Assembly (NCBI GenBank): GCA_021789555.1
Contig: JAJYJK010000024.1
Span: forward strand, 1 to 34,845
From: Nitrospirota bacterium
Lineage (GTDB): Bacteria > Nitrospirota > Thermodesulfovibrionia > Thermodesulfovibrionales > JdFR-88
DNA length: 34,845 nucleotides
Direction of reading: 5' to 3'
Numbering within the stretch: the first letter of the stretch is position 1; the number at the start of each line of letters is the position of its first letter. The translations under genes were made by a program, and so were the position numbers. Shown piece after piece: positions 1 through 34,845 of the stretch. The notes below the pieces were generated by a model. It ran no database searches and was not told the origin of the DNA. It saw nothing but the letters and a program-made list of their open reading frames with translations.

Positions 1-103
1 CCGTGATGGTCCCGTCCAACTCGGCCGCGCGCCGCGTAGGCGACCTTGCCGGGGACACCATATGCTTCCTGACCGGGAGCCTGGCGGAGCGGAGCTTAAG
101 CTC

Positions 104-295
104 TTACTTCGACACGCGAAAAAAGAGAGTGAGGTTTCTATTTTGCGTCTTTGCGAAACGGACACCTTCAGCCGGCACGCAGTAGACACATCTCGGGTTG
201 CACCTGTCCGTGACGGATATACGCAGGTAATCAATTTGCCTGTCGAACGCGTCATTTAGGCCTACAGTTCCCATTACCTGTTTTCCAAAGGGCAT
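104..295 (-). pseudogene. moaA: MoaA N-terminal fragment (broken GTP 3',8-cyclase)
   Basis: The first ~47 codons match the start of MoaA, the radical-SAM enzyme that makes the first intermediate of molybdenum cofactor from GTP. The stretch [19 protein letters not shown] carries the CX3CX2C motif that binds the SAM [4Fe-4S] cluster. After residues PAEGVRF the similarity stops and the frame ends in a stop at 104, where MoaA should run ~280 residues further. None of the three frames on this strand over 1-103 looks like MoaA. It lies 49 nt downstream of the TorD-family chaperone on the same strand, and a cofactor gene suits the end of a molybdoenzyme operon. Either the gene is truncated or the first ~125 nt of the window come from a rearrangement or assembly end. 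The fragment identity is sure; the cause of the break is not. Confidence 0.75.
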
Positions 296-344
296 AGGGG
301 ATGCAATATCAGGTCTTTAGCGGCAATCGCCGGGACGGGGCCTC

Positions 345-1031
345 TCACCGGAATTGTCCCCGGGGAAAAAAGGACATTTCCCTTGCAAGAAAACTTTTTG
401 CGATATTCGCAACCATGACATAAAAAACGGACCCCTTGGCAATTATCTCATCCAAAAAAACGAATGTCCAATTTTCTATGTAATTTTTGAAAAAAAATCT
501 TTCTTCACCCGTTATTTCTTTCAGGGCATCTCCGTCATCTTTACAATCGTCTTCCAGGCCGATCAGAAAAGCCATAAAAGCGAACAGCGTAGCCACGTGG
601 TCCGGATGGAAAACAAAAATATTTTTTTCATTGCTTCCCAGAAAACTGACCCCGTGCAATTCATAAATAGCGGAAATCTCTTCCGCAGTGGTGGAAAAAG
701 CGCCCTTCGCTTTACCATTTCCGTCGCGGTTCGCGAAAGCGGAGGCAACGGGTGGGATATAATTATCCGTTACGGGAATCACAAAGAGTCCCTCGTAACT
801 TTCCCCGGCCTCCTCCATTTTTTTATCATGCTCCAGGCAATCTTCGATTTCCAGCCCGAGCGCCAGCGCCGTTTTCGCGCAATCGCAGAATTCCCCCAGA
901 AATTCCAAAACGCCTTTGCCCCTAAGCCTATTGAATAAATCTCTTTCCGGCTTTCTCGCAAAAACTTCCGAAAAAAGGCTATAGATGTATTTTCTTTCGC
1001 CGGAAGAACCAATCAAGCTGTTATCCGCCAT
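345..1031 (-). CDS. TorD/DmsD-family redox enzyme maturation chaperone
   Basis: Cytoplasmic all-helical chaperone of about 228 residues, the usual size of the TorD/NarJ/DmsD family. Such proteins bind the Tat signal of a molybdoenzyme and hold it until the cofactor is inserted. The N-terminal RKYIYSLFSEVF and the central HPDHVATLFAFMAFLI are family-like, the latter matching the conserved DH(V/I)A..L.FM helix. It follows the TtrA-like catalytic gene after an 18-nt gap on the same strand, so TtrA is the likely client. I chose the ATG at 1031; a GTG two codons upstream (1037) is possible, and the ribosome site is weak for both. The gene end and family are well supported. Confidence 0.8.
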   Translation of the reverse strand: MADNSLIGSSGERKYIYSLFSEVFARKPERDLFNRLRGKGVLEFLGEFCDCAKTALALGLEIEDCLEHDKKMEEAGESYEGLFVIPVTDNYIPPVASAFANRDGNGKAKGAFSTTAEEISAIYELHGVSFLGSNEKNIFVFHPDHVATLFAFMAFLIGLEDDCKDDGDALKEITGEERFFFKNYIENWTFVFLDEIIAKGSVFYVMVANIAKSFLAREMSFFPRGQFR

Positions 1032-1049
1032 GTCCACCCGCCGCTAAAA

Positions 1050-4000
1050 TCACATTTTTTCAATCTTGACAGGCGTGTCATAATAAACCATGCCTCCGCC
1101 GATCATGTCCGTTAAAACAGTCGTCCATCCATCCTTTGAGGCGATGGAATGATCGAGCAGCATTAAATGATTTGGGTGCACCCCCTGATTTCTTGCCGCG
1201 CTGCCCGTATATCGTTTGCCGTTTATATACCAGGTGCCGGAACCGTTAAGCCACCTGCCAAAAGGCTGCGCATAGGTGACAACGCCCGGTCTTAAGGCAA
1301 AACGAACTCTTACTCTGTGGACAAGCCCCTTTTCATATGCGGGCGAACTTAATCTTACGAGATCGCCGTCTTTTATCCCGAGCTTTCTTGCATCCACATC
1401 GCTGATATCGATGAAGTTTTCCGGCATCAGTTCCAAAAGCCACGGGTCGGACGTCGTGCGCGATTTCGAATGAATGGGCTGTTTATATGTGGAAAGCATA
1501 AGGGGATATTCCTTCCTAGAATATATGCCGTATATGGGCACGCCCTTCATGTTGACCGGCGGCTTAAGCAATACCGAGCCGTTGAATCTTTCCCCTGTTA
1601 TTGCGTTATGGGTTTTAGCCACGTCTTCGTTGTAAATCTGGACGGCATTCTTGCCCGAGCCCCATCTGTGGGTCACCCATTCGGGGTTGCCCCACGGCAG
1701 GTATCCGACGTCGGGATTCTCAAACCTGCCGCCCCTTGAAAGCACATATGCGGCCTTGCTCCATTCTTCCCCTTTAAGGGCGTTGGGATATCTTTCCATG
1801 TACTGCTTGATGCTGTTTAATTCATCCGGGGCCGTCGCATTAGGGACCGGTCCCTGGACAACAAAATTATCTCCCTGTCTCGTTTGAAGGTGCTGGTTGT
1901 CGTATGCTATGTTTGCGAGCATTTTCAGATAATAGTCTTCCCGTACATTCAGATCCCCGCCTTCCAGAAAGGCGTTTTTGCCGAAACCCGGCAGGCCCAA
2001 TGCAATGGCGACGTCGATGAGAAAACTCTCCATTGAAACGGGGTTCCCCTTCGCCGTTTTTTGCGTGACGGGCTCGATCACCGGCTGTCTGATGGAAATC
2101 CTGGAGGTCGGGTATGTCGGGAAACCGCCGAGGAATCCCCAGTTCTCAAGGTATGATGTGTCGGGGATTATATAATCGGCGTACGAAGAGCTTTCCGATA
2201 TCATGATATCGCTGGCAATGAAAAGCGGGACTTTGTTCAAATCCTTGATCATCCTTATCCACATCAGGGAATCGTCGTCCGCGCCGCCCATGCCCGGCTG
2301 CGACCACGCCGGATTCCCGGCATGCTGAAACAGTATCTTTACGGGATATGGATATTGAAAATATGTCCCGCCCCAGATTTCCTGCCAAATCCCGAAACCG
2401 AATGGGAACCATGGGCGTTCGGCGGGGAATGGGGATTTTTTCTTTTTATATTCGCTGGTGCTCTCGTAGGAACTGCCCTCACGGGATATCTTTACGCCCT
2501 TCGCCGGCATTGAGTTGGGCCAATCGCCCAAATTATACTTGCCGCCCATGGCATTAGCGGCGCCGCCGCCATTAATGTATCCGCCTTTCCAGTCTATATT
2601 GCCCACGAGGGCGTTCAGCATCACCACCGCCCTTGCATTATAATAGCCATTTGCATGCATCGCGGCCCCCCGGTAAAAGTCGGCCGCCACTTTCCTTCCA
2701 TGGGAGGTGAATTCACGGGCCATCTCCACGATCAGACCCTTCGATATGCCTGCCTCTCTTTCATACTCTTCCATCGAATGGGATGAAACTTCCTTCCACA
2801 AAATCTGAAATCCGGTCAGGCACCGGATGCCCTTTACCATGACCGGCTCAGTTGACAGATATCCGGCAGGCCACAACTCGGCCCTGGGGCTCGATTTGGA
2901 CAACATGGGCCTCTTGGACGCCTTATCTATAACGTATGGCGTGTCCCCGGATTTCAGGAATTCTCCGTTATCGGGCCTGTTTTCATCGGCGATTACAAGG
3001 TAGGCCGCATTCGAATAATTGGGTTCGATGTTCTTGACCGCCGAATCATAATTCGGAATTTCCAGATATTTTTCATTATAGCGTCTGTTCCCGATAATCC
3101 ATTTGATCATCCCCATCGCAAAGGCGCCGTCGCCCCCCGGTTTTATCGGCACGTAGTCGGCATGCGCTATCTGGTTGCCCCCGCGCGGGTCAATGTACAC
3201 AACCTTTTTACCGCTTGAAGTCGCTTCAACCGACCTGCGCGCCAATGTCTGCATGGGGAAATTGGCCTGATAATAGTTGGCCCCGAAGTTAAGTAAAAAT
3301 TCGCAATTGGGCTGGTCGGGCTTCAGCATATTAGTGCCCGGGACCGTTCTGAAGGTGGCGACATGATGGGTGAGTTCGCAGACCGCGACATGGGGAAGGG
3401 CATTTACGGAGCCCAGCGCGTTTGCAAACCGTGTTATAAGATTGTTCTGTCCTCCTTCGGCCCTGCCCCAATAGGCGACAAACTGGTTTGTCTTGGCTCC
3501 AAAATCCGGATATTCCGCCCGCGCGGGAATTGTCCGGTTGGCGCCATTGTTCCATAACTGTTTAAATCCATCCACGTGCCTGGTCTCCTCTCCCGGCACG
3601 TCCTTGAATAAATGCCCCCCGTTTACAACCTCGTCTATCAACTGTTCATAGGATATCGCCTTGTATTTTCTTGACCCCCTTGGGCCGACCCGTTTTAAAG
3701 GCACATAAATCCTGTAAGGGTCATAGACCGTCTGTCTGCCGGCCTGTCCTCTCGGGCAAAGCGAGTGCGCGCCGCCGGTATACGTTACGGCATCCTTCAC
3801 CGGGGTATCGTATTCCAGGGGCGGCTCCGTAGCGTGTATGTCATAAGGGTTCCCGTCAAGTTTTATGAGCGTGCCGTTAAATACCCTTGCCGTAAGCCCG
3901 CAGACGCTGTGGCACTGCTTGCATGTGGAGAATTTGACTTCCACTCCGGGCCAGTTCTCCGTTCTGCCCGGATAAGTATATTTGCCGACATAATGGACAA

Positions 4001-4094
4001 AACTTTCGCCTTGCTGGCCAATGCCGACGCCAAGCCCCAGCAGGCCCGCCCCAAAGGTCGAATATTTTAAAAATTCCCTTCTATCCATGCTCAT
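1050..4094 (-). CDS. ttrA: Tetrathionate reductase catalytic subunit TtrA
   Basis: Molybdopterin-guanine-dinucleotide enzyme of 1014 residues that would reduce tetrathionate to thiosulfate on the outer face of the cytoplasmic membrane. A twin-arginine signal (DRREFLK) starts the protein. Cys58, 61, 65 and 113 (CKQCHSVC ... CPRG) bind a [4Fe-4S] cluster, and Cys239 in HVAVCELTHH sits where TtrA has its molybdenum ligand. Length and several blocks match enterobacterial TtrA as I recall it: LKRVGPRG then ISYEQLIDEVV, FGAKTNQ, PVSMESF...LPGFG, LSRGGRF and ITGERF. The gene order B-C-A is also that of enterobacterial ttrBCA. An ATG at 4088 is an alternative start. Related polysulfide, arsenate and sulfite enzymes are less likely because they are shorter and lack these blocks. 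The substrate is inferred from family resemblance. Confidence 0.85.
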   Translation of the reverse strand: MSMDRREFLKYSTFGAGLLGLGVGIGQQGESFVHYVGKYTYPGRTENWPGVEVKFSTCKQCHSVCGLTARVFNGTLIKLDGNPYDIHATEPPLEYDTPVKDAVTYTGGAHSLCPRGQAGRQTVYDPYRIYVPLKRVGPRGSRKYKAISYEQLIDEVVNGGHLFKDVPGEETRHVDGFKQLWNNGANRTIPARAEYPDFGAKTNQFVAYWGRAEGGQNNLITRFANALGSVNALPHVAVCELTHHVATFRTVPGTNMLKPDQPNCEFLLNFGANYYQANFPMQTLARRSVEATSSGKKVVYIDPRGGNQIAHADYVPIKPGGDGAFAMGMIKWIIGNRRYNEKYLEIPNYDSAVKNIEPNYSNAAYLVIADENRPDNGEFLKSGDTPYVIDKASKRPMLSKSSPRAELWPAGYLSTEPVMVKGIRCLTGFQILWKEVSSHSMEEYEREAGISKGLIVEMAREFTSHGRKVAADFYRGAAMHANGYYNARAVVMLNALVGNIDWKGGYINGGGAANAMGGKYNLGDWPNSMPAKGVKISREGSSYESTSEYKKKKSPFPAERPWFPFGFGIWQEIWGGTYFQYPYPVKILFQHAGNPAWSQPGMGGADDDSLMWIRMIKDLNKVPLFIASDIMISESSSYADYIIPDTSYLENWGFLGGFPTYPTSRISIRQPVIEPVTQKTAKGNPVSMESFLIDVAIALGLPGFGKNAFLEGGDLNVREDYYLKMLANIAYDNQHLQTRQGDNFVVQGPVPNATAPDELNSIKQYMERYPNALKGEEWSKAAYVLSRGGRFENPDVGYLPWGNPEWVTHRWGSGKNAVQIYNEDVAKTHNAITGERFNGSVLLKPPVNMKGVPIYGIYSRKEYPLMLSTYKQPIHSKSRTTSDPWLLELMPENFIDISDVDARKLGIKDGDLVRLSSPAYEKGLVHRVRVRFALRPGVVTYAQPFGRWLNGSGTWYINGKRYTGSAARNQGVHPNHLMLLDHSIASKDGWTTVLTDMIGGGMVYYDTPVKIEKM

Positions 4095-4106
4095 GAGGAA
4101 AACCCC

Positions 4107-5270
4107 CTAATCGGTTTCCGAGCCGCTTTCCGGCTCGTTTTCCCATCCCAGCAGCCATCCCAGAGAAAACAGCGCCACCAGCGCCGCGCCAAACAGTCCT
4201 ATGGCCGACAGTATCCCCTCGGGCCCTATCCACGGCGCATCAAAAACCACCAACCCCTGCTGCCCTATCTTGGGCAGCAATTGTCCGCCTATGACGGTGT
4301 CGTAACGCATCTCATATACGCCTATTAAAACAAGCGCCGACACTATCGATACAAGCACCTTGGACCGCCTGACGGCCGGCCGCGTAAGTAATACGGCCGG
4401 GACAATCAGCCCGAGCATGAGCTGCAAGAGCAGATAATTAAACGCCAGCGGACCTCCCAATCCAAAAATCCGCGCAAAGCCCGAATGGACGTCCAGTGAC
4501 GAATATGCCCTTACCCTAAAGAGACATTCAATCAGGTCCAGAAAGAGATCGAAGAATATCGCATAAAGCAGGTACTTGCCGAGACCGTCCAGGACTTCCG
4601 TGTCAACCTTGCCCTTATCGGAGTAAAAACTAAATCCTATTACATAAGCCAGGATGACGAAGGCCATGCCCGAAACCAGCGCGGAGGTAATAAACAAAAT
4701 GGGCATAAGGGGGTCCGACCATAGGGCCCTCGCCTTTATCGCGCCGAAAATAAATCCCACATAACCATGGAATATGAATGCCAGAACCACACCTATCGCC
4801 GCTATGATCGCAAGCGCTTTTTTGTCCCTTTTCCGGGAATCCCCGGAGAGATCGGCGTTGCCGAATGTAAGAAAACCCGCTATTGAACCGCGCAGTCCCG
4901 GCAAACCGGCCCTCTGTACATTCGTCGGACGGAAAACATAATAAATTTCAAAGACCATCAATATCACATATAACGTCCAGACTATTATGAATACACCCAG
5001 GGCGGAGTACGGGAAATGGTCCCTCAGATATAATTCAATAATCGCCCTTGACGGCTGCAATGAGTCAACAAGCGGAGCCAGGGCGGCCACCAGGAGCATC
5101 GAAAAACTCAATATTGCAGCTAATTTGACCACGGGTTCGAATTTTTTCAGACCAAACAGCTGCGATAATGAGGCGACTACGAACGAGCCGGCAACCAGAC
5201 CTGAAAAAAAAGGATATATCACAATGGGCAAGCCCCATACCGGATTTTCCAGAAATTGTGGCGTCATCAT
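4107..5270 (-). CDS. ttrC: NrfD-family membrane subunit TtrC
   Basis: Polytopic membrane protein of 387 residues with about nine or ten hydrophobic segments, of the NrfD/PsrC family. In tetrathionate reductase this subunit anchors the complex and passes electrons from menaquinol to the iron-sulfur subunit. The first segment (VWGLPIVIYPFFSGLVAGSF) has the usual family opening. It starts 15 nt after ttrB and ends 12 nt before ttrA, so the three genes form one transcript. No haem or iron-sulfur motif is present, as expected. It is slightly longer than enterobacterial TtrC (~340 residues), partly from a charged cytoplasmic loop near residues 135-150. Family is certain; the Ttr assignment rests on the neighbour. 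Confidence 0.8.
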   Translation of the reverse strand: MMTPQFLENPVWGLPIVIYPFFSGLVAGSFVVASLSQLFGLKKFEPVVKLAAILSFSMLLVAALAPLVDSLQPSRAIIELYLRDHFPYSALGVFIIVWTLYVILMVFEIYYVFRPTNVQRAGLPGLRGSIAGFLTFGNADLSGDSRKRDKKALAIIAAIGVVLAFIFHGYVGFIFGAIKARALWSDPLMPILFITSALVSGMAFVILAYVIGFSFYSDKGKVDTEVLDGLGKYLLYAIFFDLFLDLIECLFRVRAYSSLDVHSGFARIFGLGGPLAFNYLLLQLMLGLIVPAVLLTRPAVRRSKVLVSIVSALVLIGVYEMRYDTVIGGQLLPKIGQQGLVVFDAPWIGPEGILSAIGLFGAALVALFSLGWLLGWENEPESGSETD

Positions 5271-5285
5271 ACCGTGTCCCCCAGT

Positions 5286-6392
5286 TTAGGATTCATAAGG
5301 ATTTTTCTTTTCTTCCGCAAGCGGCAATTCGACTTTGCCGCCCAACTGCCTGTATGCCGTGGTATTGAACCCCATGGTATAAGTAAAAGACTTGGTGGCC
5401 TTCCCCAGATCGGTCGCGCCTGTCAAATCTCCATTCAGGTCAATATAAAACACCTGTGGGTCGGTGCCTTTTCCGAGCATAAGCCGGGAGACGGGATGAC
5501 TTGAAATAAGCCTTGACACCCTGCTTTTCGGATCGTTTAAATCGCCGAAAACTCTCGCCCTTCCCACACACGACGTGACACATGCCGGCTCCAGCCCCCT
5601 GTCAATCCTGTGGACGCATAATGTGCATTTATCAGCCGTGCGCTGAACGGGATTGAAGAACCTCATATCGTACGGGCAGGCCTGAACGCATGTCCCGCAG
5701 CCGATGCAGATGTTGTAATCAATCAAAACTATGCCGTCTTGCCGTTTAAATGTCGCTTTTACCGGGCAGACCTCGACGCACGGCGGCGCGTCGCAGTGAT
5801 TGCATATTCTGGGAAGCATGTCCTTCCTTACATTAGGCGTATAATTCCCATCGTCAGTAATAACAATGCCGTTAGGGTCCTCTTCCATGCGCCCCGTTTC
5901 AGTAACGTCCACTACTGTCCTGAACACGCTCAAGGGCACATTATTTTCGCTTTTGCACGCAATTACACAGGCCTGGCACCCCACGCATCGGCGCAAATCC
6001 ATAACCATTGCCCAATGGTGTTTCGGGTGTGTTTTCCTGATGGCGTGGAAATTATCGTGCCATATCGGCAATTTATTCGGATTTTCAATGTTCTCCCAGT
6101 TGTTCCAGCCGTCCTCCGCATCGAATGCTTGATTCATCCAGCCCATCCACCTGTGGTCCTTGATGGGGCCGGTGATTTGACCGGAATCCGCATCAGGCGT
6201 ATTGTAAGCGCCGGTCCTTTTTTCTCTCTTCCTGATGACGGTCTTATCTTCTGCAAATGCGGTGAAAGCCTTGCCAATGATCGTGCCCATTGCCAAAAAA
6301 CCGCCCGCCATCAGCGTAACCGCTTTTAAAAACCCTCTCCTCTTATCTTCAATAGGCACAGATTCATTCACCTTTTTTGAATAACCGTCCAT
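5286..6392 (-). CDS. ttrB: Iron-sulfur subunit TtrB (four [4Fe-4S] clusters)
   Basis: Exported ferredoxin-like electron-transfer subunit of 368 residues. A Tat motif (KRRGFLK, residues 17-23) is followed by a hydrophobic stretch ending near AFA-ED. Four cysteine groups are visible: C136/139/142/146, C197/200/205/209, C229/232/235/239 and C256/259/271/275, the standard set for DmsB/PsrB/TtrB-type proteins. It would carry electrons from TtrC to TtrA. It is first in the operon, with a clear ribosome site (GGGAGGT, 6 nt before the ATG). The region between the signal and the first cluster is ~90 residues longer than in enterobacterial TtrB and contains many Trp and His residues, with no function I can name. 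A sigma-54 promoter lies about 217 nt upstream. Confidence 0.85.
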   Translation of the reverse strand: MDGYSKKVNESVPIEDKRRGFLKAVTLMAGGFLAMGTIIGKAFTAFAEDKTVIRKREKRTGAYNTPDADSGQITGPIKDHRWMGWMNQAFDAEDGWNNWENIENPNKLPIWHDNFHAIRKTHPKHHWAMVMDLRRCVGCQACVIACKSENNVPLSVFRTVVDVTETGRMEEDPNGIVITDDGNYTPNVRKDMLPRICNHCDAPPCVEVCPVKATFKRQDGIVLIDYNICIGCGTCVQACPYDMRFFNPVQRTADKCTLCVHRIDRGLEPACVTSCVGRARVFGDLNDPKSRVSRLISSHPVSRLMLGKGTDPQVFYIDLNGDLTGATDLGKATKSFTYTMGFNTTAYRQLGGKVELPLAEEKKNPYES

Positions 6393-6441
6393 TCTTACCT
6401 CCCTTTGGAATCACGCTTTTTGAAATATAATTGCCGCTTAC

Positions 6442-6567
6442 TCATTCAGAGATCCGCCCCCCCCGCAGTCGCGCCACGCTGAAAGGCCGCCACCTTCGGA
6501 TGGGTCCGCGCTGGGCCACCTGCATTGTGGCCTTCGCCTTTACATAAGTCTATGCGGGCCTGAATGA
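6442..6567 (-). other. GC-rich structured block in the ttrB 5' leader
   Basis: Read on the minus strand, TCATTCAG (6567-6560) pairs perfectly with CTGAATGA (6449-6442) and closes a 126-nt GC-rich block in an otherwise AT-rich gap. Inside are CATA/TATG (4-nt loop), AAAGGC/GCCTTT, GGCCAC/GTGGCC (6514-6532, 7-nt loop) and CGGA/TCCG (4-nt loop), plus a run of eight G. The block lies between the sigma-54 promoter and ttrB, so it would be transcribed. A riboswitch or other structured leader fits; the molybdenum-cofactor class would make sense for a molybdoenzyme operon but I cannot match its consensus. The inverted ends also fit a small non-autonomous insertion. The pairings are seen; the function is unknown. 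Confidence 0.45.
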
Positions 6568-6608
6568 ATTGTAAAGATTGAAGCAAACGCATACAGCCTA
6601 TAAAGGAA

Positions 6609-6624
6609 AGCAACTTTCGTACCA
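6609..6624 (-). promoter_or_regulatory. Sigma-54 promoter of ttrBCA
   Basis: On the minus strand the site reads TGGTACGAAAGTTGCT. It fits the -24/-12 consensus TGGCACRNNNNTTGCW with one change (C to T in the fourth base) and exact GG-N10-GC spacing. Transcription would start near 6597 and give a leader of about 200 nt before ttrB. The response regulator gene just upstream encodes a sigma-54 activator. Confidence 0.7.
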
Positions 6625-6663
6625 ATTACAATACGTTGAATTTCAAGAGAATTATTCAAAAGA

Positions 6664-6681
6664 TGTTACAAAAAAGTAGCG
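6664..6681. promoter_or_regulatory. Probable activator site, promoter-proximal copy
   Basis: Inverted repeat TGTTAC-N6-GTAGCG, about 40 bp upstream of the ttr sigma-54 promoter. It matches a second copy at 6755-6772 in ten of the twelve arm bases' pattern TGTTAC-N6-GTARCG (one A/G difference). Paired sites upstream of a -24/-12 promoter are typical for sigma-54 activators, here most likely the response regulator encoded at 6777-8114. Confidence 0.5.
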
Positions 6682-6754
6682 GGATAAAGAGGAGATTTAA
6701 TTACAACTTATTGATTTCAAAATAATATATCATTTTTTTAAAGATTCCATATTT

Positions 6755-6772
6755 TGTTACGATTAAGTAACG
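6755..6772. promoter_or_regulatory. Probable activator site, promoter-distal copy
   Basis: Inverted repeat TGTTAC-N6-GTAACG with perfect GTTAC/GTAAC arms. It is 91 bp from the proximal copy and about 131 bp upstream of the ttr sigma-54 promoter, just past the stop codon of the regulator gene. The spacing and the repeat pattern suit an upstream activating sequence. Confidence 0.5.
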
Positions 6773-6776
6773 CTCA

Positions 6777-8114
6777 TTATCCAATCCCATAGGCGTTCAT
6801 CTTTTCCCAGAGGGTTTTTCTGCTTATGCCGAGTATTTCAGCCGCCTTTGATCTGTTGCCATCTGTAATTTTCAGAACTCTTTTGATGTGACCCCTTTCA
6901 GCATCGGCGGCAACATCGGAAAGGTGAAGGCTCCTTGCGCTCCGGTCTTCCCCTTGAAGAAAGGAAGGCAAGTCATCCTTCCCGATTGTCTCGACCGCGG
7001 CAAGGGTGACAGAGCGCTCGATGATATTTTCAAGCTCCCTGACATTGCCGGGATAATCGTAAGCCAGGAGCGCATTGACGGCCTCTTGTGAGAACCTGAC
7101 GTCCTTCGAAAGCATGCTCCTGTACTTGTCCGTGAAGAATTCCATGAGGTTTAGGATATCCCCCCTCCGCTCCCGGAGAGGCGGCAGGCTTATCGGTATA
7201 ACGTTCAATCGGTAAAACAGGTCTTCTCTGAAGCGCCCTGCTTTCACCTCTTCTTCGAGATTTTTATTTGTTGCCGCGATAATCCTCACATCAACCGTCA
7301 ATGTTACGGTTCCGCCTACTCTCTCAAAAGTCTTCTCCTGCAGCACCCTCAATATCTTGGCCTGTGTGGAAAGCGGAAGATCGCCGACCTCGTCGAGAAA
7401 AATAGTGCCTCCGCTTGCAAGCTCGAACCTTCCGGGTTTTCTCTTTAAAGCGCCCGTAAAAGCGCCCTTTTCATGCCCGAACAGTTCGCTTTCGATGAGC
7501 CCTTCGGGCAGCGCGGCGCAGTTGACCTTGATGAAGGGTTTCTCCTTCCTCTTGCTCCGGTAATGGATGGTAGCGGCGACAAGCTCTTTGCCCGTGCCGC
7601 TTTCCCCGAGGATTAATACTGTCGCATCCGATGCGGAGACCCTTTCGATGAGCGAGAAGACTTTTTTCATTTCGGCGCTTTCACCGATGATATTCGGCGC
7701 GCGGCAGCACCGGCTAAGGTCCTTCCTGAGCCTGATGTTCTCCTCCTTCAGCCTCTTTATTTCCAGGGCCCTCGCCACAAGGAGGAGAAATTCATCGAGT
7801 GAGAACGGCTTTGTAATATAGTCAAATGCCCCCAGCTTCATCGCTTCCACCGCGTCCTTGATTGTTCCATAGGCCGTCATTACGATGACGGGGACATCTT
7901 TTCGGCCCGTTATTTTTCTCACAACGTCGAAGCCGTCCATGTCGGGCAGCCTGAAGTCGGTTACGGCAACATCATAGGAATCCTGTTCAATAATTTTCAT
8001 GGCGGCCGCCCCTGTTTTATGGGCCGTGACATCATATCCGGCCCCTTTCAGGGCGTCTTCGAGGGTGATGCGCATGAGCTTGTCATCTTCTATAATGAGG
8101 ACTGTTTCTTTCAT
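6777..8114 (-). CDS. Sigma-54-dependent response regulator (probable TtrR role)
   Basis: NtrC-type response regulator of 445 residues. The receiver domain (about 1-120) has the phospho-acceptor Asp in VTDFRLPDMDGF. The AAA+ domain (about 140-370) has Walker A GESGTGKE, the sigma-54 contact loop ESELFGHEKGAFTGA and Walker B GGTIFLDEV. A Fis-type helix-turn-helix ends the protein (AAEILGISRKTLWEKM). Its start overlaps the kinase stop by ATGA, so the two are translationally coupled. The sigma-54 promoter of ttrBCA and paired inverted repeats follow directly, so control of the ttr operon is the natural reading. Enterobacterial TtrR is a LuxR-type regulator, so this is a different output domain for a similar task. 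Confidence 0.88.
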   Translation of the reverse strand: MKETVLIIEDDKLMRITLEDALKGAGYDVTAHKTGAAAMKIIEQDSYDVAVTDFRLPDMDGFDVVRKITGRKDVPVIVMTAYGTIKDAVEAMKLGAFDYITKPFSLDEFLLLVARALEIKRLKEENIRLRKDLSRCCRAPNIIGESAEMKKVFSLIERVSASDATVLILGESGTGKELVAATIHYRSKRKEKPFIKVNCAALPEGLIESELFGHEKGAFTGALKRKPGRFELASGGTIFLDEVGDLPLSTQAKILRVLQEKTFERVGGTVTLTVDVRIIAATNKNLEEEVKAGRFREDLFYRLNVIPISLPPLRERRGDILNLMEFFTDKYRSMLSKDVRFSQEAVNALLAYDYPGNVRELENIIERSVTLAAVETIGKDDLPSFLQGEDRSARSLHLSDVAADAERGHIKRVLKITDGNRSKAAEILGISRKTLWEKMNAYGIG

Positions 8115-9583
8115 TCCACCCGCCCAACCGGGAATTTCAAGACAAACCGGCTGCCTTTTTCGATTTCGCTTTCCACGGCGATTTCACCATTGTAGTTTCT
8201 GGCGATTTCATACGTCAACCATAGTCCAAGCCCTGTTCCTTCCCCGGCGGGTTTCGTGGTGAAGAAGGGGTCGAATATCCTGCCGATATGTTCCGGCGCT
8301 ATGCCGCAGCCGGTATCGGTGACCACGATCGTCACTTTGGAATCTTCCTGTCTTCCCCCTGTATTAAGAATTCCCCCGTCCTTCATGGCATGGACCGAAT
8401 TGATAAAAAGATTGAGGAGCATCTGCTGGAAATCATGCACATCAAAAGTAAAATGCAGGTCGGCGGGCACCTCATTTCTGAAGACGATCACTCCCTTTTT
8501 CAGTTTGTACTCCAGAAATGAGTAGACGCTGTCGACGGCGTTCCTGATTTTTATGTCAACGGGCGCGTGCTCTTCCTTTCGGGACATCCACAAAAGCTTG
8601 CTCACCGTGTTTTCTATACGCTCCAGGCCTTCATTTGCAAGGTCCAGGTACTTCTCCATGAGTTCGGGGTTGCCGCTGTTGCGCTTAAGCATTTGAAGAC
8701 AGTTGAAGATCCCGCCAAGCGGGTTGTTTATCTCGTGGGCGACGCCGGCGGCAAGTATCCCGACCGAAGCAAGCTTTTCCGACTGGATCATCTTTTCATG
8801 GGTCTTCTTCAGTTCCTCATTCGCCTGTTTAATCCTCGCAATCATGCTATTGAATCTCTCTCCCAGAACGGCAAGCTCATCCTGCCCCTTTATGTCCACT
8901 TTAAGGTCAAGATAGCCGCCCCGCGCTTTTTCCATGGCATTTGCGAGCTGTGTGATGGGGCTGATAAACCGGCGGCTCAAAAACACGATGATCGCAAAAC
9001 CCGCTATAAGAAAGACCCCGGTCAAGAGGACAATCCTCTTGATGGTGGCGAGTATCTCATGCTCCGCCTTTTTAAGGGATATCCCGAACTTCAGGGTGCC
9101 CCACCTCTTTTGGCCGATGGAAAGGGGCACTCCGAAATCAAGGGCGTCATGGCCTTTGTTTGTGAAATGCTGCACAATGGTGCTGCCCGCGGAAAGGTCC
9201 TTTCGCGTTATCGGGTCCGAGTACCTCTTTCCGTATTCGCTGATATCGTTATGGGATATTACCTTGCCGTCCTCGTCCAGGACCGCAATATAAAGCAGAG
9301 ACAGGTCCTTCCTGTTAAACATCTCCAGTATATAGTCGTCGAGAAGCCCGCCTTCCTCCACCAGCCCCAGCCTTTCATATATAAGGTCGTTGATGATCGG
9401 GATTGCAAGTGTTTCCCCGAACAGGCGCCCCTGTTTTTCCGCTTCGGCGTACAGTATTTTCTTTTCCCTTTCGACCTCAAGATATCCAGCGATGCCCATG
9501 ACCGCGATGATAGCGCACGTCGTTATAAGTATGAACTTGCGCTGGAGACCCAGCCTGGAGAAAAATGCCTGCGCCTTGCTCAT
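8111..9583 (-). CDS. Sensor histidine kinase partner of the PhnD-like binding protein
   Basis: Membrane histidine kinase of about 490 residues. Two transmembrane segments (near residues 15-35 and 183-205) flank a periplasmic sensor of about 150 residues of the single-Cache type. A HAMP segment (SPITQLANAMEKARGG) and a coiled coil lead to the HisKA motif GVAHEINNPLGG and the HATPase domain (FINSVHAM, GCGIAPEH, GEGTGLGLWL). I chose the ATG at 9583, which overlaps the stop of the upstream binding-protein gene in an ATGA; an in-frame ATG at 9604 is possible. The gene overlaps the response regulator at its other end, giving one tightly coupled transcript. The signal is probably tetrathionate or a related oxyanion detected through the upstream protein. 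Confidence 0.88.
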   Translation of the reverse strand: MSKAQAFFSRLGLQRKFILITTCAIIAVMGIAGYLEVEREKKILYAEAEKQGRLFGETLAIPIINDLIYERLGLVEEGGLLDDYILEMFNRKDLSLLYIAVLDEDGKVISHNDISEYGKRYSDPITRKDLSAGSTIVQHFTNKGHDALDFGVPLSIGQKRWGTLKFGISLKKAEHEILATIKRIVLLTGVFLIAGFAIIVFLSRRFISPITQLANAMEKARGGYLDLKVDIKGQDELAVLGERFNSMIARIKQANEELKKTHEKMIQSEKLASVGILAAGVAHEINNPLGGIFNCLQMLKRNSGNPELMEKYLDLANEGLERIENTVSKLLWMSRKEEHAPVDIKIRNAVDSVYSFLEYKLKKGVIVFRNEVPADLHFTFDVHDFQQMLLNLFINSVHAMKDGGILNTGGRQEDSKVTIVVTDTGCGIAPEHIGRIFDPFFTTKPAGEGTGLGLWLTYEIARNYNGEIAVESEIEKGSRFVLKFPVGRVE

Positions 9584-11292
9584 AGTTTTATCTTCGGATG
9601 GCATCCCATTCCGCAGGTTTGAGGTACGGCGTTTATCTTTCTGCGTATTTTCGCGTAATCGCCATCCCCGGCTTTTACAAAGCCGTAATGAAAACCCTTA
9701 TCGAGCCTGTCAAGGGTCCCCCGGCGGCTGATGTCATGCTCCAGATCGTAAAGGGCCTTTTCCACCGCCTCTATGACGGCATGGGGGACTTTCGGTCCGG
9801 CAACCAGGGGCCCGGTGGGCACGGGTGCGGATTCTCCGATTATCTTAAGGCCAAGCCGGCCCAATTTCCGGGCAGAGGCATCACTGACGGCGCCGGCGTC
9901 GTATTGCCCGCTAAGCACCGCCTTTATAACGGATTCGTCATAATTGAAATTGGTGTAGGCCCTGAGATCGCGAAGATGTATCCCTGCATTCGCGAGGAGA
10001 TAACGGGGAAGCAGGTTGCCGGATGTAGACTTCATGGAGGCAAAGGCAAATGATCTGCCCCTCAGGTCGGAAAGACCCTGAATAGGCACGTCTTTCCTGG
10101 CTATTATCACGCTCCTATAATATGCCCCGCCATTGCCGGTATTGGGCCTCAGGAAACAAACGGCCCCATACTTTTTATGGGCCTCGAGATATGTGAGGGA
10201 ACCAAGGAAGGCAATATCGATCGTCCCATTGCCTATATCGGTAACCGTGTCTTCATATGATCTTCTCAGAACGAGTTCAAACTTGTAGTGCGTTACATCC
10301 GAAAGGTAATCAAGGAGGGGTTGATATTTTTCATATTCGATCCTCGGATTGTCTTTTGGTATTACACCGAAATATATAATCCCCTTCCTTCTCGAAACTC
10401 CCGCCCCGGCATTAACCAATCGCTCAGCCGTGCGAACGGAGTTGTAATCCCTGTCATGCACCACGCAACACCTGTCGATCATCATGGCGGCCAAAATGGC
10501 CTTGCCTTTGGGGTCTTTATTCATATTCAGAAGGATATTTCTTATCCTTGTCCTGAGGCCCTGGCCCACAGTCCTGTTAATCACAATCGGGGGGGCCCCA
10601 AAGGATGGAGATTTCTCAATAATCCTCGTAAGACCCACATATGGAGAATGCTTCTTGAGCATGTAGTCATAAACGAGACTGTCGACAGAAGCCCCATCCA
10701 CCTGCCCTTTTGCCACCATCTCAATTGACTTGTTGTGACTGTAACTATAGATATACCTCTTAAAAAATGTCCCAGGGGTGTAATGCATCCTTGAGAGTTT
10801 GTAGTCGACATAAAGCCTGCCCGAATTTGAAAGCGGATCGGTAAATGCAAAGGTCTTCCCCTTGAGATACGCGAAGGATTTTATAGGGCTGTTTTTGTTG
10901 ACAATTATATAAGAGTTATACGCCGGCTTGCCATTAATGCTCGGCGCCGCAAGAAGTTCAACACCGAACTTGTCATGGTCATTAACATACGGGCCGGAAC
11001 AAATAAAGGCCATATCCACCTTGCCTTCTTCAAGGAGACGATCCATATCGGCATAATCCGTGCGATAAACCATCTGGACAGGCATTCCGAGTTTTTGGCC
11101 TATGTAATCCACAATGTCCTGATAATATCTGACTGTGCCCACCGGAGTTATCATGGAGGCGATGCCGATCTTGAGAGGGACCGGTGACGGGTTGGCGGGA
11201 TGAATGTCCGCATCTCTTTCCGGGAAAACGCTCCGCTGCCCCATTAAAATAAAAAAACTGAGGGCGAAAAAAAGCAATTTTCCGGTTTTCAT
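9580..11292 (-). CDS. Tandem PhnD-type periplasmic binding protein (oxyanion sensor)
   Basis: Secreted protein of 570 residues with an N-terminal signal peptide and two consecutive phosphonate-binding-like (PhnD) domains. The repeat is visible in paired motifs: DMAFICSGPYV with LLAAPSINGKPAYNSYIIV in the first, and DIAFLGSLTYLEAHKKYGAV with YYRSVIIARKDVP in the second. There is no transporter gene nearby; the gene overlaps a histidine kinase gene instead. PhnD-like domains serve as the sensing part of enterobacterial TtrS and of the arsenite sensor AioX, so a sensing role for tetrathionate or a similar oxyanion is likely. The C-terminus holds CGMGCH (residues 560-565), a CX3CH arrangement that might bind a metal or haem. 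The ligand is not determined. Confidence 0.85.
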   Translation of the reverse strand: MKTGKLLFFALSFFILMGQRSVFPERDADIHPANPSPVPLKIGIASMITPVGTVRYYQDIVDYIGQKLGMPVQMVYRTDYADMDRLLEEGKVDMAFICSGPYVNDHDKFGVELLAAPSINGKPAYNSYIIVNKNSPIKSFAYLKGKTFAFTDPLSNSGRLYVDYKLSRMHYTPGTFFKRYIYSYSHNKSIEMVAKGQVDGASVDSLVYDYMLKKHSPYVGLTRIIEKSPSFGAPPIVINRTVGQGLRTRIRNILLNMNKDPKGKAILAAMMIDRCCVVHDRDYNSVRTAERLVNAGAGVSRRKGIIYFGVIPKDNPRIEYEKYQPLLDYLSDVTHYKFELVLRRSYEDTVTDIGNGTIDIAFLGSLTYLEAHKKYGAVCFLRPNTGNGGAYYRSVIIARKDVPIQGLSDLRGRSFAFASMKSTSGNLLPRYLLANAGIHLRDLRAYTNFNYDESVIKAVLSGQYDAGAVSDASARKLGRLGLKIIGESAPVPTGPLVAGPKVPHAVIEAVEKALYDLEHDISRRGTLDRLDKGFHYGFVKAGDGDYAKIRRKINAVPQTCGMGCHPKIKL

Positions 11293-11391
11293 GGGGTATT
11301 ACAGTTGCCTGGTTTCATTTTCGGGCTGGAACTTGCCGCGCAGATCAGGTTCACAAGGACAGAAGGGGTCCGGCTGATTTTTTTAAGCATC

Positions 11392-11832
11392 CTAAGGGTC
11401 CACCGCTATCGGATCGCCCTCCCTGATTATCCCTCCGCTCAATACCCTGACGAATATCCCTTCCCTGGGCATTACGCAGTCGCCTGCCTGATAGTAAATG
11501 GCGCATCGGGTATGGCACTCTTTGCCGATCTGGCTCACTTCCACAGTGATGCCATCCCCTATCGTCAATTGCGCTCCGATGGGAAGACTGAGGAGGTCGA
11601 TTCCCTCCGTCGTTATGTTCTCCGCAAAATCTCCCGGCTTGACCTCCAACCCCTTCTGCCGCATTTTTTGGATGCTTTCGAGAGCAAGCAAACTCACCTG
11701 CCTGTGCCAGGCGGAAGACGCATGGGCATCTCCTTCGATGCCGTATTGGGTTTTCAGCAGGACCTCTTTGACCGGTTTTTTCCTGACGCCTTTTTTCTCA
11801 CTAATGTTCAAAGAGACTATTTTCCCAAGCAT
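11392..11832 (-). CDS. MOSC-domain protein
   Basis: Small cytoplasmic protein of 146 residues made of one MOSC domain, the fold of the C-terminal part of molybdenum cofactor sulfurase. Recognisable blocks are GIEGDAHASSAWHRQVSLLA, KPGDFAENITTEGIDL, VSQIGKECHTRC and MPREGIFVRVLSGG. Stand-alone MOSC proteins are linked to molybdenum cofactor handling and sulfur transfer, and the cysteine in GKECH is usual for the family. It lies upstream of the binding-protein gene on the same strand, 99 nt away, so it could share a transcript with the ttr regulators. The substrate is unknown. Confidence 0.85.
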   Translation of the reverse strand: MLGKIVSLNISEKKGVRKKPVKEVLLKTQYGIEGDAHASSAWHRQVSLLALESIQKMRQKGLEVKPGDFAENITTEGIDLLSLPIGAQLTIGDGITVEVSQIGKECHTRCAIYYQAGDCVMPREGIFVRVLSGGIIREGDPIAVDP

Positions 11833-11921
11833 GTTCTAAACTAACATAAGGCGCCGGACTCGGACAAGCAAGCCCCTTTCAGATGCCCGACTGGGAACGA
11901 TTGAATTCGCAGTTTTGATTT

Positions 11922-12170
11922 TTACCTGCCATTTGTCAATTCCCGTTTGATGGCCCGCTCGTTTATCCGCGCCGCCCGATAGGCGAAGATGTTTTCCCAC
12001 TGTCCCTCCACTTTCCATATGCGCACCAGTCTTCCGGCCAGGCCCATGGGCAGCCTGTAGTCCACGCGGTCTTCCATCAGGGTCCCTTCCGGCGCCGGGC
12101 GGAACGTGTGCAGGTGCACCCATTCACGATAAGGCCCAATTACCTGAATATCGGTGAAACCGCCTGTCTG
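11922..12170 (-). pseudogene. SRPBCC-family protein, C-terminal remnant
   Basis: The minus strand keeps about 82 codons of an SRPBCC (START-like) protein: FTDIQVIGPYREWVHLHTF, then MEDRVDYRLPMGLAGRL and the closing ENIFAYRAARI. This pattern is common in small ligand-binding proteins of about 150 residues. A TAG codon at 12171-12173 cuts the frame, and no N-terminal half is present because the flavodoxin-fold gene starts on the other strand at 12210. There is no good start codon at the broken end; the internal ATG at 12119 would give a 65-residue stub lacking the pocket. It is best read as a decayed gene. Confidence 0.6.
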
Positions 12171-12209
12171 CTATACCTACATTCAAAAATGGATTTAACG
12201 GGGGACTGA

Positions 12210-12881
12210 ATGAAAATAATATCGTTGCTTGCCAGCCCGCACGGGCTAAAGGGAAACACGGCGGGGCTCCTGCGCCTTGTCCTGGACGGAGCAGAATCCG
12301 AGGGGGCGCAGGCGGAGACCGTAATCCTGAGGGGAAATACAGTTCTTCCCTGCCTGGGATGCGATGCCTGCCACAAGAAAGGCAGCTGCGCTCAGAAGGA
12401 CGACTTCGAGCCGCTAAAGGATAAGATTCTTGCGGCTGATGGCCTTGTGCTCGCGAGCCCCAATTACATCTTTAACGTAAGCGCCCAACTCAAGGCCTTC
12501 ATGGACCGTTGCTGCGGGGTTATCCATTGCATGTCCTTCTGGGGCAAGTACGGGGCCTCGGTGGTTACCTCCGGCGGAGGCGACGATGAACCCATAACGC
12601 AATACATGAACCACTTTCTAATCACGACTGGGGCCGTACCAGTTGGGGGCGTCGGGGCCACCATGTCCTCCATGCCGGAAGGGGATTTTACTGACGAGGT
12701 GAAGAAGAGCGCCCGGGCATTGGGAAAGAGACTGGTTGAGGCATGGCGGGCGAAAACGGTGCCGCCCCAGGCTGAGAAACGCCGGAATGAATTTCGCCAG
12801 CGCATACATGCTCTTGTTGCATACCGCAAAGAGGAATGGCCCCACGAGTTTCAATACTGGAAAGAGAGAACGGGAGCATAA
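12210..12881 (+). CDS. Flavodoxin-fold NAD(P)H-dependent FMN reductase
   Basis: Cytoplasmic protein of 223 residues of the NADPH-dependent FMN reductase / iron-sulfur flavoprotein group. The N-terminal SPHGLKGNTAGLL is the FMN phosphate loop. LPCLGCDACHKKGSC follows, the cysteine-rich segment often seen in this group, and ASPNYIFNVSAQLKAFMDRC is the second FMN contact region. The C-terminal ~40 residues are charged and helical. The cysteine spacing (C-X2-C-X5-C) is shorter than a clear [4Fe-4S] motif, so cluster binding is uncertain. It converges with the multihaem cytochrome gene, with only 5 nt between the stop codons. Its redox partner and substrate cannot be told from sequence. Confidence 0.8.
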   Translation: MKIISLLASPHGLKGNTAGLLRLVLDGAESEGAQAETVILRGNTVLPCLGCDACHKKGSCAQKDDFEPLKDKILAADGLVLASPNYIFNVSAQLKAFMDRCCGVIHCMSFWGKYGASVVTSGGGDDEPITQYMNHFLITTGAVPVGGVGATMSSMPEGDFTDEVKKSARALGKRLVEAWRAKTVPPQAEKRRNEFRQRIHALVAYRKEEWPHEFQYWKERTGA

Positions 12882-12886
12882 AGGAT

Positions 12887-14839
12887 TTACCTGAATTGTT
12901 CCATGTATTTTGCGGCTTCCCGAGGATTATGAAAGACGGATTCCTTGAGCCTTTTGAACCGTATCAGTTTTTCCTTGTCAAAATGTCTTGCGTTTTTTTC
13001 AAGCAGGCCGATTCTTTTTCCCGCCTCAAGGGCCAGTCTGAGGGCCTCGCGGTATTTTAGCGGGTCGGTTTTTATCGAGAAATCCCCCGGTGCCTTCCAT
13101 TTGTCCTTCATATAGAGCCACGCCGCGAAATCGGCAAGCCTGGCGCCTTCAACAGGCACGACAGGGGTCATGTTTTTGAGGTCTTCTATCCGGAGGCCGT
13201 CCTTGACGGCGACGATCCTGTGCGTTCCCTTGAAGGGTGTCGCCCCCTGATCGTCCATGAACTCCCACCGGGAATTGGACACCTGCAATCCGTCTTTCCG
13301 GTGGCAGGAGGCGCACCCTCTGGCCTTGCCGTAAGGGTGCGCGGCTTGTTCTATCTCTATCCAGAGCAGTTGTTTGTTGTCCGCCGGGAGGCCGTCAACT
13401 GTGCCCACAATGTAGTAGGCGTCTTTTGTCTGGCCATCAGGCCAGCGGAACATTATCCCTGGGGACCGGGGGACGTCCTTTTTGAAATTGCCAAGGCTGT
13501 GGGGCCATATCTTTACCGGCATCCACATGCCCTTCTGGTCTTTCATGAGTATGGGTGGGCTCTGCATGCCGTAGTAGAGCGAGTATTTTTTAAATGGGTT
13601 TGGCCTTCCGGCAACGAGGCCCGGCCCCCACATCGTGAGTTGATATCCCCTAAGCTCGCCTATATGGCAGGCAGCGCAGTCCATATTCTTATGCACGCTT
13701 TTTGCCAGGGCGTCTTCAGCCTCCATATGGCAGTCCTGGCAGGTGGCCTTCCTGATCATGTCGCCCATTCCTTTGGGGCCCATAAAATGGCAGTCCACGC
13801 ATTGTATGCCTTTTGTGTAATGGATGTCGGGTTTCATGCCCTCAGGGATTGAATAGGAGCCGCCTATATAGGTTTCGCCCCTCCGGCTCTGCATAGCCCC
13901 CGGGTGGCAGATGCTCGTTCCGCGGCCGTCTCCGGCGCAGCTTTCGGCCGGGGGTTTTATGACAAAATTATGTACGCCCTGCCTGCGGTTTGGGGCGTAA
14001 TGGCAATCCAGGCAGCCCGGATGACAAACGTTGCAGAACCTCTGCTTGGCCCGGGCCTGCTCATCAGTGAAGGGCATATCCATTTCGGCCGCTATCTGTT
14101 TTGTGTTTGAGTAATCGAAACCGCTGCCCTTCAGGACCTTCCTGGGCGGCAGGTCCGCAAATGAAGGGCCGCAGTTATGGGGGCCGAAGGGCACCAGCCA
14201 GGTTTCCATCCTGCGCTGCCTGTAGTTGCTCCCCATATCGGTCGTTACGAACTGTTTTAGCTCGTCCGGATGGCAGGAGGATTTCCCGCAGGTCTTTTTG
14301 GCGATTTCTGGGTCAAAATTCAAAGTCACGGGGTTTCTGTCCTGCCAGAGGAGGTCCCTCACCTCCGGGTTCACGTAAAGCTTCCCGTCAGGGGATTTCA
14401 CCTTCGGAAGAAGCTCCCTTATGCCGGCTGGGCCGGTGGGCAGGAGGGCGCTCGGCAGCACGTCCCTTCTATTCAGGACGCTCCCGTTATATCCTATGAA
14501 AAGCGCCTTCAACATCCCCTTATGGGCTTCGCGCATGTCCCTGGCCCTGCCGTTTCCAAGATGGCAGTCCCGGCAGGTTACATTCGGGTGATGGCTTTGC
14601 CTGGCTACTATCTCCGGGGTGACGTAAAACTCGGGATAGCCGAGCTTTGCGAGTTTTTCCCTGTTTCCGTGGCACGCCACACATTCGGCGCTCGAGTTGA
14701 GCCATGCCCTGTAGCCCGAAACTGCGATTACAATGAAAAACTGAATAAAAAAAAGAGCAAGGATAATTTCCCTTGAAAAAAACCTTCTAAAGTAGGCTGG
14801 ACTGAAAATCTTCACGGCATTTTCCATTAAAGCTAACAT
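12887..14839 (-). CDS. Membrane-anchored multihaem cytochrome c (up to ten haems)
   Basis: Protein of 650 residues with one N-terminal transmembrane helix (about 25-45), like NapC/NrfH anchors, and a large periplasmic domain. Eight CXXCH motifs begin at residues 53, 89, 269, 276, 347, 367, 388 and 509. Two further candidates are unusual: CGKSSCH at 184 (CX4CH) and C301...C311-H312 (CX9CH). The last haem follows a ~115-residue haem-free insert, and the C-terminal ~130 residues are haem-free and helical. It could carry electrons from the quinol pool to a periplasmic reductase, or itself be a reductase. I do not recognise a named family. The start is uncertain (ATG at 14827 also possible) and neither has a good ribosome site. 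Confidence 0.85.
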   Translation of the reverse strand: MLALMENAVKIFSPAYFRRFFSREIILALFFIQFFIVIAVSGYRAWLNSSAECVACHGNREKLAKLGYPEFYVTPEIVARQSHHPNVTCRDCHLGNGRARDMREAHKGMLKALFIGYNGSVLNRRDVLPSALLPTGPAGIRELLPKVKSPDGKLYVNPEVRDLLWQDRNPVTLNFDPEIAKKTCGKSSCHPDELKQFVTTDMGSNYRQRRMETWLVPFGPHNCGPSFADLPPRKVLKGSGFDYSNTKQIAAEMDMPFTDEQARAKQRFCNVCHPGCLDCHYAPNRRQGVHNFVIKPPAESCAGDGRGTSICHPGAMQSRRGETYIGGSYSIPEGMKPDIHYTKGIQCVDCHFMGPKGMGDMIRKATCQDCHMEAEDALAKSVHKNMDCAACHIGELRGYQLTMWGPGLVAGRPNPFKKYSLYYGMQSPPILMKDQKGMWMPVKIWPHSLGNFKKDVPRSPGIMFRWPDGQTKDAYYIVGTVDGLPADNKQLLWIEIEQAAHPYGKARGCASCHRKDGLQVSNSRWEFMDDQGATPFKGTHRIVAVKDGLRIEDLKNMTPVVPVEGARLADFAAWLYMKDKWKAPGDFSIKTDPLKYREALRLALEAGKRIGLLEKNARHFDKEKLIRFKRLKESVFHNPREAAKYMEQFR

Positions 14840-15117
14840 AACGGGGGCAATCTTCTCAAATCAAACCGTATTTCATGTCAAAACCGCATTTCAAAGGTCC
14901 CCCGGCCAATGCCTCCCTCCCCGCACTGCATCCCGCAATTTCCATATCAAAAGGTTCCTGGATATAATTTGCAAATTATATCCAGGGCGCGCTTCGGATT
15001 TTCCGGCGCAAGCGGAATTTGACTTTGATCGAGCGCCGAATTATAGTAAAAACAAAAAAAGCTTTTTGGGGAAAAACGGGTTTTTTTGAGCATTGAGGGG
15101 GAAAAGGTACGGGCGCG
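14840..15117. other. Divergent intergenic region, cytochrome / YeeE
   Basis: About 280 nt without a gene I can support. Besides the palindrome at 14957-14986 it has a single GCATTTCAAA (14886-14895), identical to the outer end of the palindromic site at 19180-19215. The segment 14991-15120 is mixed in composition, with A and T runs near 15050-15090. I see no consensus sigma-54 or sigma-70 promoter on either strand. Confidence 0.4.
14957..14986. promoter_or_regulatory. Perfect 30-bp palindrome between divergent genes
   Basis: Each half is CCTGGATATAATTTG and its exact reverse complement, with no spacer. It sits between the divergent cytochrome and YeeE genes, so it is more likely a protein-binding site than a terminator. 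The centre AATTTGCAAATT resembles other AT-rich TTGCAA-type sites in the window. GG and GC in the arms are 9 nt apart, one short of a sigma-54 promoter. Confidence 0.5.
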
Positions 15118-15177
15118 CTGCGTGTTTCGTATGTTGTTTCTGCCCAGTTTGCAGCCGGTCTGGCGCTAGGCTCGATA

Positions 15178-16212
15178 ATGTACAGGTCTGATTTCTGCAT
15201 GGCCGGCGTATTCCGGGACGTTTTTTTGTTCAGGGACTATTTGAGGATGAAAGCGCTTTTCCTTCTTGTCGCCCTTCTTGCCTTTTTCCTTTATTTGATG
15301 AGGGTTTTCCGGGTCATATCCACCTACCCTCCTTCCTTTTTCGGCGCCCCTTCGGTTGCGAATCTAGTTGGCGGCGTGCTCTTCGGCGTGGGGATGGTGC
15401 TTGGCGGGGGCTGCATGCTAGGGACCCTTTACAGGCTGGGGACAGGAAACACCGCCAGCGCCATCACTTTTTGCGGGATACTGCTTGGCGGGTTTGCATC
15501 AGCCGTGATTTATCCATCAATCCATTCATTCGCAAGCTCAACCGTGCTTTTTAAAGATAAGACCGCTCTGGAGCATATCATTGGGAACGCTGCGGCCCCT
15601 GTGCTGGCGTTGTCGCTATTGCCCATTGCCCTTGCCTGGAGATGGATAAAAACCGGGAGATGGTCGCAGGCGGCCTACGCCCGCGGATACCTACCGCTCT
15701 GGAAGGCATCCTTCATGATGGCCTTTGTCATAGCGGCATCAGTTGCCCTTTCGGGGCGGCCCCTCGCGGTAAGCACCGGTTATGCAAAGCTTTCAGGTTT
15801 TCTGGGCGTCTTGTTTCTGCCGGCCGTTACCGGAAAGCTTGCATTTTTCCGCGTGCAGTCGCCGAGGCTTCTGTACGGGAGCATAATGAACGGCGGGGCT
15901 GGCCCGGTGATTGATTCCGTTTTCCTGACCCAGCTTCCCCTGATGGCGGGTGTTGTGGGAGGGTCTTTCCTGTCATCTTTGAGGCTTGGGGAGTTCAAGA
16001 TACGACGCCTGCCCCCCGCAAGGCAGGCCTTTTCAGCTTTTTTCGGAGGGATGCTTATGGCGGCCGGGGCGCTTATGGCGGCGGGCTGCAACCTATGGCA
16101 CATCATCGGTGGGCTGCCCGTGTTCGCGCTTCAAAGCATCCTTTTTGTTTTCGGCGCCGCGGGCGGCGCCTTCCTGGGGGCGGTCTTTCTAAGGAAAATC
16201 GTTATCAAGTAA
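15178..16212 (+). CDS. YeeE/YedE-family sulfur (thiosulfate) transporter
   Basis: Inner-membrane protein of about 344 residues with many hydrophobic helices. It has the three cysteine motifs of the YeeE/TsuA family: DFCMAGVFRD, GGGCMLGTLYRLGTGN and AAGCNLWHIIGGLP. In characterised thiosulfate uptake proteins these cysteines line the pore and pass thiosulfate by transient S-H-S contacts. The next gene is TusA-like, the normal partner. The annotated ATG cuts into the first helix: the upstream codons in the same frame (15097-15177) encode a good first half (VVSAQFAAGLALGSI), but the only start-like codon there is a CTG at 15118 and a stop lies at 15094. A CTG start or a sequence error is likely. 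Substrate: thiosulfate or other sulfane sulfur, by family. Confidence 0.85.
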   Translation: MYRSDFCMAGVFRDVFLFRDYLRMKALFLLVALLAFFLYLMRVFRVISTYPPSFFGAPSVANLVGGVLFGVGMVLGGGCMLGTLYRLGTGNTASAITFCGILLGGFASAVIYPSIHSFASSTVLFKDKTALEHIIGNAAAPVLALSLLPIALAWRWIKTGRWSQAAYARGYLPLWKASFMMAFVIAASVALSGRPLAVSTGYAKLSGFLGVLFLPAVTGKLAFFRVQSPRLLYGSIMNGGAGPVIDSVFLTQLPLMAGVVGGSFLSSLRLGEFKIRRLPPARQAFSAFFGGMLMAAGALMAAGCNLWHIIGGLPVFALQSILFVFGAAGGAFLGAVFLRKIVIK

Positions 16213-16230
16213 CGAGAGAGGGGAATTACG

Positions 16231-16482
16231 ATGGAACACACGGCTGAAGATATCGTCCTCGACGTAAGGGGGCAGATATGCCCGGCATGTCTGCTGATTA
16301 CCCTGAGCGAGCTGAACAGCAACAAGGAAAGGCTCAAGGGCGAGAAGGCCAGGCTGGTAGTTAAAACTGACCACCGGGACGCGACAAGGACAATACCTGG
16401 TGCGGCTTTTGCGATGGGGTACAGCGTATCTGTAGTACAGAAGGAAAGGCATTACGAGATAACCCTGGAGCATGAGAAATGA
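16231..16482 (+). CDS. TusA/SirA-family sulfur carrier with CPAC motif
   Basis: Protein of 83 residues with the TusA fold: a short beta strand (IVLDVRGQICPAC), a long helix, and a C-terminal strand pair. The catalytic Cys17 carries persulfide sulfur in this family. Normally the motif is CPxP; here it is C17-P-A-C20, so a second cysteine replaces the usual proline. The gene follows YeeE after an 18-nt gap with a GAGAGGGG ribosome site, matching the YeeE-YeeD/TsuA-TsuB pairing in which the carrier takes sulfur from the transporter. Its stop overlaps the kinase start (ATGA), which ties sulfur uptake directly to the sensor. A sensory rather than purely metabolic role is possible. Confidence 0.85.
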   Translation: MEHTAEDIVLDVRGQICPACLLITLSELNSNKERLKGEKARLVVKTDHRDATRTIPGAAFAMGYSVSVVQKERHYEITLEHEK

Positions 16483-17774
16483 GCAGCGCCGGAAAAATTG
16501 AGGAAACGGACCTCAGGACAAGCAATGAAAGGCTTAAAAAATACATCCGGGAGAAGGTGAACCATCTGCTTTCCGTCATGGGCACGAAACCCCTGAACAA
16601 AGAGGAACTGGACGACAGCACCCTTATAGAGCTGGACCCCATAGGGATAATAGCGCTTTCCTTTGAACAGGTCCTTGAGCACCAGAAGGAGACCAACAGG
16701 CGGCTTACTGTCGCAAAGGACCAACTGCAGGCCGTTTTTGATACCGTGGGGGTTTGCATATCGATAATAGACGAGGACATGAGGATCGTCAACTGCAATG
16801 AAAAACAGAAGGAACTCCTCGTCTCCTCCAATACAAAGGCAATCGGCAGGCACTGCTACGATATTTACTGCGGCAAGGATTCTCCGAACCTTGATTGTCC
16901 GGCCGTAGAGACCCTGGCAACGGGCAAACCCGTTTTCATCCGCGAGGTGAAAAAGAAGCACAAGCATTTCCAGATCGTCACATCCCCGCTGAACGATGCG
17001 GACGGCAAAGTCACCGGCGTCATTGAGGTTTCAATGGATGTGACTGAAAAAAAGAAAGTCGAGGAGCTTATGCGCCAGGCCGAAAAACTTACGGCCGTCG
17101 GGCTTCTGGCGGGCGGCATAGCCCATGAGCTCAATAACCCGCTGGGCAATATCCTGGGCTACGCGACGCTTCTGCTGAAAGACAGGGAATCCGGCCTGAG
17201 GCCGGAGCACAGGGAAAAGCTTGAGATAATCGTGGAGCAGGCGAAAAAGGGCGGCGATATCATAAGGGGGCTCCTGGATTTCTCCCGCCAGTCGGTGCCT
17301 TCGTTCTCAAATGTACCAATAAACGATATCATCAGGAAGACCGTCCGCACCCTTCAAAACAGGTTCAGCTCCCAGAGGATCAAAACAGACGTCGTGCTTC
17401 CGGAGACGTTCATCGTGCGGGCGGACCCGCGCCAGATAGAGCTTGTCATCCTGAACCTGCTGCTTAATTCGATTCAGGCCTTCGAGGGAGTAAACGGGCG
17501 GGAAAAGACCATCTCGGTAAGGACCGGGCGCGAAAATGATTTCGTCCAGGTGACAATAGCCGACAATGGCCCGGGAATACCCGAAGAGATACTTCCCAAC
17601 ATATTCGACCCGTTCTTCACGACAAAGCCCATCGGCAAAGGCGCGGGGCTCGGACTTTCGATTTGTTCGGGCATCATCAAGGAACACAAGGGCTCAATTC
17701 ACGCGGGCAGCGAGGCCGGCAAGGGGACGGAATTCGTCTTCCTGCTTCCGGCGGCGGGCCCCGCATCCGGTTGA
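16479..17774 (+). CDS. Cytoplasmic PAS-domain histidine kinase
   Basis: Soluble histidine kinase of 431 residues without transmembrane segments. The first ~85 residues are helical and charged. A PAS domain (about 85-190) contains a cysteine-rich stretch, HCYDIYCGKDSPNLDCP, which may bind a metal or react with sulfur species. The HisKA motif GGIAHELNNPLGN has the phospho-accepting His216, and the HATPase domain shows NLLLNSIQAF, ADNGPGIPEE and GKGAGLGLSI. It is coupled by overlap to the TusA-like gene and is followed by a sigma-54 response regulator. A cytoplasmic sensor behind a sulfur importer suggests it reads the internal sulfur or persulfide state, possibly through the TusA-like protein. 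The signal is inferred. Confidence 0.88.
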   Translation: MSSAGKIEETDLRTSNERLKKYIREKVNHLLSVMGTKPLNKEELDDSTLIELDPIGIIALSFEQVLEHQKETNRRLTVAKDQLQAVFDTVGVCISIIDEDMRIVNCNEKQKELLVSSNTKAIGRHCYDIYCGKDSPNLDCPAVETLATGKPVFIREVKKKHKHFQIVTSPLNDADGKVTGVIEVSMDVTEKKKVEELMRQAEKLTAVGLLAGGIAHELNNPLGNILGYATLLLKDRESGLRPEHREKLEIIVEQAKKGGDIIRGLLDFSRQSVPSFSNVPINDIIRKTVRTLQNRFSSQRIKTDVVLPETFIVRADPRQIELVILNLLLNSIQAFEGVNGREKTISVRTGRENDFVQVTIADNGPGIPEEILPNIFDPFFTTKPIGKGAGLGLSICSGIIKEHKGSIHAGSEAGKGTEFVFLLPAAGPASG

Positions 17775-17790
17775 AGCGGGGGAGGGCTTT

Positions 17791-19134
17791 TTGTTCAGTG
17801 TCCTGGTAGTCGAAGACGATTTCAGGATGAGGGGCCTCATCAAGGAGCTCCTTGAAAAGCAGGGCTACAGCGTCACCGCCAGCCATGACGGCAAGGATGC
17901 CGTCCCCCTTATCAAAGAGCGGGCCTTTGATGTTGTCCTCACGGACCTCAGGATGCCGGATATTGACGGCATGGACGTCCTTTCCTGCGCCAAGGAGGCA
18001 AGCCCCTGCACGCCCGTTGTCATGCTCACGGGTTTTGCCACCGTTGATTCAGCCGTCGAGGCGATGAAAAGAGGGGCCTACGATTACATACAAAAACCTT
18101 TTGAGCCTGACGTCCTCCTGCTTACGGTAAAAAGGGCGGCGGAATACCACAGGCTGGTTGATGAAAACCTGAAGCTTTCGGCCGAGCTTGAAAGGTGCTT
18201 CGATTACGAGTTCGTGGGCTCAGGCAGGGCCGTAACAGAGCTTAAGAAGCTGGTGGAGAAAGTGGCCCCGCTGGACACGACGGTGCTTATCCAGGGGGAA
18301 ACGGGAACGGGGAAGGAGATGGTCGCAAGACTCATACACAGGCTTAGCCCCAGGGCGGAAGAAAAGTTCCTGCCAATAAACTGCGGGGCTATTCCTGACA
18401 CGCTCATAGAGGCCGAGCTTTTCGGATATGAAAAAGGTTCCTTCACAGGGGCCGCCGGGCAGAAAAAGGGGCTCTTCGAGGCTGCAAACCGGGGCACTAT
18501 TTTTCTTGACGAGATAAATAACGCTTCCTGCTCCCTCCAGATAAAATTGCTCAGGGTATTGCAGGAGGGGAGCTTTATAAGGGTCGGGGGCGTTGAGCCC
18601 ATAACGGTTGACGTGCGGGTAATCGCCTCCTGCAATACCGATCTTGCCAAAGAGGCGGAGGAGGAAAAGTTCAGGAAAGACCTGTTCTACCGCCTGAACG
18701 TCGTCACGCTTTCAATCCCGGCCCTGAGGGAGAGGAAAGACGATATCCCATACCTTGCCCGGCATTTCCTTGCCAAATACGGCAAGAGATTCTCAAAAGA
18801 AATAAATTCCATCACCCCGGAAGCCTTGGCGGCCCTGGCAGAGCACCAATGGCCGGGAAACGTCAGGGAACTTGAAAATTGCATAGAGCATGCCGTTGTC
18901 ATTGAAGGGGGAAATGAAATAACTCCCGGGTCCCTTCCAAGAGAAATCCTGAAGAAGAAACACTATACGGACCCGTTCGCGCATACGGGTGTTTCCAAGC
19001 TCAATGAAACTGAAAAATTCCTCATCCAGAGGGCCTTGAGGGTCTTTGACGGCCAGAAGGCAAAAACGGCTGAAGCCCTGGGCATCAGCATCACCACCCT
19101 CTGGAGAAAACTTAAAAAACTCAACCTGGAATAA
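17791..19134 (+). CDS. Sigma-54-dependent response regulator
   Basis: NtrC-type activator of 447 residues. The receiver domain begins VLVVEDDFRMRGL and has the acceptor Asp in VVLTDLRMPDIDG. The AAA+ domain carries GETGTGKE, AELFGYEKGSFTGAAG and GTIFLDEI. The C-terminal Fis-type helix is GISITTLWRKLKKLNLE. The sigma-54 loop reads GSFTGA rather than GAFTGA. I place the start at TTG 17791, which gives a normal receiver N-terminus and follows a strong GGGGGAGGG; longer forms run into the kinase gene in another frame. A palindrome and sigma-54 promoter lie just downstream, so it probably controls the secreted-protein/rhodanese/porin genes. Its recognition helix is almost the same as that of the regulator at 31220. 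Confidence 0.85.
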   Translation: MFSVLVVEDDFRMRGLIKELLEKQGYSVTASHDGKDAVPLIKERAFDVVLTDLRMPDIDGMDVLSCAKEASPCTPVVMLTGFATVDSAVEAMKRGAYDYIQKPFEPDVLLLTVKRAAEYHRLVDENLKLSAELERCFDYEFVGSGRAVTELKKLVEKVAPLDTTVLIQGETGTGKEMVARLIHRLSPRAEEKFLPINCGAIPDTLIEAELFGYEKGSFTGAAGQKKGLFEAANRGTIFLDEINNASCSLQIKLLRVLQEGSFIRVGGVEPITVDVRVIASCNTDLAKEAEEEKFRKDLFYRLNVVTLSIPALRERKDDIPYLARHFLAKYGKRFSKEINSITPEALAALAEHQWPGNVRELENCIEHAVVIEGGNEITPGSLPREILKKKHYTDPFAHTGVSKLNETEKFLIQRALRVFDGQKAKTAEALGISITTLWRKLKKLNLE

Positions 19135-19179
19135 AAACTCAAGCCTCTCTCACCTGCCCCTCCCTTTTCAGCCGTTCGG

Positions 19180-19215
19180 GCATTTCAAAATGAAAAGTTT
19201 TTCATTTTGAAATGC
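19180..19215. promoter_or_regulatory. Perfect inverted repeat, likely activator site
   Basis: Arms GCATTTCAAAATGAAAA and its exact reverse complement, with a GT spacer. Each arm contains its own small palindrome (CATTT-CA-AAATG), which suggests two dimers side by side. It is 76 bp upstream of a sigma-54 promoter and directly behind the response regulator gene. There is no T-run consistent with a simple terminator, although the hairpin would be stable. Confidence 0.6.
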
Positions 19216-19291
19216 AATATCTTTAAGGCAATGTGATTTTCCACTCCTTTAATAAACCTCTGTTTCTTACATCACAGGCGGAATGCTTATC

Positions 19292-19307
19292 TGGCATCCT
19301 TCTTGCT
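19292..19307 (+). promoter_or_regulatory. Sigma-54 promoter for the secreted-protein/rhodanese/porin genes
   Basis: TGGCATCCTTCTTGCT matches the -24/-12 consensus TGGCACRNNNNTTGCW at GG, CA, TTGC and the final W, with exact spacing. Transcription would begin near 19319, about 110 nt before the first start codon. The rest of the gap 19135-19431 holds the inverted repeat at 19180-19215 and no gene. Confidence 0.75.
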
Positions 19308-19431
19308 TCTACAATTAAGAGCCCCATCCAAAAAAATTAATAGTGGGATATGCACTTGACGGCCCCTGGCAGCACGAGGCAAGTTGGAAAAAGTGGACAA
19401 AAAAACACGCCCCCCAGGCAGGAGTTATGAC

Positions 19432-19995
19432 ATGGCGGATGCGAAAATGGTCTCCCCACGGCAGAGACTGTGGGGTATTGAAAATTTAATAAAGCGGAAA
19501 ACTGCCGCCACTGTCATCGTGGTAATTGCCCTTTCCTTAACATCTGCCATTTCCGCGGAGGATATTTTCAGTTGGGGCGAGGAAACACCATCCGGCGTTG
19601 TCGCACAGGCCTCATCCGGGCGGCCTTTGAAGGTCACCGATGAGCATCCCGTGACGGTCTTTTTTTCCTTCAGGTTGAAAGGAGGTGTTTCAAAGGTAAG
19701 GTTTCTTATTTCAAAGAGTGACAGGGCTGAAGGCATCACTTTGCTGGAGGAGACGGTAAATGTCAAAGACAACATGGCGGCGTCACGCCTGCTCTTGAAC
19801 ATCCATAGAGGAACACCCCTTGGAAGGCATGACCTTTTCATCCAGGTTGTAGATGCCGAAAAAAACGTGAAAATCTGTACAGGCAAAATACCTTACATAC
19901 TTTTGCCTGCCGGGACGGAATGCATGTGCCAGATGATTTCAGTTAAAGGCAAATCAGAAAAACACAACACATTGGGAGGTGTCGAATATGAGTAA
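19432..19995 (+). CDS. Secreted beta-sandwich-like protein, Cys-containing C-terminus
   Basis: Protein of 187 residues with an uncleaved-looking basic N-terminus and a signal peptide (TAATVIVVIALSLTSAISA) predicted to be cut before EDIFSW. The mature part is rich in alternating hydrophobic residues, as in an immunoglobulin-like beta sandwich. The end reads KIPYILLPAGTECMCQ, then a charged tail. It resembles its neighbour at 19988 over the last ~100 residues (PLGRHDLFIQVVDAEK against PLGRFDMPIVMVDARTK, then ILLPAG against MLLPAG), so the two are paralogues. I chose the ATG at 19432, which has a GGAG ribosome site 7 nt upstream; a TTG at 19384 is less likely. No known family recognised. A sulfur-binding role is inferred from the cysteines and neighbours. 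Confidence 0.7.
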   Translation: MADAKMVSPRQRLWGIENLIKRKTAATVIVVIALSLTSAISAEDIFSWGEETPSGVVAQASSGRPLKVTDEHPVTVFFSFRLKGGVSKVRFLISKSDRAEGITLLEETVNVKDNMAASRLLLNIHRGTPLGRHDLFIQVVDAEKNVKICTGKIPYILLPAGTECMCQMISVKGKSEKHNTLGGVEYE

Positions 19996-20473
19996 ACGGG
20001 TAAAACCCGGTTTCAGGATCATGATCTGTCTGGTTTCATGCCTTATTGCCGGCTTTGGTATCACGCCGACCGGCCGCGGTATTCAAAAAAGCATTCAGCC
20101 GGCATTCGCCGAAGAAACACAGGGCGCGCAATTTGCCTGGCAATCGAACCGGCCTGGCACCACGAGGGCGCAGATAGCCCTCGGCAGGGCCACCCGCCTC
20201 CGTTTTGAGTTCACCGTGAAAAACGCAGAGGGCACCAGGGTGCAGTTTGTCATTGCAAGTAAATTCGCGGAAATGGGAATAAAAATCAATCCGGACGAAG
20301 CCACCATCACAAATGGAATGGCGCAGTCAGAGGCGCAAATCTCCTGCCCTCCCGGTGCGCCTCTGGGGAGGTTCGATATGCCGATTGTAATGGTGGACGC
20401 CCGGACGAAAAAGGAAATGGGCAGGGGAATAATACAATTCATGCTCCTTCCCGCCGGTGTCGGCGGCTGCTAG
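19988..20473 (+). CDS. Secreted beta-sandwich-like protein ending in Gly-Gly-Cys
   Basis: Protein of 161 residues with a long signal peptide, likely cut after QPAFA. The mature domain (~115 residues) looks beta-rich and is related to the preceding protein. The very last residues are LLPAGVGGC, so the protein ends in a glycine-rich arm with a terminal cysteine; another cysteine lies in QISCPPGAP. The terminal arm recalls the swinging arm of the thiosulfate carrier SoxY (GGCGG), but I see no SoxY sequence match, so this is analogy only. The start at ATG 19988 overlaps the upstream stop (ATGAGTAA) and has GGGAGGT 7 nt before it. A covalent carrier of sulfane sulfur in the periplasm is one reading. 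Confidence 0.7.
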   Translation: MSKRVKPGFRIMICLVSCLIAGFGITPTGRGIQKSIQPAFAEETQGAQFAWQSNRPGTTRAQIALGRATRLRFEFTVKNAEGTRVQFVIASKFAEMGIKINPDEATITNGMAQSEAQISCPPGAPLGRFDMPIVMVDARTKKEMGRGIIQFMLLPAGVGGC

Positions 20474-20635
20474 GAAAGAAGGGCCAAACACATGGATGAA
20501 TTCAAATTCGGGATATTGGGCTGGTGGAGGGATGAAGGAGGCGAATTTATTTTTTTGATACAAAAATAACTTGGGGCTTTGCGGTCAAAGGCAAAAGGTA
20601 CAAATAGGAAAACAAGAATGTTTGAGGAGGTAACG

Positions 20636-21946
20636 ATGCTAAGGCAGCCGGGAAGAAAAAAAGGTGTGCTTCTCTTTTTGGTGCTGGCCCTTGCCTTTAT
20701 TTTACAGAACTGCGGCGGTGGAGGGGCGACATCAAGCTACGATCCCCCTTCCACCACCGCTACGGGCGCTGTAATAACCGCGGACACAGTCAAAGGCTGG
20801 GTGGACAGTGGAAAGGTAAACGGAACGGGCTACGACAAGGTGGTAATTCTCGATCTGGGCAGCGCAACAAACTACGGCAACGGCCACATCCCGGGCGCCC
20901 GGTCCCTGAATTCCGCAAACATTTACGAAAATCGCGACGAGGGCGCCATTGAGGACGTCAACATGGTCCTTGACGGCCCCACGATGGATGCCCTCATCCA
21001 GAAATACGGGATTGACGGGAACACCACTATCGTATTTACCAGCGCGGACCCTACGTCGACTAACATAGTCCCATACTGGACTGTCTGCAGGGCGTACTGG
21101 ACTTTCCGTTATTGGGGGTTCCCCAAGGACAGGCTCAAAATCCTTAACGGCCTCGACGCCGCTTATGCCGATACATATGGTCTGACCAACGCTATTCCCC
21201 CGTTCGCTGTCCCTTCCACATACAGTGTCAGGCAAAACCCGTCTTTCAGGGGCGACCTCAGGGCGTCCCTGGCGGACATGATAAACATAGCCGACGGCAA
21301 GGTCCCGAACACCCTTGTAATAGACACAAGGGGCCAGGACGGGGATGGGTATGACACAAAGTCCTCTTACAGCGGGGACAAGGACCAGACGCCCGGCGTG
21401 TGGAAGCCAGGCACCTGGGTGGCGTTTGAGGGCCACATCAATGGCGCTATTGCGCTGAACTCCAATTTTTTCTTCAAAACGGTGACGGGCAACACCCAGA
21501 CCTACAAGGTCTTCCTTCCCGCTTCGGACATGGCTGCGCTCTTTACAAAAGCGGGGCTGGACTCCACAAAAATGGCCGTCGTGCACTGCCGCACGGGTGT
21601 TATCGCCTCCTCGGGATTCGCCGCGCTTGATGCCGTCCTGGGCTGGCCGGTCGAAAATTACGACGGCTCCTGGAGCCAGTGGGGAATGCTGGCTTCAACA
21701 GCCAACTGCGGACCGCTGGACCCCAACTCGCCCTGGAGGACGGACACCCCCCAGCGCACCCAAAATCTCACTTTCAATGGCACCGCCCCCGCCTGCACCG
21801 GCATCGAAGACGCGACCAATGGCGGCGTGTATGCCGTTACCTCATTCGATACCGACCTGAACCAGATGGAGGAGCAAGACAGCGCTTACTTCTCCGGAGG
21901 GGCCGGCGGCAGCGGCGGCGGCGGTGGAGGCAACATAGGATGCTAG
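20636..21946 (+). CDS. Tandem rhodanese-domain lipoprotein with Gly-rich Cys tail
   Basis: Protein of 436 residues exported with a signal peptide ending FILQNC-GGGG. The likely lipid-modified Cys26 has an unusual Asn before it instead of Gly/Ala/Ser. Two rhodanese domains follow. The first (about 45-190) has TSADPT where the active cysteine should be (residues 135-136) and is probably inactive. The second (about 215-370) has HCRTGVIAS with the persulfide-forming Cys318. The C-terminus is a run of Gly and Ser ending NIGC. The start at ATG 20636 follows GAGGAGG. Rhodaneses move sulfane sulfur from thiosulfate or persulfides. In Geobacter a rhodanese-like lipoprotein (ExtH) lies next to a porin-like protein (ExtI) linked to selenite and tellurite uptake, a similar pairing. 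Confidence 0.85.
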   Translation: MLRQPGRKKGVLLFLVLALAFILQNCGGGGATSSYDPPSTTATGAVITADTVKGWVDSGKVNGTGYDKVVILDLGSATNYGNGHIPGARSLNSANIYENRDEGAIEDVNMVLDGPTMDALIQKYGIDGNTTIVFTSADPTSTNIVPYWTVCRAYWTFRYWGFPKDRLKILNGLDAAYADTYGLTNAIPPFAVPSTYSVRQNPSFRGDLRASLADMINIADGKVPNTLVIDTRGQDGDGYDTKSSYSGDKDQTPGVWKPGTWVAFEGHINGAIALNSNFFFKTVTGNTQTYKVFLPASDMAALFTKAGLDSTKMAVVHCRTGVIASSGFAALDAVLGWPVENYDGSWSQWGMLASTANCGPLDPNSPWRTDTPQRTQNLTFNGTAPACTGIEDATNGGVYAVTSFDTDLNQMEEQDSAYFSGGAGGSGGGGGGNIGC

Positions 21947-22008
21947 CAAAAAAACGGACACCCGGTAAAAACCCTGTTGCGATATTTACCAGGATGAGGA
22001 GGCGTGTT

Positions 22009-23205
22009 ATGAAGGGAGCGCAAAAAAAATTTCTGTTGCTTGCGCTATTTGCAGTTTCGTTCTTTCTTGCGGCCGGCAACGCCTTCGCGCTGCCCCCCAT
22101 AGTTTTCGGCAATGAAGGGGCTTTTCTTAAAATAGACTATCAGGGCCAGCTCTACGGCGTATGGAGAGACACGGGTTCGGGCGCCAGCAAGCAAAACGAC
22201 TCCACCGATATCTTTTTCAGAAGAAACAGGCTCAGTTTCTGGGCGCACGGCACCAGCAATTACGGCGCGATTGTGCAGCTTGAGTATGTAGGCGAAAGAA
22301 ACATTAACGACCTTACTGTGAGCGACGTGCCGGGCTCCAGCTTAGAAGTGCTTGACGCCTACTTCATGTGGGATTTCAGCAACGAATTCAGGGTTTATGC
22401 AGGCAAGCAGAAAATACAGCTCACGAGGGAAAACCTTGAAGACTGCTTTGAGCCCCTCAGTCTCGACCGCTCGCTTTTCATCTATACCCTGAAGCACAGC
22501 AGAGATACAGGCCTTGTGCTCTGGGGAAACCTGCCAGACATCAAAAGCCAGTACCGCGTCGAGGTCTCAAAGGGCAATGACGGCAACAACTCCCCGCAGA
22601 GCGGCCTCATGTATACGGCCCGGTTTCACGTCTCGCTCTGGGACCCTGAATACGCCTACGGTTACAAGGGCACATATCTTGGCAAGAAAAAAGTGCTGAC
22701 CATCGGCGTCGGCGGGCAGTTCGAGCCCGATGCCGTGTACGCCGACAGCGTTTCGCACACGGGGGCAAAAACCTATTATGCATATACGGCCGATGCCTTC
22801 ATGGAATATCCGCTTGCCAAGGGGACTTCCGCCGTTACATTGTCCGGAGCTTATCTCAAGGAGTCTTTTAACAACGCATACCAAGGGAGCAATCCCGACC
22901 CAAACAGCATCGGCCAGGACGGCGAAAAGAACGGCTGGTACGTTAAGGCCGCCTATCTTCTGCCCGGCAGGATCGGCCCAGGGCAAGTCCAGCCTTTCGT
23001 ACGCTATGAGGAATGGAAGTACGCGGACATGTTTAACGTCTTCGACCAGAAGATAAACTGGACGGGGGCGGGGGTCAACTATCTCATAGACGGACAGAGC
23101 CTGAGAGTGACAGTGCAGTACTCAAGGACGGATTTCAACAAGGAGGTAAACGCCCAGTCGCAGAGCTTTAATACCGTGACCGCGATGCTTCAGTACAGGT
23201 TTTAG
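22009..23205 (+). CDS. Outer-membrane porin (OprP/ExtI-like beta barrel)
   Basis: Protein of 398 residues with a signal peptide (LLALFAVSFFLAAGNAFA) and a beta-barrel pattern of alternating residues throughout, closing with the aromatic C-terminal motif AMLQYRF of outer-membrane proteins. The region around VYAGKQKIQLTRENL resembles phosphate-selective-porin-type families. The start at ATG 22009 follows GAGGAGG with 6-nt spacing; longer forms overlap the rhodanese gene in another frame. It is the last gene of the unit and is followed by a strong terminator. It probably lets an oxyanion or small sulfur compound across the outer membrane for the rhodanese lipoprotein and the transporter. The substrate is not known from sequence. 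Confidence 0.85.
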   Translation: MKGAQKKFLLLALFAVSFFLAAGNAFALPPIVFGNEGAFLKIDYQGQLYGVWRDTGSGASKQNDSTDIFFRRNRLSFWAHGTSNYGAIVQLEYVGERNINDLTVSDVPGSSLEVLDAYFMWDFSNEFRVYAGKQKIQLTRENLEDCFEPLSLDRSLFIYTLKHSRDTGLVLWGNLPDIKSQYRVEVSKGNDGNNSPQSGLMYTARFHVSLWDPEYAYGYKGTYLGKKKVLTIGVGGQFEPDAVYADSVSHTGAKTYYAYTADAFMEYPLAKGTSAVTLSGAYLKESFNNAYQGSNPDPNSIGQDGEKNGWYVKAAYLLPGRIGPGQVQPFVRYEEWKYADMFNVFDQKINWTGAGVNYLIDGQSLRVTVQYSRTDFNKEVNAQSQSFNTVTAMLQYRF

Positions 23206-23489
23206 CTCACCCCCGTCAAAATGGTTCCTACCCTCCAGTTGAAGCCGGGGAGACCGAAAGGTCCCCCGGTCTTTTTTTGAGAATTAGAATGCATATGACC
23301 TTCTCCCTGAAAACCGTGCCACTCGAAAGCAGAGATTTCCGGCAAAACCGTGTCCCAGACCTGCTGCCTAAAAGACTCAATGCCCAACCTGTCGATTACC
23401 TCTGCGAGACGTTCCTTTTTCCGGCTGCTTCCGTTTCTAAGGAGCGCTTTTCCCTTTACGCGCCCTTCAATGACGCCGTTTTCATCCAT
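23202..23489 (-). CDS. Hypothetical small ORF downstream of norB
   Basis: An open frame of about 95 codons begins 47 nt after norB on the same strand. The first ~55 residues look protein-like (ERLAEVIDRLGIESFRQQVW), in a style that vaguely recalls small domains of nitrite/sulfite reductases, but I cannot name a family. The second half is read through the inverted sequence of the porin terminator and is unlikely to be real protein. There is no strong ribosome site at 23489 or at the ATG at 23498. It may be a short decayed gene. Apart from this and the terminator, 23206-23535 shows nothing. Confidence 0.25.
   Translation of the reverse strand: MDENGVIEGRVKGKALLRNGSSRKKERLAEVIDRLGIESFRQQVWDTVLPEISAFEWHGFQGEGHMHSNSQKKTGGPFGLPGFNWRVGTILTGVS
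23245..23278 (+). terminator. Rho-independent terminator after the porin gene
   Basis: CCGGGG pairs with CCCCGG and GACC with GGTC around a GAAA tetraloop, with one bulged A. A run TCTTTTTTT follows. It is 40 nt past the porin stop codon and ends the 19319-23205 transcript. Confidence 0.85.
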
Positions 23490-23535
23490 TGTCTTCATAC
23501 TACACCAGGGCCCATCGGGAACTTTATGATATGTA

Positions 23536-24861
23536 TCATGATTTTGCCGTGCTTTTCCCCAACCTGAAGAAATCGACCACGTACATCAGACATCCGGCTG
23601 CAAAACCCAGTCCTGATGCCCCGAAAGCGGCATACCAGAGCCTCATATAACCCTGCGTCGTCAGATAATCAAGCCCCATTATCCTCTGGAAATACACCTG
23701 CACCACGCCGGCGACCGTAAGCGAAAGGACCATCATTATCATGAAGAAATTCATCGTCCAGAAGGCCTTGAAACCCAGGCGCTGGCTGAATTCCTTAAGC
23801 CCTTTTATCTGCGGCAGGGCAAAGTAAACCATGGTGAGATTCAGCATGGCATAGGCCCCGAAGAACGCGAAGTGTCCGTGCGAGGCCGTCACCTGCGTGC
23901 CATGCGTCCACTTGTTTATCTGAGGAAGGGTCTGGGCGAAACCCCAGACGCCGGCCCCGAAGAAGTGCATGACCGCGCAGCCCACCGCCCAATAGAGCGC
24001 TATCCTGTTTGTTATCCCGGCCTTTCTGTCCCTCACGTCCTTCAGTGTGTCGGCGACCATCAGAAGTATCGGGGCCGGCTCCAGCGCGCTGAAGATGCCG
24101 CCAACCCACAGCCAGTAACCGGGTGTCCCGATCCAGTAATAATGGTGGCCTATACCCGCTATACCTGTAAAGAGGACCAGGCCCACCTCGATATATAGCC
24201 ATTTCTCTATACGCTCCCTGTCCACCCCCGTGAGTTTAAGAAGGACAAACGCCATTATGGCGGCCGTAACAAGCTCCCACGCCCCTTCAACCCAGAGATG
24301 GATGACCCACCACCAGAAATAATACTGTGTGGCGAGATTTTTCATGAAGAAGACGCCGAAGAGGAACATCACGGCCAGGAGCACCAGCCCTCCAAGGAGC
24401 ACGCCCTGTATTGTAGTCCACTTCCTTGTCTTGAGCATCGTCATGAATATGTTATAGAGAAAAAGCAGGGCGACGACAACGATTCCGGCCTTCAGGATTG
24501 TCGGCTGTTCCAGGAACGGCATGCCCCAGGACCATCCCGCGATATATCCGGCGATGGCCGCGACTCCTATGGCCGCGAACAGATATAACTGGAAATTCGC
24601 AAGCCATGGGCTGTATATCTCCGTTTCCGCTTCCTCGGGGACCAGGTAGTACGCGCCCCCCATAAAACCCATCAGCAGCCATACCACGAGCAGATTGATA
24701 TGTATCGCCCTCGATGTATTAAAGGGAAGTATGTGGATCAGGGGGTCGAAATTCCAGACGTACTTGGCGCCCGTCAGCAGGCCAAAGACTACCTGAAGGG
24801 CGAAAAGCAAGGTGGCAAATAGAAAGTATTTATACGCTACCTTCTGGGACTCGTATTTCAT
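23536..24861 (-). CDS. norB: Nitric oxide reductase large subunit NorB
   Basis: Membrane protein of 441 residues with about 12 helices, of the haem-copper oxidase superfamily, reducing 2 NO to N2O. Haem and non-haem iron ligands can be placed: His54 (RAIHIN), His188 in HLWVEG, His239-His240 (GIGHHYY) and His328/His330 (ASHGHFAF). The two glutamates that mark cNOR are present: Glu192 in HLWVEG and Glu261 in SALEPAP. This pattern is that of electron-accepting cNOR and differs from quinol-fused and NO-dismutase forms. It follows norC closely. I chose the ATG at 24861; a TTG at 24867 is possible. No norQ or norD maturation gene is in the window. Confidence 0.9.
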   Translation of the reverse strand: MKYESQKVAYKYFLFATLLFALQVVFGLLTGAKYVWNFDPLIHILPFNTSRAIHINLLVVWLLMGFMGGAYYLVPEEAETEIYSPWLANFQLYLFAAIGVAAIAGYIAGWSWGMPFLEQPTILKAGIVVVALLFLYNIFMTMLKTRKWTTIQGVLLGGLVLLAVMFLFGVFFMKNLATQYYFWWWVIHLWVEGAWELVTAAIMAFVLLKLTGVDRERIEKWLYIEVGLVLFTGIAGIGHHYYWIGTPGYWLWVGGIFSALEPAPILLMVADTLKDVRDRKAGITNRIALYWAVGCAVMHFFGAGVWGFAQTLPQINKWTHGTQVTASHGHFAFFGAYAMLNLTMVYFALPQIKGLKEFSQRLGFKAFWTMNFFMIMMVLSLTVAGVVQVYFQRIMGLDYLTTQGYMRLWYAAFGASGLGFAAGCLMYVVDFFRLGKSTAKS

Positions 24862-24875
24862 TTTCAAATATCTCC

Positions 24876-25550
24876 TTATTTCAGGCCGGCCAAGTAGCTG
24901 GTCAGGTCTTCAATGTCCTTTTCAGGCAGTTTGGCGAAACCGGGCATTATTGAATCGGGATTATGCGATTTCGGATTTTTCAGCTGTTCCTCAATCCATT
25001 GGCTGCTCCTTCTTGCGCCGACACGGGTCAGGTCCGGGCCGGCATGTCCTCCGATTCCATCTAACAAATGGCAGGATGAACATCCCTGCGCCCTGAATAC
25101 GGCCTCGCCCGGGTTTTCCCCCTGGACCGGGACCGATGCCGCAAAGGGTTTGGGGGGCCAGTTGTTTGTGTCGATGCCGTTTACCCAGCCCAGAAACGCC
25201 ACAAGCCCGGTTATCTCCCCGTCGGTCAGATGGAGATTGGGCATTTGCCTTCCGGAGGGAAAGATTTTTTCAGGGTCTTTAAGGAAATTTTTAACCCAGC
25301 CGGGGTCTCTGTGGGCCATTTCCTTTGTAAGGTCAGGCGCGTAATAGCCTCCTATGCCCAGAATGGTATGGCAATCATTACAGTTATGTTTCTGCCATAC
25401 CCACTTGCCCTGGGCCACCTCCGCCGTCAGCATCTGCTGGTTCGTCCTTTTGGGCAACTGCCCAAGGGAGTTATATGTAAGGACGAGAAGGATGATGGTT
25501 GAGAGCGCGGTCCCCCAATAAAATACGGCCTTTGCCTGAGCCTTTGTCAT
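24876..25550 (-). CDS. norC: Di-haem NorC-type cytochrome subunit
   Basis: Protein of 224 residues. One N-terminal transmembrane helix (about 9-28) is followed by a classic NorC domain with haem motif CNDCH (57-61) in HNCNDCHTILGIGGYYAPDL. A second cytochrome c domain follows, with CSSCH (157-161) and a Met ligand in SIMPGF. Usual NorC is ~150 residues with one haem, so this is a fusion with an extra haem domain, perhaps accepting electrons from a soluble donor. The start at ATG 25550 has GGAGGAGGAC immediately upstream. It is first in the norCB unit. An FNR-type palindrome lies 65 nt upstream of the start. Confidence 0.9.
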   Translation of the reverse strand: MTKAQAKAVFYWGTALSTIILLVLTYNSLGQLPKRTNQQMLTAEVAQGKWVWQKHNCNDCHTILGIGGYYAPDLTKEMAHRDPGWVKNFLKDPEKIFPSGRQMPNLHLTDGEITGLVAFLGWVNGIDTNNWPPKPFAASVPVQGENPGEAVFRAQGCSSCHLLDGIGGHAGPDLTRVGARRSSQWIEEQLKNPKSHNPDSIMPGFAKLPEKDIEDLTSYLAGLK

Positions 25551-25614
25551 GTCCTCCTCCTTTTTGATTAAGTGCAACCCGTAAAAATTTAACTGTTCTG
25601 TTCTCTTCTTTCCT

Positions 25615-25628
25615 ATGATTTAAATCAT
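25615..25628. promoter_or_regulatory. FNR/NnrR-type palindrome upstream of norC
   Basis: ATGATTTAAATCAT is a perfect 14-bp palindrome whose core TGAT-N4-ATCA matches CRP/FNR-family boxes (consensus TTGAT-N4-ATCAA). It is 65-78 nt before the norC start codon, a fitting place for control of NO reductase by an NO- or oxygen-sensing regulator of that family. No such regulator is encoded in the window. Confidence 0.55.
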
Positions 25629-25710
25629 GTGGAGGGCAAAAAAAGACCCCATTTTTGTTTCCGGATAGCTATAATATCCGAAAAAAACGGATAGACAGGA
25701 TTTTATTTTC

Positions 25711-25860
25711 TTGAAGGCTTTACGGGTTTTAATTTTTTTAGTCCTGTTTCTGTTCTCTTTGGCCTTTCCCCTCGGTTTTTGTGATATCACTGTGGCGCTG
25801 GTGGTAAAAAGACAGACTTCTTACGAAACGATCATGAGTTCTTCGATTATCCTGCTTTAA
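25711..25860 (+). pseudogene. Signal-peptide-bearing 49-codon ORF, probable gene remnant
   Basis: From TTG 25711 the frame encodes a clear signal peptide (VLIFLVLFLFSLAFPLGF) followed by CDITVALVVKRQTSYETI, which looks like the mature start of an ABC-type substrate-binding protein. It then stops at 25858. An AGGA lies 10 nt before the TTG. No continuation is seen in other frames up to 25920. A truncated binding-protein gene is the best reading; a real small exported peptide cannot be excluded. The rest of 25551-25920 holds only the FNR-type palindrome and a CGGAT/ATCCG hairpin near 25662-25680. Confidence 0.35.
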
Positions 25861-25929
25861 GGCAATAGACATGGATCATCCATCCATCTTTGATTGAAAT
25901 ATTGATTAAATTCGCCTAAAATGCAGTGT

Positions 25930-27033
25930 ATGAAAGCAATCGCGCTAAAGCCGCAGACAAAGGACCTGGGGATAATCGAAAGGGATGAACCTTCCATAAC
26001 GGCCCCCGATGAGATAAAAATACGGGTGCTCCGTGTGGGGATATGCGGCACGGACAGGGAAGAGGCCGCCGGGGGCCGGGCCATGGCCCCCATTGGCCGT
26101 GACGACCTGGTGATCGGCCATGAGATGTTCGGAAAAGTGGTGGAGACCGGGCGGGACGTCACTCGGGTGAAGCCCGGCGATTTTGCCGTATTTACCGTTC
26201 GAAGAGGTTGCGGAAAATGCCTGCCCTGCGCGATGAACCGGCCGGACATGTGCCGGACCGGCGATTACAGGGAGCGGGGCATCTGGGGCCTTGACGGCTA
26301 TCAAACTGAGTACGTGGTCGACCGTGAGCAATACATAGTCAGGGTGCCCGGGGCCATACAGGATACAGGCGTGCTCATGGAGCCGCTTTCCGTTGCCGAG
26401 AAGGCCATCGATGAGGCAGTGCGCCTTCAATCTGCCCGTCTCCCGGATGCCTGCGCGACGCCGGCATGGCTTTTCGGCAAGAGGTGCCTGGTGGCGGGAC
26501 TCGGGCCTATCGGGCTGCTGGCGGCCCTGGCGCTCCGGCTGCGCGGGGCCGAGGTTTACGGGCTGGACATAGTCGACCCCGGCACGGCCCGGCCAAAATG
26601 GATTGAGGCAATCGGCGGCAGCTATGTTGACGGCCGCAATGTCGGTCCCGGCAAGGCCGACAGCGCAGTCGGACAGATGGACATGATATTCGAGGCCGCG
26701 GGCATAGCCGTCCTGGATTTCAACCTCTTGGACGCCCTGGCCTATAACGGGGTATACGTGCTTACCGGCATACCTGGCGGAGACCGGCCCCTGCAAATCC
26801 AGGGCGCGGAGCTGATGCGCCGGCTCGTACTCTTTAACCAGGTGATGGCAGGGAGCGTGAACGCCGCCCATGGCCACTTCCAGATGGCGGTAAATGATCT
26901 CCTGCAGGCCAGTATCACCTGGGGCGATCATGTCGAAAAACTCATAACCCATCGCCACCGCACCGGGGAATTCAAGGAAGTTTTAGCCGGGCATTCACCG
27001 GATGAGATAAAGGCCGTTATCGAATGGACGTAG
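25930..27033 (+). CDS. Zinc-dependent glucose 1-dehydrogenase
   Basis: Medium-chain dehydrogenase of about 367 residues, closest in pattern to the archaeal-type glucose 1-dehydrogenases that oxidise D-glucose to gluconolactone with NAD(P). Catalytic zinc residues are Cys39 (GICGTD), His64 and Glu65 (GHE). The structural zinc is held by Cys94, 97, 100 and 108 (GCGKCLPCAMNRPDMC). The nucleotide fold is seen in AGLGPIGLLAAL. The ATG at 25930 gives the usual family start (MKAIALKP); an ATG at 25921 is also open, and neither has a ribosome site. Its 3' end overlaps the glucoamylase start by 10 nt, so glucose released by that enzyme is the obvious substrate. Confidence 0.85.
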   Translation: MKAIALKPQTKDLGIIERDEPSITAPDEIKIRVLRVGICGTDREEAAGGRAMAPIGRDDLVIGHEMFGKVVETGRDVTRVKPGDFAVFTVRRGCGKCLPCAMNRPDMCRTGDYRERGIWGLDGYQTEYVVDREQYIVRVPGAIQDTGVLMEPLSVAEKAIDEAVRLQSARLPDACATPAWLFGKRCLVAGLGPIGLLAALALRLRGAEVYGLDIVDPGTARPKWIEAIGGSYVDGRNVGPGKADSAVGQMDMIFEAAGIAVLDFNLLDALAYNGVYVLTGIPGGDRPLQIQGAELMRRLVLFNQVMAGSVNAAHGHFQMAVNDLLQASITWGDHVEKLITHRHRTGEFKEVLAGHSPDEIKAVIEWT

Positions 27034-29417
27034 TTTACGCCCCTGGTTGGCCAGGCATTCCGGCCAGATGGACATCAAGTGCAAAAAGCGGCGTCGGCAC
27101 ATCGCTGGACCCCTCCAGCCGCGTCTGGTTTACGATAAGTCACGGCATACTGAATGAAATCTATTATCCGCGCCTGGACTTGGCGTGCACAAGGGACATT
27201 GGGCTCATAGTGACCGACGGGCGGGATTTCTTCTCGGAAGAGAAGCGGCACTCAACCTCCCGGGTCTCACGGCCCGTGGACGGCGTCCCGGCTTACAGGC
27301 TGGTGAACACCTGCATTAGGGGCAATTATGAAATCACAAAAGATGTCCTCACCGACCCCACCCGTGACGTACTGCTCCAAAATATCAGGTTTACGCCTTT
27401 AAAGGGCGCAATGAATGATTATCATCTTTATGTTTTATTGTCTCCCCATATTGGCAACTCGGGGGCCGGCAATACCGGATGGACCGGCGACTACAAGGGA
27501 GCGCCCATGCTTTTTGCCCGGAGAGAGGACACGGCGCTGGCCCTCGCGTGCTCCGCTTCCTGGCTGAAACTTTCCGCGGGCTTCGTTGGCGCCTCTGATG
27601 GCTGGCAGGACCTCATGGCGCACAAGGAAATGAAATGGACTTACGGCCGGGCCGAAAACGGGAATATCGCTTTGACCGGGGAGATCGATTTAAACGCCTC
27701 TGGGGGCGAATTCCAGCTTGCACTCGGGTTCGGCAGAAACATGGCGGAAGCGGGGCTGAATGCCCTTTCGAGCCTGTCCGGGGGGTTCGACGAGGCCCGT
27801 TCAAGTTACATTGGCCAGTGGCAGTCCTGGCAGAATTCGCTTCCCATGCCGGAAGCAGAGGCGGGCGGCGATGAGGTCTTTTACAAGACAAGCGCCGCGA
27901 TTCTGCGCATCCATGAATCAAAATGGCTCCGGGGCGGGGCCATAGCCAGTCTTTCAATTCCCTGGGGCTTTGCAAAGGGCGATAATGACCTGGGAGGATA
28001 CCACCTTGTGTGGCCGAGGGACCTCGTTGAGACGGCTGGCGGCCTCCTTGCCATTGGCGCCAACAAAGACGCGCGCCGGATTATTCTATATTTGAAGTGC
28101 ACTCAGGAGGCCGACGGCCATTGGCCCCAGAACATGTGGCTCGACGGCACGCCCTGGTGGAGCGGAATTCAAATGGATGAAACTGCGCTCCCAATTCTGC
28201 TTGTGGATTTGGCGCGGCGCTCCGGCGCCCTGGATGACAAGGAAATTTTCCGCCTCTGGCCCATGATAAGAAAGGCCGCGGGCTATATCGTTTGCAATGG
28301 GCCGGTGACGCAGCAGGACCGGTGGGAAGAAGACCCCGGATACACTCCATTCACCCTGTCCGCCCAAATAGCCGCCCTGTTGTCAGCCGCCGACCTTGCA
28401 GAGGCGAATGGAGAAGCCTCAACGGCCGGCTATTTGAGAGAGACCGCGGATGTATGGAACGACAGTATTGACTATTGGATTTACGAGAAAGACACGGACC
28501 TTGCGCGCCGGTTGAAAATCGAGGGCTATTACGTTCGGATAACTCCCCCCGATGCGGGCGCGGCGGCCTCTCCTTTGAAAGGGTTTGTTCCTATCAAGAA
28601 CCGTCCGCCGGGACAGAGCATGGAGCCCGCCTCATCCATTATAAGTTCGGATGCCTTGGCGTTTGTGCGTTTTGGAATCCGCGCTCCCGGGGACCAGCGC
28701 ATCACAAACACGTTAAAGGCCATTGACGCGCTTTTGAAGGTCGAAACGCCCTTCGGGCCCGCATGGCACCGTTACAATGATGACGGCTACGGAGAGCATG
28801 ATGACGGTTCACCCTTCGACGGCACGGGCACGGGAAGGGCCTGGCCGCTACTGAGCGGAGAGCGCGGCCACTACGAACTTGCGGCGGGAAGGTCTGATGT
28901 CGCAGCCGGGCTGCTAAAAACAATGGAGTCCTTCTCAAACTGGGGCCTGATCCCGGAGCAAATCTGGGATTCCGCGGATATTGCCGGACGCGAACTGTTT
29001 TTCGGCAGGCCGTCAGGGTCCGCGATGCCGCTGGTCTGGGCACATGCCGAATACCTCAAGCTGAAGCGTTCCATCCATGATGGGAAGATATTCGATATGC
29101 CGCCTCAGACCGTAAAGCGGTATCTGGAAGAAAAAATCACCTCGCCCTGCACCATATGGCGCTTTAATCAAAAAAGCCGCAGAATGCCGAGGGGAAAAAC
29201 ACTGCGTATCGAGGTCCTCTCGCCCTCGATGGTCCGGTGGACATCAGACGGCTGGCGCACGTTTCAGGACGTCAATACACGCGACACCGGAATCGGGATG
29301 CACTTGGCGGAACTTCCGGCAAAAGACCTGCCCCTTGGGGCCATTCTGGAGTTTACTTTCTATTGGACTAATACTGACACTTGGGAAAATGTGAACTATT
29401 CCCTCAATATCATATGA
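27024..29417 (+). CDS. GH15 glucoamylase (glucan 1,4-alpha-glucosidase)
   Basis: Protein of 797 residues with the two-part build of prokaryotic glucoamylases: an N-terminal beta-sandwich domain (about 1-265, opening PARWTSSAKSGVGTSLD) and a C-terminal (alpha/alpha)6 barrel. Substrate-pocket sequences include YHLVWPRDLVETAGG, DGHWPQNMWLDGTPWW and MDETALPIL with likely acid Glu386; PEQIWD holds the likely base Glu645. There is no signal peptide, so it should act in the cytoplasm on glycogen or maltodextrins. It is coupled to glucose dehydrogenase. The last ~100 residues form an extra C-terminal domain (LRIEVLSPSMVRWTSDGW). It converges with the MFS gene with an 8-nt overlap. Confidence 0.9.
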   Translation: MDVVYAPGWPGIPARWTSSAKSGVGTSLDPSSRVWFTISHGILNEIYYPRLDLACTRDIGLIVTDGRDFFSEEKRHSTSRVSRPVDGVPAYRLVNTCIRGNYEITKDVLTDPTRDVLLQNIRFTPLKGAMNDYHLYVLLSPHIGNSGAGNTGWTGDYKGAPMLFARREDTALALACSASWLKLSAGFVGASDGWQDLMAHKEMKWTYGRAENGNIALTGEIDLNASGGEFQLALGFGRNMAEAGLNALSSLSGGFDEARSSYIGQWQSWQNSLPMPEAEAGGDEVFYKTSAAILRIHESKWLRGGAIASLSIPWGFAKGDNDLGGYHLVWPRDLVETAGGLLAIGANKDARRIILYLKCTQEADGHWPQNMWLDGTPWWSGIQMDETALPILLVDLARRSGALDDKEIFRLWPMIRKAAGYIVCNGPVTQQDRWEEDPGYTPFTLSAQIAALLSAADLAEANGEASTAGYLRETADVWNDSIDYWIYEKDTDLARRLKIEGYYVRITPPDAGAAASPLKGFVPIKNRPPGQSMEPASSIISSDALAFVRFGIRAPGDQRITNTLKAIDALLKVETPFGPAWHRYNDDGYGEHDDGSPFDGTGTGRAWPLLSGERGHYELAAGRSDVAAGLLKTMESFSNWGLIPEQIWDSADIAGRELFFGRPSGSAMPLVWAHAEYLKLKRSIHDGKIFDMPPQTVKRYLEEKITSPCTIWRFNQKSRRMPRGKTLRIEVLSPSMVRWTSDGWRTFQDVNTRDTGIGMHLAELPAKDLPLGAILEFTFYWTNTDTWENVNYSLNII

Positions 29418-30690
29418 ATTTCCTGAAGCCGGCGGAAGCCGTGATCAGTCCCAGGCCCACCCCGGCTGCCGCCATTACAGGCACGGCGACATAGCCCCAA
29501 TAATTGGCCGCCAAACCTCCCAATGCCGCCCCCAGCACGCCTGAAAATGCGGTTACCGCATTGAAAATACCAATGGCGCCCCCCTCCTCGTTTCCGGATG
29601 GGGCCAGCTGCGCGGTAAGCGCTGTCCCGCTTACGCTCAGCAGTGACCACGAAAGCACGACCAGGGAAAAGCCTGCGAGGGCAAGCCAGCCTCTTTCTCT
29701 AAAATGTGTCAGGCCAAGAAAGATAAGGCCGATAACGGCAAGCAAGCGCACTCCGAGAGCGGCTTTTAATATTCTGTCCGCGCCAAAGCTGTCGGATAAT
29801 TTCCCTGCCGGGATATAAAGGACAAGCCCGAGGCCGGCCGCCACTGCAAAACCCAGTGACGATAAATATGTCGGAACGCCATAAGCCTTCCGCATAAGTA
29901 CCGGATAGAAAGAGAAAACTGCCGCCGAACCTGTGTAGCTTAAAAGCCAGGAAAGCAGAAAACGCGCAAAAGGCAATCGCTCCGTTTTTTCGATCTTGCG
30001 GATTGCACCAACGGTTATATAATGATACAGACGCAGCGGCGAGCTGGAAGCGGGCCATTCGGCATGACGGACGGGCTGAGGCAAGCGGGGCCTGCGATGT
30101 GGTGGAACAGACGGAGTATGTGTTGCAAACCAGCCGGGCAATATGGCGAGAAGAGTTAGTCCCGCAGCTAAAAACAGCCCCTCGGATTGGCCTGCGCTAC
30201 TAAAAACACTGGCAATAAATAACCCAACTACCTGCCCGAAACCATAAAAAGTCTGTAGCCAGCCAATGCGTCTATCCCATTCGTTCTTCGGGTGGGCCTC
30301 TACGACAAACAGGTTTGCAATTGTAGCCGCACCGGCGGCACCCATGCTTTGCACAAAAGCCAGCCAGAGCCATGCCGCCAGAGAAATTGTAAATGGGAAC
30401 AGGCCAAGCCCGGCCGCGATAAGAAACAACCCGCCTGCTAATAGGACACGGTGCAATCTGTAATTATCGGCCAGCGCGCCCCAAACAGGAGCTGTCAAAC
30501 CGCCAATGCTGAATGCAGCCATGACCAGTCCCACCTGTGCGGCGCTGCCTGAACGGCTTACATATATAGGCAATAAAATAGGAGCCAAACCAGCTATGGT
30601 GGTCCCCATTAACGCGTAAGCTAAATACCAGGTTTCCATGCCGAAGAGAATTAGCCCGTCTTTTTTATGGCTGCCAATCGCTGACAACAT
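29410..30690 (-). CDS. MFS transporter (12 helices)
   Basis: Major facilitator protein of 426 residues with two six-helix halves. The first loop has the MFS signature in a loose form (GALADNYRLHRVLL), and the second half repeats it as GKLSDSFGADRILK. A longer loop with PPHRRPRLPQP separates the halves. The ATG at 30690 has AGGAG 6 nt upstream and is preferred over a TTG at 30696. The gene overlaps the end of the glucoamylase gene on the other strand. Substrate cannot be read from sequence; drug efflux or sugar export both fit. The 189-nt gap to the tusA stop shows no clear motif. Confidence 0.85.
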   Translation of the reverse strand: MLSAIGSHKKDGLILFGMETWYLAYALMGTTIAGLAPILLPIYVSRSGSAAQVGLVMAAFSIGGLTAPVWGALADNYRLHRVLLAGGLFLIAAGLGLFPFTISLAAWLWLAFVQSMGAAGAATIANLFVVEAHPKNEWDRRIGWLQTFYGFGQVVGLFIASVFSSAGQSEGLFLAAGLTLLAILPGWFATHTPSVPPHRRPRLPQPVRHAEWPASSSPLRLYHYITVGAIRKIEKTERLPFARFLLSWLLSYTGSAAVFSFYPVLMRKAYGVPTYLSSLGFAVAAGLGLVLYIPAGKLSDSFGADRILKAALGVRLLAVIGLIFLGLTHFRERGWLALAGFSLVVLSWSLLSVSGTALTAQLAPSGNEEGGAIGIFNAVTAFSGVLGAALGGLAANYWGYVAVPVMAAAGVGLGLITASAGFRKFI

Positions 30691-30879
30691 CAGCAACTCC
30701 TATAAAATTACAGGGTAATAATCGTGGTTCCCATGTTTGTTACCCGGCAGCAAGCCCATGTGTTGAAGATCAAAAAAAATATTGGGTCTTGCGTTCTAGT
30801 AATTTACACTTTTTTTGAGAAAAATTCCCGAAGGCATGATTTCGCGCAGAATGCGATCCCCAAAGATATAAGCGTAAAT

Positions 30880-31104
30880 CTATTTCTGTATCTGAAAAGA
30901 AATGACCCCTTCCCGTTCCGAAATATTGAGGACCGTGCCTCCAAGCCTGCCTATAAGGGCAGGGATATCGTTTTTCGAGGCGGGGTCTGTCGCAAGCACG
31001 TTCAATACCTCGCCGGTTTTTAATTCACTGACAGCTTTTTTGGTTTTTATGACCGGCATCGGGCAGGTCAGGCCTTTCACATCCAGGACTTTTGTTTCAA
31101 CCAT
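30880..31104 (-). CDS. tusA: TusA-family sulfur carrier
   Basis: Protein of 74 residues with a standard TusA motif, LDVKGLTCPMPVIKTKKAV, whose cysteine carries persulfide sulfur, and the usual end (TDPASKNDIPALI...GGTVLNISE). TusA-type proteins deliver sulfur for tRNA thiolation, molybdenum cofactor sulfuration or dissimilatory sulfur metabolism. The ATG at 31104 is chosen because GGAG lies 6 nt upstream; a longer form would run over the promoter leader. It has its own sigma-54 promoter and is divergent from a GAF-domain sigma-54 activator, so it is inducible rather than housekeeping. Confidence 0.9.
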   Translation of the reverse strand: MVETKVLDVKGLTCPMPVIKTKKAVSELKTGEVLNVLATDPASKNDIPALIGRLGGTVLNISEREGVISFQIQK

Positions 31105-31150
31105 TTCACACTCCTTTTTCCTTTTATGGCATTTAAATCCTCTTTTTATT

Positions 31151-31166
31151 AGCAATTGAAATGCCA
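31151..31166 (-). promoter_or_regulatory. Sigma-54 promoter of tusA
   Basis: On the minus strand TGGCATTTCAATTGCT fits TGGCACRNNNNTTGCW at all fixed positions but C6 and R7, with exact spacing, 47 nt before the tusA start. The short divergent gap to the activator gene has TTTGTGCAAA (31186-31195), a possible half-matching activator site. Confidence 0.75.
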
Positions 31167-31219
31167 AGGCCTGCCTGCTATCCGGTTTGTGCAAATGTTA
31201 AAATAGATCAGTTAATTGC

Positions 31220-32710
31220 ATGAGTACCCAGAAAGATCATTTGGAAAGACAGAACCGCAAGCTTTCCATCCTTTATGACATCGCCCTTACGGTGGGCAAA
31301 TCCCTTGAATTAAAAGAGATTCTCGATGACGTTCTGGAAAAAGTGCTCGCCTTCATGCGCGCAAGAAGCGGCGTTATCTACACGATCGATTACGAAACCC
31401 TGGATATGGTCCCGGTTACATACAGGAATCTTTCGGACGAGCTTGTGACGGACCTGACAAAAAACAAGGTGAAACTGGGCGAATGCATGTGCGGCAATAT
31501 CGCCCAGTTCGACCATGAAGTGGTCATTCTAAAAAACGCCTCGGCGGACCCCCGTTTCACAAGGGAAAGCGCCCGAAAAGAGGGAATGGATTTTTATGCC
31601 GGCCTGCCTATAAAGGCGAAGGGCAAGGTGGTGGGTGTGCTCTGCGTAATAAGCCATTCGCCTTACGACCTGGATGAAGACCTTCTGGACGTGCTTCGCG
31701 CGGCCACGCTTCCGATAGGGCTTGCGATAGAAAACGCATTGCTTTTTGAAACGGCCCGCAAGGAAGCCGACCACCTCAAACATAAGGACTTCGAGGGTAT
31801 CATCGCTTCCAGCCGTAAGATGCTGGATATTCTCACCATGGTCAGAAAAATCATAAATGTGCCGTCCAGCATTCTTATTTGCGGAGAAAGCGGCACCGGG
31901 AAAGAGCTTGTTGCCCGGGCGATACATTTTAACAGCCTTCAGAGGGAAAGAACTTTCCTTGCCATAAACTGCGCGGCCCTGCCGGAGAACCTCCTCGAAT
32001 CCGAGATGTTCGGTTATGTGAAAGGGGCGTTTACCGGCGCCAACGCAAACAAAAAAGGACTGCTCGAAGCGGCAGAAGGCGGCACGCTGTTTCTGGACGA
32101 GCTGGAAGCGATGAGCAAGGCGCTGCAGGTGAAGCTGCTCAGGTTCCTTCAGGACAGGACGTTTTACAAAGTGGGGGATACCAGGCCCGTTACGGTCGAT
32201 GTGCGGGTAATCGCGGCCACTAACCGTGATCTGCAGGAGGAGGTCCGGGCCGGGCGGTTCAGAGAGGACTTGTATTACAGGCTTAATGTTATCAGGGTCG
32301 ATCTGCCGGCTTTGAGGGACAGGCGGGAGGACATACCGCCCCTTATCAAGTATTTCATCTCCAAATTCAACAAAAAATTCTGCAAATCCGTTAAAAGGGT
32401 CTCGAAGGAAGCGCTTCAGGCGGCCATGAATTACGAATGGCCGGGGAACGTAAGAGAGCTTGAGAATTCGATAGAACGGGCAATGGTGATGGCTGAGAGC
32501 GAAGAACTGAGGTTATCAGATTTGCCCGCGGAGATAGCCGCCGCAAGCGCCTCCGGTCTGGATTGGTCTATGGACAAAGTCGAAAAGGAACATATCCTTA
32601 AGGTGCTCGATATCGCCGGCGGCAGCAGAAAAAAAGCGGCTCTTCTGTTAAATCTAGATACAACCACTCTCTGGAGAAAGCTCAAAAAGTATTCAAACTG
32701 GGGAAAATGA
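31220..32710 (+). CDS. GAF-domain sigma-54 transcription activator
   Basis: Activator of 496 residues in the NorR/NifA architecture. A GAF sensor domain (about 20-175) contains KLGECMCGNIA, two cysteines that could sense redox, NO or sulfur species. The AAA+ domain (about 195-425) has GESGTGKE, ESEMFGYVKGAFTGAN and GGTLFLDEL. The Fis-type helix is LNLDTTTLWRKLKKYSNWGK. There is no receiver domain, so control is by direct ligand binding. It stands between two sigma-54-driven units, tusA and osmC-dsrE, which are its likely targets. The start at ATG 31220 lacks an obvious ribosome site. NorCB lies 5.7 kb away, and an NO signal remains possible. Confidence 0.9.
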   Translation: MSTQKDHLERQNRKLSILYDIALTVGKSLELKEILDDVLEKVLAFMRARSGVIYTIDYETLDMVPVTYRNLSDELVTDLTKNKVKLGECMCGNIAQFDHEVVILKNASADPRFTRESARKEGMDFYAGLPIKAKGKVVGVLCVISHSPYDLDEDLLDVLRAATLPIGLAIENALLFETARKEADHLKHKDFEGIIASSRKMLDILTMVRKIINVPSSILICGESGTGKELVARAIHFNSLQRERTFLAINCAALPENLLESEMFGYVKGAFTGANANKKGLLEAAEGGTLFLDELEAMSKALQVKLLRFLQDRTFYKVGDTRPVTVDVRVIAATNRDLQEEVRAGRFREDLYYRLNVIRVDLPALRDRREDIPPLIKYFISKFNKKFCKSVKRVSKEALQAAMNYEWPGNVRELENSIERAMVMAESEELRLSDLPAEIAAASASGLDWSMDKVEKEHILKVLDIAGGSRKKAALLLNLDTTTLWRKLKKYSNWGK

Positions 32711-32726
32711 ATTGCATTTTGCAATC
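32704..32726. repeat. 23-bp direct repeat, copy 1 (activator site)
   Basis: Contains the inverted repeat ATTGCA-TTT-TGCAAT (32711-32725). The same 23 bp recur exactly at 32793-32815. This copy overlaps the last codons and stop of the activator gene and is about 140 bp upstream of the osmC sigma-54 promoter. Confidence 0.65.
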
Positions 32727-32792
32727 CCCCAGCTCATGAAATCCAGGCTGATTTATTAATGGTTTAGCCTCAAAAATCTTAATTTCTGCTCA

Positions 32793-32815
32793 AAAATGAA
32801 TTGCATTTTGCAATC
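32793..32815. repeat. 23-bp direct repeat, copy 2 (activator site)
   Basis: Exact second copy, with ATTGCA-TTT-TGCAAT at 32800-32814, 89 bp after copy 1 and about 52 bp before the sigma-54 promoter. Two identical palindromic sites upstream of a -24/-12 promoter fit an upstream activating sequence for the adjacent activator. Confidence 0.65.
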
Positions 32816-32866
32816 AATGTCTAATTGAAAATTAAAAAAACACTGATTTTAAAGACAAAAGATGGC

Positions 32867-32882
32867 TGGCAAGGATTTTGCC
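32867..32882 (+). promoter_or_regulatory. Sigma-54 promoter of osmC-dsrE
   Basis: TGGCAAGGATTTTGCC matches TGGCA-N-R-N4-TTGC with exact spacing, differing at C6 and the last base. Expected transcription start is near 32894, about 34 nt before the ATG at 32928. This shows that an upstream ATG at 32862 is not the protein start. Confidence 0.75.
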
Positions 32883-32927
32883 AATCAAATACTGGAAAAT
32901 CAAAAACCTTTATGGGGAGGTAGGACA

Positions 32928-33455
32928 ATGCCGGTAATAAATGGGCTGAACACGGATGATCTCGTCAAGGTAGTAGAGACAGTAAAACAGAAATGGGAAA
33001 CGGGCAAGACGGTCTGGAAAGCGTCCACTGACTGGAAGGGCGGCTTCCAGGTGCAGACCTGCTCAAGGGATTTCACCCTCACGGTAGATGAGCCGGAGAT
33101 GCTCTGCGGGACCAATATGGCTTCAAACCCGGTGGAGATGGTGCTGCAGGCCTACGGCGCCTGCCTTACTATCGGTTTTGCCATGAATGCCGCGGTAAGG
33201 GGGATAAAGCTGAACGGGATACATATCGATCTGGAAGGCGAAATCGATCTTCCGGGGTTCCTCGGGCTTGAGCCGCCGGAGAGCTTGCACATGGATAAGC
33301 TGCCGGGATATAAGACCGTGCGGGCAAAGATAAAGATAGATTCCCCCGCTGATAAGAAAGCCCTGCAGGAGCTTCATGATCAAGTAATGAAGACATCTCC
33401 TGTTGGCATCACCCTCTCAAGGCCGGTAAAACTGGAATCCAAGCTGGAGATCTGA
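32928..33455 (+). CDS. OsmC-family protein
   Basis: Protein of 175 residues with an OsmC fold, a family of thiol-dependent peroxidases and related persulfide or hydroperoxide handlers. The helix NPVEMVLQAYGACLTIGFAM holds the first conserved cysteine. The second family cysteine, usually just before PV near the end, is replaced by Ser in TSPVGITLSRPV, so a standard two-Cys peroxidase cycle is unlikely. The ATG at 32928 follows GGGGAGGTAGG and is the only start compatible with the sigma-54 promoter. It is followed at once by a DsrE-family gene and shares control with tusA. A role in moving or detoxifying persulfides is inferred. Confidence 0.85.
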   Translation: MPVINGLNTDDLVKVVETVKQKWETGKTVWKASTDWKGGFQVQTCSRDFTLTVDEPEMLCGTNMASNPVEMVLQAYGACLTIGFAMNAAVRGIKLNGIHIDLEGEIDLPGFLGLEPPESLHMDKLPGYKTVRAKIKIDSPADKKALQELHDQVMKTSPVGITLSRPVKLESKLEI

Positions 33456-33456
33456 C

Positions 33457-33867
33457 GTGCCAAAGACATTGAAGGCGCCTGATGAAGTTGCATCGCCGCC
33501 GGCGGAACTGTTTATAGTGCTCTGCGCCGCCGGTTTCGATTCCCCCGAGCGGGTCCGTTCGGCGCTCATGTTCGCGACCCTTGCCGCGGCCGGCCAATAC
33601 AAGGCTGTACTCTACTGCATACAGGGCGCGGTCGATGTAATGGTGAAAGGGGCCGTTGAGAACCATGAGTCCCCGGATTCATCCGCGCCAACTATCGGCC
33701 AGAGGCTTCGGGAGGCGATTGATATGGGAGTGCAGATACAATGCTGCTCACAAAGCATGGCGAACAGAAAGTTGCGGCCGGAGGACATGCTTGAGGGCGT
33801 AGAAATAGAAGGAGCTATGAGCCTGATCGAGCTTACAAGCAGGTCTAAAGGAAACCTTTGTTTTTAA
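33457..33867 (+). CDS. DsrE-family sulfur-transfer protein
   Basis: Protein of 136 residues of the DsrE/DsrF-like fold. The opening VLCAAGFDSPERVRSALMFA and the block GVQIQCCSQSMANRKL with LEGVEIEGAMSLIEL are typical; the paired cysteines in QCCSQS match the position of the active cysteine. DsrE proteins pass persulfide sulfur to or from TusA. It begins with GTG one base after the osmC stop, with GGAGA upstream, so the two are co-translated. With tusA under the same type of promoter, the three form a plausible cytoplasmic sulfur relay. A conserved His is not obvious. Confidence 0.85.
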   Translation: MPKTLKAPDEVASPPAELFIVLCAAGFDSPERVRSALMFATLAAAGQYKAVLYCIQGAVDVMVKGAVENHESPDSSAPTIGQRLREAIDMGVQIQCCSQSMANRKLRPEDMLEGVEIEGAMSLIELTSRSKGNLCF

Positions 33868-34010
33868 CCTTGACCAATCCCCTCCGGTCCCCTCCCAGGG
33901 ATTTCCCCATTATTTTCTTTTGGACTGCACATGACTGAGGGCGGAACTGTTCGGAATGGCAGGTTTTCCCGGACGGTTCCCTCTTATACATGGCTTCCTA
34001 TTCGGTCTCT

Positions 34011-34127
34011 CAGATGCCACTCTCAGATGCCACTCTCAGATGCCACTCTCAGATGCCACTCTCAGATGCCACTCTCAGATGCCACTCTCAGATGCCGCTC
34101 TCAGATGCCACTCTCAGATGCCGCTCT
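34011..34127. repeat. 13-bp minisatellite, nine copies
   Basis: Nine head-to-tail copies of CAGATGCCACTCT begin at 34011 and recur every 13 bp. Copies 7 and 9 have G in place of A (GCCGCTCT). The array lies in the gap 33868-34207. Open frames through it exist only because the 39-bp triple unit has no stop, and I do not regard them as genes. Besides the array, the gap has only a weak AATCCC/GGGATT inverted repeat after dsrE. Confidence 0.95.
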
Positions 34128-34207
34128 TGACGTTTGGATAAAAAAAGTTGAACATAGCGCATGACAATTAGCCGGCCCCGGCCGGGGGATTACAAGGAGG
34201 TTTCACA

Positions 34208-34627
34208 ATGCCATGCGCGGGAGAAGATAAAAACGGGGAGTCCGGATGGGCGAAAAGCTGTGGCCGTATATCCAGGAAACTGGCGGCAACAGCCGCGTTT
34301 ACGGCAACGATGATTTTTGCGGCTGGCGGACTCTTGCCATCCGCTGCCCACGGCAAAAGCAGCGGATTATTGATTGCCCAGATAGAAAACAGCAGTAAAT
34401 CAGAAGTAACGGGGACTGGCGCCCCGGAAAAGGCCAAACCCGTTGGAAACGAGATCTGCCCGGTTAGCGGCGAAAAGATAAATCCGAAGGACAAGGTAAG
34501 CTACGAGTATAAGGGCAAGATATACAATTTTTGCTGCACGGATTGTCTGGAGCAGTTCAAGAAGGACCCTGAAAAATACATTAACAAGATGAAAAAGGAA
34601 AAGGGGACCGGGAGTCCGGAGGGATAA
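34208..34627 (+). CDS. Secreted YHS-domain protein
   Basis: Protein of 139 residues. An N-terminal signal sequence (AATAAFTATMIFAAGGLLPSAAHG) follows a basic stretch. After a Ser/Thr-rich linker comes a YHS domain: ICPVSGEKI...VSYEYKGKIYNFCCTDCLEQFKKDPEKYI. This domain usually binds a metal through its cysteines, and secreted versions are common near heavy-metal and respiratory genes. The ATG at 34208 has AAGGAGG 7 nt upstream. The N-terminus also holds two cysteines before the signal, which is unusual. Its role here is unknown. Confidence 0.85.
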   Translation: MPCAGEDKNGESGWAKSCGRISRKLAATAAFTATMIFAAGGLLPSAAHGKSSGLLIAQIENSSKSEVTGTGAPEKAKPVGNEICPVSGEKINPKDKVSYEYKGKIYNFCCTDCLEQFKKDPEKYINKMKKEKGTGSPEG

Positions 34628-34740
34628 AGCAATAAAAAAGGGGGAGAAGAAGGTTTTAGGAAAATCGGGCAAATTGTTGACAAGATATGGGGAAAAACTG
34701 TAAACCGAAGTCATCAAACAGCCCGGGTTGGGAAGATATT

Positions 34741-34845
34741 ATGAATAGAATCTTCTTCGAGAGCACGACGTCCAAATTCACTATCCTGAACCCGTTCAAC
34801 GATTTCATGCCCGAGGGGCACTGCATTGAAGTCCGAAAGGACCCG
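34741..34845 (+). CDS. N-terminus of a partial gene running off the window
   Basis: From ATG 34741 an open frame of 35 codons reaches the window edge, with GGGAAG a few bases upstream. Residues such as FTILNPFNDF and IEVRKDP recall the start of a group of galactose-1-phosphate uridylyltransferase-like proteins, in which a DPLTGR motif follows, but too little is visible to name it. The 113-nt gap before it shows no terminator. Confidence 0.45.
   Translation, partial: MNRIFFESTTSKFTILNPFNDFMPEGHCIEVRKDP

Follow-up and report, generated by a model that had tools for sequence, protein, structure and literature searches.

Two small exported proteins of Nitrospirota that probably form a periplasmic sulfur shuttle

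Two small exported proteins, sm1 and sm2, encoded in the window (the whole stretch of 34,845 nucleotides that was analyzed, from a sulfur-metabolizing Nitrospirota bacterium) are probably a previously undescribed sulfur shuttle across the periplasm. The balance of the evidence tips toward a more specific reading, in which both are carriers of periplasmic sulfane sulfur from a rhodanese to a YeeE-type transporter with a cysteine ladder. The literature search returned no paper describing sm1, sm2, or an ExtH protein with a terminal cysteine. The handover of periplasmic sulfane sulfur to channels of the YeeE/SoxT type is an open question for both sulfur oxidation and disproportionation. Many sulfur bacteria have no Sox system. 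In Sox-containing bacteria, SoxYZ has been suggested as the donor (PMC11582611). If our reading is correct, sm2 would be a clean donor, having a single invariant terminal Cys and being linked to one transporter subfamily, and the poorly understood ExtHI rhodanese-porin pair would be tied to sulfur import. The features on which the argument draws are as follows, in window coordinates.

15178..16212, + strand: YedE/TsuA-like Sulf_transp membrane protein, first gene of the cluster (PF04143, E 3.6e-45)
16231..16482, + strand: TusA-family cytoplasmic sulfur carrier with a CPAC motif (PF01206, E 6.5e-11)
16479..17774, + strand: sensor histidine kinase, assigned from the ORF sequence; position kept in relatives
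17704..19134 (start codon approximate), + strand: sigma54-type response regulator (receiver, AAA+, HTH), assigned from the ORF sequence; position kept in relatives
19180..19215, no strand assigned: perfect 16-bp palindrome GCATTTCAAAATGAAAAGTTTTTCATTTTGAAATGC, candidate UAS for the response regulator
19292..19307, + strand: sigma54 promoter-like site TGGCATCCTTCTTGCT, exact match, 0.21 expected per window
19432..19995, + strand: sm1, exported Ig-like small protein of 187 aa, LLPAGTECMC followed by a 21-aa extension
19988..20473, + strand: sm2, exported Ig-like small protein of 161 aa, C-terminal end LLPAGVGGC
20493..20570, + strand: scar left by deletion of a YeeE-type transporter gene (MDEFKFGILGWWR...), about 13 codons
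20636..21946, + strand: ExtH, double-rhodanese lipoprotein of 436 aa from ATG 20636, active-site Cys318, Gly-rich tail ending NIGC
22009..23205, + strand: ExtI, outer-membrane porin-like protein directly downstream of ExtH (Pfam Porin_O_P)

An earlier note on this DNA had singled out three C-termini, namely LLPAGVGGC in sm2, NIGC in the rhodanese, and TECMC of sm1 in the position of GVGGC, and all three read as it described. In sm2 the stop codon, TAG at 20471-20473, follows directly on this ending, and LLP[AP]GVGGC closes every sm2 relative whose 3' end is intact. The terminal Cys is the same in 13/13 aligned copies and in all further full-length copies, and M152-L-L-P and G-V-G-G-C are invariant in the 13-sequence alignment. 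Given that only 3 of 253 long ORFs (~1%) outside the small-protein and ExtH families at the same loci end in Cys, its presence in all GGC-type sm2 relatives that have intact 3' ends is not due to chance. Moreover, the terminal Cys is the sole Cys of the precursor in 8 of the 13 relatives, so that an intramolecular disulfide is impossible in these proteins. Structure prediction gives sm2 as an Ig-like sandwich, with most of the mature part above pLDDT 90, and places the terminal Cys on a seven-residue coil (residues 155-161) after the last strand (143-154), in keeping with the carrier proposal of the earlier note. Neither sm1 nor sm2 matches a Pfam or NCBIfam family, and a PDB sequence search with the sm family profile gave matches at chance level only. 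The fold search of sm2 against the PDB returned generic Ig, PapD and ASH-like domains with no functional lead. In a pattern-based search that covered 84,980 species, all sm2 matches came from Nitrospirota or from unnamed bacteria, and no sm2 was found on the plasmids searched.

The earlier note took the carriers to be unrelated, which proved wrong: sm1 and sm2 are paralogues that share 30% identity (E about 6e-12). Its alignment of TECMC with GVGGC stands, in that LLPAGTECMC of sm1 aligns with LLPAGVGGC of sm2 and the CMC with the sm2 Cys, although the CMC is not C-terminal in the window because 21 residues follow it. Extensions of 21-28 residues after the CMC are seen in the sm1 copies of the window's own family; these, like the lack of detectable homology between sm2 and SoxY, we count against a carrier role. 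Nevertheless, CxC is the exact C-terminus of 6 of the 10 full-length sm1 copies, the endings including ECLC and, in more distant relatives, KCSC. These CxC ends, a motif often found at redox and metal sites, together with the adjoining and overlapping genes (the sm2 start overlaps the sm1 end by 8 nt), might instead reflect thiol-disulfide exchange, the sm2 Cys and the sm1 CxC forming a mixed disulfide or a redox relay by which persulfides are reduced or resolved and no cargo is carried. We regard this as unlikely, since no thioredoxin-type protein was recognized in the cluster and several genomes have no sm1 beside sm2; there sm2 works with its single Cys and without a CxC partner, and sm1 is evidently not essential to the module. 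A third sm paralogue (L057 2856-3350; L058 9611-10105) ends in LVPAGGD and has no terminal Cys and no Cys at all, which counts in favor of sulfur carriage by the cysteine-bearing paralogues. The possibility of a selenocysteine at the end of this third paralogue (GGD-TGA) was rejected, as read-through gives no family-like continuation.

The neighbors of sm2 are sulfur-transfer proteins, which bears out the sulfur setting proposed in the earlier note. In loci long enough to show it, the conserved order is YedE, TusA, histidine kinase, response regulator, (M54), (sm1), sm2, YeeE-type transporter and rhodanese, with small changes, and different families of the order share this cluster. It ends with ExtH-ExtI or carries a soluble exported rhodanese; in about one-third of the sm2 loci the rhodanese is a different one and ExtHI is missing. 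Both Cys residues of the TusA CPxC motif are invariant in 14 loci, and the YedE-like protein encoded at 15178..16212 has three conserved Cys and scores under the NCBIfam TsuA/YedE cut-offs. A sigma54-type promoter motif is found downstream of the response regulator gene in nearly all relatives, and palindromes similar to that of the window, of the form TTTCAAAATGAAA...TTTCATTTTGAAA, lie between the response regulator and sm genes in several of them. An archaemetzincin-like (M54) gene is present in the cluster of most relatives (for example L051 5923-6483, L061 7300-7857 and L055 6500-7093) and absent from the window. Elsewhere in the window, genes for OsmC-like and DsrE-like proteins stand side by side at 32862-33867, ~10 kb downstream, and positions 1050-6392 hold a TtrA-like molybdopterin reductase operon that also encodes membrane and FeS subunits; the score of its catalytic subunit falls under the TtrA cut-off.

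The conserved partner of sm2, which the earlier note missed, is a predicted YeeE/TsuA-type membrane transporter. It has 467 aa in the relatives and four invariant Cys, and it scores under the NCBIfam cut-offs for TsuA and YedE/FdhT. Of 396 Nitrospirota genomes, 15 carry an orthologue, and each of these belongs to the group of 17 with a GGC-type sm2 (hypergeometric 2.5e-25, uncorrected for shared descent). In the window, blastn shows that 1.6 kb of locus L051 is missing at about 20527-20531, and no full copy of the transporter was found elsewhere in the window's genome. As read from the assembled sequence, a clean 1.6-kb deletion has removed the transporter gene, although a misassembled contig is possible. 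No copy was found in a second sm2 genome (G269) either. The transporter being missing from both, these two organisms have kept the carrier without its usual partner, and the remaining YedE would have to serve; we count this loss against the carrier interpretation.

The sulfur donor in the window would be ExtH, which ends in GGAGGSGGGGGGNIGC followed by TAG at 21944-21946. It scores 300.7 bits with NF040901 against an equivalog cut-off of 200, and its HCRTG motif sets the active-site Cys at 318. The predicted structure is a double rhodanese in which Cys318 lies just after a strand and before a helix. The tail (residues 422-436) is predicted to be disordered, at pLDDT about 28-35, in agreement with the mobile Gly-rich arm that the earlier note envisaged. 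The invariance of the terminal Cys, which holds for all full-length copies of sm2, fails for ExtH: the protein ends in Gly-Cys in 12/12 genomes in which ExtH and sm2 occur together, and in Gly-Tyr in 8/8 genomes that have ExtH and no GGC-type sm2. By comparison of these homologues the terminal Cys of ExtH is lineage-specific and not universal, and the Cys/Tyr split probably represents one change in the ExtH tree and not twenty independent cases. Five loci with Tyr-type ExtH (L134, L135, L136, L140 and L141) have, between the ExtH and ExtI genes, a gene for a tiny exported low-complexity protein whose last residues are ECGC, ECSC, CGC or CCC.

A terminal Cys could also act, with no cargo involved, as a signal for sorting or attachment, for instance by tethering its protein covalently to lipid, the porin or some other protein. 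The CGC, CSC or CCC ends of the small exported proteins that genomes lacking sm2 encode between ExtH and ExtI fit this idea, and so does the fixed last residue of the ExtH tails, whether Cys or Tyr, as a C-terminal signal might have. The sm2 Cys, however, is preceded by no hydrophobic or sorting-signal region, its short tail follows directly on the domain, and neither sm1 nor sm2 gave a match to a C-terminal sorting family, and we therefore consider a signal of this kind quite improbable.

ExtI scores 449 bits with NF040900 against a cut-off of 150. Because NF040901 and NF040900 are equivalogs for the selenite/tellurite proteins of Geobacter, the scores of ExtH and ExtI raise the alternative that the cargo is selenium or tellurium and that the module, like Geobacter ExtHI, handles products of selenite or tellurite. 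In G. sulfurreducens, mutation of extI impairs the reduction of both oxyanions (PMC5877670), which adds to this case, as do the in-frame TGA codons at the active-site Cys of some ExtH relatives. Several points argue against this alternative, however. The extK-S cytochrome genes are not recognizable beside ExtI, the third of sm2 loci with another rhodanese manage without ExtHI, and the TusA and YeeE-type neighbors point to sulfur, even though YedE homologues have also been linked to selenium. On these grounds we think a selenium or tellurium cargo improbable. The TGA codons lie exactly at the rhodanese active site in ExtH of four genomes (L029, L032, L037 and L114; URTG or URTA) and probably encode selenocysteine. 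SelB matches were found in 26/26 genomes tested, 25 of them over the cut-off, and single-sequence folds gave no convincing SECIS-like stem-loop after the ExtH TGA codons.

Returning to sulfur carriage, conservation, operon structure, co-occurrence, signal-like N-termini and fold class are taken from sequence or prediction, while the direction of flow, the persulfide chemistry and the partner contacts are what we infer. Rhodaneses carry persulfide on their active-site Cys. Sulfur would enter through the porin ExtI, or would already be in the periplasm, and a periplasmic rhodanese would take it on its active-site Cys (Cys318 of ExtH here, that of a soluble rhodanese elsewhere) and pass it to the sm2 terminal Cys. 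The C-terminal Cys, in the GGC of sm2 and the CxC of sm1, would thus be the covalent carrier of sulfane sulfur. The seven-residue arm of sm2 would then present the persulfide to the cysteine ladder of the YeeE/SoxT-type transporter, from which TusA would receive the sulfur in the cytoplasm. In this lineage the Gly-rich tail of ExtH with its final Cys may serve as an extra arm for unloading Cys318, and sm1 may assist sm2. The conserved cysteines of YeeE have been proposed to pass thiosulfate on to YeeD, which is TusA-like (PMC11073785), and a handover of sulfur by SoxY to SoxT has been described as conceivable (PMC11582611); the role of sm2 at the YeeE-type transporter would resemble this possible role of SoxY at SoxT. 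A broader proposal, to which we give a little less than even credence, is that these proteins are an unrecognized family of periplasmic sulfur carriers that evolved separately from SoxY and supply a dedicated transporter of the YeeE type with sulfur from an outer-membrane-linked rhodanese, and that terminal-Cys arms have arisen several times (in sm1/sm2, in the ExtH tail, and in the tiny CGC/CSC/CCC proteins).

SoxY holds sulfur covalently on the Cys of a swinging arm (PMC5336275), and the earlier note saw the same solution here. The likeness of form stands: like SoxY, sm2 is small, exported and Ig-like, and its last strand leads into a short C-terminal Gly-Gly-Cys arm. SoxY of related genomes ends in TIGGCGG or TIGGC, compared to GVGGC at the exact terminus of sm2, and sm2 has no twin-arginine motif. 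Homology of sm1 or sm2 to SoxY was rejected, because neither gave a Pfam match to the SoxY profile PF13501 and the hhalign profile-profile comparison of A1 with 12 Nitrospirota SoxY sequences returned a probability of 0.2%; SoxY is also absent from the best 50 PDB fold matches of sm2. No Sox genes (SoxZ, SoxXA, SoxB) occur among the cluster neighbors and no SoxY was found in the window's genome, while some genomes have both SoxY and sm2. By analogy, sm2 would work like SoxY without detectable homology to it. With the ext cluster of Geobacter the window shares a rhodanese lipoprotein gene followed by a porin gene, both products over equivalog cut-offs. In contrast to that cluster, ExtHI is here clustered with sm1 and sm2 behind a sigma54-type promoter, and ExtH ends in Cys in the window's lineage. 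The window's ORF list has no extK-S multiheme cytochrome or Rieske/cytochrome b genes directly downstream of ExtI, and the one cytochrome tested (12887-14839) scores far under the Ext cut-offs. The cluster is like the YeeE/TsuA, SoxT and YedE systems that work with TusA or YeeD in that it includes a TusA gene and encodes Sulf_transp proteins whose Cys are conserved, but the 467-aa variant is found only with sm2. The YTD cluster of sulfur disproportionators comprises yedE, tusA, dsrE and chp1-3 (PMC12998232), and the present cluster resembles it in the adjoining yedE and tusA, in its conserved hypothetical proteins and in its occurrence in Nitrospirota, whereas the DsrE gene (33457-33867) is not adjacent and lies ~13 kb from ExtH. 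In Desulfurivibrio dismutans, a porin gene is co-localized with genes for periplasmic sulfurtransferases and YeeE/YedE (PMC12142623).
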